Shown here one piece after another: positions 1-64,000 of a DNA stretch of 64,000 nt. The stretch spans positions 1 through 64,000 of the forward strand of contig CALJOA010000002.1 of NCBI GenBank assembly GCA_937981585.1, in the 5' to 3' direction. The first letter of the stretch is position 1; each line of letters begins with the position of its first letter. The position numbers and the translations under genes were made by a program. The notes under the pieces were generated by a model that worked only from the letters and a program-made list of their open reading frames with translations, had not been told where the DNA came from and ran no database searches. Source of the DNA: an uncultured Pirellulaceae bacterium. GTDB taxonomy: Bacteria > Planctomycetota > Planctomycetia > Pirellulales > Pirellulaceae.

Positions 1-38
1 ATTTGGGAATATAAGATAATCCACAAGTGAGGCCTTTT

Positions 39-63
39 GTCGGGCGCATCAAGAGTGCCCGAC
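39..63. repeat. Intergenic palindrome downstream of fusA
   Basis: Inverted arms GTCGGGC and GCCCGAC are separated by 11 nt, about 30 nt past the fusA stop codon. Neither strand has a T-run after the stem, so it is not a canonical intrinsic terminator. It could act as a 3' end stabiliser or be one of the short palindromic repeats seen elsewhere in this window. Confidence 0.45.
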
Positions 64-90
64 CTACAATCGCTCAGCATGAGTCCCTAA

Positions 91-2172
91 CTACATCGCA
101 AATCCATCGGCAACCTCAGCCGGGGCCGGAGCATATTCAAGCGGCTCCATCGAGCTGCCAGCTCGGCCCTGGGAAAGCGACCTCATCGCACTGGAATATC
201 CAAACAACTCAGCCAACGGAGCGTTGGCAACAATCGTCGTCGTTTCCAAATGAGTATCGGTGCTGACGATCTGAGCACGTCGCTGAGCAAGATCGCCAAC
301 AATCTCACCGTAGTATTCTTCAGGTGTTGTAACGGTCAGCTTCATAATCGGTTCGAGCAACATCGGAGCTGCTTTGCCTAACGCGTCTTCGAACGCTTCA
401 CCCGCCGCGATCGAGAAAGCCATTGGTGTCGATTCCTCGTTGGATTCTGCATCGACCAATGTGACACGAATCTTGGCCAATGGAAAACTCCCGATACAAC
501 CACCGCCTTCACCGCGAGCCTTGATTTCATCTTTGACGGACTGGACCATCTCCATCGGCATTGAATCAACCGGTAGTCGACTACGAATCCCAACGCCTTG
601 CTCGACCTTTTCGTCCGGCTCCATCCGCAACTTCAATTTGGCGAACAGTTGCTGGCCATCGACCAAGCGGTGGCACTCACCCCAAACCTCCACCGCCTGA
701 CTGATCGTTTCTCGATACGAGACCCGAGGTTTGTAGACTTTGACGTTCAAATTAAAATCGCGGAGCAGGCGGTTCTTGATAATCTCAAGATGCAATTCAC
801 CCATCCCGGCGATCAGGGTTTGTCCGGTCTCTTCATTCTCTTTCGCTTTGAAGGTCGGGTCCTGGCGTTTGAGCAATTCCAGAATCTCGGCCAGCTTGTT
901 TCTGTCAGCCGTTGATTCGGGTTCGATCGCCATCTCGATCACCGTTTCAGGGAACTCGATCGGCTCAAGCAGTATTTGGGATTTTTGGTCGCAAAGCGTA
1001 TCGCCCGTGACGGCGAACCGAGGGCCGATGACCCCCACAATTTCACCACACGAAACATCATCGACTTGGCCGTCTCGATCTTTTTTGGTGGCGTGGATTT
1101 GCCAAAGCTGTGCCGCGTTTTCTTTTTTGTCTTGTGACGGCAGATAAACCCGCGAGTTGCCGCTGAGCGTTCCCGAGTAAACACGGATCCAGTATAGGTC
1201 ACCAGTTTTTGCGGGGAGAATTTTGAAAACCAATCCACAAAACGGTTCCTTCGGATCAGGCTTTCGCACTTCTTCCTGTTCCGGCTTGCGAGGATTGGTT
1301 CCCACAACAGGTGGACGTTCGATGGGGCTGGGAAGATAGAATTTTACGCCGTCGAGTACGCCCTGGACGCCAATTCCGTGTAGTGCAGAGCCACAAACGA
1401 CCGGCTGGATCTGCCGTGCGATCGTTGCTTTGCGAATGGCGGCTCGGATCTGATCGTTGGAGATTTCCTGCTCTTCCATTGCCAACGATGCGAGCTCGTC
1501 ACTGTGTTCGTAAAGTGATTCAAGCATTTGCTCACGCGCGAATTCGGCTTCGTCGAGCAACTCCTCGGGAATCGGCGATTCTTTTTGTTTCTTGCCTTCA
1601 TCCTCATAGGTCATATACCGCATCTTGATGAGGTCAACGATTCCGCGGAACGGATTGTCAACGTGAGAAGGCCCGAGCCCAACCGGCATTTGAATGGCGA
1701 CGGGGTTGGCTCCCAGGCGATTTTTGATTTCGTTGAAGACGCGTTCGAAACCGGCTCCCTCGCGGTCGAGCTTGTTGATGAACGCCATCCGAGGCACTTC
1801 GTATTTGTTGGCTTGTCGCCAGACGGTTTCTGACTGCGCCTCGACACCTTCACGAGCACTGAACACCACAACGGCGCCATCAAGCACCCGCAACGACCGT
1901 TCGACCTCGGCCGTAAAGTCAACGTGGCCCGGTGTGTCAAGCAGGTTGATGTGAATGTCTTTCCAATCAAACGTCACGCACGCGGAGTAGATTGTGATCC
2001 CGCGTTCCTGCTCTTCCTGATCGTCGTCGGTGGTTGTTGTTCCACTATCGACCTTTCCAACACGATGTTTGGTGCCGCTAAGAAACAGCATCCGTTCGGT
2101 CACCGTCGTCTTGCCCGCATCGATGTGAGCGATGATTCCGATGTTTCTCAGGTTCTGAAGTTTACGGGCCAT
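91..2172 (-). CDS. fusA: Elongation factor G
   Basis: GTPase that drives ribosomal translocation, and in some paralogues ribosome recycling. At 693 aa it has normal EF-G length. The G1 loop AHIDAGKTT (residues 15-23), DTPGH (79-83) and NKLD (133-136) are all intact, and the switch I motif ERGITI is canonical. The segment before it reads DSGTTTTDDDQEEQ, unlike the DGAATMDWMEQEQ of common EF-G1. This resembles the spd-type EF-Gs described in spirochaetes, planctomycetes and deltaproteobacteria; that assignment is inference. It is the last gene of rpsL-rpsG-fusA, 234 nt after rpsG. Unlike the classical str operon, tuf does not follow; it lies with the tRNA/secE cluster. The ATG start follows directly on MARKLQNLRNIG, which aligns with family starts. 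Confidence 0.97.
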   Translation of the reverse strand: MARKLQNLRNIGIIAHIDAGKTTVTERMLFLSGTKHRVGKVDSGTTTTDDDQEEQERGITIYSACVTFDWKDIHINLLDTPGHVDFTAEVERSLRVLDGAVVVFSAREGVEAQSETVWRQANKYEVPRMAFINKLDREGAGFERVFNEIKNRLGANPVAIQMPVGLGPSHVDNPFRGIVDLIKMRYMTYEDEGKKQKESPIPEELLDEAEFAREQMLESLYEHSDELASLAMEEQEISNDQIRAAIRKATIARQIQPVVCGSALHGIGVQGVLDGVKFYLPSPIERPPVVGTNPRKPEQEEVRKPDPKEPFCGLVFKILPAKTGDLYWIRVYSGTLSGNSRVYLPSQDKKENAAQLWQIHATKKDRDGQVDDVSCGEIVGVIGPRFAVTGDTLCDQKSQILLEPIEFPETVIEMAIEPESTADRNKLAEILELLKRQDPTFKAKENEETGQTLIAGMGELHLEIIKNRLLRDFNLNVKVYKPRVSYRETISQAVEVWGECHRLVDGQQLFAKLKLRMEPDEKVEQGVGIRSRLPVDSMPMEMVQSVKDEIKARGEGGGCIGSFPLAKIRVTLVDAESNEESTPMAFSIAAGEAFEDALGKAAPMLLEPIMKLTVTTPEEYYGEIVGDLAQRRAQIVSTDTHLETTTIVANAPLAELFGYSSAMRSLSQGRAGSSMEPLEYAPAPAEVADGFAM

Positions 2173-2406
2173 GGTCGTTCAAATGGGAAGTCGAATTCTG
2201 GGGAATCACTAATGGTAGCGAACTGATGAACGAATGTTAATTCCGATTGCGGACGTGGTTCAGCGTTGATTCGTAAATTCAGTGGCAGGCAGGGCGGATG
2301 AGACTACCTTTTCTCATCAAAGACCCTGCAATATCGTGTTCGACTCCACGTCGGCGCATGAAAAAAGGCGAGATAACTTCCCGCCCCTTTGTTGCGACGA
2401 TGTCAC

Positions 2407-2877
2407 CTACCAGGCGAAGTGGGCGAACGCTTTGTTCGCTTCTGCCATGCGGTGGGTGTTTTCGCGTTTGGTCATGGCTTGACCTTCGCGGTTGTAAGCT
2501 GCGGCCAATTCGTCGGCCAAACGAAGGTGCATTGGTCGCCCCTTCTTGTCGCGAACGGCGGTAAGGATCCAGCGAATTGCCAACGACTGCTGACGGGCAC
2601 GGCTGACCTGCATCGGAACCTGGTAAGAGGCACCACCGACACGCTTGGAGCGTACTTCGATGTGTGGCTTTACATTCTCGACGGCTGTTGTGAAAACGTC
2701 GATCGACTCGGCATCAGGAATTCGCTTTTTCAGCTCATCCAAAGCCCTGTAGAAAACGGCCTGAGCAGTTGTCTTTTTTCCGTCCCACATCAAGCAGTTA
2801 ATGAACTTACTTGCCAAGATCGAATCGAACTTTGGATCCGGTTTAAGCTGTGAGCGGCTGGAGGTAATTCTTCCCAT
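2407..2877 (-). CDS. rpsG: 30S ribosomal protein S7
   Basis: Primary 16S rRNA-binding protein that nucleates assembly of the 30S head. It is 156 aa, the standard bacterial length. It shows the conserved N-terminal half ([17 protein letters not shown]), the central block [20 protein letters not shown] and the C-terminal [13 protein letters not shown]. The gene starts 38 nt after the rpsL stop and precedes fusA, the usual str-operon order. A purine-rich AGAAG stretch lies upstream of the ATG. Confidence 0.97.
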
Positions 2878-2915
2878 TGTCTTCTACTATTTCTAACGTT
2901 GTATTCTTTGGACAG

Positions 2916-3281
2916 TTATCGTTTAGCGCCGTATCGGCTACGGGATTGTTTTCGGCCTTCTACGCCGAGTGCATCCTGAGCTCCACGAACAACCTGGTAA
3001 CGAACACCTGGAAGATCGCGAACACGTCCACCACGAACAAGAACAATCGAGTGCTCTTGAAGGTTGTGACCTTCGCCCGGGATGTAGACCGTGACTTCTT
3101 TTCCGTTGGACAGGCGAACACGCGTAATTTTACGCAGAGCCGAATTCGGCTTTTTCGGCGTCATGGTACGGACTTGCAAACAGACACCCTGCTTTTGAGG
3201 ACATCGTTCCAAGACAGGAGCCTTGGTGAATTTGCGTTTCTTTTTTCTTCGTTTGCGAAGAAGCTGATTAATCGTTGGCAT
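2916..3281 (-). CDS. rpsL: 30S ribosomal protein S12
   Basis: Decoding-centre protein of the small subunit, 121 aa. The segments [11 protein letters not shown] and [11 protein letters not shown] are the two places where streptomycin-resistance changes occur; both lysine/loop sequences look wild type. The N terminus [15 protein letters not shown] fits the family and supports this start. It is the first gene of rpsL-rpsG-fusA, separated from rpoC by about 200 nt that contain a plausible promoter. Confidence 0.97.
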
Positions 3282-3373
3282 TAGTTTCTTGTTCCAGCGT
3301 TTGGCGGAATCGAGGTGAATCCGCCGTTGTACTACAGGCTCGCCACCGGCTAAAACACCAGTGGAAGCCCGTA

Positions 3374-3401
3374 AAATTAATGTTTTACGTCAAAAAGTCA
3401 A
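3374..3401 (-). promoter_or_regulatory. Putative promoter of rpsL-rpsG-fusA
   Basis: On the minus strand TTGACT (3396-3401) is followed after 16 nt by TAATTT (3374-3379), about 90 nt upstream of the rpsL start in an AT-rich stretch. It would give the rpsL operon its own promoter separate from rpoBC. This is sequence matching only. Confidence 0.45.
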
Positions 3402-3448
3402 CCTCTAATTTGAACTTCGAGGTTGGTGGTTGTTCAGATTGAACTGCC

Positions 3449-3472
3449 ATCGGCATCAAAATCGACGCCGAT
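3449..3472 (-). other. RNA hairpin just after rpoC
   Basis: On the minus strand a 9-bp stem (ATCGGCGTC with GATGCCGAT, one G-U pair) closes a 6-nt loop 12 nt after the rpoC stop. No T-tract follows, so it is a possible terminator without U-tail or a 3' end stabiliser. Confidence 0.35.
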
Positions 3473-3484
3473 TGCTTGGCTTGG

Positions 3485-9127
<5,643 letters not shown>

Positions 9128-9300
9128 AAAATTCACCTGCTCCTTCGTAATGTATGTCTGGTTTTTTGTGTGTTGTTTGTACCGCTGATGTTCGCGTTTT
9201 TGAGATAGCCTCTGCCACGCGGGGCATTTTGATCAACCAACCTTGCGAAGCGTTTGAGCGACAAAACTCAAACGATCGCGTTGGTTACTTCGGTTAGCCC

Positions 9301-12300
9301 TTAGCCACCTCGTCGTTTTTCCAATTGCATATTCAAGGCAAGACCACGAATCTCGTTGGTCAAAACGTCGAAGCTGGCTGGCGTGCCGGCCTCGAGCGTG
9401 TTTTCGCCTTTAACCATTGACTCGTAAATCTTGGTTCGTCCTTCGACGTCGTCCGATTTGACGGTCAACAATTCTTGCAGAATGTAAGCGGCTCCGTATG
9501 CTTCAAGAGCCCAAACTTCCATCTCACCAAATCGCTGGCCACCGAAACGGGCTTTACCACCCAACGGCTGTTGCGTGATCAACGAGTAAGGTCCGGTGCT
9601 TCGAGCGTGGACTTTGTCGTCAACCAAGTGATGCAGTTTCAACATGTAGATGTATCCAACCGTCGTTTCCTGCGTACAGGGAACACCAGTTCGACCGTCA
9701 TACAGCGTGTGCTTTCCGTGCGACGGCAGACCGGCTTCGGCAAGACAATCATTGATCTCCGCTTCGGTCGCCCCATCAAATACAGGAGTGATCGCCTGGA
9801 AACCAAGCTTCGATCCTGCCCAACCAAGGTGCGTCTCAAGGATCTGACCCACGTTCATTCGCGACGGAACGCCCAACGGATTCAACATGATCTGAACTGG
9901 AGTTCCATCCTCCAGATAAGGCATGTCTTCGACCGGAAGGATCTTGGAAATCACACCTTTGTTACCGTGACGGCCAGCCATCTTGTCGCCGACCGAGATC
10001 GTTCGTTTGGTCGCGATGTAAACCTTGACCATCTGCAACACGCCGCTGCGAAGTTCGTCGCCGCGCTTCATACTGTTGACGGTGCGATCACGAACGTCGA
10101 TCGTTTTCTCGACAGCAGGCCACTGTTCCTTGTAGATTGCTTCGAGCTGTTTGATCTTGTCCTCAGACCGCATAGAAGAAGTCACAGATTGGAGCCGGAA
10201 GTTCACGGCTTTTTCGCCGACGAACTTTGGATCCTGATCCCGAACCAGCGGAGTTTCGTCTTCGTCGGTCAACGTTTTGCCGACAACCTTCTCCATTGCC
10301 GAGATCATTTCGCCAAATACGGTCGCGATTTTCTCGTTCCCGTCGGCTTCGGCGGCCTTAAGGTCTTTCTCGAAGACTTTTCTTTCTTCTTCCGAGAGGC
10401 TCATGCGGCGGGAGAATCGCTGGGTATCAATTACGATTCCTTCGATGCCTGAAGAAACTTCCAGTGAATCGTTTTTCACGTCTTCGCCCGCACGACCAAA
10501 GATCGCGTGAAGCAGTTTTTCTTCCGGAGTCAATTCAGTTTTCGATTTCGGCGAAACTTTACCGACCAGGATGTCACCCGGTTTGACATAGGTACCGACC
10601 TGAATGATTCCGTTTTCGTCGAGGTTGCGAAGTGCTTTTTCACTGACGTTAGGAATGTCGCGAGTGAATTCCTCACGACCCAGTTTGGTTTCGCGGACTT
10701 CGACGTCGTACTCTTCAATGTGAATCGAAGTGTAAGTGTCGTTGCGAACGAGCTCTTCGCTGATAATGATCGCGTCTTCGTAGTTACAGCCGTCGAACGA
10801 CATGAACCCGACCAAGACGTTTCGCCCAAGTGCCAATTGGCCCTTATAGGTCGCGGCACCGTCAGCAAGGACTTCGCCTTTTTCGACTTTTTGACCTGGC
10901 TTGACCAGTGGTTTCTGGTTCTGACACGTTCGCTCGTTCAAGCCAACGTACTTCTTGAGATCGTAAACGTCAGATCCAATTTCAATTCGAGTCGAATCAA
11001 CGTAGGTGATCTTTCCGGCTCGGCGCGCCCGAACGAGCATGCTGGAATTGTTGGCGACTTGCATCTCCATTCCGGTTCCAACGATCGGCGGCTCAGCCAC
11101 CAATAGTGGAACAGCTTGTCGCTGCATGTTGGAGCCCATCAACGCGCGGTTGGCGTCGTCGTGCTCAAGGAAAGGAATCAAACCGGCCGAGACACCAACC
11201 ATTTGAGCTGGCGCAATGTCCATGTAGGTGACCTCTTCAGGTGCACACAATTCAAAGTCAGCTTTAAAGCGGGCGACAATGTTGCCAGCCAGCGATTTGA
11301 GTCCAACGATGTGGCCGTTCTCGATGTAAGTATCCGCCGGAGCAACGTAGGCTTCGGTTTCTTCGTCGGCGCGAAGCCAAGCGATCTCGTCGGTTACTTT
11401 TCCTTTTTTGACAACCGTATAAGGCGTCACAAGGAATCCATAATCGTCAACGCTCGCGTAAATCGCCAGCGAAGAAATCAAACCGATGTTCGTGCCTTCC
11501 GGCGTTTCGATCGGACAGATTCGACCGTAGTGGGAAATATGAACGTCGCGAACTTCGAAGCCCGCACGTTTACGATTCAAACCACCAGGACCAAGAGCTG
11601 AAAGACGACGCTCGTGAGTCAGCTGTGACAGTGGGTTGGTCTGGTCAACGACCTGAGACAGCTCGCCACGTCCGAAGAAATACTCGATCGCCGCTGAGAT
11701 ACTCTTTGGATTGACGAGGCTTCGCGGAGTCATGTCGTCCTGCTCTTTGAGGCTCATTCGCTCTTGAACAGTTCGGCGAAGTTTCAAGAAGCCTTTGCGA
11801 AGTTCATCACAGGCAAGCTCATCAATCGTTCGCAGACGACGATTACCCAAGTGGTCGATGTCGTCGACGTAAGCGTCTCCTCCAGGAGTCGACAGCTCCA
11901 AGATATACTTCATACAGGCAAGGATATCGTCTGGACGAAGCGTCATTTCTTTTTCCGAAACGCCGAGATCCAACTTTCGGTTGATGCGGAATCGACCTAC
12001 GCGGCCCAGTCGGTATCGGTTGGAATCGAAGAACTTCTCGCGGAACAACGTGCGAGCTTTTTCCAGCGCTGGCGGATTACCCGGACGCAGACGCTGGTAG
12101 ATTCGCAGAAGCGCTTCTTCGTGACTGGAAGTCGCATCGTCGATCAACGAGTTGAAAATCAGAGGCGATTTAGGCGCCGGCATGATCTCGACGGTTGTGA
12201 TGTCCGAGAGACAGATGATCTCAGCGGCTTCTTTGGTGATCTTGTGACCGACCTCGACGATGATCTCGCCAGCTTTTTCGCTTTTGGTTGGGTAAACGAT

Positions 12301-13038
12301 ATCGTCAACGGCGATCTTGCCTTCGAGCTTCGCGGCAGATCGCTTGTCGACGACTTTGACCTTCGCCGTTTTGTAGAACGCGCGGATGATCGCGGAGTCT
12401 TCGCCGTACTTTGGGTCCATCGCCCGTAGTAATGTCAACGCCGAGAACTTACCGCTTTGATCGATCCGGACAGTCAGCGCGTCTTTCTTGGTCGCGTTGA
12501 CTTCGATCCAGCTTCCCCGCTCAGGAATCACTCGGCAACTGGCAAGCTTACGATCCGAAGTCGTATCCGACTCCATCACAAAGTCGATACCAGGAGATCG
12601 GTGAAGCTGACTGACGACGACACGCTCGGCACCATTGATGATGAACTCACCACCACCAAGCATGATCGGAATGTCACCCAGAAAGACTTCTTCTTCAACC
12701 GGTTGTTCTTTCTCCAGACGTAGCCAAACGCGGAACGGTTGTCCGTAAGTCAGGCGCAGCTGACGACACTCTTCAGGAGTGTAGCGCGGTTTGCCAAGCT
12801 CATAACGAACGTAGCTCAACGCCAGCTTTTTGTCATAGCTTTCGATCGGAAAGATCTCTTTCAAAACACCTTCGATGCCTTGGAGCTTTCGTTTCTCGGG
12901 CGGACAATCCGTCTGAATGAACGCTTGGTAACTGTGGGTTTGGATTTTTGTCAAATCGGGAGGAATCTGGTAATTCCGTCCACTTCCAAACACGCGAGTT
13001 TTTTCTGGTTGTAATCGTCGCTCGACTGGGGTTGCCAT
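9301..13038 (-). CDS. rpoB: RNA polymerase beta subunit
   Basis: Beta subunit of RNA polymerase, 1,245 aa. The rifampicin-pocket segment reads [27 protein letters not shown] across two motifs; the residues matching E. coli Q513, D516, H526 and S531 are unchanged, and the [13 protein letters not shown] block follows. The C-terminal [20 protein letters not shown] is canonical. The start [13 protein letters not shown] is reasonable and no upstream extension is evident. It lies 500 nt after rplL, an unusually long spacer, and 173 nt before rpoC. Confidence 0.98.
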
Positions 13039-13538
13039 AAGCGCAGAATCTCCGGTATCAGATTAAAGCGGGTATTTCAATTGGTGATCGCTGGATGACA
13101 GATCGACTGCCGACAGTTTCAGTGAAGCGAAGGCCGGAATCGCTGAAAGCGCACGCAAAGAAACGCGACAAGCGCGTACCTCTTCCCTGCACATACTCTG
13201 GGTCGTAAAAAACTTACCAAGAGTGCGATTCGAAAGCATACAGTTCCCTGAATTGGCCTCCACGGACCGAACGTTCAAAAATGGCAAAAGCCACTTTGAC
13301 CGGGTTCGACGTGTCGACTGTGAAACGAACACACTGGAGTAATCCTGTTGCGATCCGAAGACCGGTTTTGATCAATCAAATCCAGTCATGGTGACTCCAT
13401 CCGGTTCTCGCCCTGAATCCTTTCAGGAACAGGCAAACGCCGTGGACCACTCCCAGCCACGACGTCGCCATATTTTCAACGCAGCCACGCTCGGTTGGAG
13501 CGCGGGTTTCTCGCCGCCCAAGAACGGACGGCGTCAAA
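13039..13538. other. 500-nt rplL-rpoB spacer
   Basis: No convincing gene lies here; the short ORFs have no recognisable family or good start. A small stem CTGAA/TTCAG sits near 13410-13423. In other bacteria this interval holds an attenuator or RNase processing site controlling rpoBC relative to rplJL. That role here is inference. Confidence 0.5.
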
Positions 13539-13949
13539 CTACTTGAGTTCGACTGCACCACCAGCAGCTTCAACGTCTGCCTTGATCTTGTCAGCATCTT
13601 CCTTGGAAGCGGCTTCCTTCAAAGTTGCTGGGCAACCTTCGACCATTTTCTTGGCATCCATCAACGACGCGCCGGTGATTGTCTTGACGACTTTCACAAC
13701 GTCGAGCTTCTTGTCGCCAAAGCCAGTCAGAACTACATCGAATTCTGTCTGGGCTTCGCCGCCACCGTCATCGCCACCACCAGCTGCAGCAACCATAACG
13801 GCACCACCGCCAGCAGCGGCTTCGATGCCGTGCTCGTCTTTGAGGTAATCGCCAAGCTCTTTGGCTTCTTTAAGTGTTAGTCCAGCGATCTTGTCGCCCA
13901 TCTCTTTTGCTGAAGCCGAATACTCGACTGTTGCTGTTTCTTCTGACAT
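13539..13949 (-). CDS. rplL: 50S ribosomal protein L7/L12
   Basis: Acidic stalk protein that recruits translation GTPases, 136 aa. The N-terminal dimerisation part (GDKIAGLTLKEAKELGDYLK), the Ala/Gly hinge (AAAGGGDDGGGEAQ) and the C-terminal domain (FDVVLTGFGDKKLDVVKVVK...LMDAKKMVEGCP) are all present. ATG at 13949 is chosen over GTG at 13958 because AGGGTG sits 6 nt upstream of the ATG. It lies 251 nt after rplJ, a spacer that contains a strong inverted repeat. Confidence 0.96.
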   Translation of the reverse strand: MSEETATVEYSASAKEMGDKIAGLTLKEAKELGDYLKDEHGIEAAAGGGAVMVAAAGGGDDGGGEAQTEFDVVLTGFGDKKLDVVKVVKTITGASLMDAKKMVEGCPATLKEAASKEDADKIKADVEAAGGAVELK

Positions 13950-14044
13950 TGGAGTCACCCTTTCTTCGTATCACTGAGCGAGTTGAGTGGCGGCACTCGA
14001 TGGAGGCACTCAACGGACTCAAAAATTACTATCTCAAATTTCAA

Positions 14045-14090
14045 ATCTGGAATTCAAACTTGGAACTCAAACCGAAACTGAATTCCAGAT
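14045..14090 (-). promoter_or_regulatory. Inverted repeat between rplJ and rplL
   Basis: Perfect 11-bp arms ATCTGGAATTC (14045-14055) and GAATTCCAGAT (14080-14090) enclose a 24-nt loop, about 95 nt upstream of the rplL start. No T-run follows on the minus strand, so it is not a simple terminator. It could be an RNase processing site or a protein-binding stem that sets the L7/L12 to L10 ratio. Confidence 0.5.
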
Positions 14091-14200
14091 CTGATTGACT
14101 GCGTTTGAACGAACCATTTTGAACGAACATTTATCGAACACCACGCCGCGAGGCGATCGAAAATCTATATCGACGACAACCAGATGGTTGCCGAGTGCTC

Positions 14201-14725
14201 TTACTCTTCCTTCTCTCCAACCTGTTTGATCTGGCTGGCCAATTTGGCCCCTGGACCTTTCAGCTGAGCGGCCAGGTTTGCACCGGGCCCGAGAATTTGA
14301 CCAACGAGCATGCTGAGCTGTTCAGCACGAGATGGCCACTTACTGATCTCCTTGATCTTTTCGGGAGTCAGCTTCTCCTTGTCCATCACTCCACCAAGAG
14401 CCGAGAATTTCTCGAACTCTTCTTCGTCCTTGTGCAGTTCGTGTACTTCCTTGACCAGCGAGACAAAATCCTCGCCACCCCAAAGTACAGCCTGAGTTCC
14501 CTTGGAACCTTCGAAAGCGCCGGCCAATGAAGTGCCTTCGGTCGCTCGGACCGCGAGGCTGTTCTTCACAACCATCAACCCGATTCCTTTTTCCCGCAAT
14601 CGCTTTCGCAGAGCCGAGGTCGCATTGGCATCGATTCCGATTACGTTGGCGGTCAGGCAATCTTCAACGCCATCAAGGCGATTTACCAAGTCCTTGGTCA
14701 ACAAATCTTTTACAAACTTACTCAT
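14201..14725 (-). CDS. rplJ: 50S ribosomal protein L10
   Basis: Base of the L7/L12 stalk, 174 aa. The N-terminal rRNA-binding domain (NVIGIDANATSALRKRLREKGIGLMVVKNSLAVRA) and the C-terminal helix that binds L7/L12 dimers (LSMLVGQILGPGANLAAQLKG) are recognisable. It sits between rplA (89 nt upstream) and rplL, the usual order. In E. coli L10-L12 autoregulates by binding the leader; no clear leader mimic is seen in the short 89-nt gap. Confidence 0.96.
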   Translation of the reverse strand: MSKFVKDLLTKDLVNRLDGVEDCLTANVIGIDANATSALRKRLREKGIGLMVVKNSLAVRATEGTSLAGAFEGSKGTQAVLWGGEDFVSLVKEVHELHKDEEEFEKFSALGGVMDKEKLTPEKIKEISKWPSRAEQLSMLVGQILGPGANLAAQLKGPGAKLASQIKQVGEKEE

Positions 14726-14814
14726 GGCTTCACTCTGTTTTGTTTGAGCGATCAGTCTTCGATCGCATCATGGTTTGAATTGTTTGGTATCTACGGTTGG
14801 CTAACAGGCCAGAT

Positions 14815-15489
14815 TTAGGCTGCCAGCGGAATCCCGGGGGTCATTGTCCCGGCAAGCGAAATGTTCTTGATGTAGTTGCCCTTGAGCGAGTTTGGCTTGA
14901 GCGTCTCAATGAACTTCAAAAACGCGCTAAGGTTGTCTTGCAACTGCTCAGGAGTAAAACTCAGTCGACCCAAGACAGCGTGAATGTTTCCGGTGTCGTC
15001 GTTTCGGAACTCGACCTTTCCGGCTTTGTATTCACTGACGGCCTTGGCGACATCGGGGGTCACAGTTCCGGCTCTCGGTGACGGCATCAAGCTCCGCGGT
15101 CCAAGCACACGACCCAACGGACCCACGACGCCCATCATGTCTGGCGAAGCGATGCAAACATCGAAATCAAACCAGCCATCGGCGACCTTCTTGGCCAATT
15201 CTTCTTCGCCGACTTCGTCCGCCCCGGCTTCGCGAGCAGCATCTGCTGCGGCGCCTTTGGCAAAGACGATCACTCGCTGGGTTTTTCCGATTCCGTGTGG
15301 AAGCACGATTGAACCTCGAACGATCTGATCGGCTTGCTTGGGATCGATTCCCAAGTGCATATGGATCTCAACCGTCTGATCGAACTTGGTGCCTTCGAAT
15401 CCCTTGAGAATCTCGCAGGCCTTCTTCAAATCAACAGGAGCTTCAGGAACCGACTCCAATAGTGCTTTGTATCGCTTTGAACGCTTCAT
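14815..15489 (-). CDS. rplA: 50S ribosomal protein L1
   Basis: L1 stalk protein, which also represses its own operon in E. coli, 224 aa. The conserved [28 protein letters not shown] region (read across two motifs) and [16 protein letters not shown] match the family. It follows rplK after a 141-nt spacer, longer than usual. The start [15 protein letters not shown] fits family N termini. Confidence 0.97.
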
Positions 15490-15630
15490 GATCTAACTTT
15501 GCTTGTCTTGTGTTCTTTTTATTTTCCTGTGTACGCCCGGCACCATCCAATGGCTGCGGCAGCTGGCTGATCCAAGTGTTCGTTTAGCCACAGTTGTGCT
15601 GTTAACAAACTGGCCAACCGAACCCTCAAA

Positions 15631-16056
15631 CTAGCCCTCAATCTCGATGCCCATGCTGCGGGCAGTTCCGGCGATCATTCGACAGGCGTGCTCCATGTCT
15701 CGAGCATTCAAGTCTGCCATCTTCTTCTCGCAGATCTCTTCAACCTGCTTCATAGTGACCTTACCGACCTTGTCCCGGTTGGGCACTCCGGATCCTTTTG
15801 CGATGCCAGCAGCAAGCTTGAGCATCGCCGCAGCCGGCGGGCTTTTGGTGATAAAGTCGAACGTCCGGTCATTGTAAACCGAGACAACAACAGGAATCGG
15901 TGTTCCATTGAACTCTTTGGTTCGATCGTTGAACTGCTGAACAAACTGACCGAGATTGATCCCGAACTTACCCAGCGAAGTACCGACCGGAGGGGCAGGT
16001 GTAGCCTGACCACCGGGAACCTGAAACTTTGCTTGCCCTGTTAATTGTTTCGCCAT
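15631..16056 (-). CDS. rplK: 50S ribosomal protein L11
   Basis: Binds the GTPase-associated centre of 23S rRNA, 141 aa. It contains the Pro-rich N-terminal signature [20 protein letters not shown] and the C-terminal rRNA-binding segment [10 protein letters not shown]. The N-terminal part is where thiopeptide resistance changes usually fall and looks normal. It begins 59 nt after the nusG stop. Confidence 0.97.
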
Positions 16057-16115
16057 GATTCTTTTCTACTTATCAGCTGTTTGGATTTGCGTCTACTAAA
16101 CGTTCTCAAATCCAA

Positions 16116-17078
16116 TTAAATGTTTTCGACGTGCCAGTGATCCAATTCCACCGGGTTAGGCCGACCAAAAATGTTGATCATCACGGTGATTCGGCCATTC
16201 CGCTCATCAACAGCGGAGACTTCACCCTCGTGATTCTGAAAGTAGCCTTCCTTGACTCGGACCCGGTCACCCAACTTGAATGGGATCGCAGTTTTGATGT
16301 TCTCATCATCCTCTTCTTCTTCGGGCTTGGATGTCGCGATAATCCGAGAGATCTCTTCCTCGGAAAGCGGGGCCGGAGTTCCAGCAGCGCCGGTGAAGTC
16401 ACCGATTCCAGATGTCTCTCGAACCAAAAACCACGAATCATCATTGATCGCCATATTCACAACGATGTAGCCAGGATATAGCTTTCGCTTGACGATCCGC
16501 TGCTTGCCGGCCTTATTAAACTCACGCACGTCTTCGGTTGGCACCAGGACCTCACCAAAGTAATGCTCCATCGCCTCGACCTTGACGCGACGTTTCAAGT
16601 TTTCACAAATTGAATTTTCCCGGTTCACCTGAACTTTCAGAATGTACCAGTTCATAGGGATGCCTTCGCCCGAGGCCACAGCCTCTTCGTCGACGAACTC
16701 CTCGATAGGAGAGGCACTGTCGTCTTCGTCACCCTCTTCTTCGTCGTCATCCTCAACCATATCGGCCGCCGAGAAACCGAACTCGTTGAGCTCCTCTTCA
16801 ATTTCCTCTTCGGATTCTCCCCCCGACTCTTCACCACCCGCCTCAGCCTCGACGCCAGCAGACTCGCCCTCAGGTTCAACTTCTGCTTCTGCGGTGGCTT
16901 CAACCCCGAGCGTTTCCTCAACAGCCTCTTCGCCCGTTGTTTCGACTACTTCTTCTGGCGCAGACCGAGCCTGGACCGCCGAATCATCGCCAGAGGCGAC
17001 CGCTTGCGACGGAGCTTCAATCGAATCAAGTTGCTCATCGGATGAAATCTCATCCGAAACCGCTTCGTCTTTCGACAT
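16116..17078 (-). CDS. nusG: Transcription factor NusG with acidic N-terminal extension
   Basis: Transcription elongation and termination factor bridging RNA polymerase to Rho or the ribosome. The protein is 320 aa against about 180 in most bacteria. Residues 142-320 are a normal NusG: the NGN domain starts MNWYILKVQVNRENSICENL and the KOW domain contains KLGDRVRVKEGYFQNHEGEV. Residues 1-141 are a Glu/Asp/Ala/Ser-rich low-complexity tail with almost no basic residues. An extra acidic patch (EEEEDDENIK) lies between NGN and KOW. ATG at 17078 is chosen because AGGTGG lies 5 nt upstream, overlapping the secE stop codon. A start at the internal Met142 would give a standard NusG, but continuous coding upstream argues against it. 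It is 8 nt from secE, so likely co-translated. Confidence 0.93.
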   Translation of the reverse strand: MSKDEAVSDEISSDEQLDSIEAPSQAVASGDDSAVQARSAPEEVVETTGEEAVEETLGVEATAEAEVEPEGESAGVEAEAGGEESGGESEEEIEEELNEFGFSAADMVEDDDEEEGDEDDSASPIEEFVDEEAVASGEGIPMNWYILKVQVNRENSICENLKRRVKVEAMEHYFGEVLVPTEDVREFNKAGKQRIVKRKLYPGYIVVNMAINDDSWFLVRETSGIGDFTGAAGTPAPLSEEEISRIIATSKPEEEEDDENIKTAIPFKLGDRVRVKEGYFQNHEGEVSAVDERNGRITVMINIFGRPNPVELDHWHVENI

Positions 17079-17086
17079 CAAACCAC

Positions 17087-17584
17087 CTAGGAAAACAAAC
17101 CAGAGAACCAAGCCCAAAGCGAATTACCATCGGAATACCTGATCCCGATCGCTTCGAAAATAAAGGTCCAAATCGCATCGAACAGAAACAGAAACGCAGC
17201 CATTGCGAAAATGACAAACATCACAACCTGGGACGCGTTCCACAATTCAGTTCTTGTTGGCCACGAAACCTTGTTCATCTCGGCTTCGACGGCAATCAAA
17301 AAATCTGCAAACACTGAGTAATTAACAACCCTTAGCGCCAGCCAAATCAACACCACCGCGATGGCGATCATCACCAACCAACCACCCTGGCCGAGCCCGG
17401 ATACCAATGAAGACCGCTTAATCTCCCAAGCCGTCAACAAGCCCAGCAAAGCAATCGTAAAAAACGACACCTGTCGCACGATCCGCCCCTGGTTTGGTTT
17501 ATACAAACCAAACTGGAACAGCTCCGAGAAAAAACCCCCGCGCTTTGTCTCGGGTTTCGGTTTTTGCTTTGCCAACGAACTCAT
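17087..17584 (-). CDS. secE: Preprotein translocase subunit SecE
   Basis: Essential membrane subunit of the SecYEG channel. It is 165 aa from the chosen ATG, which has AAAGG upstream. Three hydrophobic segments are visible at about residues 37-55, 68-87 and 118-145. The three-helix form resembles E. coli; most bacteria have only the last helix. The conserved cytoplasmic signature VEAEMNKVSWPTRTELW precedes the last helix. It lies between tRNA-Trp and nusG. An open frame extends upstream through the tRNA-Trp region but is not credible coding. Confidence 0.93.
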   Translation of the reverse strand: MSSLAKQKPKPETKRGGFFSELFQFGLYKPNQGRIVRQVSFFTIALLGLLTAWEIKRSSLVSGLGQGGWLVMIAIAVVLIWLALRVVNYSVFADFLIAVEAEMNKVSWPTRTELWNASQVVMFVIFAMAAFLFLFDAIWTFIFEAIGIRYSDGNSLWAWFSGLFS

Positions 17585-17662
17585 CACAAACCTTTCAAAC
17601 AGCAACCGAGGAAGCCATCCATGAAATCCACGCAACCGCGTCTCTTTTAACTGAGGCTCAAA

Positions 17663-17738
17663 TGGCAGGGGCGGAGGGACTTGAACCCGCAACCGCTGGT
17701 TTTGGAAACCAGTGCTCTACCGATTGAGCTACACCCCT
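17663..17738 (-). tRNA. tRNA-Trp (CCA)
   Basis: A complete cloverleaf on the minus strand with acceptor stem AGGGGTG/CGCCCCT, anticodon loop TTCCAAA (anticodon CCA) and T-loop GGTTCAAGTCC. The 3' CCA is encoded, unlike the other tRNAs in this window. It lies between tuf and secE, as in many bacteria. Confidence 0.97.
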
Positions 17739-17869
17739 CCGTTTGAAGAATCAAGAATTCGATCCAGCCCGCGACTCACACCCAACCAGCATTGCAATCA
17801 CACAAAGCCAGCGACCAGAGAAAGACCAAAGCAAACCCAGAACTCAACTCACCGCCATAAATTGCCGGA

Positions 17870-17900
17870 AAGCGTCGCACGGAAAGTCCGCACGACGCTT
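17870..17900 (-). other. RNA hairpin between tuf and tRNA-Trp
   Basis: On the minus strand a 14-bp stem (AAGCGTCGTGCGGA with TCCGTGCGACGCTT) closes a 3-nt loop; two central pairs are G-U wobbles. On the plus strand those positions would be C-A mismatches, so the structure favours the tuf transcript strand. It starts about 40 nt after the tuf stop. No T-tract follows; it may be a processing site or a weak terminator. Confidence 0.5.
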
Positions 17901-17941
17901 GCCTTATATTCTCACCAACCGAAAATTCGGCCCCAAGACAC

Positions 17942-19138
17942 CTAGTCAGTAATCTTGGTTACGACGCCCGAACCAACTGTTCGACCACCTTCTCGAATCG
18001 CGAAACGAACACCATCGTCGATCGCAATCGGCTTTTGCAGCTCAACCGAAATTTTGACGTTATCACCCGGCATGCACATCTCTGCACCTGTCAGATTCGC
18101 TGTACCCGTAACGTCCGTTGTGCGGAAGTAAAACTGAGGGCGATAGCCGCTGAAAAACGGGGTGTGCCGCCCACCCTCGTCTTTGCTCAAGCAGTAAATC
18201 TCCGCTTCAAACTTGGAGTGAGGCTTGATCGTCCCTGGCTTGGCAAGAACCTGACCACGCTGAATCTCTTCACGCTTGACACCGCGAAGAAGAATACCGA
18301 CGTTGTCGCCCGCACGCCCTGAATCGAGGATCTTGCGGAACATCTCAACACCGGTACAAGTGGTCATGCGAGGCTCAGCTTCGAGGCCGATGATCGCAAT
18401 TTCTTCGCCGGTCTTGATCACACCACGCTCGATTCGACCTGTCGCAACAGTACCACGACCTTCAATTGAAAAGACATCTTCGATCGCCATCAGGAATGGC
18501 TTTTCGTCTTCTCGCTTTGGCTCGGGGATGTATGCATCAATTGCGTCCATCAGCTCACCGATGCACTTATTCGAAGCTTCGTCAGCAGGGTTCTGAAGGG
18601 CCGGCAATGCGCTACCACGAACAATCGGAGCATTGTCGCCGTCAAAGTCGTACTTACTCAGAAGCTCACGGGCTTCCATCTCAACCAACTCAAGCAACTC
18701 TTCATCATCAACAAGATCACACTTATTGAGAAAGACAACCAACGCCGGAACATCAACCTGACGAGCAAGCAAAACGTGCTCTTTAGTCTGAGGCATTGGG
18801 CCATCGGCAGCCGAAACGACCAAGATCGCCCCATCCATCTGAGCCGCACCTGTAATCATGTTCTTGACAAAGTCAGCGTGACCAGGGCAGTCAATGTGAG
18901 CGTAGTGACGATTGTCCGTCTCATACTCAACGTGAGCAACCGCGATCGTCACTGTCTTAGTTTCATCACGAACCGTACCGCCCTTGGCGATATCAGAGTA
19001 ATTTTTAGCTTCAGCCAAGCCCTTGGCAGCCTGAACCGCAAGGATCGCTGCTGTTGTTGTTGTTTTACCATGGTCAATGTGTCCAATGGTGCCGACATTT
19101 ACGTGCGGTTTTGTCCGCTTAAATTCTTCCTTGGCCAT
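17942..19138 (-). CDS. tuf: Elongation factor Tu
   Basis: Delivers aminoacyl-tRNA to the ribosome as a GTP complex, 398 aa. GHIDHGKT (19-26), DCPGH (83-87) and NKCD are intact, as are domain II/III landmarks such as [13 protein letters not shown] and GRTVGSGVV. Switch I is atypical: where most EF-Tu have EEKARGITINTSHVEY, this protein has [16 protein letters not shown] (residues 58-72). The Thr that coordinates Mg in the GTP form appears kept, but the Arg-Gly pair is lost. I recall the same variant in Rhodopirellula, so it may be a clade trait. The gene lies downstream of four tRNAs, the tufB arrangement. Confidence 0.97.
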
Positions 19139-19266
19139 ACCTTCTTATTACCTGTCTCTATTAATTAACAACCAAGTTAAACACTCGACCGCGAAGCCAC
19201 GTCAAAGGGACGCCTGAAGAAACCCCAAGCAAACTTTCAACACAAAATCTAAGCCGACACAATCAG

Positions 19267-19338
<72 letters not shown>

Positions 19339-19371
19339 AAAAGCTCAAATCCATCACCATTTCTTTCAATG

Positions 19372-19442
19372 AGCGGGTGAAGGGAATCGAACCCTCACAA
19401 TCAGCTTGGAAGGCTGGAGCTCTGCCATTGAGCTACACCCGC
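19372..19442 (-). tRNA. tRNA-Gly (TCC)
   Basis: Acceptor stem GCGGGTG/CACCCGC; the anticodon loop CTTCCAA gives anticodon TCC, and the T-arm is GAGGGTTCGATTCCCTT. No encoded CCA. It corresponds to glyT in the E. coli thrU-tyrU-glyT-thrT-tufB cluster. Confidence 0.96.
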
Positions 19443-19517
19443 AGATCATGACGAACAGCCCCACAGCAATGGGACGGCTTGCCACAACTAGTTGACCCGT
19501 TAATGTAGCAACTTACG

Positions 19518-19592
19518 GGAAAACCCCAATGACAACTGACAAAAAAAGTCCAAAAACCGGGGACATTTTTCAAGTAAGTTGTCAGGTTTTCC
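19518..19592. repeat. Long-loop inverted repeat between tRNA-Gly and tRNA-Tyr
   Basis: Left arm GGAAAACC (19518-19525) then TGACAAC (19530-19536) mirrors GTTGTCA (19578-19584) plus GGTTTTCC (19585-19592). The 41-nt loop contains a run of A and a CCGGGG block. It is the longest spacer in the tRNA cluster (about 240 nt). It may be an RNA processing element or the trace of a small inserted element. Confidence 0.4.
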
Positions 19593-19683
19593 AATCCAAA
19601 TCTGACAAATTGAGGATTTTGCCCTGAACCTCGTTCAAAGCTCCCTGATTTACCAGTTTGGACTCAGATCTTCAGACAAGAAG

Positions 19684-19765
19684 TGGGGGGAGCAGGATTC
19701 GAACCTGCGAAGGCAGAGCCAACAGATTTACAGTCTGTCCCGTTTGACCGCTTCGGTACCCCCCC
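19684..19765 (-). tRNA. tRNA-Tyr (GTA)
   Basis: A class II tRNA of 82 nt with a long variable arm. The anticodon loop CTGTAAA gives anticodon GTA. The acceptor 5' strand is seven G residues pairing with TCCCCCC, with one G-U. No encoded CCA. Confidence 0.96.
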
Positions 19766-19816
19766 AACTCGTTGTTCGCTCTTGCTAATTGCTTTTGCTG
19801 CTACAACAACCTCAAA

Positions 19817-19889
19817 AGCCGGCGGAGGGACTTGAACCCACGACCTGCTGTTTACAAAACAGCTGCTCTGCCAACTGAGCTACGCCGGC
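19817..19889 (-). tRNA. tRNA-Thr (TGT)
   Basis: Acceptor stem GCCGGCG/CGCCGGC; the anticodon loop TTTGTAA gives anticodon TGT, and the T-arm is GTGGGTTCAAGTCCCTC. No encoded CCA. It is the first tRNA of the tuf cluster and lies directly downstream of a good promoter match. Confidence 0.96.
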
Positions 19890-19908
19890 ATCCGAGTTGG
19901 ATCGGATA

Positions 19909-19936
19909 AATATATCGAAAACCCGTTCTCTGACAA
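19909..19936 (-). promoter_or_regulatory. Putative promoter of the tRNA-tuf operon
   Basis: On the minus strand TTGTCA (19931-19936), a 16-nt spacer and TATATT (19909-19914) place a start near 19902, about 13 nt before tRNA-Thr. It is a close match to the housekeeping consensus. The remaining 19937-20164 region has no gene. Confidence 0.6.
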
Positions 19937-20164
19937 TACGAATTGAGGGGATTGGGGCCAAACGGTTCACGTAATTCTTACGTTGTTCGGCAACTTGGGC
20001 ATCGCAGTTTAGTGTTTTAATCTAGGAATAACGCTATCGGTCGGCAAAAGCTGCCAAATATCGACTGAGTGGTTCGGTGGAGCGTTGCTTAAAGTTTATT
20101 GCAACAGCTTTTGAACACCATAAAAACTCGACTGGGTCTATTGGTCGGTCGAACCTTCGAATAC

Positions 20165-20195
20165 GAAAAAAGCCAGCTGGGATTAACCAGCTGGC
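20165..20195 (-). terminator. Intrinsic terminator of the HTH-sigma gene
   Basis: On the minus strand a perfect 9-bp stem GCCAGCTGG/CCAGCTGGC with a 6-nt loop is followed by TTTTTT. It lies about 28 nt past the stop codon of the upstream sigma-factor gene and insulates it from the tRNA-tuf promoter. Confidence 0.88.
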
Positions 20196-20222
20196 CTAGA
20201 GTGCTCGGTGTGGCGGCATCAA

Positions 20223-21917
20223 TCAGTTGACTTCTGATTCCAACATGCCTTCTGGTAAGTCAATATTGTCTTCGCGAGCCGCGATTCTCAGCTTGTTGAG
20301 AGCACGAGCTTCGATCTGGCGAATACGCTCTTTGGTTACGCCCAGTTGCTCGCCGACTTGTTTCAAAGTCTGTGGCTCCTGGCTGTAATCCAGACCGAAC
20401 CGGCTAATGATGATTCGCTGCTCACGGTCATCGAGGGCGCCAAGGATGTGGCTGACCTGTTTCTCGCGACGCTGCTGCTCTGATTCCAGATGCAAGCGAT
20501 CGGTCCGCTCGTCCGCGTAAGCCAGGAAGACTTCTTCCGAGGTTGGCCGGAATCGGTCTCGCTGCCGGTACTCGCCAGGGATGGTGCGAGCAAAGTTCTT
20601 CATGATCGCCCAGCTGGCGTAAGTGCTGAACTTATTTCCACGCGAGTAGTCGAACTTTTCAACCGCACGAATCAGGGACATGTTTCCGTCACTGACAAGC
20701 TGGAAAAAGTCATCGCTCGAGTTGACGTGGCGTTTGGCAATCGAAACCACCAATCGCAAGTTCGCCTGAACGATGCGGTTCTTGATCTTCACGGCTTGCT
20801 CGTAAAGCGTTTCAATCTTGTCCATTTCGGACGACCGAGCGCGGGCAGGATCAAGCCGATCACGCAAGCGACTGGCTTGGTGCTTGAGGAAGTTGTACTT
20901 CCGGAACAGGTATTGCTCTTGTTCACGGTTAAGCAGTGCCACTTCATACAGCGACGCCAGGTATCGCGGCAGTCCGGCCGGAGGCTTGGTTCGTCGACCA
21001 GGCTTCTCGAGAACCGGCATCGACGAATGGACAATCTTCTTTTCGGCAGACTTGCGATGAAATTCTTCGTTGTCCATAAAGTCCAATGGCAAATCCATAA
21101 TCAAATTCGCCCGAACCTCGTTGATCACCCGATAGACAGTTGTCTTGGTCCGGCAATAACGTTTGGCGATTGATTCGGCAGTTTTGCCCGCGACAAAATC
21201 CGCATAGATCCGTTCCTTCATCTCGAGATTCAGTGGTCCGGTTTGATCCGGGAACACTGCGATTGTCGGATTGTCTTTGTCGTGCTGTTTGATTGTATAG
21301 CGGATCGTCTCGACGCTACGGCTCATGTGCTTGGCAATTCGACGAGTCACTTCCGCCGGGCAACCACCGACTTTGGCGAGGCGCCTCGCCCGTTCGATGA
21401 TTTCCTGTTTGTCTTCCTTGGTAAGCTGGCTGAACCGCTCGCCTCGCTCGACTTTATCGCGATTGGTCTTGGAAAAGTTATCAACACTGGAGTGAAGGAA
21501 GCCAACTCGTTTGCGGCCACCACCGAAGATGAACTTGCGGCTGACCAGCCCTTGCTGTCGCCATCGCGAAATCGTCTTGGTCGACACGTTGAACCTCTTG
21601 GCAAGGTCATCAACGGAATATACAGGTTGACCGAATTCACTGGCGCTAACGCTGGCCGACTCGGAAAGGTCTTCAATAAAGGAGTGCAGGTCTGAGCGCA
21701 GATTCTCACCACTGACCTTTACGATCGGCGCGTTCTCTGGTCTGAAACCGGTGATGCGGAAGCATACGAACTCGAAGTTGTAGTCCCGATCAATTTGAAT
21801 TTCGCGAAGTAGCTTTTCCGCGCAATCAACCTGCTCAATTTTTTTGTCTCGTGGTGCAAACCTGACCTGCTGATCTCTCAGCCCTCGGATCGAATCACAT
21901 TTGTAATCGGTGTGCAT
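20223..21917 (-). CDS. Sigma-70 family factor with N-terminal HTH array
   Basis: Alternative sigma factor, 564 aa from ATG 21917, which has GAGAGAAAG upstream; a TTG at 21965 is less likely. Region 2 lies at about residues 382-448 ([18 protein letters not shown]...FDYSRGNKFSTYASWAI). Region 4 lies at about 492-546 and carries the signature [18 protein letters not shown] normal region 3 is not evident between them. Residues 1-320 are unusual: an excisionase/MerR-like HTH at about 100-144 (YSVDDLAKRFNVSTKTISRW), a second helical HTH at about 172-212 and a third at about 233-272 (ESIAKRYCRTKTTVYRVI). This suggests a sigma factor that also contacts DNA upstream of the core promoter. Targets are unknown. 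Monocistronic, with its own terminator. Confidence 0.9.
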   Translation of the reverse strand: MHTDYKCDSIRGLRDQQVRFAPRDKKIEQVDCAEKLLREIQIDRDYNFEFVCFRITGFRPENAPIVKVSGENLRSDLHSFIEDLSESASVSASEFGQPVYSVDDLAKRFNVSTKTISRWRQQGLVSRKFIFGGGRKRVGFLHSSVDNFSKTNRDKVERGERFSQLTKEDKQEIIERARRLAKVGGCPAEVTRRIAKHMSRSVETIRYTIKQHDKDNPTIAVFPDQTGPLNLEMKERIYADFVAGKTAESIAKRYCRTKTTVYRVINEVRANLIMDLPLDFMDNEEFHRKSAEKKIVHSSMPVLEKPGRRTKPPAGLPRYLASLYEVALLNREQEQYLFRKYNFLKHQASRLRDRLDPARARSSEMDKIETLYEQAVKIKNRIVQANLRLVVSIAKRHVNSSDDFFQLVSDGNMSLIRAVEKFDYSRGNKFSTYASWAIMKNFARTIPGEYRQRDRFRPTSEEVFLAYADERTDRLHLESEQQRREKQVSHILGALDDREQRIIISRFGLDYSQEPQTLKQVGEQLGVTKERIRQIEARALNKLRIAAREDNIDLPEGMLESEVN

Positions 21918-22449
21918 ATCAGCTTTCTCTCTACCTGGCTTTGCTGGTGGCTTAACCAGGTTCAAACTCGAACGATCTTCCTGATCACAATAACCGATAG
22001 AACTTCAATGTTCACACGGTACTAAATACGACAAAACCAAACTCACAGTTCATCGAAGTTTACTTGCGTCGATCTAGCGACATCAGTTGGCTGCCTTTTG
22101 GACTTCGTGACAAAATTCACGAAGGCCCCCTTTGGCTCGCTAGCATCGCAAGCGCTATTTTGCGACTGCGACACAACTCAAAGACACTGCAAAAGGTGTT
22201 CCAAGTTCGCGCCAAAGTGTCCGATTATTCGGCAGCACAAGGTTTTTTGGCTTCCAACTGCTGTTCTGAGGGTTTTTGGAAGCGGAGCCCCGATGACGCA
22301 ATGGCATGGGAAAAATTGCGGTTCGAGACGAGTTTGTTCGATTTGAGACGACTTCTGGTCGATTTTTGACCAAACGGGCGTCGTTATTGAGCGCCCTTAA
22401 AAAATCGACATGGTAATGACTGACCCGACTCCTGGTTTCTGGATCCAAA
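21918..22449. other. 530-nt divergent intergenic region
   Basis: It separates the minus-strand HTH-sigma gene from the plus-strand secreted-protein gene. Two short overlapping ORFs on opposite strands show no conserved motif and no ribosome binding site, so I do not call them. It probably holds both promoters. Confidence 0.5.
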
Positions 22450-23940
22450 ATGCTCAACAGCTTCTCACTTATGACTGGAATTCGATCGTTTCTTTCCCTG
22501 GCATTTGCAGTCGGAATTTTGCTTTGTAGCGCCGGTCAAGCGAACGCTCAGGAGAAGTTTGATTTAAAGGTTGAGCTTCCAACCAACAAGCATTATCGAA
22601 TTTCATCGGTCTACGAACACATCGGCAGGGTGCTCGTCATTACAGATTCAGCGGAGTCAAAAGACACCAAACAGAACGTAAAGAAACTGGAGATCAAGCC
22701 GTTGAAGCTTGCCGTCGAAGCCAAGATGACTTATGTCCAGCGAACGATGAGCAAGGTTCAGGCGGTTCGTTACTTTGAAAACGCCTCTGCAAAAATCAAG
22801 CTTGACAAAGGAGTTTCCAACCCACGATTGACCGAAAACAATCGGCTGGTTGTCGCTCGATCCAAGACCAAAGAAAAAGGAAACCAGGAAGTCGAAATGG
22901 CTTCGGTTAAAGACACGCTTCAGCAAACTGAACTGGATCTGATTCAGAATCCCGCCGACCCAATGACGTTGGCGTCGCTGTTGAATAAGGAAGGCGTCAA
23001 ACAAGGCGATTCCTGGAAACCGTCGAAAATCACTCTGGCCAAGTTTCTCAATGTCAACGAAATCATCGAATCAGATGTAAAGGTGCTTCTCAAAAAGGTT
23101 GACGACAAAAGCGCCCGCGTGTTTGTGATGGGTGATGTTGTCGCTGATGTTGATGACGTTTCGACCGAGATTCAGGTCAGCGGAGTCGCAGTTATCGACC
23201 GGACAACCAACATGTTGTCTTCTTTCAAAGTCGCGCTCAGCGAAAACAAAAAGCCCGGACAGATTTCTCCTGGCTTTCAGGGCGATACCAAGATCGACCT
23301 GCGGTTCTCACCGACCGACAGTATCAAAGCCCTGTCTAACGAGACATTGGCGGCCTATGTGAAGGGTGGGAAAATTCGCCAACGACTGAAATGGGTTTCT
23401 CGACTGGGATTTTGCCAACTGATCTATGAGCCGCGTTGGCGAATGATCACCGAAGAGCAGGAAGCAGCCCTGCTGCGATTCATCGATGACAAAGAGCTTA
23501 TTGCCCAGTGTAATGTTGTTTTGCTTCCCCGGCGGGCGGCCAACAAACCACTGACCCTCGACCTCTACAAGCGTGAGATTTCCAAGATCGTTGACAAGGA
23601 CAAAAACGCCAAGCTCGTCACAGCTGACAGTACGCGATTGCCAACCGGAGAAACCAGTATGCGAGTTGTCGTGTCCGGGATCGAAGGCGGCGTGCCGGTT
23701 CAGTGGTTCTACTACAACGTGGCGTCACCCGATGGACGGCAAATTGCGTTCGTGTTCACGCTTGAAAGCAAAGTTTCAAATCGAGCGGCCACCATTGCCA
23801 AGCAGTTGGTCAGTGAGTTCCAGTTCAAGGATCCACCCCGAAGAGTGGCTGCCAAGCGAAACACCACTGCGAAAAAAACTTCCTCCACGAAATCACGTCG
23901 TGCGAGATCATCAAAATCCTCGTCACAACCGAAACGCTAA
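22450..23940 (+). CDS. Secreted protein of unknown function
   Basis: No family recognised. It is 496 aa. A signal peptide is visible (basic MTGIRSF, then LSLAFAVGILLCSAG, cleavage near QANAQE). The middle is mixed alpha/beta without repeats or Cys motifs. The last about 35 residues are Lys/Arg/Ser/Thr-rich (KKTSSTKSRRARSSKSSS), a basic tail that could bind nucleic acid or wall polymer. ATG 22450 is used; ATG 22471 would also give a good signal peptide. It is followed by a strong terminator and stands alone. Confidence 0.8.
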   Translation: MLNSFSLMTGIRSFLSLAFAVGILLCSAGQANAQEKFDLKVELPTNKHYRISSVYEHIGRVLVITDSAESKDTKQNVKKLEIKPLKLAVEAKMTYVQRTMSKVQAVRYFENASAKIKLDKGVSNPRLTENNRLVVARSKTKEKGNQEVEMASVKDTLQQTELDLIQNPADPMTLASLLNKEGVKQGDSWKPSKITLAKFLNVNEIIESDVKVLLKKVDDKSARVFVMGDVVADVDDVSTEIQVSGVAVIDRTTNMLSSFKVALSENKKPGQISPGFQGDTKIDLRFSPTDSIKALSNETLAAYVKGGKIRQRLKWVSRLGFCQLIYEPRWRMITEEQEAALLRFIDDKELIAQCNVVLLPRRAANKPLTLDLYKREISKIVDKDKNAKLVTADSTRLPTGETSMRVVVSGIEGGVPVQWFYYNVASPDGRQIAFVFTLESKVSNRAATIAKQLVSEFQFKDPPRRVAAKRNTTAKKTSSTKSRRARSSKSSSQPKR

Positions 23941-23966
23941 TCTTGGCTTGCATTTTCAATTGCTGC

Positions 23967-24004
23967 AAAACCACTTGGTTATTTTGCCAAGTGGTTTTCT
24001 TTTT
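23967..24004 (+). terminator. Intrinsic terminator
   Basis: A 12-bp stem AAAACCACTTGG/CCAAGTGGTTTT with an 8-nt loop is followed by CTTTTT, 26 nt after the upstream stop codon. The A-rich 5' side would also make it work partly in reverse. Confidence 0.85.
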
Positions 24005-24103
24005 GCATGATGGCTTTTCCCGACAGTTTTACCTACCACTTGAGCGGGATTTGCAAGCCCGTTAGGTTGAAGCGACGACAATTTCTAACCCTAGGCCCAA
24101 ACC

Positions 24104-24928
24104 ATGCTTGACTTGTTCGACAAAATCCAAGAGTCCGTTGAGTACATCAAAAAGCAGTGGCCCGAAACGCCTCACGCTGGAATCATTCTCGGTACCGGCT
24201 TGGGGCCGCTGGTTGAAAAGATCGATGTCGCGGCTTCGATTGACTACGGCGATATTCCGAACTTTCCAAAATCAACGGCGCTCTCTCACAAAGGACGGCT
24301 GGTTTGCGGAACCCTTGAGGGTCTTCCCGTTGTGGCGATGGAAGGCCGAATTCACATGTACGAGGGCTACCCGCTCAAAGATATCACGCTGCCGATTCGG
24401 GTAATGAAAGCCATGGGGGCCGATCTGCTGGTCTGCTCCAATGCGGTTGGAGGGCTCAACCCGTACTACCAAAAGGGCGACATCATGTTGATCGAAGACC
24501 AGATCAACCTGATGGGTGACAATCCTCTAATCGGCGTCAATGACGATCGCCTTGGACCTCGGTTTCCCGATATGTGTGAACCGTATTGCCACAAATTGAT
24601 CGATCGGGCACTGCGAATCGCGCGGGCTCAGGACATCGTCGCCCACAAGGGCGTGTTGGTTGCTGTCGCAGGTCCCAACCTCGAAACAAGAGCAGAGTAT
24701 CGTTTCTTGCGCATGATCGGCTCAGACGTCGTCGGAATGTCGACGATCCCCGAAGTCATCGTTGCGGTTCACTCGTCAATGCGAGTCGTTGGGTTCTCGG
24801 TCGTTACAGACATGTGTCTTGCCGATGCGCTCGAACCGGCTGACGCCCACGAGATCGTCAAAGTCGCCAACGAGGCTGAGCCGAAACTTACCAAGCTGGT
24901 GATGGGCGTTTTGTCAGAAGAAAAATAG
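24104..24928 (+). CDS. Purine nucleoside phosphorylase, Asp-variant
   Basis: Trimeric (family 2) purine nucleoside phosphorylase: nucleoside plus phosphate to base plus ribose-1-phosphate. It is 274 aa. The phosphate loop GTGLG (30-34), the MEGRIHMYEGY block (79-89), GPNLETRAEYRFLR (190-203, base-contacting Glu194) and GMSTIPEV (211-218) are intact. The residue aligning with human Asn243 is Asp236 (SVVTD). In human PNP the N243D change broadens use to adenosine, and MTA phosphorylases also have Asp there, so this enzyme may accept 6-aminopurines. The paralogue at 26145 keeps Asn. It precedes the P460-like lipoprotein gene by 92 nt. Confidence 0.92.
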   Translation: MLDLFDKIQESVEYIKKQWPETPHAGIILGTGLGPLVEKIDVAASIDYGDIPNFPKSTALSHKGRLVCGTLEGLPVVAMEGRIHMYEGYPLKDITLPIRVMKAMGADLLVCSNAVGGLNPYYQKGDIMLIEDQINLMGDNPLIGVNDDRLGPRFPDMCEPYCHKLIDRALRIARAQDIVAHKGVLVAVAGPNLETRAEYRFLRMIGSDVVGMSTIPEVIVAVHSSMRVVGFSVVTDMCLADALEPADAHEIVKVANEAEPKLTKLVMGVLSEEK

Positions 24929-25020
24929 CCAAGTTCAGTTGAAACGAACGAAGGTCGAGGCTAACCAGTCCGAGCGGACCAACGTCGAGCGGGGACTTGT
25001 GCAATTGATGGAGAAAGAAA

Positions 25021-26124
25021 ATGTCGACGCTAATTCATAGGGCTCTCAGCACGGTCTTGACCAAGAGCAGCCTTACCTCGCTGAAATTCAGAAGCATGCT
25101 CGGTCTTTGCCTGGCAGGTTTTCTCGTTTTATTCTCGTCAGGCTGCTCAGACAACGGTAGCGGGGAAAAGATCACTGGCAAAACCGGCGACCGTCTCGCA
25201 AAGGCGTCTGATTCAGATTCAGCCAACGTCCCGGCGACCAAGAAAGTCAACACATCAGCCACCGGCGCTGCGTCCAGCGCCGGCAAAGCAACGTCGAAAT
25301 CCGACTCAAATGTCGAGCCAGAAAAGGTGCCGCAGAATTCCCCCAAAAAGATCGCGGTATCCACCGAGCCTGACATTAACGAACCGGAGTTTCACGATGC
25401 ACTGTCGGAGGCGATCGATGGTTACCTGCTCTACGGAATGGTTAACTCGATCGTTTTACCTGCACCAACAGATTGCAGAGCTCCTGAGTCCGATGAGCCA
25501 AAGCCAATGATTAGCGAAAGCGAGCATGAGGCTTCACACGGCAATAAGCTCTATTTTCTGTTCGCTAAAAAGATCGGGCATTATGTCAGTCCCGGTGGCC
25601 AACCAGCCCCAGTCGGTCAAGTCGTGGTCAAAGAATCGTGGACTTCCAGCCCGGCCAATCCGTCGGCTCGAAACCTGATCAAGCATGCCTCAGGAAACCG
25701 AATCAACCCGCGAGTGAAAGTCGGAGACCAAACGCTTGAGATCGGACAACGAAAAAACTTTTTTGTCATGACAAAGCTCGCCGAGGATACCCCCAAAACC
25801 GATCAAGGCTGGGTTTACGGGGTTATCGATGCCGATTCAAAGGAAGTGTTGGCCTCGGGAAAAATCGCTTCTTGCATGAGCTGCCACGTCGAGGCGACTA
25901 ACGATCGGCTGTTTGGTTCAAAGCACGTCATCGGTTTGGAAGAAACCGTGATTGACGTTGAAGCCCCAGAGCCGAAAGCACCTAAGAAAGAAGCACCTAA
26001 GAAAGAAGGACCCAAGAAAGAAGAGCCCAAGAAGGAAACTGCTCGCGCCGAATCACCCAATAAAGAGACAACTGAAAAAAAGACAACTGAAGCAGAGCCT
26101 TCTCAAGCAGATTCAGGCTTGTAG
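25021..26124 (+). CDS. Cytochrome P460-like lipoprotein with Lys/Glu/Pro tail
   Basis: Probable exported haem protein, 367 aa. An N-terminal hydrophobic segment ends in LFSSGC at Cys42, a weak lipobox. The core contains GNKLYFLFAKK, VVKESW and a single CxxCH haem-binding motif (CMSCH, residues 285-289), in the order expected for cytochrome P460-like proteins. Those reduce or oxidise small nitrogen compounds or peroxide; the substrate here is unknown. After residue 320 comes a low-complexity tail of KKE(A/G/E)PKKE units, visible as tandem DNA repeats at about 25970-26040. The gene sits between two PNP paralogues and ends 20 nt before the second, so it is likely co-transcribed. Confidence 0.8.
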   Translation: MSTLIHRALSTVLTKSSLTSLKFRSMLGLCLAGFLVLFSSGCSDNGSGEKITGKTGDRLAKASDSDSANVPATKKVNTSATGAASSAGKATSKSDSNVEPEKVPQNSPKKIAVSTEPDINEPEFHDALSEAIDGYLLYGMVNSIVLPAPTDCRAPESDEPKPMISESEHEASHGNKLYFLFAKKIGHYVSPGGQPAPVGQVVVKESWTSSPANPSARNLIKHASGNRINPRVKVGDQTLEIGQRKNFFVMTKLAEDTPKTDQGWVYGVIDADSKEVLASGKIASCMSCHVEATNDRLFGSKHVIGLEETVIDVEAPEPKAPKKEAPKKEGPKKEEPKKETARAESPNKETTEKKTTEAEPSQADSGL

Positions 26125-26144
26125 ACCTACATTTGCGGAGTCTC

Positions 26145-26987
26145 ATGAGCGATCAAATCGACTTTGAATCAACGATTGACCAAGCGGCTCAGTTTGTGCG
26201 AGCTCGTTGGGACAAGTCACCTCGGTTCGGGATTATTCTGGGAACCGGAGCCGGCAAATTGGCGCAAGAGATCGCTTCTGAAGCAGAGATCCCATACGGA
26301 GAAGTTCCGAACTTTCCAAGCAGCACCGCCTTGGGGCACAAGGGCCAATTCGTTTGCGGGAACCTGGCTGGCCAGAACGTCATCGCGATGGAAGGTCGAT
26401 TCCATCTTTACGAAGGCTACCCGGTCGACAAGGCGACGCTTGCGGTCCACACGATGCAGCGACTGGGCGTGGAGATCCTGTTTGTCTCCAACGCCTCTGG
26501 CGGCATCAATCCCAAGTTCGCCAGTGGCGAAATGATGTTGATCGAAAGCCATCTCGATTTCATGTTTCGCTCGACGCCGCAAATGACGGCATCGACCGCT
26601 GCCGACCGCCCTACTCTACTCAGCGACGCTTACGATCGCGAGTTGATCGCTCAAGCCCGCGTGTGCGCTCGCGATAACGGTTTTCCAATTCATCAAGGCG
26701 TCTACGCTGCGATGCTGGGGCCCAACTACGAAACCCGCGCCGAATACCGATTCCTCCGCCGCGTCGGCGCTGACGTGGCGGGCATGTCGACTGTCCCCGA
26801 AGTCGCAGTCGCCGGGCGGTATGGAATGCGAGTCTTGGGCCTATCGATCATCACCAACGTCGCCAAACCTGACGTCCTCGAAGCCACTTCCGGTCAGGAA
26901 GTCATCGATGCTGCCGCCGTTGCGGCGCCACATTTGAAATCAATCGTTGTCAACGCAATCAGACTCAATTCGGCAAAACCCGATTGA
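26145..26987 (+). CDS. Purine nucleoside phosphorylase, Asn-type
   Basis: Second family-2 PNP, 280 aa. GTGAG phosphate loop (33-37), MEGRFHLYEGY, GPNYETRAEYRFLR with base-contacting Glu196, and GMSTVPEV are all present. The specificity position is Asn238 (SIITN), as in hypoxanthine/guanine-preferring enzymes. ATG 26145 is chosen because GGAG lies 5 nt upstream; TTG 26133 is the alternative. It is roughly half identical by eye to the copy at 24104. It likely salvages inosine and guanosine. Confidence 0.93.
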   Translation: MSDQIDFESTIDQAAQFVRARWDKSPRFGIILGTGAGKLAQEIASEAEIPYGEVPNFPSSTALGHKGQFVCGNLAGQNVIAMEGRFHLYEGYPVDKATLAVHTMQRLGVEILFVSNASGGINPKFASGEMMLIESHLDFMFRSTPQMTASTAADRPTLLSDAYDRELIAQARVCARDNGFPIHQGVYAAMLGPNYETRAEYRFLRRVGADVAGMSTVPEVAVAGRYGMRVLGLSIITNVAKPDVLEATSGQEVIDAAAVAAPHLKSIVVNAIRLNSAKPD

Positions 26988-26994
26988 GCGAAAT

Positions 26995-28101
26995 CTACTG
27001 GCCGGGCTTGGGGCCCAGTTTCCGCAGCTCTTCCACATCTGCCGAGCCGTAGGTTCCCCATGTTTTTTCGAATCGGTCAATCAGCCGCCTTAAGGATTTT
27101 GATTGAGATTTACTCTTTAAGGTTGCCAGACTCTTCTCGTATTTGGAAGTCAATTTCTCAAGGTTCTCCTTTGCCTTGGGAACCCAGGGAGCTGCCCCTC
27201 CATGACGGATTGCTGACTGATAGAGCAGGATCGCGTCGCCTGGCTGAGATTTAGCCAATTTGCTCGCATTGTTAGACTTAACTTCTGCAATCGCTGGTAG
27301 TGCTGAATCGACAAACTCAATCGCTTGGTTCATCGTCGCTTCTGAGACAACCTTGTGTCCTAAACCCGGCTGTTCAATGTACTTCAAGTAGTTAAACCCC
27401 ATCTTTGAATAGGCGTTGAATACTTTCTGCGTACCTGGCTTATTGTAGTCTTTTTCCCCTGTCAGAAACGCGAATCGCCCAACCATAGCTGGCTTTGCCA
27501 ATCGATCTTTGGAGGCCACTTCATTGGCGCCGCACACTGGCATTCCGCCACTAAAAACCTCGGAGTAGAGCATCATGGCATAAGAAGCCATCCTTCCACC
27601 TCCAGAATGTCCCGAGACATAAACTCTATCCGGATCAATGTTGTATCGCTGTTTCATCAGCTCGACCGCTTGAATTGCGTAGCCGACGCGGTATGCACTC
27701 GGGTGATCGTTACCTGAATTGGCAGCCGAAATTCCAATCAGCCGATGCTTGTCCATTAGTTCTCGGTATACTTTGGGAATACCTGGTCCGTCACCGTGAC
27801 TAATCCAGACAAACAAACCGAACGGCTCGTCCTTGGTGTAGTTTTCTGGGACTCTGGCGCGGTACTGAACATCCAGATTTTTGTCTTCTCGAACAAAGGG
27901 CCCAGTAGGCCTGAAGGTTTTGGCGTCGAAATCGGCAGTTGTTCTGGAAAATATATACGAAGCCAGACCGGGCGCCACAACAATCACAGCCCGTCCCGTT
28001 TTGTGCTTGTCCTCCTCAGCCACTTGGGGAAAGGGACTTTGAGCAGACGAGGATGCAGCAATCCCGAATGCTAACGCGATAAAGATGAATAAGGTTTTCA
28101 T
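26995..28101 (-). CDS. Secreted alpha/beta-hydrolase (esterase/depolymerase-like)
   Basis: Exported serine hydrolase, 368 aa. The signal peptide MKTLFIFIALAFGIAASSSAQ is clear and the start has an excellent AGGAGAGGTG site; the longer open frame from 28158 is rejected. The nucleophile elbow is GHSGGG (Ser166), following YNIDPDRVYVSG, a context typical of PHB-depolymerase/feruloyl-esterase-like enzymes. A candidate catalytic His lies in PGLGHKV. The C-terminal about 100 residues are a Lys/Ser-rich helical region without known function. Convergent with the PNP gene, with only 7 nt between stop codons. The substrate cannot be told from sequence. Confidence 0.82.
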   Translation of the reverse strand: MKTLFIFIALAFGIAASSSAQSPFPQVAEEDKHKTGRAVIVVAPGLASYIFSRTTADFDAKTFRPTGPFVREDKNLDVQYRARVPENYTKDEPFGLFVWISHGDGPGIPKVYRELMDKHRLIGISAANSGNDHPSAYRVGYAIQAVELMKQRYNIDPDRVYVSGHSGGGRMASYAMMLYSEVFSGGMPVCGANEVASKDRLAKPAMVGRFAFLTGEKDYNKPGTQKVFNAYSKMGFNYLKYIEQPGLGHKVVSEATMNQAIEFVDSALPAIAEVKSNNASKLAKSQPGDAILLYQSAIRHGGAAPWVPKAKENLEKLTSKYEKSLATLKSKSQSKSLRRLIDRFEKTWGTYGSADVEELRKLGPKPGQ

Positions 28102-28408
28102 CACCTCTCCTAGTGGATGAGTACAGTGAACCAATGGTGCATTATCAAAGAATACCATTTTCTCATGCGAGCATGGTCAGTAGGCTTGCTTGAGATCAAA
28201 GATACCCGGTAAAAACCGACAAACCAATTTTATTCGGTAGTTAGCTATCCAAACAGGGTTATATCCCTAGGAAGTACCGCAGAAGATTTTCGCATTGAGT
28301 TAACACGACGACCCTGACTGATCTCGGGGCTTCGAGACTTTGAGGTTGTAAACCAATCAATTTGACTATTTGACCGGCGTCCCAATTTCCGAAACAGGCT
28401 GAACGTCA

Positions 28409-29041
28409 ATGGCCCAAGACCCACCAAACCGTGAAGAAATTGTGGCGGCGCTTCAGGCTGACCGCGAGGAAGCGCTTGCAAAATATTTCTTTGCTGTCGA
28501 GCCGCGTTTGAAGCGCATCATTAACTTTCGGCTTGACTATCGATTGGGTGGTCGCGTTTCGGAGTCTGATGTGATTCAGGAAACGTATGTTCGAGCGGCT
28601 AAACGAATTGACAGCTTTCTGGAGAAAGACGACATGCCGTTTTTCGTTTGGCTTCGGTTGGAAGTCAGCCAGAAACTGCACGAAATACACAGGCATCATT
28701 TTGGTGCCGAGAAAAGAGACGTTCGCAAAGAAGTCAACTTGCGCGGCAACAACGATTCGGGCAAGACTTCGATGGCGCTGGCGGCGCATATCGTCGCTCA
28801 GTTGACCTCGCCCAGTCGTTTGATTCAGCGAGCCGAGCAGATCGCTGCGCTTGAAAAGACTCTGGCCGAGATGAACGAGCTCGACCGGGAAGTCATTGCC
28901 CTGCGAAATTTTGAAGAACTGACCAACGTCGAAACCGCCAAGGCACTTGGGATCGAGCCTGCCGCAGCGAGTAAACGATATTTGCGAGCCTTGAAACGAC
29001 TGCGCGAGATCATGGAGTCGGCACAAAGTTATCAAAAGTAA
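28409..29041 (+). CDS. ECF-type RNA polymerase sigma factor
   Basis: Group IV sigma factor, 210 aa. Region 2 is at about 45-85 (RVSESDVIQETYVRAAKRIDSF...FVWLRLEV) and region 4 at about 150-200 (LDREVIALRNFEELTNVETAKALGIEPAAASKRYLRALKRLR). No anti-sigma gene is adjacent. Instead the stop codon overlaps the start of a transmembrane serine/threonine kinase (TAATG). ECF-kinase pairs of this kind are known from planctomycetes, where phosphorylation is thought to replace anti-sigma release. About 300 nt upstream carry no gene and probably the promoter. Confidence 0.92.
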   Translation: MAQDPPNREEIVAALQADREEALAKYFFAVEPRLKRIINFRLDYRLGGRVSESDVIQETYVRAAKRIDSFLEKDDMPFFVWLRLEVSQKLHEIHRHHFGAEKRDVRKEVNLRGNNDSGKTSMALAAHIVAQLTSPSRLIQRAEQIAALEKTLAEMNELDREVIALRNFEELTNVETAKALGIEPAAASKRYLRALKRLREIMESAQSYQK

Positions 29042-32000
29042 TGACCAAGCCAGAGCCAGAAAATTCGAATCCCGTGCAGGGTGATCCCGAAATCCTCGAA
29101 CGCGTTGTGCACGAATTTACCCAGCGGCTTCGCTCGGGCGAGCATCCGTCGATTGCTGAGTATCAAGAGAAGTACCCGGCACTCCAATCGGAGCTTGAGG
29201 ATCTACTGGCTTCGGTGGCGATGATCGAGCAGCTCAAGCCAAACGCGTCCGCAGCCACCAGCTCGCGTTCCAACCTCGACGAGTTTTCGGCGCTCAAACA
29301 AATCGGCAGTTACACCATCGTTGGCGAGCTCGGCCGAGGCGGGATGGGGATCGTATTTGAGGCGATCCATGAATCGCTTGGCCGACGTGTTGCGATCAAA
29401 GTCATGCCCACACCGCTGGTTAATCGAGAGAAACACGTCGAACGATTTGAAAGGGAAGCCAAGGCTGCCGCCAAACTTCACCACACCAACATCGTTTCAG
29501 TCCACGGCGCCGGTGAGGGGGATGGGTTTCACTATTACGTGATGGACTGGGTCGACGGGAGAGCGCTTAACGAAGTCGTCGCCAGACTCGCCGATTCAGA
29601 ATCGATTGTAAACTCGCTTTCAACGCAACGGGCTGATGAGACCAGGCTGGAAAATCCGACCTCGGCTACTTTGGCCATTTCCGAGGGCATGCAGGATTCC
29701 TTGAGCGAATTCACGGTGGGCACAGCAGTTGATCCAAAGCAGGGTGCCGAGAAAGCCGATGGGCGAGAGTCTAAACTGGATTCGCGCCACTTCCGTTGGG
29801 CAGCACGAATCAGCGCCAACATTGCCGATGCGCTTTCGTACGCCCACCAAGCCAAAATTTTGCATCGCGATATCAAACCCTCCAACATTATTCTTGATCG
29901 CAAGGGAGTCGTTTGGATCACCGATTTTGGTTTGGCAAAGGATAGTTCCAATGAGATTAACTTGACCAAGACTGGTGATGTCATCGGGACGCCCCAGTAT
30001 CTGGCTCCCGAGTCTTTGGAGGGTAAATATGATCAGCGAAGCGAAGTCTACTGTCTTGGGTTAACGCTTTACGAACTGGCCACGCTTCAACCGGCCTATC
30101 GGAGTGGAACAACCGCAGAGGTGATCCGGGCGATTGCCACCAGTTCCCCGGTTTCGCCCCGCAAGATCGATTCCGGAATTCCGACCGATTTGAGCACGAT
30201 CATCGACAAGGCAGTCGCCAGAGATCCAGGATCGAGATACCAAACCGCTGACGCGATGCGAGCAGATCTGCTTGCGTTTGTTGAAGACCGCCCGATTGCA
30301 GCTCGGCCTCCTTCGACATTGGAAACGATCGTCAAATGGGGGCGGCGCAATCCGCTTGCCGCCGCACTTTCGGCCGTTTCGGCGCTACTGCTGATGCTGG
30401 TCGCCGTCTCAGCGACGATTGGCTATCTCTACACGATCGACGCGCTCGACAAAGAGGCGAGTAAATCGGCACAGTTGGCGGCTGAAAAGCTTGAATCCGA
30501 GCGACAACGCAACGCCGCGTTGGATGCTCGCAACAAGGCTCAGTCGTTCGCTGCCGAAATGAAGGTCCAGTATGATCGCGCCGAAGCCAACATCGATGTC
30601 ACGCTGGAGGCATTCGATGAAATGTTCAAGCAAGTCATGTCACGCGGATCTACGTCCCAAGTCAGCAGCGACGTCGAAGGATTTGAGGAGTTGATGGGGA
30701 TCGAGACAACCGTCACCCGTCAGGATGCTGAGTTTCTGGAGAAGCTGTTGGTGTTTTACGATCGTTTCGCTAACCAGAATGCCGAAAACGAGTCGCTGAT
30801 GGCGGAGTCAGCTCGGGCGTTTCGCCGAGCAGCCAATATTCATCAGTTGGTTGGGCAGTACCAACAGTCGACCGAAGCGTATCAGAAATCAATCGATCTC
30901 TATCAGCGAATTCTTGAAGATTCTGATTCCAAGGAGGTCCTGATCGCGTTAGTTCAAGCCAAATCCGAACTCGCGCGCGCGATCCGGCGGAATGGCTCGC
31001 GTACGCGCTGGTCTGAGGCTTTAAAGGAGAACAGGGAAGCGATCGCCCTGCTGGAAACGCTGCCATTGAATCAGCTTGATGATGAATTGAAATTTGAATT
31101 GGCCAAAACTCAAAACTCGCTGGGCTCTAGCAGCGCCTTAATGTCGGTTTTGAGCGCTCAGGGTGATGCAAGCCGACAAGACCATCGACCGTTTTGGGGC
31201 AAACTCTTTCGTGATGCCTTTAACAAGAAAATTGGCGCGCGACCGCTAGGTAAAAATGGACTGGATCGGGACAAGATCGGGGCAGGCAAAGGCAGGCAAA
31301 GCCGCGGCAAGGGTAACGGGCCATTTGGAAAACAGCGTCCTACGGCGCGGTTGACCGACGGTCAAAACCCCTCCACGGATTCGCGAATTTCACCCCCGAA
31401 TTTTTCTGGGAATGCTCCCGAAAAAGCGGCAAGGCGCGCAACGGCTGGAGGTCGACGTGGACCAGGAGGCAACTCAATAAAAGGAGTTGTTGGCAAAGAG
31501 CTCAATCGGCTTTCCAAAAATTCGCTTGCCTTACTTGAGGAGTTGGTCGAGTCTAACCCAGACAATATTGAGTACCGCTCGGCTCGAGCCAACGCCTATT
31601 GTTCGCTGGCGGCGTTTCAATTAGTGCCAAATCCGGCTCAGGCACGCGACCTGAGAGAGAAAGCGATCGACGAACTTGAGTTTCTGATCGAACATAATAA
31701 AGAGAATCCCGCCTACCGATTCAGACTGGCGTTGGCCTGCATGCTGGGTGATTTTTCCAATCCGACCGAGGGTGAGCTGGAGCTTTTGAGTCGTTCGATC
31801 AAATTGACCCAGCAGTTGACGTTTCAGTTCCCTGAGGTTCCCGATTATCACTCGCTGTATGGTTCGATTCGCTGCCAAGAGTCGCAGTTGTTGATTGAAA
31901 AAGGCGACCTTCAGGATGCCCTGGAATCGTTGGGAAGTGCGAAAGATAGTTTCGCCTATGTCGTTGAACTGCAGCCCGACGATCGCGCGTTCAAGTCAAG

Positions 32001-32145
32001 AATGCACTCAGCGCTCATCGGCCAGTTGAGATCGCTTGCGGATAAAGCCAGGGAAGCCGGCAACTTGAAGATCGCAAAAGACGCCAAGACGCTCATCGAT
32101 GCTTCACGACCACGCGGTCCCGGACGGGGCAAGCTAACGCATTAG
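29041..32145 (+). CDS. Transmembrane serine/threonine protein kinase
   Basis: Receptor-like Hanks-type kinase, 1,034 aa. Residues 1-80 form a helical N-terminal segment (EYQEKYPALQSELEDLL). The kinase domain spans about 90-418: GRGGMG (98-103), VAIK with Lys120, HRDIKPSN (275-282), DFGLAK (295-300). An insert of about 70 residues (180-250), acidic and Ser/Thr-rich, splits the lobe before the catalytic loop. One membrane helix lies at about 439-466. The remaining about 570 residues are helical, contain TPR-like stretches (YQQSTEAYQKSIDLYQRIL) and a Gly/Arg/Lys-rich disordered stretch near 730-815. It overlaps the ECF sigma gene by one base and is likely translationally coupled, so it may control that sigma factor. 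Confidence 0.93.
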   Translation: MTKPEPENSNPVQGDPEILERVVHEFTQRLRSGEHPSIAEYQEKYPALQSELEDLLASVAMIEQLKPNASAATSSRSNLDEFSALKQIGSYTIVGELGRGGMGIVFEAIHESLGRRVAIKVMPTPLVNREKHVERFEREAKAAAKLHHTNIVSVHGAGEGDGFHYYVMDWVDGRALNEVVARLADSESIVNSLSTQRADETRLENPTSATLAISEGMQDSLSEFTVGTAVDPKQGAEKADGRESKLDSRHFRWAARISANIADALSYAHQAKILHRDIKPSNIILDRKGVVWITDFGLAKDSSNEINLTKTGDVIGTPQYLAPESLEGKYDQRSEVYCLGLTLYELATLQPAYRSGTTAEVIRAIATSSPVSPRKIDSGIPTDLSTIIDKAVARDPGSRYQTADAMRADLLAFVEDRPIAARPPSTLETIVKWGRRNPLAAALSAVSALLLMLVAVSATIGYLYTIDALDKEASKSAQLAAEKLESERQRNAALDARNKAQSFAAEMKVQYDRAEANIDVTLEAFDEMFKQVMSRGSTSQVSSDVEGFEELMGIETTVTRQDAEFLEKLLVFYDRFANQNAENESLMAESARAFRRAANIHQLVGQYQQSTEAYQKSIDLYQRILEDSDSKEVLIALVQAKSELARAIRRNGSRTRWSEALKENREAIALLETLPLNQLDDELKFELAKTQNSLGSSSALMSVLSAQGDASRQDHRPFWGKLFRDAFNKKIGARPLGKNGLDRDKIGAGKGRQSRGKGNGPFGKQRPTARLTDGQNPSTDSRISPPNFSGNAPEKAARRATAGGRRGPGGNSIKGVVGKELNRLSKNSLALLEELVESNPDNIEYRSARANAYCSLAAFQLVPNPAQARDLREKAIDELEFLIEHNKENPAYRFRLALACMLGDFSNPTEGELELLSRSIKLTQQLTFQFPEVPDYHSLYGSIRCQESQLLIEKGDLQDALESLGSAKDSFAYVVELQPDDRAFKSRMHSALIGQLRSLADKAREAGNLKIAKDAKTLIDASRPRGPGRGKLTH

Positions 32146-32189
32146 CGCGCGGCAACAGTCGCATAGCAGACGGTTGAGTGGTGAAGACA

Positions 32190-32236
32190 CAGCTTTGCAA
32201 CAAAGCTTCTGACCCCGAAATTCAGGGGATTTTTTC
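32190..32236 (+). terminator. Possible terminator after the kinase gene
   Basis: A stem AGCTTTG/CAAAGCT (3-nt loop) is followed by a weak CCCC/GGGG stem and then ATTTTTT. The second stem is only 4 bp, so termination efficiency is uncertain. Confidence 0.45.
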
Positions 32237-32355
32237 GCCGCCATGTTTTGACGGCTGAGCTGGTTTCAAGCAAACTGGAACACTCTCAAAGGCATCGCTT
32301 AAAATCCGTTGTTTCGATATCCGCAGCGTTTGTACCAACAGTCAGGAATTACATC

Positions 32356-35300
32356 ATGTTTTCGTTTCGGCCCCTTTTGATTTGGGCTTTGATTTTTGGC
32401 TTGTCCGTTTGCTGGGAAAACCAAGTGGTCGCACTTTCTCTCCCACAAGCTCAGACCGATCAAACCGAGATCGATAACGCTCAACTCGACCAAGCCAGTG
32501 AGGAAGTTCCGGCGAAGCGGAAACGAAAGCGTCGATCTGCTGCACGTCAAAAAAAGCAACAGGAAGAAAAGGGGAAAGGAAAAGATAGCGACCCAAAAAC
32601 CGAAACTGAAAAAACCGAAACTGACACTGACAAGAAAGACGCAACCAAAATCGACTCCGGTCAGTTTTCCTCTGCATTGAAGTTTCGCAATATTGGCCCC
32701 GCTTTCATGTCCGGCAGAATTGCGGATATCGCAATCGATCAGAACAATCCAAACACCTGGTACATCGGAGCCGGTTCAGGCGGCGTTTGGAAAACACAAA
32801 ATTCCGGAACAACATGGAAACCAATATTTGACGATCAACCTGTCTACTCCATTGGTTGCATTACGATTGACCCAAGCAACAGCAGCACCGTTTGGATCGG
32901 CACAGGTGAAAACAACGGTGGTCGGCATGTCAGTTTCGGTGACGGAGTTTACGTCAGTCACGACGGAGGAAAAAGCTTTGCCAACAAAGGCCTCAAAGAA
33001 TCTGAACACATTGGCAAAATTGTCGTCGATCCCCGCGATTCGAATCGAGTCTTTGTCGCCTCCCAGGGCCCGCTCTGGTCATCCGGTGGCCAGCGCGGTT
33101 TGTACAAAACCAATGATGGCGGAGAAAACTGGGATCTCGTGCTTTCCAGTGGCGAATATACCGGGGTGACCGATGTTGTCATTGACCCCAACAATCCAGA
33201 CGTACTTTATGCCGCCACTCATCAGCGCCACCGTACAGTGTGGGCACTTGTCAACTGCGGACCAGAATCGGCCATTCACAAATCGACCGATGGGGGCAAG
33301 ACATGGAAAAAGCTAAAAAGCGGATTGCCTTCGGGAGACGTTGGCAAGATTTCGCTTGGCGTTTCTCCGTTTGATTCAAACGTGGTTTACGCCACGATCG
33401 AACTACCCGGGCGAAAAGATTATACCTCAACGGGTGGTTTCTGGCGCAGCGAAAACGCCGGTGCGAGTTGGGAAAAGGTCAGCGATCAAATCGCCGGTGG
33501 CACTGGCCCCCACTATTATCAGGAACTGTTTTGCGACCCGCACCGAAAAGATGTTCTTTATCAGGCCGACGTCTATTTACGACGAAGCATCGATGGAGGA
33601 CGCACGTGGAAAAGCGTTGAAGGGAAGCACAAACACGTTGACAACCACGCCGTCGCATTTCACCCATCGGACAAGGATTTTCTCGCCGTCGGTTGTGATG
33701 GAGGAGTCTATATCAGCCAGGATTTCGCCAAGACGTATCGGTTTGTCTCCAACTTGTCGTTGACTCAGTTTTACAAGCTCTCGCTCGACAACGAGATTCC
33801 GTTTTATCACGTTGCAGGTGGCACGCAGGATAACAATTCCCAGTACGGCCCCGTTCGAACAAGAAACGTCCAGGGGATCATGAATTCGGATTGGAGAATT
33901 ACGATTGGCGGCGACGGGCATGACAACGCCATCGATCCAAAGGACCCCAATACGATCTACGGTGAATCGCAACAGGGATACATCCGGCGCTTTGATCGGC
34001 GAACTGGTCAGGCCGTTGATATTCGACCGCAACCGGGTGATGGTGAAGAGAGTCTACGGTTCAACTGGGACTCACCGATCTTGATCAGCCCGCATTCACA
34101 TAAACGGCTATACTTCGGATCCAAACGATTGCACCGAACCGATGATCGTGGCGATTCATGGAGAACGGTCAGCCCTGATCTTTCGAAAAATATCAATCGT
34201 CTTTCTTTGCCAATAATGGGCCGTATTCCAAGCATCGATGCAGGGTACGACCTGCTGGCCATGAGCAGATTTGGCAACATTACATCGATCAGCGAATCGC
34301 CGCTGGTGGAAGGGTTGCTATACGTCGGAACTGACGACGGTTTGATCCAGGTCAGTGAAAATGGCGGCAAGACTTGGAGGAAGATCGATCGGATTTTTGA
34401 TGTCCCAGAGGACTTTTTCGTCAACGACATCAAAGCGGACTTGCACGATGCTGACACGGTCTACGCCTGCATCGACGATCACAAGACCGGCGACTTCAAA
34501 CCGTATTTGATTCGCAGTACCGACCGCGGTCGCACTTGGGAATCGATGGCCGGCGATCTGCCTGAGAAGCATCTCGTGTGGCGAATTGTTCAAGACCACA
34601 AACGAAAAGATCTGTTCTTCCTTGCCACCGAATTCGGAATTTTCTGCACACTCGACGCCGGTGAAAAATGGTTTCAGTTGAAAAGTGGACTGCCCACGAT
34701 TTCGTTCCGTGATTTGGAGATTCAGCCTGAGATGGACGATCTGGTTGGAGCTTCATTCGGGCGTGGGTTCTACGTGCTTGATGATTATTCCTTGCTGCGT
34801 GACGTAACGCCGGAGCTGTTCAAAAAAAATGAATTCCATTTGTTTCCAACTCGCACAGCCTTCTGGTACCAGCAGGATGATTTGCTTGGAGGGCGAGTCG
34901 CGTCTCAGGGGGACAGTCATTTCAGCGCCGACAATCCGACCTATGGTGCAACGTTCACTTACTTCAACCGGGACGGCTTTGAATCTCTAAAGAGCAAGCG
35001 AAAGAAAATGGAATCAAAACTGGCCAAAGAAAACAAAGATATTCCAACGCCGTCATGGGAAGACTTGAAAGCTGAGCGAGATGAAATCGGACCGACCGTT
35101 TTCCTGGAAGTCAAAGACGCCAAAGGCAAACTTGTCAAACGTCTTGATGGCTCCAATGGAAAAGGGATACAGCGTACGACCTGGAATATGCGGTTCGGTA
35201 ATACGGGAGGGCTTGGCGGGCCACTTGCGGGACCGGGTTCCTACACCGTTCAGGCATTCCGGCTTGTAGATGGAAAGTCATCGGTCCTATGTGAGCCTCA

Positions 35301-35817
35301 GCGTTTTGAGCTCCAATCGGTGATTGATCCGACTGTCAAAATTGGTAACCGCAGCAGAGCCATTGAATTTACTCGGCTGGCAGGTGAATTGATGAATGAA
35401 GTCAATGCCGCTGGTGGATTGATCAAGGAGCGTGAAGAACAACTCGACAAAATGATCAAAATCATCAAGTCGTCCAACCAAGGCACGCCAGCATTGCTTG
35501 CCCAAGCTCAAAAGTTCAAGGCCAAACTCATGACTTTCACAGAAGAGCTGAGCGGGGACGAGCTTCGAAAATCGAAGCATGCTGAATCAGAACCTGGTAT
35601 CGACAGTCGCTTGCGAAACGCTGCTTCGGGAGCTGTTAAAAGCATTCACGGGCCGACCAAAACTCACCGCCAGCAGTTTGAAATCGCTAAAGACAGGTTC
35701 AACAAAATTAAGAAGGATATTCGAAAAGTAGTTGAAGTTGACCTGGAGCAATTTGAGAAGAAACTCGACAAGGCAGGGTTGCCATGGACTCCGGGACGCC
35801 GTTTACCAGGCAAGTAA
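32356..35817 (+). CDS. Secreted BNR/VPS10-like beta-propeller protein
   Basis: Large exported protein, 1,153 aa. The signal peptide (FRPLLIWALIFGLSVCW) begins at ATG 32356; the upstream TTG-initiated frame is not credible. A charged Lys/Glu/Thr linker follows (residues about 55-110). At least nine BNR-type motifs of the form S/T-x-D-G-G-x-T-W are seen, for example SHDGGKSF, TNDGGENW, STDGGKTW, SIDGGRTW, SENGGKTW and STDRGRTW. This is the pattern of sortilin/VPS10-like and sialidase-like propellers. The C-terminal about 300 residues hold an FN3-like strand region and a long helical segment. It may bind glycans or proteins at the cell surface; the ligand is unknown. It stands alone, downstream of the kinase. 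Confidence 0.85.
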   Translation: MFSFRPLLIWALIFGLSVCWENQVVALSLPQAQTDQTEIDNAQLDQASEEVPAKRKRKRRSAARQKKQQEEKGKGKDSDPKTETEKTETDTDKKDATKIDSGQFSSALKFRNIGPAFMSGRIADIAIDQNNPNTWYIGAGSGGVWKTQNSGTTWKPIFDDQPVYSIGCITIDPSNSSTVWIGTGENNGGRHVSFGDGVYVSHDGGKSFANKGLKESEHIGKIVVDPRDSNRVFVASQGPLWSSGGQRGLYKTNDGGENWDLVLSSGEYTGVTDVVIDPNNPDVLYAATHQRHRTVWALVNCGPESAIHKSTDGGKTWKKLKSGLPSGDVGKISLGVSPFDSNVVYATIELPGRKDYTSTGGFWRSENAGASWEKVSDQIAGGTGPHYYQELFCDPHRKDVLYQADVYLRRSIDGGRTWKSVEGKHKHVDNHAVAFHPSDKDFLAVGCDGGVYISQDFAKTYRFVSNLSLTQFYKLSLDNEIPFYHVAGGTQDNNSQYGPVRTRNVQGIMNSDWRITIGGDGHDNAIDPKDPNTIYGESQQGYIRRFDRRTGQAVDIRPQPGDGEESLRFNWDSPILISPHSHKRLYFGSKRLHRTDDRGDSWRTVSPDLSKNINRLSLPIMGRIPSIDAGYDLLAMSRFGNITSISESPLVEGLLYVGTDDGLIQVSENGGKTWRKIDRIFDVPEDFFVNDIKADLHDADTVYACIDDHKTGDFKPYLIRSTDRGRTWESMAGDLPEKHLVWRIVQDHKRKDLFFLATEFGIFCTLDAGEKWFQLKSGLPTISFRDLEIQPEMDDLVGASFGRGFYVLDDYSLLRDVTPELFKKNEFHLFPTRTAFWYQQDDLLGGRVASQGDSHFSADNPTYGATFTYFNRDGFESLKSKRKKMESKLAKENKDIPTPSWEDLKAERDEIGPTVFLEVKDAKGKLVKRLDGSNGKGIQRTTWNMRFGNTGGLGGPLAGPGSYTVQAFRLVDGKSSVLCEPQRFELQSVIDPTVKIGNRSRAIEFTRLAGELMNEVNAAGGLIKEREEQLDKMIKIIKSSNQGTPALLAQAQKFKAKLMTFTEELSGDELRKSKHAESEPGIDSRLRNAASGAVKSIHGPTKTHRQQFEIAKDRFNKIKKDIRKVVEVDLEQFEKKLDKAGLPWTPGRRLPGK

Positions 35818-35910
35818 CTTTTGAACCAGCAGACGATGATCCAGAGAAGAAGCAATATCAGTTGTGGATTTTTGATACGGACAAAGGGCAGGCTCACCGA
35901 GGCTGTGATT

Positions 35911-36014
35911 TTATTAGCCGTTTGGGCGATAGCCCCGGTTGAACTGCCATTAACCGTGGCTATCGCCAAAACGGCTGATGTTGTTAAGGAGTGTTTTGAA
36001 AAAATCACAACCTA
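35911..36014. repeat. Palindromic intergenic element, short copy
   Basis: Near-perfect 27-nt arms (35914-35940 and 35952-35978) form a hairpin with an 11-nt loop; core words are GGGCGATAGCCCCGGTT and AACCGTGGCTATCGCC. The right flank (GATGTTGTTA...TTTTGAAAAAATCACA) is shared with the copy at 52283. It carries no coding capacity and resembles REP/BIME-type elements. Confidence 0.75.
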
Positions 36015-36462
36015 ACCCAGTTGATGGCGGTGTGTTCGATATTGTCGACGGATCAAAGCAGGTGGTAGTCCCGATCAAAGCTCACTTGCCTGTAAAGAAA
36101 GCCATTCAGTTCGCCGTGACGGTCGAGATCCTGAGCGGCGTTGCTGTTTGTTTCCAAGCGGGAGAAGATTCCTGTGTTGGCGGCTGTTGAATAGCTGCCG
36201 TCATAACGCGGATCCGTTTCTCAAACTTCTGGCCAAGCCTTGCCGATCGACTCGGGCTCAGCTTGAAAGCGATGAATCGTGCAACTCGCTTGGATCTTGG
36301 GCAGTTCTGCATCAGAAGAAGCCGCTTCTCGGCGGAATTTGGCGGAAAGTTTGAGAGGTTTCTTTTTTTCCTTTGTGTCTTCCTGTCTTTGTGCGAGAAA
36401 AACTCTGCTGCTTCTGCTGAGGCAGATTCGTTTTTGTTACAGAGGCGGTTTTGGATCGAAAC
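36015..36462. other. Gene-poor stretch downstream of rpoD
   Basis: About 450 nt without a convincing gene. A minus-strand ORF of 135 codons has very unusual composition (Lys/Arg/Ser-rich) and no start signal. The DNA at 36340-36420 has simple C/T-rich runs, possibly a decayed repeat. Confidence 0.4.
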
Positions 36463-36492
36463 AAAAAAGGGCAGGAATAATCCTGCCCTTTG
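36463..36492 (-). terminator. Intrinsic terminator of rpoD
   Basis: On the minus strand the stem AAAGGGCAGGA/TCCTGCCCTTT with a 4-nt loop is followed by TTTG. It starts about 24 nt after the rpoD stop codon. Confidence 0.85.
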
Positions 36493-36515
36493 AGTTTCAT
36501 TTTGTATCGCCACAA

Positions 36516-38036
36516 CTAGTCGAGAAATCCGACGAGTTCCTGTGAACGGCTTGGCTGTTGCAGCTTGCGAACGGCCTTAGCTTCGATCTGTCGGATTCGC
36601 TCACGGGTTACTTTGAAGATGTGACCGACTTCTTCAAGCGTGTAGCTGTAGCCATCACCAAGCCCGTATCGGAGCTTGATAATTTCTCGCTCACGATAGC
36701 TGAGCGTCTTGAGCACATCCTGAATTCGGCCGCGAAGCATTTCCTGTGACGCGCCGATTGAAGGACTCTCGGCTTCGCCGTCGGGTAAGAGGTCGCCGAA
36801 GTGGCTGTCCTCGCTATTGCCGACTGGACGATCGAGGCTGATCGGGTAGCGGCTCATCGCCAATACTCGTCTCGCTTCGTCGATCGTTGTCTCACTGCGA
36901 CGGGCGACTTCTTCGAGTGTTGGCTCGCGACCAAGCTCCTGAAGCAACTGTCGTGAAACCGTTCGGACACGAGACATCGTCTCAACCATGTGAACCGGAA
37001 TACGAATCGTCCGGCTCTGGTCGGCAACGGCTCGCGTGATCGCCTGGCGAATCCACCATGTCGCGTAAGTACAGAACTTGAATCCGCGACGATATTCGAA
37101 CTTATCGACCGCTCGCATCAAACCAGCGTTACCTTCCTGAATCAAATCAAGGAAGCTCAATCCACGGTTGCGGTATTTCTTGGCGATCGAAACAACTAGA
37201 CGAAGGTTACCTTCGGAAAGTTCACGCTTGGCCTTCTGATATTTCGTGTAAATCTGACGAAGGAATTTTACCCGAGTCCGTAGGCTGGCTGGTGATTCTT
37301 GGCACGCCAGCAAGATCGTCCGCATTTCCTGAATCCAAGGCTCGCGTTCGCTGGCTGGCTTTTTCGTCTTTTTATGTTTCTTGATTTTGGCGGCGAGTTC
37401 ATCAACCCGAATACTGAAATCTTCGATCGTGCGAATCATCGACTCAATTCGCTGGGTACGCAGACCAAGCTCTTCGATCAGGCGAACAGCCCGGCGACGT
37501 CGACGGCCGAGGTTCTGCCACGCTTCACGTTTGCGGCTTGGTTTTTGAGTTTTCGAGAATGCCGTCAAAAAGTCGTGACGATTTCGCTTGAGCAAAACTG
37601 ACAACGTATTAAGGTTGTGAGGGATGCGACCAAGAATCTGTTCCTTTTCCAAACGATCGGTTACCGAGACTTGAACGGTACGATCAAACGGAAGTTCACC
37701 ACGGTGAACACGAACCAGAGTTTTGTAAGCCGACCGAATGACGTAATCGCATTCAAGAAGTTTGGTACGAAACTCGCGACGAGTCACTTCGATGCGCTTG
37801 GCAAGCGTGATTTCTTCGGTACGCGTCAGCAAAGGAATTTCACCCATTTGCGTCAGGTACATGCGAACCGGATCATCTGACCACGAATCCGATTCTTCCA
37901 TTCCACTAGCTAAAGGCTTGGCAGCTTCAGTTTCGGCCGGCGGTGTTGTGCTGCTGGCTTCGACAACTTCTTCAAAACGCTTGGGGGCAACGCGTGTGCG
38001 TGTTTTGTCGTCATCTTCTAGGAGGGTGTCGAACAA
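36516..38036 (-). CDS. rpoD: Primary RNA polymerase sigma factor
   Basis: Housekeeping sigma factor, 506 aa. Region 1.2 starts near residue 54 ([19 protein letters not shown]). Region 2 near 273-345 contains the hallmark [26 protein letters not shown] (across two motifs) and [18 protein letters not shown]. Region 3 follows (IRIPVHMVE). Region 4 ends with [17 protein letters not shown]. Region 1.1 is short or absent, and the spacer between 1.2 and 2 is about 180 residues, rich in basic residues. Monocistronic, with a strong terminator. The -10-recognising residues look normal, in line with the TACAAT/TATATT boxes seen elsewhere. Confidence 0.96.
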
Positions 38037-38959
38037 TTTGAACTCCTGCGCAATTGCTAAAATGTTTCAATGATTTGAGTCTGTGGAAGTCGTGAGACTA
38101 AACACCGACGAACTTCTTTACCACTTGGAAATGCGAACCCATGGCGAAGAAACAAATGGAAGAAATTCCAATTAGCCAACACGTACAGTCATGCTCGATT
38201 GTTCCATCAATCACTACGGTCTCAATCGACCAGACCAAGCTTGAATTGCCTGAATAAGTCAGGCTTGAGTCAATGTTGATCTCCAGCACTAATCAACGAT
38301 CCATCTCTGTGCGTTGATAAATGACTTGTTAACAGCCCTGTCCCATGTTGCCGTGCGCAGAATCTTTCTCACCGGTTCCCGCGTTGGGTTGCCTTTCGGC
38401 GTCTAGCAATCAAACTGACTCGATTAAAAAGGGAGGTCAGGACCAGAAGTGGATCAAGACGGAACCCTGGGTGGGCTGTTGAAACAGCATGAGTTTTGAT
38501 TTGCTGGTCCAATTGTAACTTGGGGGGGTGGATCGTCCACCCAAAAATAAATTTGCCCCACGTTTTTCGAATACTTGTGCTCGGGGCGCGTTAACGAGAG
38601 AGGCGTTGACCTGATCGGTTAATATCAGCATTTTAAAACGACCCAATCAACCGTAATAGTTTGGTGTCCCGAGAATTAGGACCAAGCAGGCTCCAAGTCG
38701 GGTCAGGCCCCGACTAAGCCGGGTTGAAATATTGGGCGAGCCAGTTCACGCTACAAGGCTCGGTCAGGTTTGAAAATTGCGGAGATTTGCTAGTTTTAGT
38801 GACAGCAAGAATTGCGTGTCTCTGGTCGACACTTTCAACCTGCCAAACCAAAATCTCTGATTTAGTATCGAGACTGCAACTGGACGTGTCTCATCAAGGC
38901 AAGCGATCTTCAGTGCCCGTTTTTCAACTCACACCCTTATCGAGCAATATTGGATTGCA
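38037..38959. other. 920-nt region between rpoD and the zinc-ribbon gene
   Basis: No ORF here looks real. A 17-nt palindrome GGGTGGATCGTCCACCC lies near 38525-38541 without a T-tract in either direction. The region must contain the rpoD promoter and that of the plus-strand gene. No known structured RNA was recognised, although a covariance search could reveal one. Confidence 0.45.
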
Positions 38960-39517
38960 ATGTCACTTCGATATCTTTTTCCTTGCACCGATTGCGAATT
39001 CAAATTTGAACTGGTCAGCAGGCAGGCTGGGCAAGAACTGGTTTGTCCCGACTGTGGCAACGCGACACAGGCCCCAAAATTGGGGACGCTCAAGAAGCTT
39101 GAACTGGCGGAGTCGGCCAGTGAAGTATCTGACTTCAGAGCCAATCGCCAGAATTCGAATACTGGGGGATGGAAGAATATTCTATTCGTGAGTGGACTGG
39201 CACTGGCGATTATTGCTGGAGTTGCCGGTTTTTCCCTTTACCGGTTTGCGCAATCCAAAATCGTCGAGTTTGACGTAGAGCGAGAGATCGAGAAATTTGA
39301 GGAGTGGATCGACGAGAATCCGCCCACCAGCGTGCTGGGAACCTACGTTCAAATGGAGGTCGGCAAAGGGCTGCCTGAATGGCAAGAGTTGCCGCACATC
39401 GGTGAGAACAAACAGGCCGCCATCCTCAAGAAATTCGCGTATGGATTATTCGGGCTCTCGGGCCTGGGACTGCTGACGTTGATCGGATCTTTCCTGATTC
39501 CTAAACGGAAAAGCTGA
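38960..39517 (+). CDS. Zinc-ribbon membrane protein, unknown function
   Basis: No named family. It is 185 aa. The N-terminal zinc ribbon has two CxxC pairs (PCTDC at residues 8-12 and VCPDC at 28-32), followed by a polar linker. Two hydrophobic segments follow at about 73-92 and 158-178, and a short KRKS tail. The region between the helices (about 90 residues, acidic) is probably periplasmic. Small zinc-ribbon membrane proteins of this layout are common in planctomycetes. Confidence 0.72.
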   Translation: MSLRYLFPCTDCEFKFELVSRQAGQELVCPDCGNATQAPKLGTLKKLELAESASEVSDFRANRQNSNTGGWKNILFVSGLALAIIAGVAGFSLYRFAQSKIVEFDVEREIEKFEEWIDENPPTSVLGTYVQMEVGKGLPEWQELPHIGENKQAAILKKFAYGLFGLSGLGLLTLIGSFLIPKRKS

Positions 39518-39700
39518 AACAGTCGTCGCATTTGAGGGCCGAAGTAATTTGGCCGAACCTAAATGAGCTTTCGAGATGTCTGTGTCTTCGCGAGCCCAGT
39601 CGGACTTGTCCTTGAGAAAGTCACGGAGCTGAACCACTCAATCGTCGATTGGACGTCGATATCCTGAGTTTGGTTTTCGAGGGGTGTTTCGGTTTTAGCC

Positions 39701-41209
39701 TTATCCATCGGAGGAAGGCTCCTGGCCCGGCCTCAGATTGAGCAACTTACGAAGTCCTCGTTGAACGTATTTGAACTTGACCGGTAACGGCATCTGCAAA
39801 CGATGTTCGTTGATCAGTTCGGGTTTTACATACTTCTCAAGCTTTTCCATCGCAAACAGGATCGCGGGAAGCCCAGAAGTATGTTCTCCATTGGCAAAGT
39901 CCTCGAAGGCTTTGACTCCGGCTCGGCCAAGCCCCGCACATCCAAACAACACGCAGTCGGCTGGCAAGTCCTCGGCTGGATCTAGATCCGAGAAACGGGC
40001 TAGGCCACGTACGGGATCACTTGTGATCAGCACGCGATAGCCGATTTCTTTCAGCCGTTCTCGCAAGCTGTTTTGGACTTTAACGTTGGATTCGATCAAC
40101 AGCAAAGTCTTGCCACGACCTTCGTCGGCTTTGGAGACTAGCTTGCTGTACGCTTCTGCCTCTTGGGCAGAGAGATTTGCATCGTACTTCTTCAAGTCTC
40201 CCGCTTCGATCGCTTTGATAACGCCTTCGGTTTCTTCCTGTACCAGCTTCGCCGTCTGGATTCGTTTTTCAGGATCAATCTCCATCATGCGATTGACCAG
40301 ATTCACCAACCGATGGGGCAAGTCAGGATCATGAATCGTGATTGGTTTGGTGTCTTTGAATCGGCCGGCTGAAAGACGTTTGATTCGTTCCCGGGTTTCG
40401 CTCAGTGGTGGTTCGCCGGTAACCATCTGGTAGAGCATGCAGCCAACGAAAAAGAGATCGCTTCGCGTATCGTTTCGTCGGGCTCCAGTACATCGTTCCA
40501 GGCCGGCGTAATCGATACTGCGCGGAACGCCATTGGTATCATCGCTGCTGACAGTTGCCAATCCAAAGTCAACCAGTTTGGCTTGGCCACGAGCTGAGAG
40601 CAGTACGTTGGAGAGCTTCATGTCGCGATGATAGACATTGAAGGTTGCCGCGTGTGCCAGTCCAGCGGCAATATCACGAGTGATCTTCAACGCAGTGACG
40701 TGCGGAATCTTTTTATGGGCCCGCACGTATTCGCGCAGGTTTTGGCCTTCGACAAAGTCCATCACCATATAGAAACGGCCTTTGTCTTCGTCGACTTCGA
40801 AAATTGGAACGATGTTGGGGTGACGCAGATCCATCACCATTCGGGCTTCGCGAAGAAACGACTCACGGCTGTCCGCGTCGGCACTGAACCGCTGGCGGAG
40901 CACTTTGACCGCTTTGACTTCACCGGTTGTTGAGTGAACGGCACGATAAACACGGGCGAATGTTCCGGCTCCAATGAGATAGAGGACTTTCCACTTGTTG
41001 TAGAAATAGCCGCGCCGTTGACCATCAACCACTCGCGAGATCTGCCAGTTGGTCATCTGCTCTTTTTCGAGCAGCGTCATGATGAAGTCGTTGAAGCTGG
41101 CGCGACCACGACCGCCGGAGGCCGCCAGAACCTCTTCAAGCTCTTTGTTTCCCATCAATCCGCAATCGTAGATACGTTGTGCGAGTTGATCGGATGAAAG
41201 TTCACTCAT
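39701..41209 (-). CDS. Serine/threonine kinase fused to a degenerate receiver domain
   Basis: Soluble kinase, 502 aa from ATG 41209 (TTG 41245 is the alternative). An N-terminal helical module (1-68) precedes the kinase domain at about 75-340: GAGTFARV, VKAVK with Lys102, HRDMKLSN (194-201), DFG (214-216). Residues 367-490 have the strand/helix spacing of a response-regulator receiver: TLLLIESN, ADCVLFGCAG, PAILFAMEK, QMPLPVKFK. The expected acidic pair is replaced by Glu-Ser-Asn and the phosphoacceptor position by FGC, so it should not be phosphorylated. It could be a binding or localisation module. No membrane segment. Encoded next to no obvious partner. Confidence 0.88.
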   Translation of the reverse strand: MSELSSDQLAQRIYDCGLMGNKELEEVLAASGGRGRASFNDFIMTLLEKEQMTNWQISRVVDGQRRGYFYNKWKVLYLIGAGTFARVYRAVHSTTGEVKAVKVLRQRFSADADSRESFLREARMVMDLRHPNIVPIFEVDEDKGRFYMVMDFVEGQNLREYVRAHKKIPHVTALKITRDIAAGLAHAATFNVYHRDMKLSNVLLSARGQAKLVDFGLATVSSDDTNGVPRSIDYAGLERCTGARRNDTRSDLFFVGCMLYQMVTGEPPLSETRERIKRLSAGRFKDTKPITIHDPDLPHRLVNLVNRMMEIDPEKRIQTAKLVQEETEGVIKAIEAGDLKKYDANLSAQEAEAYSKLVSKADEGRGKTLLLIESNVKVQNSLRERLKEIGYRVLITSDPVRGLARFSDLDPAEDLPADCVLFGCAGLGRAGVKAFEDFANGEHTSGLPAILFAMEKLEKYVKPELINEHRLQMPLPVKFKYVQRGLRKLLNLRPGQEPSSDG

Positions 41210-41412
41210 TTTTATCGATCCAAGAAGCGGGATTGCCGCTCGCAAGGGCTAATGCTGTTTACCAAAAGAACGCGGCTTGGTGACCAAAAGGAAGGCTAAG
41301 TCTTAATAATATTCGAAACCCTTGAATGCGACAACTTTACAACGTTGCCCACGGATATTTGTTCCGTTTGAGAGTTGTCGGCGTGGTGGACTTCCGGTGA
41401 AGCGTCAGTGGG
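41210..41412. other. Intergenic region upstream of the receiver-kinase gene
   Basis: About 200 nt with no gene. AT-rich near 41290-41330, where the kinase promoter probably lies. Confidence 0.35.
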
Positions 41413-41426
41413 AGAAAAAAGGAAGA

Positions 41427-41460
41427 GCCAATCCCTTTAATCGGATCGGCCCTTCCCTAA
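41427..41460 (-). terminator. Intrinsic terminator
   Basis: On the minus strand GGAAGGGCCGATCC pairs with GGATTGGCTCTTCC (two G-U pairs) around an 8-nt loop and is followed by a T-run. It lies about 90 nt after the stop of the 91-aa conserved protein gene. Confidence 0.8.
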
Positions 41461-41543
41461 GGACAGGGAGACAATGTCTTGCTCAACGCCAGGGTTGATT
41501 TTCGAGTCTTGAGACAGCTCTCTTGAGACAGCTCTCAATAGGC

Positions 41544-41819
41544 TTACAGCTCACCTTCTTCCAAAGCACTCTTGAACGAGTCTCGCTCGCGGCGAGTGGC
41601 TTCGAGGTCGAACATCAAGTATTTCATGTCCATGCGAAGCTGACTCAACGCTTCCTGAATCAAATTCAAGATTCGACGTCGGCGTCTGGTGTACTCAACT
41701 ACGCGATTCATCGGCTGTTCCAACTGAGAGCGATACTCTTCAGGAAGTGCCCGCACTGCCGTGATTAGGTCATTGAGATCAAGTGGAAGTTGGTCCGTTT
41801 TAGCGTTTGTCTTATTCAT
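41544..41819 (-). CDS. Small conserved helical protein
   Basis: 91 aa from ATG 41819; the longer open frame to 41948 reads through non-coding DNA. The protein is almost entirely helical and charged: LNDLITAVRALPEEYRSQLE, then TRRRRRILNLIQEALSQLRMD and FDLEATRRERDSFKSALEEGE. I believe similar proteins occur across planctomycetes without assigned function. The basic cluster and coiled-coil character suggest DNA or protein binding. It has its own terminator. Confidence 0.75.
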   Translation of the reverse strand: MNKTNAKTDQLPLDLNDLITAVRALPEEYRSQLEQPMNRVVEYTRRRRRILNLIQEALSQLRMDMKYLMFDLEATRRERDSFKSALEEGEL

Positions 41820-42166
41820 AGTTGTCGTCGCCTGTTGAAGTTGCCCTGTTTGTCTTGGGTGTTCCTTTTGTCTGACTGGCAATAAAGCACTCGTGGTGCC
41901 AAACCTCGTGGGCCAAAACTGGTTTGGATTCAAAACTGTTGCTAGCACGGGGTTTTTCGAGTTTTCCAGCGCCCCACGGGTTTTGACTCAGCGCTGCCCA
42001 ACGTTGAGAAAAGACAACGCTTTGACATGGCGAGTGCACGCATATCCTGATAAAAGCTGGGCGAACTCTCCTTTGGTGTGATTTCACCAATGTTGAAAAA
42101 ACGCCTCACATCTAAAAGCCAGATGTGGGTTTCTCGAAACCATGTTGTTTTCAAGCGGCAGTGAAA

Positions 42167-44863
42167 ATGATTTTCATCGATCCAATCCGAATTACTGTGG
42201 TGTTGTTTTTGACGGGGCTGTTCGCCATGCCGGCGTCGGCTCAGTTTCACGAGACGTTTGATTCGACCTCGCCGAGTTGGCAGCGGCGTGAAACGGACTG
42301 CTCGATCAACAGTTCCAATTGGAATCAGCGTCGTTCCAACGATGTTGCTGCGCGAAACCGGTTCGAAAGCCTCGAAATCCAAAATGGCAGTGGGACTCAG
42401 ATCCTGATTTCTCATGATGTTCCCCCTGCGTTTGTAATTCCTGAGTTGCTTCCTTCAGTCCGGGTGAAAGCTGACAGGCCAGGAATTCGAATTCTGGCTC
42501 GGGTTGTTCTGCCTCACACCGATTCGCCTTCTGGCGACGGTCCGATGACGACGATGTTGGCTGGCCCTCGCTACACTGGGACCGGAAAATGGCAGGAGTT
42601 GTCGTTCAACTTGGAGAAAGATCTTCAGGAACAGCTTCGCGAAGAAATCTGGATGCTCCGTCGCCGGTTTGATGGCGAAGTCAGCCAGCGCGACGCTTAT
42701 ATCGATAAAGTCGTGTTGAATCTGTACACCGGCCCGGGAACTACCAAGGTCCAAATCGACGATTTGCGGCTCAAGGGAATGGTTTCGGCGGCCAGCGTCT
42801 CCGATGCGGTTCGGACGACCGGAACCGCCAGGCAAGATAACAACGTTCGGCAAACATCGTTGGCCAAAGCGGTCGAGAAGCAGGAATCGCTGGTCAAACG
42901 AGATGGAACGGTTCTGCTGGTCAAGAACAAGCCGTACTTCCCCCGGGTCGTTCAGCACAACGGAGAACCATTCGATTATCTCAAAGCGATCGGTTTCAAT
43001 ACGATCGAGCTCAAAGCAACTGCAACTTTTGCGCAGCTGCAGAAGGCACAAGCCCTCGATATTTGGTTGATCTGCCCTGCCCCAAGTTCGGTTGGGCTCA
43101 GCCCAATCGATTTCAAGTACGACCGAGTGCTGGGCTGGAGCGTTGGGGACAAATTGACCAGCCGTGATTTGCAAGTCGTCCAACAACGTGCCCGCGAGAT
43201 TCGCGAGTCGGACCAACGTGAAGGACGCCCAATCATTGGTGGCGCTCAGTCGAGTTGGTCCCAGTTGTCGCAACTGACCGATGTTATGTCGGTCGGAGTC
43301 GAACCGATCGGGACGAGCTTTCTCGCCAGCCAGTACGGTGAGTGGATCAAACAACGACGACAGATTACTGGAAACAGCACCCCAGTCTGGGCGGATATCC
43401 AAACGGAGCTTTCGAAATCGCTGACCTCTCAGATCGAAACGCTTGCCAAGCAATCGCCTCCGATCCCGATTGAGCCGCAGCAGGTCAAGTTTCTGGTTTA
43501 CGAGGCGATCACTGGCGGTGCGCGTGGTTTGAGATTCTTGTCACGAAATCGCCTCGACGCCACTGATCCGGTATCACGGCTGCGAGCTCAAACGATCGAG
43601 TGGATCAACGCCGAGATAAAGCAAATCGAACCATGGGCAGTCGGCGGAGCAGTCATGGGTGAAGTCGCAACCAATGACAAAGAAATTGAAGTCACCGCGA
43701 TCAACACCAGCCGGTCGAGATTACTGTTGATTCAGCGGCCAACCCACCACGAGCAATATCTTGCCGGTGACGTTCCGGTGAAGACGGTCTCGTTTCAGGA
43801 CTCAGCGACCAACGGCAATACGAGTGCCTATTTGATTGACCAATCTGGACTTATTTCGCTTCCCAACTCACATGGTCACGCTGGGGCCAATATTCAAATT
43901 GACAATTGCCCGTTTGCCGCTGCCGTTGTATTGACACAGGATCCGCTGGTTATGAACAAGCTCCGCGAGTCGTACGATCGAGTCGGTCAGCAGACGATTA
44001 TGCAAATGCATACCGAGCTGACCCAGCAATGGCTGGCGATCATTCAGTTGATCGACCAGCAAATGGGACGGATGGGCAAAAGTTCGGCCGTGGCGTCGGG
44101 CGCGCTTAACGAGGCGGTCAATTCATTCCGCACGGCCCAGACGCTGATCAATGGAAGCAGTCCCCAAACTGCAGTCGACTATTTGAATCGTGCTGACGAA
44201 CGACTGGCTTTCGTTCGCCGCGATATGGTGACTGGCCCCCTGGGAATGTTTCAATCAAAAACCTCAACGCCGTTCGTGGCTCATTCAAGTTTGATTCCTC
44301 TTCACTGGGAATTGTCGACCAGGTTGGGCACGACCGATTGGCAACCCAACGGATTGGCAGGAGGAGATTTTGAGAATCTCGGGCACATGATGTCCAACGG
44401 CTGGCAAAACCGACGTTTGGACGATGAGAAACTGATCACTGGTGTCGAGCTTTCTGAGTCTGCTCGCGTTGATGGTCGCTATGGCCTCAAGATGACGGTT
44501 GCTCCACGAACGACCGCGCCGCAATTGGTCGAGTCCACTCCGCTTTGGATCTCCACTCCAGAAGTTCCGATCAAAGGCGGTCAGTTGATTCGCATTCACG
44601 GCTGGGTCAACGTTCCGGAAGTCATCCAAGGCACCCACGATGGGTTGATGGTGATTGATTCGCTTGGCGGTTCCGACATGGCTGAGCGAATTCCCGTCAC
44701 CCGCGGCTGGCAGGAGTTTACGCTTTATCGCGGCGCTCCATCGGACGGAGTTTTGAAAGTCACGTTCTCGCTTGGCGGAGTTGGCACTGCGCTGCTGGAC
44801 GAAGTCACCATTCGCGCGATCAATTTGCCGCAGGTAACACCGCGACAAGCTCGCAACCAGTAA
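42167..44863 (+). CDS. Large secreted carbohydrate-active-like protein
   Basis: Exported protein, 898 aa. The signal peptide (RITVVLFLTGLFAMPASAQ) begins at ATG 42167. The N-terminal part (to about residue 220) and the C-terminal 170 residues both look like beta-sandwich carbohydrate-binding modules (GGDFENLGHMM...GRYGLKMTV; LDEVTIRAI). The middle (about 260-520) has the alternating strand/helix layout of a TIM barrel (FDYLKAIGFNTIELKAT, DVMSVGVEPIG, VWADIQTEL), resembling glycoside-hydrolase clan A but with no catalytic pair I can assign. About 620-690 is helical. Function is inferred only from architecture. It is convergent with rplX. Confidence 0.75.
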   Translation: MIFIDPIRITVVLFLTGLFAMPASAQFHETFDSTSPSWQRRETDCSINSSNWNQRRSNDVAARNRFESLEIQNGSGTQILISHDVPPAFVIPELLPSVRVKADRPGIRILARVVLPHTDSPSGDGPMTTMLAGPRYTGTGKWQELSFNLEKDLQEQLREEIWMLRRRFDGEVSQRDAYIDKVVLNLYTGPGTTKVQIDDLRLKGMVSAASVSDAVRTTGTARQDNNVRQTSLAKAVEKQESLVKRDGTVLLVKNKPYFPRVVQHNGEPFDYLKAIGFNTIELKATATFAQLQKAQALDIWLICPAPSSVGLSPIDFKYDRVLGWSVGDKLTSRDLQVVQQRAREIRESDQREGRPIIGGAQSSWSQLSQLTDVMSVGVEPIGTSFLASQYGEWIKQRRQITGNSTPVWADIQTELSKSLTSQIETLAKQSPPIPIEPQQVKFLVYEAITGGARGLRFLSRNRLDATDPVSRLRAQTIEWINAEIKQIEPWAVGGAVMGEVATNDKEIEVTAINTSRSRLLLIQRPTHHEQYLAGDVPVKTVSFQDSATNGNTSAYLIDQSGLISLPNSHGHAGANIQIDNCPFAAAVVLTQDPLVMNKLRESYDRVGQQTIMQMHTELTQQWLAIIQLIDQQMGRMGKSSAVASGALNEAVNSFRTAQTLINGSSPQTAVDYLNRADERLAFVRRDMVTGPLGMFQSKTSTPFVAHSSLIPLHWELSTRLGTTDWQPNGLAGGDFENLGHMMSNGWQNRRLDDEKLITGVELSESARVDGRYGLKMTVAPRTTAPQLVESTPLWISTPEVPIKGGQLIRIHGWVNVPEVIQGTHDGLMVIDSLGGSDMAERIPVTRGWQEFTLYRGAPSDGVLKVTFSLGGVGTALLDEVTIRAINLPQVTPRQARNQ

Positions 44864-44963
44864 TGCAGGAGCATGCAATGGTATGCGAAAGAGCTGTTAC
44901 CGATCACCGTTTTGACGATCGGAACGCCTTGGAGGAAGGCATGCCGTGTGATTTTCCTAGCGG

Positions 44964-45323
44964 CTATTTGGCGGCGTAGGATTTCTTGGCAGGAGAGACT
45001 TCTCCCAAGCTCACGTCGCTGATGCGAGCGAATCGCTCTTTGGAGCCATCTTTGAGGTAGCGGTAGCCCACCCGAGTTGGTTTGCCAGTCTTTGGGCAGA
45101 CAACCATGACTTTGCAAGCTCGGATCGGACTCTCTCTATGGAGTCGCCCACCTTGCGGATTCTTCTGGCTCGGCTTGACGTGCTTGTAGACCAGGTTAAC
45201 ACCCTCGACGAGCAACATCCCTTTTTTGTGATCAACAGAGATGACTTCGCCTTTGACGCCTTTGTCTTTGCCGCTGATGACCTGAACTGTATCGCCGTTA
45301 TGAATCTTCATTTTTCTCGCCAT
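44964..45323 (-). CDS. rplX: 50S ribosomal protein L24
   Basis: Assembly-initiator protein of the large subunit, 119 aa. The KOW motif is clear (IHNGDTVQVISGKDKGVKGEV), followed by VEGVNLVYKHVKPSQKNPQGG and a C-terminal segment with two Cys (ACKVMVVCPKTGKPTRVGYR). ATG 45323 fits family starts; the upstream TTG extension is rejected. In most bacteria rplX is inside the S10/spc operon between rplN and rplE. Here it stands alone between a secreted protein and a prenyltransferase-repeat protein. Confidence 0.94.
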   Translation of the reverse strand: MARKMKIHNGDTVQVISGKDKGVKGEVISVDHKKGMLLVEGVNLVYKHVKPSQKNPQGGRLHRESPIRACKVMVVCPKTGKPTRVGYRYLKDGSKERFARISDVSLGEVSPAKKSYAAK

Positions 45324-45411
45324 ATTTCTCTTTTTGGAATCGAAGAGTTTGCGGCATTTGGCCCCGATTGTCAAGGCATAAACCGCCTGGAATACGAACT
45401 CTAGCGGCTGG

Positions 45412-45488
45412 AAAGTGGCTCGGCTGTCCGAGCCGAAACCAGAAAGTTCACTTCTCGGCTCGGAGAGCCGAGCTACTATGGGCCGCTA
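45412..45488. repeat. Nested palindromic intergenic element upstream of rplX
   Basis: Outer arms TAGCGGC (45412-45418) and GCCGCTA (45482-45488) enclose two hairpins: GGCTCGG/CCGAGCC near 45417-45438 and CTCGGCTC/GAGCCGAG near 45454-45472. No coding capacity. Words like this (CTCGGCTCTCCGAGCCGAG) recur in planctomycete intergenic DNA to my recollection. It is distinct from the element at 35911. Confidence 0.6.
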
Positions 45489-45519
45489 CCATAGGCCTTA
45501 AAGCTCGCATAAAGCGACC

Positions 45520-46734
45520 TTACTTGTCCGCTTTTTCTTCAATCTCGCAATAGCTCAGCGCCAATAGCGAGTAAGCCGTAACGAGGTTGGGATCGCCTTC
45601 GTACCAACGGTCGGCGGGATTGGTCCACGATCCGTCTTTGCTTTGCATGCTCTCAAGCTGCTTGATCAAGTCGGCTCGCCAGTTGTGCTTGGTCCCCTTT
45701 GAGTCGGTCACGAAATCGCTCTGGGCAACGTCCAGCGTTTTCGCAAACACGTGGTAGTAATAGAAAAGACCCTGCTGTCCCATTCCCGGATTTGTCGTCA
45801 AATCGTAATGCCGCCCAATCCAATCCATGGCGGCCTGAACCCGGCTGTCGTCTTTTTTGACGCCGGCGTAAAGCATGCTTTTGAGTCCAGCGTAGGTCAT
45901 TGAAGCGTAACTTCTCAGCCCGCCCTCGGGAGTTGAACCGGGCTTTGACTCGCCTTCGCCGACTCCGGTGTAGATGAATCCGCCTCGGTCTTCAGCGGTC
46001 ACCTTTTGAGCCCATTCAGCCGTGTTGTGTTCGCCAGGCAGATTTTGACACCTTGCCATGAACAGCGCTGCGTTCTGCATCGCCGTGCTGTTGGGGTCGT
46101 CGCCCGCGGCTTTTAAAGCGTCCTGAAAGAAAGAAGTATTGGATGCGTCAGGTCGCTTGTGGCTGCCGTAGCCCTGACCGCCAAAGAACGAACTGTCGAT
46201 CGTGTGCCCTTCGCTTTCGTCCCACTGGATACCCTTGAGAAACGCAACGGCTTTCTCGATCGTATCATCGTACTTGCCGTCTTTATTGGCCAGTTTGAAG
46301 CACATTAGTGTGACGCTGGTCTCATAGTTTCGCAGCACGCTCTTGGGTGCGTAGATCCCACCGTCCTTGCGAATATTGGACTCGAGATAAGCAAGCGCTT
46401 TTTTGACTCGCGGGTCAGTCACTCGAACGCGGTGCTCAAGCAATGCAGTGGTACAAAGCGCCGTAACAGCTGGGCTGAGTTGCTTACTGAAAGAGCCGTC
46501 GTCGGACTGGCCTTTCTCAAGCAAAAACTTGACGCCTGCGCTGGTCGATTTATCGAATAGCAGTTTGGTGCGCTGGTCTGCAGTGAGCTCTGATTCCGTG
46601 GCTTGCTTGGCCGATTCGTCTTGCGGAGCCGCGTGAGCCGATTGGCAATCCATGAACATGCAGACTGCTAGCCCCAATGCGATGATTCCCATCGGACTCA
46701 ATACGCTTAACACGTTTTTCGAAAAGGCATTCAT
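45520..46734 (-). CDS. Secreted prenyltransferase/squalene-oxidase-repeat protein
   Basis: Exported protein, 404 aa from ATG 46734 with GGAG upstream. The signal peptide is VLSVLSPMGIIALGLAVCMFM...AHAA. The body is an alpha/alpha-toroid with repeated terpene-cyclase-like motifs: GVKFLLEKGQSDDGSF, ALAYLESNIRKDGGIY, GLRSYASMTYAGLKSM and QLESMQSKDGSWTNP. Catalytic Asp-rich signatures of true cyclases are absent, so it is more likely a binding or structural toroid. Such proteins are abundant in planctomycetes. It lies between rplX and groES on the same strand. Confidence 0.85.
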   Translation of the reverse strand: MNAFSKNVLSVLSPMGIIALGLAVCMFMDCQSAHAAPQDESAKQATESELTADQRTKLLFDKSTSAGVKFLLEKGQSDDGSFSKQLSPAVTALCTTALLEHRVRVTDPRVKKALAYLESNIRKDGGIYAPKSVLRNYETSVTLMCFKLANKDGKYDDTIEKAVAFLKGIQWDESEGHTIDSSFFGGQGYGSHKRPDASNTSFFQDALKAAGDDPNSTAMQNAALFMARCQNLPGEHNTAEWAQKVTAEDRGGFIYTGVGEGESKPGSTPEGGLRSYASMTYAGLKSMLYAGVKKDDSRVQAAMDWIGRHYDLTTNPGMGQQGLFYYYHVFAKTLDVAQSDFVTDSKGTKHNWRADLIKQLESMQSKDGSWTNPADRWYEGDPNLVTAYSLLALSYCEIEEKADK

Positions 46735-46899
46735 CGCATCGTCTCCGGAAAAGGAATCATTGAGTTGGTTGGGTTCACCCGCCTTCACCCAACTTGCGCC
46801 ATGGTGAAGCTCGTTTCGAATTCGGTAAAGCCTGAATTTTTATAATCGTTCTGGCCCCTGCTCAAGGCAAGTCCGATCGGAAAACGCCCTGCGTCAGCC

Positions 46900-47187
46900 T
46901 TACTCCAGTACCGCCAGAATGTCGGCTTCATTCATGATCAACAGAGCGCCACCATCGACTTCGATCTCTGTTCCAGCATAACTGGAGAACAGAACACGGT
47001 CACCTTCGTTGACCTGAAGCTCAGATCGCGAACCGTCAGCCAGCACGCGACCGCTACCAACCGAAAGGATCTTCCCTTCCTGAGGTTTTTCGCGGGCAGC
47101 GCCGGGAAGTACGATTCCGCCAGCAGTCATTTCGTCTGCTTCGGTTCGTTTTACAACAACTTTGTCGCCAAGTGGTTCGATTCGCAT
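46900..47187 (-). CDS. groES: Co-chaperonin GroES
   Basis: 10-kDa lid of the GroEL folding chamber, 95 aa. Begins MRIEPLGDKVVVKR, has the mobile loop EADEMTAGGIVLPGAAREKP and ends NEADILAVLE, all canonical. No groEL is adjacent; planctomycetes often have several dispersed chaperonin genes. A palindrome-rich segment lies just upstream at 47219-47240. Confidence 0.94.
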   Translation of the reverse strand: MRIEPLGDKVVVKRTEADEMTAGGIVLPGAAREKPQEGKILSVGSGRVLADGSRSELQVNEGDRVLFSSYAGTEIEVDGGALLIMNEADILAVLE

Positions 47188-47218
47188 GAAAACGCCTGAG
47201 ATTATTTGGAAAGTGCAG

Positions 47219-47240
47219 CGTCACACGTTGGTGACGTCAC
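47219..47240. promoter_or_regulatory. Palindromic candidate operator upstream of groES
   Basis: CGTCAC-N6-GTGACG (47219-47236) overlaps a perfect 10-bp palindrome GTGACGTCAC (47231-47240), about 32 nt upstream of the groES start. It does not match the CIRCE element (TTAGCACTC-N9-GAGTGCTAA). It may bind an unknown regulator. Confidence 0.35.
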
Positions 47241-47489
47241 GGATGTTCATTGTTTCATGGCACGATTTTTCGTTCAAGTCGTTTGTCGATTTTTGGACGT
47301 TTGGAAGCCCGTGTATTGCACTAAGAGGTTCCAATGCCGGAAAACTCGACCCAACCGTTTGAATTGACTTTACTCGACGTTGCAACGGTACGGGCGATGA
47401 AATGCCGAAAACGAGTGTAGGCTTCCGCGCTGGCGCGTTACGCCAGAATTTTATGCCCCAAGCCAAACAAACGACCACCTATTTCGAAT

Positions 47490-48233
47490 ATGAACCAAGT
47501 CAGAAAAATCGCACGCATCTCCGATTCCAAACCAGCGTCGGTCCTCAGTCGCATCGCAGCCGTGCAGGGCCATGTCGTTGAGCATGACGCAAGAGAGCGG
47601 ACTATTGGGACTATTGTTGAGGCCTTGCCACCGAAACCAACAATGGTGATTGATGAAATGGCTTACGCCGAATCACTTTCAGCATTCGCCCCGCCGACGA
47701 TCAAACTGAGGATCAATCCTGACACTCACCCTGAGTCTGACGATCAAGAATCTATCGAAGGGTTTTTGGATTCGTGCATCGAATCGGCTGAGCAGGTTCA
47801 ACAGCTCGCGCAGCGATTGAGCGAGAATGAAACCGAGCTTCGAGCTCGCGAAGTTGAGCTGGAGCAACGGATCGAAACTTGGAACACGCGGGTTGAAAGT
47901 CTCGAATCCGAGCTTGACCTCAAAGTTCGCCAAATCGAACAACAGTCGTCCCACGTTCGCTGTCAGCAGCTTAACCTGATGCAACTTCAAACTGATATCG
48001 TGAAAAGCCACGAGTCGACTCGAATCGCGATCGAGTCACTGGTTGTCGAATCAAGCGGCGATGCACAAACGATAGCGACGCTCAAAGCGCTCAAGTATCA
48101 GTTGAGTGGCCGATTCGACTATATCGCTCGCCGGTGGGAACATATTGCTGGTTTGCTTCAGGCACAGCGTGATGCAGATGTGACCGAGCGAAGGGTGGAT
48201 GATTCGGTCGATTGGGCTGGCAAACTGTTGTGA
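47490..48233 (+). CDS. Coiled-coil protein of unknown function
   Basis: No family recognised. It is 247 aa. Residues 1-90 are of low complexity with Pro/Asp stretches. Residues about 95-180 form a clear heptad coiled coil (LAQRLSENETELRAREVELEQRIETW...LESELDLKVRQIEQQ). The C-terminal part is helical with Trp (IARRWEHIAGLL). No signal peptide and no membrane segment. Convergent with the N-formylglutamate amidohydrolase gene. Confidence 0.7.
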   Translation: MNQVRKIARISDSKPASVLSRIAAVQGHVVEHDARERTIGTIVEALPPKPTMVIDEMAYAESLSAFAPPTIKLRINPDTHPESDDQESIEGFLDSCIESAEQVQQLAQRLSENETELRAREVELEQRIETWNTRVESLESELDLKVRQIEQQSSHVRCQQLNLMQLQTDIVKSHESTRIAIESLVVESSGDAQTIATLKALKYQLSGRFDYIARRWEHIAGLLQAQRDADVTERRVDDSVDWAGKLL

Positions 48234-48242
48234 GCCGAGGTC

Positions 48243-48296
48243 GGTAGGATTGGGCGGCGCCACCTTGCATTTGATGGTCCATCCTACCCAACATTG
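48243..48296. repeat. Inverted repeat in a convergent gene junction
   Basis: GGTAGGATTGG near 48249 and CCATCCTACC near 48279 form imperfect arms around a short spacer, between two stop codons. It overlaps the last codons of the minus-strand gene. It could act as a bidirectional transcript end, though neither side has a T-tract. Confidence 0.35.
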
Positions 48297-49087
48297 CCTG
48301 GATGGCTTTCGGCCCACTTGAGTAACCGATACACAAAGTTCTCAATCACGCATCCGACTTCTTGCCCCTTCTCCATCTCCCAGTGGAACGTTTCTTCGTC
48401 CATATAAGTCGAACGTTTGAGTTCAAGCTGAACTGCGTGGACATCGGGGATCATCCCGTAATGGCGGGTAACATAACCGCCGATGAAACGCCCGTTGACT
48501 GCGAACGAATAGTCCTTGAGTTGGCCCGCGAATTCTTCGATCAACTCTTGAAAAGCTGCCCCGCACGACTGGCCGTTGTTAGTGCCGAAATTGAAGTCCG
48601 GTAGCTCGCCCTCGAACAACGATGGAACTTCAGGGGCAATCGAATGGACGTCCAGTAAAACAACGAAGCCGAAAAGATCGATCAGGCGTTTCAATTCTGA
48701 GGCAAGTTGATCGTGATAGGGTTGCCAGAAGTGTTCGATTCTCTGGGCGATTTCCCGTTCGTCGGGCTCCTTGCCGTCTTGGTAGATCGGTTCGCCTGCA
48801 AATGTGACCTTGGGGACGACGCCCGTCGACAGCCACCCCTGATAAAGCGGCTCATCGTCGGTTCCGCGATTCAAGTCAACGACGTAACGTGACATGTTGG
48901 CCGAGATCATCGCGGCACTTTCGACGCAAGGAATATCGTAGAGCCGAGATAAATGCCAGTCCGTGTCGCGACGAACAAGCGCTTGCTCAGTCATTTCGCC
49001 GGCGATCTCCGGTGGGATCATCACTCCACTATGCGGGTTGCTCAGCATCAGCGGCGAGTAACCTTTTTGGAATCGAAAAAGTTTCAT
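48284..49087 (-). CDS. N-formylglutamate amidohydrolase family protein
   Basis: Zinc amidohydrolase related to HutG, which releases formate from N-formylglutamate, the last step of one histidine-degradation route. It is 267 aa. Family signatures are LSNPHSGVMIP near the N terminus, RRDTDWHLSRLYD, SRYVVDLNRGTDDEPLY, FVVLLDVHSIAPEVP and VQLELKRSTYMDE. No other hut genes are nearby, so the substrate could be another N-formyl amino acid. Confidence 0.9.
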   Translation of the reverse strand: MKLFRFQKGYSPLMLSNPHSGVMIPPEIAGEMTEQALVRRDTDWHLSRLYDIPCVESAAMISANMSRYVVDLNRGTDDEPLYQGWLSTGVVPKVTFAGEPIYQDGKEPDEREIAQRIEHFWQPYHDQLASELKRLIDLFGFVVLLDVHSIAPEVPSLFEGELPDFNFGTNNGQSCGAAFQELIEEFAGQLKDYSFAVNGRFIGGYVTRHYGMIPDVHAVQLELKRSTYMDEETFHWEMEKGQEVGCVIENFVYRLLKWAESHPGNVG

Positions 49088-49210
49088 CGAAGTAGCAGGA
49101 TCCGTTCGCGAATTGTTTGTAGTTGTATTTTCGTCGACTGCGGGAAGTCAGTCGATCAAATCTGGCGGAGTGGACTCGCGAGGATCAGTGATCGCCGCTA
49201 GCACCAAATA

Positions 49211-49410
49211 CTTAGCCGCTTGGGCGCAAGCCCAATGGCCCTTGCTTCGCCTGCAAAATTGTAGCGTTTGGGCGCGAGCCCTCCGGTTTCTCAGAGTTCC
49301 GCTTGAATAAAACCGGGGAGCTTGCGCTCCACCGCTACAAAGTAAGGGCCATTGGGCGATAGCCCCGGTTTTCCTTGGAGCAACCGTGGCTATCGCCAAA
49401 CCGCCAAAAC
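49211..49410. repeat. Palindromic intergenic element, long copy with inverted core
   Basis: Same outer words as the copies at 35911 and 52283 (TTGGGCGATAGCCCCGGTT and AACCGTGGCTATCGCC). The inner module (about 49251-49340, containing CGGTTTCTCAGAGTTCC) is the reverse complement of the inner module in the 52283 copy (GGAACTCTGAGAAACCG). The rest of 49088-49596 carries no gene and holds the parA promoter region. Confidence 0.75.
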
Positions 49411-49596
49411 CCAAAATTCAATGCTGACAAAGCGCTAAGCCCCTCTATTGCGTCAATGGCATGCCAAGTTACTCGCCGCGTGTCCCAGTAATCAGACAAA
49501 TCGAGTTTTGAAAAGGTTCTTCATTTTCGGCTAGGAGATTCCACCTGCCAGCTCATATAATCGGAGCTTCATCCGTAGGGAAATGGAGTTTCCGCG

Positions 49597-50493
49597 ATGC
49601 GAAGTATTGCAATTATCAACCAAAAAGGCGGAGTCGGCAAAACGACTTCGGCCGTCAACCTCAGTGCAGCCCTTGCCGAAGCCGGCAATCGAGTATGGCT
49701 GATTGACCTCGACCCGCAAGCCCATGCGTCGCTTCATCTGGGTTTTGAAATGGAAGAGGAGTACCCCTCGGTCTACGACGTGCTGACGGCGGATACTTCG
49801 CTGGACGAAGTTCGGCATCAAGTCGACGAGAACCTGTGGCTGACTCCATCGCACATCGATTTAGCGGCTGCGGAAATGGAGCTTGCCGGAGCGGTTGGTC
49901 GCGAAATCATTTTGCGAGACCGGATGGCGGAAGTCGCCGAGCAGTTCGATTATGTCATTTTTGACTGCCCTCCGTCGCTGGGAATTCTGACGCTCAATGC
50001 GCTCACGACCGCAAACGAAGTCTTCTTGCCACTACAACCACATTTTTTGGCGCTGCACGGTTTGAGCAAGCTGCTGCGAACGATTCAGTTGGTTGCCAAA
50101 CGGCTCAATCCAGCCCTAAAACTAACCAGCGTAATTTATTGCATGTTCGACACAGGAACTCGATTAGCGAACGAAGTCGTCGAAGACGTCGAGTTCTTTT
50201 TCATAGAGCAGCGTCAGACCGATTCGATCTGGGCCGATGCGTACAGCTTTGACACCCGGATCCGTCGCAATATTCGTTTGGCCGAAGCACCAAGTTACGG
50301 GCAGTCAATCTTTCAATACTCCAACGACTCCAATGGGGCTCAGGACTATCGCAGCCTGGCTCAGGAAGTGATGATGCAAACGATCGCACTGCAAAATAGC
50401 GGAGTCGTCCCGGCCAGCGTTCCCAGAGGTGTTGAAGTCGAAATCGTTGACGCCACCAATGAACACGAGTTGATTCTTGAACGCGAGTTTTAA
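49597..50493 (+). CDS. ParA-family ATPase
   Basis: Deviant Walker-A P-loop ATPase, 298 aa. KGGVGKTT at residues 10-17, the Walker A' region WLIDLDPQAHASLHLG and Walker B YVIFDCPPSLG are intact. The C-terminal half has PSYGQSI, typical of Soj/ParA. The final about 40 residues are a variable acidic tail. No parB and no parS-like site is adjacent, so it may position other cargo, or its partner may lie elsewhere. It is preceded by a palindromic element and a 190-nt promoter region. Confidence 0.9.
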   Translation: MRSIAIINQKGGVGKTTSAVNLSAALAEAGNRVWLIDLDPQAHASLHLGFEMEEEYPSVYDVLTADTSLDEVRHQVDENLWLTPSHIDLAAAEMELAGAVGREIILRDRMAEVAEQFDYVIFDCPPSLGILTLNALTTANEVFLPLQPHFLALHGLSKLLRTIQLVAKRLNPALKLTSVIYCMFDTGTRLANEVVEDVEFFFIEQRQTDSIWADAYSFDTRIRRNIRLAEAPSYGQSIFQYSNDSNGAQDYRSLAQEVMMQTIALQNSGVVPASVPRGVEVEIVDATNEHELILEREF

Positions 50494-50827
50494 GGTCGGT
50501 TTCTCGCTTAGATTTCCCGTAGTGCTGATTTGGCATTGGAAGCAAAGAGATACTCTGAAGCAAAAGCCTCTGATCCTATGATGCGGTAGTCAAAATGACT
50601 TGGATGTCGTCGGATTGACTCCTGACTATGTCGCCGCCCGATGTTGCATCACATCGCTTATTTCTGAAAACGAACCAAGTTTCTCAACAAAAGGCCACGA
50701 CATCGTTTGGGTCAACGATCTGCTGGTTTTCGGCGCTGTTTTTGCTTACAAGTTTAAGTGACGATTCAGGAGGTTTGTTGAGGAAGTCTCAATTTCCGAA
50801 TCACATCGTTTTTCAAAGATAGGAAAA
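50494..50827. other. 330-nt intergenic region
   Basis: No convincing gene; a 64-codon plus-strand ORF has no ribosome binding site. It should contain the promoter of the downstream secreted-protein gene. Confidence 0.4.
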
Positions 50828-51646
50828 ATGAAAATGACGCTTTCCCTAATTCCCCGCCCCACTGTTCTTTTTGCACTGACTTTGATTCTTGGTTTTAGTT
50901 CATTCGCTATCGCAGGCGATCCGGATGATGTTGGTTCGTTCGACGATATTCTGGTCGCATTAGAACCAGATCCGTCGGTTCAAGATCTAAGTCACACGCC
51001 GAGTTTGCAAGGTCCCGTTATCAATGGGCCAACTGATTTTGATTTGACCGCTCCACAAGCTCAATCCAACGGATTGATTCTCGAAGGACCGATGACAACT
51101 CCGGGATCGTACTCGACGCAACCAAACGAAACTCAGATGCGGTCGGTTATGGTTCCTGGCCAGAATCCGTTCCTGGATTTTGAAACGGTAGTCGAAGCTC
51201 CAGCTCCCAAGCAGGTCATCGAATCTCAGTATGTTTTGCCATCGTTGGAAGCTCCAACGATTACTGCACCTCGTCACACGTTGCCACGAATTGAGGCCCC
51301 AGTGCCCAATCGTGAATTTACGATTCCTCAAAACACGATGGAGCCAATGCAGCCACGTGTCGTTACCAAGACCATTGTCGTCGAAGCGTTCAAGCCACAG
51401 TGTCCATACGAGCGAGCACTGCGACTGCGAAGGTTGGCTTTGGAGGAGATGATTGCAAGATCCGGCCCTGGCTACCGAACTGGTTATGTTCCCTACGGAG
51501 GTCTTGGGCTTGATCGAAACGACGATCATCGTCCTGCGATCTATCGAAGCCGAACAATCACAAGATACGTCCCGGTACAGTTGGAGACCTATTCGCCGAG
51601 CTGCCGCTACACGGCGCGCATGCCAGTTTACGTGGGCGGACGATAG
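50828..51646 (+). CDS. Secreted protein of unknown function
   Basis: No family recognised. It is 272 aa. The signal peptide KMTLSLIPRPTVLFALTLIL...FAIAG is preceded by AGGAAAA, which supports ATG 50828. The mature part is Pro/Thr/Gln-rich and likely unstructured (PSLEAPTITAPRHTLPRIEAPVP). A more compact C terminus follows, rich in Tyr/Arg (PYERALRLRRLALEEM, RSRTITRYVPVQLETYSPSCRY). It could be a surface or matrix protein. Confidence 0.72.
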   Translation: MKMTLSLIPRPTVLFALTLILGFSSFAIAGDPDDVGSFDDILVALEPDPSVQDLSHTPSLQGPVINGPTDFDLTAPQAQSNGLILEGPMTTPGSYSTQPNETQMRSVMVPGQNPFLDFETVVEAPAPKQVIESQYVLPSLEAPTITAPRHTLPRIEAPVPNREFTIPQNTMEPMQPRVVTKTIVVEAFKPQCPYERALRLRRLALEEMIARSGPGYRTGYVPYGGLGLDRNDDHRPAIYRSRTITRYVPVQLETYSPSCRYTARMPVYVGGR

Positions 51647-51688
51647 TTTGACATTGCGATTGTAGTACCACGCCGCTCACAATTTCCT

Positions 51689-51714
51689 GGGAGGGCGAAG
51701 CACTTCGCCCTCCC
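51689..51714. repeat. Perfect 12-bp palindrome between two genes
   Basis: GGGAGGGCGAAG (51689-51700) and CTTCGCCCTCCC (51703-51714) with a 2-nt loop, 42 nt after a stop codon. No T-run follows. It may be an extragenic repeat serving as a 3' end stabiliser. Confidence 0.6.
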
Positions 51715-51813
51715 GAGCTTTGCCTTCCTTGATCTAAATCGCAAACAGGCCTCGCCCTTTTCCCGCCGGCTGGTACGATTGAACCATCTACTTTCGCAAT
51801 GGTTTTTTCCCTC

Positions 51814-52236
51814 ATGTCCGACTTTCCACCGACAACTGACGAACTCCTCGAAACGTTTGAAGACCTTCAGGAGTGGGACGAACGATACGACTTCATTATC
51901 GATCTAGGCCGGGAGCTTCCCAAACCATCCCCCAAGTTGCAGCAGCAAGAGAATATCGTCGAAGGCTGTATGAGCACCGTGTGGATGACGGTCGATGCGC
52001 CTGAGCCGAGTGCCGCTGTTGAGATCAAAGCCGACAGCGATTCAATCATCGTCAAAGGCTTGATTGCAGTACTACTTTCGTTCTATCACGGAATGACAGC
52101 CAGCGAGATCGTCGAGTCCGATGTTTCAGATTATCTGAAGCAACTGGGGCTCAATCAGCATTTAAGTCCGCAACGACGAAACGGCTTGTTTTCGATGATC
52201 AAGCGGCTTACGACGACCGCTGCCGAAATGGTTTAG
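51814..52236 (+). CDS. SufE family cysteine-desulfurase activator
   Basis: Accepts sulfur from a cysteine desulfurase and passes it to Fe-S assembly. It is 140 aa. The acceptor Cys52 is in VEGCMSTVW, matching the SufE/CsdE loop. LEWDERY-type N-terminal helix (EWDERYDFIIDLG) and the C-terminal GLNQHLSPQRRNGLFSMI match too. No sufS, sufB or sufC adjacent. ATG 51814 fits family length; in-frame ATG 51799 is the alternative and neither has a clear ribosome binding site. Confidence 0.9.
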   Translation: MSDFPPTTDELLETFEDLQEWDERYDFIIDLGRELPKPSPKLQQQENIVEGCMSTVWMTVDAPEPSAAVEIKADSDSIIVKGLIAVLLSFYHGMTASEIVESDVSDYLKQLGLNQHLSPQRRNGLFSMIKRLTTTAAEMV

Positions 52237-52282
52237 CGCGCGGAGTTTAAACTCGCCCTCGCTTACGCATCTAGGTTGTGAC

Positions 52283-52525
52283 CTTATTAGCCGTTTGGGC
52301 GAAAGCCCAATGGTACTTACTTTGAGCGGTGGAGCGCACGCTCCCCGGTTTTATTCAAGGGGAACTCTGAGAAACCGGAGGGCTCGCGCCCAAACGCTAC
52401 AATTTTGCAAGCGAAGTAAGGGCCGTTTGGGCGATAGCCCCGGTTGAGCTGCCAGTAACCGTGGCTATCGCCATAATGCCAAAACGGCTGATGTTGTTAG
52501 GCAATGTTTTGAAAAAATCACAGCT
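52283..52525. repeat. Palindromic intergenic element, long copy
   Basis: Outer parts match the short copy at 35911 almost base for base, including the right flank GATGTTGTTA...TTTTGAAAAAATCACAG. About 130 nt containing CGGTTTTATTCAAGGGG and GGGCTCGCGCCCAAACG are inserted at the left arm, with the word GCCGTTTGGGCGA present at both ends of the insert. The inner module is inverted relative to the 49211 copy. Confidence 0.75.
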
Positions 52526-52564
52526 CATCGGGTTACCACGGAGCACCGAACTGGCGCTATCCAA

Positions 52565-54334
52565 CTAGGCAAGCCGTTCGGTGCCAACGTGATACTGAGG
52601 GTCTTCTGACACGCTGATTTCAACAAGATCGCCTGCCCTACGGAGCATCGAACGACACTCGGGGCTGAGATGCGTTAAATGCAATCTTTTGCCGCCGGCG
52701 TGATACTTCTCGGCCAGAACATTGATCGCTTCGAGACCGGATTGGTCGTAGACGCGTGTGAAGTAAAAGTCGATGACGACATCATCTGGGTCTTCTGACA
52801 CTTCGAATAGGTCTTTGAATGTCGAAACCGACGCAAAGTAGAGCGGTCCGTGAAGTTGATAGATCTTGCTGCCAAACTCATTGTGCTTCACGTCGGCCCC
52901 AATGTGCGTCGAGTGCTTCCATGAAAACGCCAATGCAGAAATAACCACGCCAAGGATCACTGCCGATGCGAGGTCGTGCATCAAGACTGTGTAACCGGCA
53001 ACGAAAATCATCACCAGCGTATCGGCCAGCGGCATGCGTCGAAACATTTTCAACGAAGCCCATTCGAACGTGCCGATCACCACCATGAACATCACACCAA
53101 CCAGAGCCGCCATCGGAATCTGCTCGATCCATGGGGCCAAAAAGAGAACAAACATCAACAGACAAGCCGCTGCAGTGATTCCGGAAAGCCGACCTCGGCC
53201 TCCCGAATTTACATTGATTAGCGATTGCCCGATCATCGCACAGCCCCCCATGCCTCCAAAGAGCCCACAAACGACGTTGGCAACACCCTGCCCTACGCAT
53301 TCACGATTGCCCTGGCCTTGCGTTTCAGTGATTTCGTCAATCAGTGTCAACGTCATCAGCGACTCAATCAGTCCTACGCCACAAAGCACGACGGCAAAGG
53401 GCAGGATGATCCAGAACGTTTCCATGTTCAGTGGAACCTGATTCTCGGGATTGAGGAAATACAAAACCGGCAAGCCACCGGCGATTCCAGCGTTGGTTGG
53501 CGATTCGATGATCTCTTTGATTTCCGCTTGTTGCTGAGCAGATGTATCATCGACCAGCGCGTGTCCGTGGTCATCGACGCCCTGAATTTGTTTGATTTGT
53601 TCATGCTTTGAATTGGTGGCCAACATGTCTCCGACAGTCGCCAACATGTTGCCCTGGCCTTCGACTTTCGAGGCTTGATTGACACCGACAGAGATGAGCG
53701 ACACGGCAAGGATCGCAACCAGAGAAGCCGGTACAGCCTGTGTGAATTTGGGTAGCAACCAAATGATTGCCATCGTCAAACCAACCAGCCCAAGCATCCA
53801 AAACAGCGATGCTCCCTGCAAAAACACTAGGGATCCCTCAGCAGAAAGTGTCTTGAAGCTACCAAGTTGCGCCAGCCCGATCACGATCGCCAGACCATTG
53901 ACGAATCCAAGCATCACCGAGTGAGGCACCATGCGAATCAGTTTTCCCAGTCGGCAAACGCCGATCAGAATTTGCAGGATTCCGCAAAGGATGACGGTCG
54001 GGAAAAGGTACTCAACACCGTAAATGGCGACCAGCGAGGCGGCCCCCCCGATCACAACGGCCATCGCACCGGTGGCTCCAGAGATCATTCCCGGGCGTCC
54101 ACCGAAAATGGCTGTCAGCAATCCGATAAAGAAGGCGGAATAGAGTCCGACCAACGGTGAGACACCGGCCACGAACGCGAACGCGATGGCTTCAGGCACG
54201 AGTGCTAGTGCCACGGTGAGTCCAGAGAGAATGTCGCTTTTAAAGGAACCAGTACGCTGGCGAAAAAAATGGAGCATGAAATACTGTAGAAATTTGGTCG
54301 TTGGGTCGCGAAACTCGCACAAGGGCTTTGCCAT
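52565..54334 (-). CDS. SulP family anion transporter with STAS domain
   Basis: Inner-membrane transporter, 589 aa, for sulfate or bicarbonate (family-level knowledge; the substrate is not clear). About 10-12 hydrophobic helices. SulP signatures are [33 protein letters not shown] and [17 protein letters not shown] (the last across two motifs). [23 protein letters not shown] is the conserved central loop. An STAS domain occupies about 460-589 ([23 protein letters not shown]). An extra polar loop of about 60 residues with [21 protein letters not shown] lies between mid-membrane helices. Looks most like bicarbonate-type members, but that is inference. Confidence 0.92.
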
Positions 54335-54679
54335 TAGCCTTAATCGCGAACTATAGTCGGGGCCATTAGCAGGTCAACGCCGCCTTTGAAAACCATTCAG
54401 GTCACCATTCCACCGTCACGAACCGCTAAAGGGGGAGACTCGCAGCAGCGTGAAGATGCCGCCCCTCCAATGGCCTGATGGCCCCGAAACCAACCAAAAC
54501 TAAATCGAAATATTTTGGTGGTTTGTTGCAAGGATTTTTTTATGCGGTCCGGTTGTAATGCGCCGGAGGAAATTGCATGCCAGCTTCCAGTCACGCGATC
54601 GTCGGCGCCGGTTACCGACCTCGGTTGGTCGGCCGAAGTTGTCACGCCTGGGAAGCTCCCAAAACGTATCGGCTGAGGC

Positions 54680-54979
54680 TTAGCCGTTTGACGGGCTCTT
54701 GGTCTGTCGAAACACGTGGCCGCAATCGCATTCTTTACGACGTACGTGTAGCTGGGTGCTGCACTTGGGGCACTGCTTGTTCCACGACTTTTGCTTTTTC
54801 TGACCCGACTGGCTGGCTTGTTTACGAGCCGCTTGCAACTGGACTTTGCGAGACTCATCGGCCAACTGAACCGCACACTGAGGGTGAATTCCATCTTTCG
54901 AATAAGACGACTGGCCACAAACGGGGCAGGATTTAGCCTTTTTGGATGGGTAAGCAAAAGTCCTTGGTTGATTCGTCAT
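54680..54979 (-). CDS. Small zinc-ribbon protein
   Basis: 99 aa with two zinc-binding segments. The N-terminal part has CPVCGQ...HPQC (residues 18-35) and the C-terminal part CPKCSTQL...CDCGHVF (70-90). They are joined by a basic helix (RKVQLQAARKQASQSGQKKQKSW). Likely a nucleic-acid or protein binding factor of unknown function. An overlapping minus-strand ORF at 54397-54957 in another frame lacks these motifs and is rejected. Confidence 0.7.
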   Translation of the reverse strand: MTNQPRTFAYPSKKAKSCPVCGQSSYSKDGIHPQCAVQLADESRKVQLQAARKQASQSGQKKQKSWNKQCPKCSTQLHVRRKECDCGHVFRQTKSPSNG

Positions 54980-55260
54980 ATTCCGCCTCTTATGTCAGAT
55001 TGAAGCCGCGATACAGCTTTAGGGCATTCGCGAATAGTAGACGCCACAAAGGAGATCGCTGCGATTCCCGGAGGACGACATGGTCAAGCGGCGAGCGAAG
55101 TCGTCAAGTGAGATGCGAATTTGGATCTGTTCGCGTGAATTCAGTCGGAGACCGAGTCAAGATTTCCGATAGCGTTCGACATCAACGAAGTCGTCGAGCA
55201 GATTGTAGGGCACATTGAACCCAAGGTCTATGAGTAACTTTGGTAGTTAACAACAAGTGC
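54980..55260. other. Intergenic region without recognisable genes
   Basis: About 280 nt between the zinc-ribbon gene and the tRNA-Asp terminator. A 90-codon plus-strand ORF overlaps the start of the zinc-ribbon gene and is composition-biased (Arg/Ser); not called. Confidence 0.4.
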
Positions 55261-55262
55261 GC

Positions 55263-55296
55263 AAAAAAGAAGCCCAGTATGGAAGACAAACTGGGC
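55263..55296 (-). terminator. Intrinsic terminator of tRNA-Asp
   Basis: On the minus strand GCCCAGT/ACTGGGC with an 11-nt loop is followed by TTCTTTTTT, immediately after the tRNA 3' end. Confidence 0.87.
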
Positions 55297-55298
55297 AG

Positions 55299-55372
55299 CG
55301 ACGCAGACGGGACTCGAACCCGCAACCTCCGGATCGACAGTCCGGGACTCTAACCAATTGAGCTACTGCGCC
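55299..55372 (-). tRNA. tRNA-Asp (GTC)
   Basis: Acceptor GGCGCAG/CTGCGTC (one G-U). The anticodon loop CTGTCGA gives anticodon GTC; the T-arm is GCGGGTTCGAGTCCCGT. No encoded CCA. It stands as a single-gene unit with promoter and terminator. Confidence 0.96.
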
Positions 55373-55412
55373 ATCAGAGTCGAAATTTCTCTCTCGACTT
55401 CAGACGTAGGAA

Positions 55413-55439
55413 ATTATCCGGAATCCGGTTCGTTTGCAA
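55413..55439 (-). promoter_or_regulatory. Putative tRNA-Asp promoter
   Basis: On the minus strand TTGCAA (55434-55439), 15 nt, GATAAT (55413-55418), about 40 nt upstream of the tRNA. The spacer is slightly short. Confidence 0.4.
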
Positions 55440-55736
55440 GTCGTAATACAGTTTTCGGTGAATTCGATCCAGAACTTCAGCAAATGCCGGATTTCATCAA
55501 TTGAAGCTCAGCACGCAAAAAATTCTGTTCTCGACTGCTGGCTCAACCAACCAAACACAAGCCCGCCGGGACATCCGGCACAATCGGAACAGCCCCGAGT
55601 TTGAGCGGAAGAAAAGCTGCTGAATGGCTCCCGATTGACCCTCGAGAAAGGAATCAAACCTAGGTTTTCACAGAAACAGTAGGTAACCCAAACTCTAAAG
55701 CACATAGCGTTTCAAGCAAAACAGGCAAAAATTTCG
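55440..55736. other. Intergenic region upstream of the small membrane ORF
   Basis: About 300 nt without a gene I can support. A minus-strand 65-codon ORF is Cys/Phe-rich and unconvincing. Confidence 0.35.
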
Positions 55737-55901
55737 ATGGATGCATTTTTCAATTTTATCGGTCGCTATCTCAACAAACTCTTCCGGGAACTGGGCCAAA
55801 TCGCGCACCATATTGACGGCAATGGCTGGGTTTGTATTTCAATGGTTCTCCTAGTGATGGGCTGGTTCTGGCTCAAAGGGAACAAAGTCAAAGGCGCTTA
55901 A
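55737..55901 (+). CDS. Small single-span membrane protein
   Basis: 54 aa: an amphipathic N-terminal helix (FFNFIGRYLNKLFRELGQIA), a short loop, one membrane helix (WVCISMVLLVMGWFWL) and a basic tail KGNKVKGA. The architecture and clean stop suggest a real small protein, but the ribosome binding site (AGG 13 nt upstream) is weak. Function unknown. Confidence 0.5.
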   Translation: MDAFFNFIGRYLNKLFRELGQIAHHIDGNGWVCISMVLLVMGWFWLKGNKVKGA

Positions 55902-56141
55902 ACAAAAGCGATTTTCCACCTGCCCATCGAACTCGTGGCCCAGACTTTCATAATGAATGAAGGCTCACTAGCAACTGAGGGACTAAAGTATCGCGTCGGC
56001 AAACGCGTCTCTCCAATGGCGCGATCTGTACGTCAGTAACCCTTCTGGGGTTGAGCTTGGCTCTGTTGCCGTTGACCATCAACAAGCTTCTGAAAAATGG
56101 AGCCAGTCAAATTGCCCTCATCTATCTTTTTTGTTTGCTCG

Positions 56142-57101
56142 CATGCTTTGGCTGGGTTCACGCTCGATGATCGCTTGGTGGCGAATTCGACCGCATCGCA
56201 AACAATGGGATTGGGCGGCAATAGAAACGGCACGTAGCCTGACCGGACACTTTAGGCAAGCGCCAACTTTTTCGCGAGATTTGGTTGGACCAGCCTTCCA
56301 TTCACCAGAACTGGAAATACCAAGAACCAGCTGGTTGTTTAGTGCAGCCTGCAGAATCACCACGTTGGGCCTAACGTGCCTCTTTGGATTCGCAACGTCA
56401 ATTGCGTTTAGACCGCCTTTCGATCCATGGCTCTGGTTTACGTTCGGCGTCACGTGCGTTGCCTGTATTCTGTTGGTGCCAAAGTTGATGGCCTGGGAAC
56501 GCGCTTTGAAACCAATGTTGACCATCAAGCCTTGCCCAACTCCACAGTCATTCCAGAAAGACGGCTTTCACCAGTTGCAACAACACCAACTCGAAGCGAT
56601 GGGCATGGTGTCTCTTGGCCTGTATCAGTTTAAGGAAAACGCTTGCTATGGTATGAATCCTTTCTTTCTCCGGACGGGTGCATTGAAGTCAAGCTGGGAT
56701 TTTACAAAACCAAAAGGGTGTTCAACCAGCATTGGTTGGAAATCACATCATACCTTTCTGACCAGACCAGTTATTCGCTTGACGCGCTTGCATTGGAAGA
56801 CGGAAACGATGATTTTGAGAAGCTGAGTCTGTTGCAAAACGCTTTGAATCAGCACATTGAAGATGTTTCTCAACTTTGCCAAGACAAAGAAACGAAGATT
56901 GCCACCGTCACCCAATTTTCGCTGCCCCGGGTTTGGGAATATTGTGCAACGATTGAAAAGTTTCAAACTCAAAAGGAACTTGCCAAGAAATCAAAATTGC
57001 TTGGGCAGCGTTTACGCTGGTTGCCGATGCTTCTGCGAAAGCCGCTATTTGAATTGCCGACAACAACCAGATGGTCGGGAAATACCAAGCCAATCGCGTG
57101 A
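56142..57101 (+). pseudogene. Frameshifted membrane-protein gene next to the CRISPR locus
   Basis: Two overlapping frames appear to be one gene. Frame 1 from ATG 56142 encodes a basic N terminus and two hydrophobic segments (TTLGLTCLFGFATSIAF, WLWFTFGVTCVACILLV). Past about 56640 it loses coding character (QFKENACYGMNPFFLRTG). Frame 3 takes over after its own stop near 56630 (LLWYESFLSPDGCIEVKLGFY, then acidic helical sequence) and ends at 57101. A single -1 or +2 shift between about 56631 and 56660, near the run GGAAAAC, would restore about 320 aa. The heptamers there are not canonical slippery sites, so a mutation or sequencing indel is likelier than programmed frameshifting. Its stop lies 16 nt before the solitary CRISPR repeat. 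Confidence 0.6.
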
Positions 57102-57117
57102 CCTAGTTATGCAATCC

Positions 57118-57153
57118 GCTGTAGCTTGGAAGCAATCGTCGCTCGGATACAAT
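57118..57153 (+). CRISPR. Solitary type II-C CRISPR repeat
   Basis: A single 36-nt repeat beginning GCTGTAGCTTGG and ending CTCGGATACAAT, 49 nt past the cas2 stop codon. Identification rests on the tracrRNA anti-repeat at 62021-62056: 34 of 36 positions pair (24 contiguous from the repeat's 3' end apart from none, with mismatches at repeat positions 8 and 12, and G-U pairs at 1, 4 and 7). Its ends resemble the Neisseria II-C repeat (GTTGTAGCT...TACAAT). Inside it TTGGAA, 16 nt and TACAAT form a promoter-like layout, as in Neisseria, where each repeat drives its own crRNA. No second copy lies within one spacer length on either side, so there is no array here. Confidence 0.85.
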
Positions 57154-57202
57154 ACTTTTGCCCCAAGTCAATTTCAGTAAAGCACTTGCAACTAATTTTA
57201 AA

Positions 57203-57532
57203 TCAGAAAAGGAGGAGTTGATCGGGAGTCCCCTCTGGTTTTAGCTTGTTTTGTCCAAGAAAAACTTCCATCTTACCGAACTGGCGATCTGTCACTGCGA
57301 CCAGCCGTATGTTTCCGGCCGGCGGCAAACGTTTACGGATGCGCTGGCGAAACAAGTTCGCCGCCTCTTCATTGGCACAGTATCTAACATAAATTGAAAA
57401 CTGCAATCTTTGAAATCCCTCGTTCAAAAGGAAAGTTCGAAAACGCGTGTACTCTCGTCGAGCCACTTTGGTTGTAACGGGCAGATCGAACATTGCAAAC
57501 AACCACATGGATTTATACCCCGACAGAGCCAT
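57203..57532 (-). CDS. cas2: CRISPR-associated protein Cas2 (type II)
   Basis: Small ferredoxin-fold partner of Cas1 in spacer integration, 109 aa. The first strand WLFAMFDLPVTTK carries the conserved Asp16. The middle has FLLNEGFQRLQFSIYVRYC, typical of type II Cas2, and the C terminus is VTDRQFGKMEVFLG. It overlaps the cas1 end by 20 nt, so it is probably translationally coupled. An in-frame Met at residue 9 is a possible alternative start. Confidence 0.95.
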   Translation of the reverse strand: MALSGYKSMWLFAMFDLPVTTKVARREYTRFRTFLLNEGFQRLQFSIYVRYCANEEAANLFRQRIRKRLPPAGNIRLVAVTDRQFGKMEVFLGQNKLKPEGTPDQLLLF

Positions 57533-58436
57533 TTTTTTCGCTCACATTTGAAATTAGATCTGGAATCAACAATCGTTTTCGTTTGCCCGCGTACACGTCG
57601 ACTAGGCTTGACGAAATTCGATTTGAAATGTCGAACAGCGTTCGCTCGGCCCCTTCGCAAGTGAATCGTCCAAGTAACACGCTCAAAATGTTTCGTTTGA
57701 TCTCAGGTGTGAGATTTCCGTACTGGGCGAAGTGGGTCAGCCCAGCGGCGACCTCCACATCAATTACCGGACGAAGCGGCTCCATCAAGTCGTCGGCAAG
57801 CGGGAACATGCTGTATCGGTTGTGATGATGAATGCCGATCGCTGGATGAAGTCCGCTGGCACAAATTGATCGCGCAACAATGGCCCGCAGCACAGCGTAG
57901 CCGTAATTCAAAATCGCGTTCAATCCTGGCAAATCCCGATTGCGGCGAAAGGTATCGTCATTGAAAAGTCTTGCCCAATACCGCCGCGCAGCACGAGCCT
58001 CGACATTTGCTGGATCACCTGATTTAACTTGGCTGATTAAACTGCCCAAGCCACCCGAGTCATTTTGGACGAACTGCAACGCGGCCGCTTGGTGTTTGAT
58101 TTTGGCGCGGACGGTTTGTTGCCAAAGCCGCTTGTTGGTTGGCAATGATGCGTTCTTCTGATTAGCAAACCGCTCAACTTGCACATGATTTGCGGTGAGC
58201 GGCAGCAACATTCCCACCGGCAGAAAATTTCGATTGCAAATCACCAACATACCGCCGGCTTCCAAGATCCCAGTTAGGACAGAATTGGAAAAAGTGACTT
58301 GGCCCTGTGAGACAATAATGACGGACGCTTCGCTCAGTGGAACCCGACACGTTTTTGATTCGCGTTCGACGACCAACTGTTTATGCTTAACGCGCAATCT
58401 TGCAGGTTCTGTGGCGAAATCTAAAATTCGGTGCAT
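57513..58436 (-). CDS. cas1: CRISPR-associated integrase Cas1 (type II)
   Basis: Metal-dependent integrase that inserts new spacers, 307 aa from ATG 58436, which has AGG upstream; the frame to 58508 is not needed. The likely catalytic set is Glu146 (NVEARAARRYW), a His in GLHPAIGIHHHN (about 203-204) and Glu219 in DLMEP. The N-terminal beta domain (ARLRVKHKQLVVERES) and TGILEAGGMLVICN fit type II Cas1. It follows cas9 after an unusually long 330-nt gap and overlaps cas2. All parts of an adaptation module are present except csn2/cas4, as expected for II-C. Confidence 0.95.
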   Translation of the reverse strand: MHRILDFATEPARLRVKHKQLVVERESKTCRVPLSEASVIIVSQGQVTFSNSVLTGILEAGGMLVICNRNFLPVGMLLPLTANHVQVERFANQKNASLPTNKRLWQQTVRAKIKHQAAALQFVQNDSGGLGSLISQVKSGDPANVEARAARRYWARLFNDDTFRRNRDLPGLNAILNYGYAVLRAIVARSICASGLHPAIGIHHHNRYSMFPLADDLMEPLRPVIDVEVAAGLTHFAQYGNLTPEIKRNILSVLLGRFTCEGAERTLFDISNRISSSLVDVYAGKRKRLLIPDLISNVSEKNGSVGV

Positions 58437-58765
58437 GAAAAACCTCAGGATGCTGAAAGCGTGCATCCTGCGGCGCGATGGGAAGATCCATTGGGATGCC
58501 TTCAGCATAGTTGGAGCAGATCACAACGCAAAAACGTTAGCACTTGGGGAAGAAAAATGGCGAATGCCTTTTGACAGGCGCCAACAGCTCGAAACTCAAG
58601 TTCGCGGCGAAAATCGCACAAAGTAGGGCGGACTAACGTCTATGTGGTGCGAAAGTACGATCTCGTGATTACAACAAGAACTACACCTACAGGATTGGCG
58701 TCACGGAGTTTCGCACCAACAAAAGCAAGTGATTGATTGGGCCAAGCAGCCTTCTTGCGTCGCTG
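58437..58765. other. 330-nt gap between cas9 and cas1
   Basis: No gene called. A 9-bp inverted repeat GGTGCGAAA (58646-58654)/TTTCGCACC (58709-58717) encloses 54 nt. A plus-strand in-frame stretch ending in YTYRIGVTEFRTNKSK and a stop could be a gene remnant, but is too short to assign. Most II-C operons have cas9 and cas1 almost adjacent, so this may be an insertion scar, a separate cas1 promoter, or both. Confidence 0.45.
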
Positions 58766-61700
58766 CTAATCGTTGGCATCCAATACGCTACCCAATGGAG
58801 TCACAACAACTTTTTTAGCTTTATGCTTCATCAACTTTGAAAGCGAAAATCGCAAGCGACTTCCGTCCTTGCGGCGGATACCTGCTGGGCGGGCATCGTT
58901 GTGGTTGACGCACTCGATGTCCCCATCTGATATCGAAAGGACTCTAACAATCTTGGAATTACCGTCAGAACCGGTGATTTCCAAGTGTTCTGTTGGGCAT
59001 AGCGAGAACTTGAAAACCTTGGGAGCGTGATCGCGGTTGACAACTTCCAATCCGTTTCGCTTTCTCGTCATTGCGTCAAAACGGGAGACTAAAATTCCCT
59101 CCAACTTCTTGCCATCCCCGTCGTCATTCAGAACAGCAACGATTTCCATATGACTATTGGAACCAGGGTTCACGTAACGCCGTCCATTACCTTTACCCAC
59201 CGGCATTGGCTTGTCAGACTTGCGGATTCTAACCCGATGAATTGGAATGACTCGTGAAGGATCTTTCTTACCGAGCAAGTGCGGATGATTGGCGGGATCG
59301 GCAAACGCTTTGGCAGGCGGTTGCCCGATAGCTTTCAAAGCCTTTTGCACGATGCCGCGTATGACCGGATCGACAATCGCTTCGACTTCTTTGGCACTGA
59401 GCGATTGAATCGGTTTTCGAACGTGATGAATCGACTCGCCCTTTGCGTTCTTACCTTTCGGATGACTGAGAATCGTTTCCTTATGCAGGGAACCATTAAG
59501 CCGTTTGTTGACGCGAGACGACACGATCAACTCATTGATTGCCGCACGGACATCCTGTTGAAATGTTGGCCACGGAGGATCAATCGGTTCGAACAGCATT
59601 TTGGTATTTCGTCGTTCTGCTGCTTCGGCCGCTTTGCTCATCTTTTTAACCAAGCCCGGCGACGTCACGGCAATTACGATCGCGTCAATCGCATGGTGGC
59701 GGTGGTCGGCACGTTCTTTCTTAGCCGGATGCCCAAGAATTCGATTCAAGTCCCAATTGTTTCGCAGGTTTGCGGTACAACGTCCGGGCAACGCCTGAAC
59801 ACGCTGAACTCCGTCAGCATCATTGATACCGCCGAACAGAAGTGCCAAATACTCGCAAGCCTTGCGGCTGATGTAGCGAGTATCGTTAAGCATTCGATTG
59901 GTGAATTCATCCTTTGGCAAATCGTCCTTGCGCATGAATAACGCCAATTTTCGACTGGCTAGACTTCCTTGAAATCGGTTCACGCGGGCCAGCATTTGAT
60001 CGAAGTCATCTCGTCCTCCAAAAGCCTCAAATGGAGTTTGGTTGGATTTATCGCGGTTCCATTTGACATGGCACAGCGTTTTGTTGACGAATGAATTATC
60101 AAAGCTGCGACTGTAAGGGACGATGTGTTCGATTTCGAATTGTGGGCTGACAACCAACTGCTTCATATTGATGGACTTCCCTGAATAAGGGCAGACCCAA
60201 CCGCACTCTTCGGCGAGCCGGACTTTAAGAACATTGGCGCGATTGCGAAGCAACGATTCGTCTTTGGTTTCGGCGACAATCTTTTCCGCAGCTTTCGTCC
60301 TAGCTTTCTCGTTACGATCGCGAATTTCAGAAAATGCTTCCCGGCGTTTCCTAGCGTGCTTCAGATCACGAGCCAATTCGATTCGAACTTTGAAAGGTTT
60401 GCCGAATTCTCGCACGATGGCATTGACGACCTTTCGGACTTCAGTGAGCGTTCTCATGACGGACGGATTTTTGACTTGATCGAAGCCTGGAGCATTGAAA
60501 ACGGGAGGCAAAAATTCCAACGGTTCCGTCGACTCGAATTGTTCAGGATAAATCTCACGTCGAATCGCGGCGTACTGCTCGCCGGCCTCAAGTCGAGGAA
60601 GGAGGCGGCTGATCGCTTTCCTGGAGTGACTGGCGTAGCCCTGTTCCAGCACGATTTTGGAAACTGCGTCGGCCTGCCCGCAGTCAAGCTTCCAAGCCGT
60701 TTCCAATCGGCGGGCAAGCGCCGATTCCGATTGAAAGCCAAGGATTTCATCGACCAACTCAGCTTGTTTGCGAGGTTCAAGTTTATCCCAAAAATCAGGG
60801 ATTAGCTTTGTGAGCTTAGCCGCGGTTCGATTGCCGAGGATCTTTTTGTCACCGCCTTCTTCAAAGTTAAACGTGTATCCTTTCTTAACAGGTTTCTGCT
60901 TGCCATCTTTTTCGACGTGACCGATAGTAACTTTTTTAGTCAGCTTCAACAGTTTCCGAACTGCTGCCCAACTCATGTCGCCTTGTTTGTCGAGTTGTTC
61001 GATCAGTTGGCTTCGGTCTTCCTCTGACAATTCAAGAATCTCCCCATCGGGAGCAATCACTCTCAGGTCGTTAACCCGTTGCAGCATCCGAAATTTTTGA
61101 AAAGCAACCGTCGAAATTAGTGCGCGACGTTTGGTCGGTTCCAATTCGCATTTGCCAATCAAATGCTTCTGCGATTTCAACGGTCGTTGATCAAAGATTG
61201 ACGCATAGACTGTCTCTCGAAGTTCGGCAGGACAGACATCCGGTTGTAGGGAAAACTGCTTGTTCCAGATTTGGTTGAATTCATCGACAAACATTTCGCG
61301 GGCCGTCCATCGCCCACGAATTCGTTCCTCTTCTGGATCGACCGTCGAAAAATACTCGCCAACAGTTCGACTCCCAGTTTGGAGAATCGCATCTGCTAAA
61401 TCAGAAATCCCGGTTGCAACCACGCCTCGGTCTTCATCGCTGGTTTCGGTTTTTCGATTGGAGCGGTAGCCACGCCGCTGAGCCAGATGATAAATGGCTC
61501 GCCCCAATTCAAACGGCGTAACTCTTTCGTCAAGAGCTTTGGCCCGCAGAAGGTACGGCAGCAAATGTTGTTCGGTATGGGAAGGTTGATCGACAAGTGC
61601 TGTTCGCAATTTCGCATCAAGCGCCAGCAGGGCGTCATGTCTAGCTTCATTACTGTCGTCGGTTTCGGGCAGCAGCCAATTTTTCGATAAGATTAGATAG

Positions 61701-61987
61701 AGCGATCGCATTCTTCGCTTGCGTCGCCAAGTCGATCTTCGCAAACCACGGGCGTTTCGACGCCCCAACGCTCTTGGTTCATCTCGGCCTGCCGAAATTT
61801 TCTCGGAACCGCCATCAACGCCAGCGTCAAAACGGCGGACGCCGCATTTAAGCAATTTTTTTGGTTCACCCTTTTTGTTGCATTTGACGACCGCCCATCC
61901 TACCGATGCGGGGCCAAGATCAAGCCCAAGTAAAAAGTGATGTTTTTTAGTGGCAGGAGATGAGGAGGAATTAGAGTTTCGTGTCAT
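58766..61987 (-). CDS. cas9: CRISPR RNA-guided endonuclease Cas9, type II-C
   Basis: Dual-RNA-guided DNA nuclease, 1,073 aa, in the compact II-C size range. RuvC-I is LLGLDLGPASVGWAVV with Asp23. The Arg-rich bridge helix spans about 76-94 (RRNARGLRRSTWRRKRR). RuvC-II is VRIELAR with Glu537. HNH is EIEHIVPYSRSFDNS with His621 and Asn644 (WNRDKSNQTP). RuvC-III is DHRHHAIDAIVIA with His765 and Asp768. Two Cys (595, 599) precede HNH. The C-terminal about 280 residues are the wedge/PAM-interacting region; the PAM cannot be read from sequence. ATG 61987 is chosen because the frame upstream to 62089 reads through the tracrRNA anti-repeat and promoter. All catalytic residues look intact, so the enzyme should be active. 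Confidence 0.97.
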   Translation of the reverse strand: MTRNSNSSSSPATKKHHFLLGLDLGPASVGWAVVKCNKKGEPKKLLKCGVRRFDAGVDGGSEKISAGRDEPRALGRRNARGLRRSTWRRKRRMRSLYLILSKNWLLPETDDSNEARHDALLALDAKLRTALVDQPSHTEQHLLPYLLRAKALDERVTPFELGRAIYHLAQRRGYRSNRKTETSDEDRGVVATGISDLADAILQTGSRTVGEYFSTVDPEEERIRGRWTAREMFVDEFNQIWNKQFSLQPDVCPAELRETVYASIFDQRPLKSQKHLIGKCELEPTKRRALISTVAFQKFRMLQRVNDLRVIAPDGEILELSEEDRSQLIEQLDKQGDMSWAAVRKLLKLTKKVTIGHVEKDGKQKPVKKGYTFNFEEGGDKKILGNRTAAKLTKLIPDFWDKLEPRKQAELVDEILGFQSESALARRLETAWKLDCGQADAVSKIVLEQGYASHSRKAISRLLPRLEAGEQYAAIRREIYPEQFESTEPLEFLPPVFNAPGFDQVKNPSVMRTLTEVRKVVNAIVREFGKPFKVRIELARDLKHARKRREAFSEIRDRNEKARTKAAEKIVAETKDESLLRNRANVLKVRLAEECGWVCPYSGKSINMKQLVVSPQFEIEHIVPYSRSFDNSFVNKTLCHVKWNRDKSNQTPFEAFGGRDDFDQMLARVNRFQGSLASRKLALFMRKDDLPKDEFTNRMLNDTRYISRKACEYLALLFGGINDADGVQRVQALPGRCTANLRNNWDLNRILGHPAKKERADHRHHAIDAIVIAVTSPGLVKKMSKAAEAAERRNTKMLFEPIDPPWPTFQQDVRAAINELIVSSRVNKRLNGSLHKETILSHPKGKNAKGESIHHVRKPIQSLSAKEVEAIVDPVIRGIVQKALKAIGQPPAKAFADPANHPHLLGKKDPSRVIPIHRVRIRKSDKPMPVGKGNGRRYVNPGSNSHMEIVAVLNDDGDGKKLEGILVSRFDAMTRKRNGLEVVNRDHAPKVFKFSLCPTEHLEITGSDGNSKIVRVLSISDGDIECVNHNDARPAGIRRKDGSRLRFSLSKLMKHKAKKVVVTPLGSVLDAND

Positions 61988-62016
61988 TTGCTTACTCGTA
62001 TAGAAGAGAATACAAT
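61988..62016 (+). promoter_or_regulatory. Putative tracrRNA promoter
   Basis: TTGCTT (61988-61993), 17 nt, TACAAT (62011-62016) on the plus strand. The predicted start (about 62022-62024) falls exactly at the 5' end of the anti-repeat. It lies within the cas9 leader, next to the cas9 start codon. Confidence 0.65.
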
Positions 62017-62020
62017 CGAG

Positions 62021-62048
62021 ATTGTATCCGAGCGACGATTGCTTACAA
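62021..62048 (-). promoter_or_regulatory. Putative cas9 promoter inside the anti-repeat
   Basis: Read on the minus strand, the anti-repeat gives TTGTAA (62043-62048), 16 nt, TACAAT (62021-62026), predicting a start near 62014 and a leader of about 27 nt before the cas9 ATG. The solitary repeat has the same layout (TTGGAA-16-TACAAT). With the tracrRNA -10 it forms the inverted repeat TACAAT-CGAG-ATTGTA (62011-62026). Confidence 0.5.
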
Positions 62049-62102
62049 ATTATAGTAAGTGAGCTTTTGCTCGCGCACGGTTTGCTCAATGAGTACCCGT
62101 TG

Positions 62103-62129
62103 ACGCCTCCCTCGCGGGGCGTTTTTTTT
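62103..62129 (+). terminator. Intrinsic terminator of tracrRNA
   Basis: ACGCCTC pairs with GGGGCGT (one G-U) around a 6-nt loop and is followed by a run of at least seven T. It forms the last hairpin of the tracrRNA. Confidence 0.88.
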
Positions 62130-62248
62130 ATGGTGAGTCTGGAATCACGCGAAGCTTCTCTAGAGATGCTTGATAACTGAGGAGCGAAAACGAGCTAGGG
62201 CGCGACTTTTTGGTGAAAGTCACGATGGAGGCCTTGATAAACGCAACG

Positions 62249-63556
62249 TTAAAACAGGGTCGAATCCTCGAACCCCAGCTCAACGATTAAGTCTTGATCC
62301 TTCTGGGCAGCTTCTTGATTACCGCCTCGCAAATGAACTTCTTTGCGATGGGAGAGCAGAACCGCCCTGTTTCGCTTGTTGGCTTTTTTCTGCTGATCAA
62401 TGATCTCAAACGGCAACTCGGTCGAGTTACAGAGCGAACTCTCAAGTGCCAAATGTTCAAATTGCGCGGCAAGAACTGCCAGGTCAAGATCCTCTAACGC
62501 TTCTCTGTAATTGCTGACCAGCAACTGGGCTCTGGCTGGTTGACCGATCATTGATAACAGCTCTTTGTCGGACGCCCAGTTTTGCCGCCCCAAGACGAAT
62601 CCACGTGTGTCCAAAAACATCGCTGCGACTCTCAGTGACTTGAGGCAATCAAGGTCGGAGCGAAACCGAGCGGCGACTTTGTCAAAATCAAAATCCAGTT
62701 CCTCAACTGCTAACCGATCTTGATCGGCTCGTGCATGATCGCCTAGATCTTCAAGTATCAGGGCTCGAGTCGCCAGCATCGCCGAAAGGGATTCCTTTTG
62801 TTGTTGCAGATTTAAACGGAGCTGGGTCAAGCCGTCTTCTTCAGCTTTAGAAAGCCGGTCACGAAAACGAAGCGAACCTGTGATCCGAAGTCTCAAAATC
62901 TCATTTGACCTCAGGACTTTGCCTTTGTAAGCCTCGATCTTCTTATCCAGAAGTTCCAGCGCTTCTTCGTGTTGTCCGATTCGCCGGGACACTAGCCCTG
63001 CTGCAACGAGCGTTCGCACTTGCATCGGAATCCTGACGCCCGTTCCTCTGGCCGCATTCTCGACGTTCTCGATTGCTGCCTGAATCTCAACCACTGCCTT
63101 GTCGATTTCGTTGTCCGCCAAGCCACGGAAATACGCCAGCGAGTTTAACTCGAGGGAATTTCGAGACACATGATCCGATATTGATCGCTTATAGTCGGCT
63201 AGTGCCTTGTCGAACTTGCCCAGGAAAAGCCAGCAATTGGCACGGACCTCGAAACCACTGACGTCGTTGGGATGGTCTTCGAGATAGTCGTTGCACAAAC
63301 CGATCCCCAGTTCGCATTGGCCGTTTTCAGCATATCGCTCGGCAAGCTCAAGCTTGATGATGTCGTCTTGGGGCACCTTTTGGTGTGCCACCTCAAGCAA
63401 TTCGATCGCTCCGGTGAGATCGCCGGCTTCGTAGAGGTTCTTCGCCTTAGCCACATCCCACTTGGCCGACTCAGTGCCGCAACCGCAAAAAGAAAACGAA
63501 GCAACCAGCAGAAAAAGCAGGCTCAGCTGATCTCGAAACTGAATGTTCAACGCCAT
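62249..63556 (-). CDS. TPR-repeat lipoprotein
   Basis: Exported protein, 435 aa. The N terminus LSLLFLLVASFSFCGCG looks like a lipoprotein signal with the lipidated Cys near residue 24-26. At least three tetratricopeptide-like units are visible at about 35-150 (AKNLYEAGDLTGAIELLEVA, RYAENGQCELGIGLCNDYL, GKFDKALADYKRSI), with further helical pairs after 190 (GQHEEALELLDKKI, SNYREALEDLDLAVL). Probably a scaffold for protein interactions. Unrelated to the CRISPR locus, whose tracrRNA ends 120 nt away. Confidence 0.82.
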   Translation of the reverse strand: MALNIQFRDQLSLLFLLVASFSFCGCGTESAKWDVAKAKNLYEAGDLTGAIELLEVAHQKVPQDDIIKLELAERYAENGQCELGIGLCNDYLEDHPNDVSGFEVRANCWLFLGKFDKALADYKRSISDHVSRNSLELNSLAYFRGLADNEIDKAVVEIQAAIENVENAARGTGVRIPMQVRTLVAAGLVSRRIGQHEEALELLDKKIEAYKGKVLRSNEILRLRITGSLRFRDRLSKAEEDGLTQLRLNLQQQKESLSAMLATRALILEDLGDHARADQDRLAVEELDFDFDKVAARFRSDLDCLKSLRVAAMFLDTRGFVLGRQNWASDKELLSMIGQPARAQLLVSNYREALEDLDLAVLAAQFEHLALESSLCNSTELPFEIIDQQKKANKRNRAVLLSHRKEVHLRGGNQEAAQKDQDLIVELGFEDSTLF

Positions 63557-63601
63557 TGGGTTTTAACGTTCTATTTTGGTGGCGATGTGCTGCGACGAAC
63601 A

Positions 63602-64000
63602 TCACGCGGGGTTGTTGTTTTCTTCTTCGGGTTCAAGAAATTCCTTGGCTGCACGCAGGACTTCATTCTTGATGATCTGAAGCTGATTTCGGTTGCGAAT
63701 CTTGACGCCCTCTTCATCGGTAACGTAAAAGACGTCGATCACTTGGTGGGCATACGTTGAGATCCTCGCAAACGTGACGTTAAGCCCCAGTCGATGAATC
63801 TTCTTTGCGAGTTTATACAATAGGCCCGGTTTGTCGTAGGCAAAAACGTCGATAATCGTAGCCGAGCTCACCGATTCGTTGTCAATTTTGACTCGGATTT
63901 CCGGTCGCGACAGTTTCAGTGCTACCGATTCCTTGGGCTGCCAGGTTGAACGGAATTTCGGAACAGCGTCGTCGCGTTCGCTCAAAATTTCTACGGCTGA
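63602..64000 (-). CDS. glnD: Protein-PII uridylyltransferase (GlnD)-like, C-terminal part
   Basis: The frame is open to the right edge, so only the C-terminal about 132 residues are visible. They form an ACT domain: SSATIIDVFAYDKPGLLYKLAKKIHRLGLNV (across motifs) then ARISTYAHQVIDVFYVTDEEG, which matches the last ACT domain of GlnD, the sensor that uridylylates PII according to glutamine level. The nucleotidyltransferase and HD domains should lie beyond the window. A short EPEEENNNPA tail ends the protein. Another ACT-domain protein is possible. Confidence 0.78.
   Translation of the reverse strand, partial: SAVEILSERDDAVPKFRSTWQPKESVALKLSRPEIRVKIDNESVSSATIIDVFAYDKPGLLYKLAKKIHRLGLNVTFARISTYAHQVIDVFYVTDEEGVKIRNRNQLQIIKNEVLRAAKEFLEPEEENNNPA

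Follow-up and report, generated by a model that had tools for sequence, protein, structure and literature searches.

The locus analysed here raises the question of why a CRISPR-Cas system with complete cas genes and a tracrRNA is accompanied by one repeat and by no spacer. It lies within a window of 64,000 nucleotides, which is part of a 76-kb contig (C2) of a draft genome comprising 3.5 Mb in 158 contigs, with a completeness of 80.2%. An earlier note on this DNA had described a complete type II-C locus reduced to one repeat, had called this state unusual and had offered as readings a naive array, an array lost by recombination, an array moved elsewhere and a Cas9 with a non-immune role. The description was upheld in the present analysis, and among the readings offered the loss by recombination fits best. 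The coordinates of the deduced features are compiled in Table 1.

Table 1. Features of the type II-C locus, with positions counted from the first nucleotide of the window.
Feature	Position	Strand	Basis and remarks
CRISPR repeat, 36 nt	57118..57153	+	sole copy in draft genome; 22 perfect pairs with tracrRNA anti-repeat
Promoter-like pair TTGGAA-16-TACAAT within repeat	57126..57153	+	directed toward leader and cas2; consensus match only
Leader, 49 nt, between repeat and cas2 stop	57154..57202	+	motif 1 CCAAG 57163-57167; motif 2 ACTTGCA 57184-57190
cas2, 109 aa	57203..57532	-	TIGR01573 and PADLOC Cas2_II
cas1, type II, 307 aa	57513..58436	-	TIGR03639; catalytic residues aligned with 4zkj
cas9, type II-C like, 1073 aa	58766..61987	-	TIGR01865, 672.8 bits; Neisseria Cas9 closest among solved relatives
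tracrRNA (anti-repeat 62021-62055, hairpins, terminator ~62102-62129)	~62021..62129	+	inverted match to repeat, fold of repeat-tracrRNA chimera and terminator scan; ends approximate

The cas2, cas1 and cas9 genes are the only ones between the repeat and the tracrRNA, and the lack of csn2 and cas4 in this interval is in keeping with type II-C. All three reading frames are open and gave good matches to their own families. The deduced Cas9 protein contains the RuvC and HNH domains with their catalytic residues, as expected of type II-C, and an alignment with Neisseria Cas9 showed that the catalytic positions are kept in the motifs GLDLG, IELARD, EHIVP...NK and HHAxDA. In the HNH motif 'EH' takes the place of 'DH', as is normal for the order, where 38 of the 60 matches have it. 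Likewise, the comparison with a solved type II Cas1 revealed that the triad of E, H and E is kept. The statement that cas9, cas1 and cas2 retain their catalytic residues is thereby substantiated by alignment for Cas9 and Cas1. A gap of 329 nt without an assigned gene (58437-58765) separates cas9 from cas1; it measures about 600 nt in G001, the genome with the closest locus, and almost nothing in several other relatives.

Pairing between the tracrRNA and the repeat extends over 31 of 35 positions, including 22 consecutive perfect pairs, and the fold of a repeat-tracrRNA chimera yielded a z-score of -10.5. A tracrRNA with an anti-repeat to the repeat of its own locus is a further property of type II-C systems, and the anti-repeat pairing, the fold and the terminator support the earlier claim that a full tracrRNA is encoded. 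A search of Rfam with the tracrRNA gave no match. On the minus strand, the anti-repeat contains a promoter-like pair (TTGTAA-16-TACAAT, 62021-62048) that is directed at cas9, and it may double as a promoter of the cas genes.

The repeat has the sequence GCTGTAGCTTGGAAGCAATCGTCGCTCGGATACAAT, and a pattern search with up to three mismatches identified it as the sole full-length copy in the draft genome, no multi-spacer array being found elsewhere in this 80.2%-complete assembly. Its 22-nt core matched two sites genome-wide, namely the repeat itself and, in inverted orientation, the tracrRNA anti-repeat (62021-62042). No degenerate second repeat was seen between 55500 and 57700, where the best ungapped match had 18 mismatches and was no better than that of shuffled repeats. 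Accordingly, the genome-wide and the degenerate-repeat searches bear out that the locus has one 36-nt repeat only and no spacer bounded by two. The repeat was present in this species only among the 28 species of the genus that were searched, and its core had no match in viral contigs. Since a type II-C array requires at least two repeats and a spacer, the locus is classified among the II-C cas loci and not as a working array. Promoters inside the repeats are an established property of type II-C systems (PMC12080349).

The identity of the remaining repeat was deduced from its surroundings. Two motifs are conserved in the leaders of the order: one resembling [CG]CYAAR at positions 9-14 from the repeat, found in 29 of 33 leaders (13 in the best of 2000 shuffled sets), and one resembling ACTTGCR near position 31, found in 27 of 33 (9 in the best shuffled set), although these counts are somewhat favourable because the motifs were picked on the same 33 leaders. 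Both are present at this locus, and we know of no description of either. The conserved sequence TCAGAAAAG to the right of the leader was first read as another leader motif and was rejected, as it represents the end of cas2 (LLLF-stop). The stretch from the repeat to cas2 is nearly constant in length across the order, and degenerate repeats, when present in relatives, are located at the array end distal to cas2. In type II-C systems, spacers are acquired between cas2 and the adjacent repeat, that is, the last repeat (PMC6008519). Because the leader is conserved, degenerate repeats lie distal to cas2 and the published acquisition site agrees, the retained repeat is, as judged from its sequence context, the acquisition repeat at the spacer-acquisition end of the array.

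The composition of related loci was compared by searching 397 genomes of the order for Cas9; 62 of them had a match, and the loci were marked for cas genes and arrays. A distance of about 50 nt separates the cas2 stop codon from the start of most arrays, and apart from the single-repeat loci these comprise 2 to 81 repeats at this site, as counted in about 20 loci with the outer array end inside the contig. Three of these approximately 20 loci have one repeat: the locus described here and those of G066 and G068, whereas G246 and G170, whose single repeats directly adjoin a contig end, were left out of the count. This comparison of related genomes at the same locus, which the earlier note had suggested, together with published descriptions of single-repeat collapse (PMC7056967, PMC8047081), indicates that calling the state unusual was an overstatement.

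The two other single-repeat loci resemble the present one in that a single intact repeat lies at the conserved spacing from cas2 and the genome contains no further copy; exactly one was counted both in G066, a single contig of 6.6 Mb, and in G068. They differ from it in other respects. The G066 locus is not clean, as a putative insertion element with 40-nt inverted ends and an open frame of 334 aa is located between cas9 and cas2, with cas1 displaced to the other side of this element and a diverged repeat-like piece near the cas9 end; the Cas9 protein of G068 is more distant, with 39% identity. The loci of G173, G323 and G327, which have no adjacent array, were considered as further empty loci and rejected, as their arrays are located elsewhere in the genomes. 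They belong to a clade (L137, L139, L142, L148, L149) with the gene order cas9-cas2-cas1 and without an adjacent repeat; G173 and G323 additionally contain a second cas9 gene with an array, for which neither cas1 nor cas2 was detected. In the single-contig genome G083, a distant cas9 gene (L042) was found for which cas1, cas2 and an array were not detected nearby. A Cas9 scan of genome contigs added one distant alphaproteobacterial locus that was not useful for comparison.

In congeners without cas genes, a tRNA-Asp gene lies close to an ORF for a small membrane protein and to a TPR gene. Here the II-C locus is flanked on one side by the small ORF, recognised by eye in the alignment at 55739-55902, and on the other by the TPR gene. 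Related Cas9 proteins are encoded in 2 of the 28 species of the genus, this one and G001, in which the Cas9 locus and the tRNA-Asp/TPR pair are on different contigs. Since the tRNA-Asp and TPR genes adjoin in cas-less congeners and Cas9 is restricted to two species, the II-C locus most probably represents an insert of some 6.3 kb that is specific to this lineage. Between 56131 and 57101, two overlapping ORFs on the plus strand, in different frames, resemble one frameshifted gene and end 16 nt before the repeat; neither matched a known family, and the second has a weak homologue in G011 only. The same genome also encodes, on contig C94 (L184, G000:C94:15000-30658, 7552-15659), a complete type I-C system with cas3, cas5, cas8c, cas7, cas4, cas1 and cas2. 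Three repeats of its array are kept, and the contig ends where the fourth would start.

One repeat, an intact leader and complete cas genes constitute the picture of a collapsed array, and on balance we favour, by a modest degree of belief, an intact type II-C locus whose spacers were really lost by recombination or replication slippage. Such an event between the outermost repeats, which we infer along with the array itself, would have removed the array while sparing the leader and a single repeat. This is consistent with the single genomic copy of the repeat beside intact cas genes and tracrRNA, with its conserved spacing from cas2, at a site occupied by arrays in relatives, with the preserved leader motifs and with the one-repeat state of G066 and G068; moreover, both the collapse to one repeat and its refilling have been described (PMC7056967, PMC8047081). 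It is weakened by the draft status of the genome (80% complete) and by the relatives available for comparison: they have arrays at the homologous place, but no sister strain was found in which the same insert holds a filled array. The main rival, which appears rather unlikely, is an assembly collapse, in which the cell has a multi-spacer array and the assembler joined the flanks via one repeat, dropping the repeat-spacer units. The fragmentation of the draft into 158 contigs at 80.2% completeness speaks for it, and many arrays of relatives are located at contig ends, so arrays do disturb assemblies. On the other side, the repeat occurs on no other contig, the one-repeat state exists in the single-contig genome G066, and the assembler broke the type I-C array of the same assembly at a contig end and did not collapse it, although this is the one other array examined and hence a single control.

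The remaining explanations accept the assembled sequence and differ in the history or role of the locus. A locus that entered this lineage, or was passed on in it, as a leader with a single repeat, and that is still to receive its first spacer, would agree with the lineage-specific insertion between the tRNA-Asp/small ORF and TPR genes and with the presence of related Cas9 in two species of the genus; the naive array is in this sense possible, but the closest locus, in G001, has 21 repeats, which makes an ancestor with an array the simpler guess, and we regard an array that was never filled as improbable and not as the best fit. A working array in trans, in the unassembled part of the genome, has real precedents in the order, as the cas loci of G173, G323 and G327 have their arrays elsewhere. 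At these loci, however, the cas genes have no repeat next to them, in contrast to the leader and repeat found here, and the same kind of search that located their separate arrays detected no second copy in the assembled 80% of this genome; the relocation of the array is thus disfavoured and seems very improbable. Least credible of all, to a degree that makes it extremely unlikely, is that Cas9 is kept for another role, for instance with an extraneous guide from the sequence upstream of the repeat. Type II-C systems are known to produce extraneous crRNAs from the outer repeat (PMC12080349), and here an ORF upstream of the repeat is oriented toward it, with no intervening terminator detected. 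Yet the 20 nt that precede the repeat matched no second site within the 64,000-nt stretch when up to three mismatches were allowed, and they had no perfect counterpart in viral contigs; cas1, cas2 and the conserved leader, which would be dispensable for such a role, are kept. The non-immune reading found no positive evidence. In general, before a non-immune Cas9 is inferred from a cas locus that lacks an array, the assembly should be checked, as should the presence of single repeats and of arrays in trans.

If the spacers were lost from an intact locus, tracrRNA and Cas9 would presently be made, but no spacer crRNA and hence no memory would be expected, because no spacer-repeat unit lies behind a repeat promoter. 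The type I-C system would offer another source of immunity and may render this loss tolerable. Insertion would still be possible because the repeat that survives lies directly beside the leader and cas2; at this repeat, a spacer could be added by Cas1-Cas2 and the repeat duplicated. After one insertion, the promoter in the duplicated outer repeat would transcribe the spacer and the full 3' repeat as a complete crRNA precursor, so that, with a promoter in every II-C repeat, the first acquired spacer would be transcribed at once. Spacer uptake at a single repeat next to the leader has been described, and an engineered single-repeat array of the Legionella type I-F system was refilled (PMC8047081, PMC7056967). 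The locus is therefore probably empty but rewritable, its activity being presumed from its sequence. It could further be speculated that empty single-repeat II-C loci are a maintained and recurrent 'blank slate', selected despite the lost memory while another CRISPR type covers immunity; leader and one repeat would then be the smallest unit that is functional after one acquisition, because each repeat has its own promoter. We consider this extension unlikely. In any case, the locus represents a natural II-C system in a state where adaptation must begin from nothing, with an acquisition site recognisable by two leader motifs, and it permits a test of whether one promoter-bearing repeat is enough to restart Cas9 immunity.

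With respect to known systems, the locus resembles the type II-C CRISPR-Cas9 systems of the Neisseria, Campylobacter and Riemerella kind in the gene order cas9-cas1-cas2, the tracrRNA upstream of cas9, the 36-nt repeat with an internal promoter-like pair and the leader between cas2 and the array, and it differs from them in having one repeat and no spacer. In this respect it is similar to the collapsed array of the Legionella type I-F system (PMC7056967; reviewed in PMC8047081), which likewise combines a leader and one repeat with complete cas genes and lost spacers; the present locus is of type II-C and natural, whereas the single-repeat array of Legionella was engineered and its natural collapse was inferred. 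The state as such has accordingly been described for CRISPR arrays, and the locus is a good natural instance of it and does not constitute a novel kind of system. What it adds is that the one-repeat state recurs in the order, in one case in a single-contig genome, and that a conserved leader marks the locus as probably rewritable.
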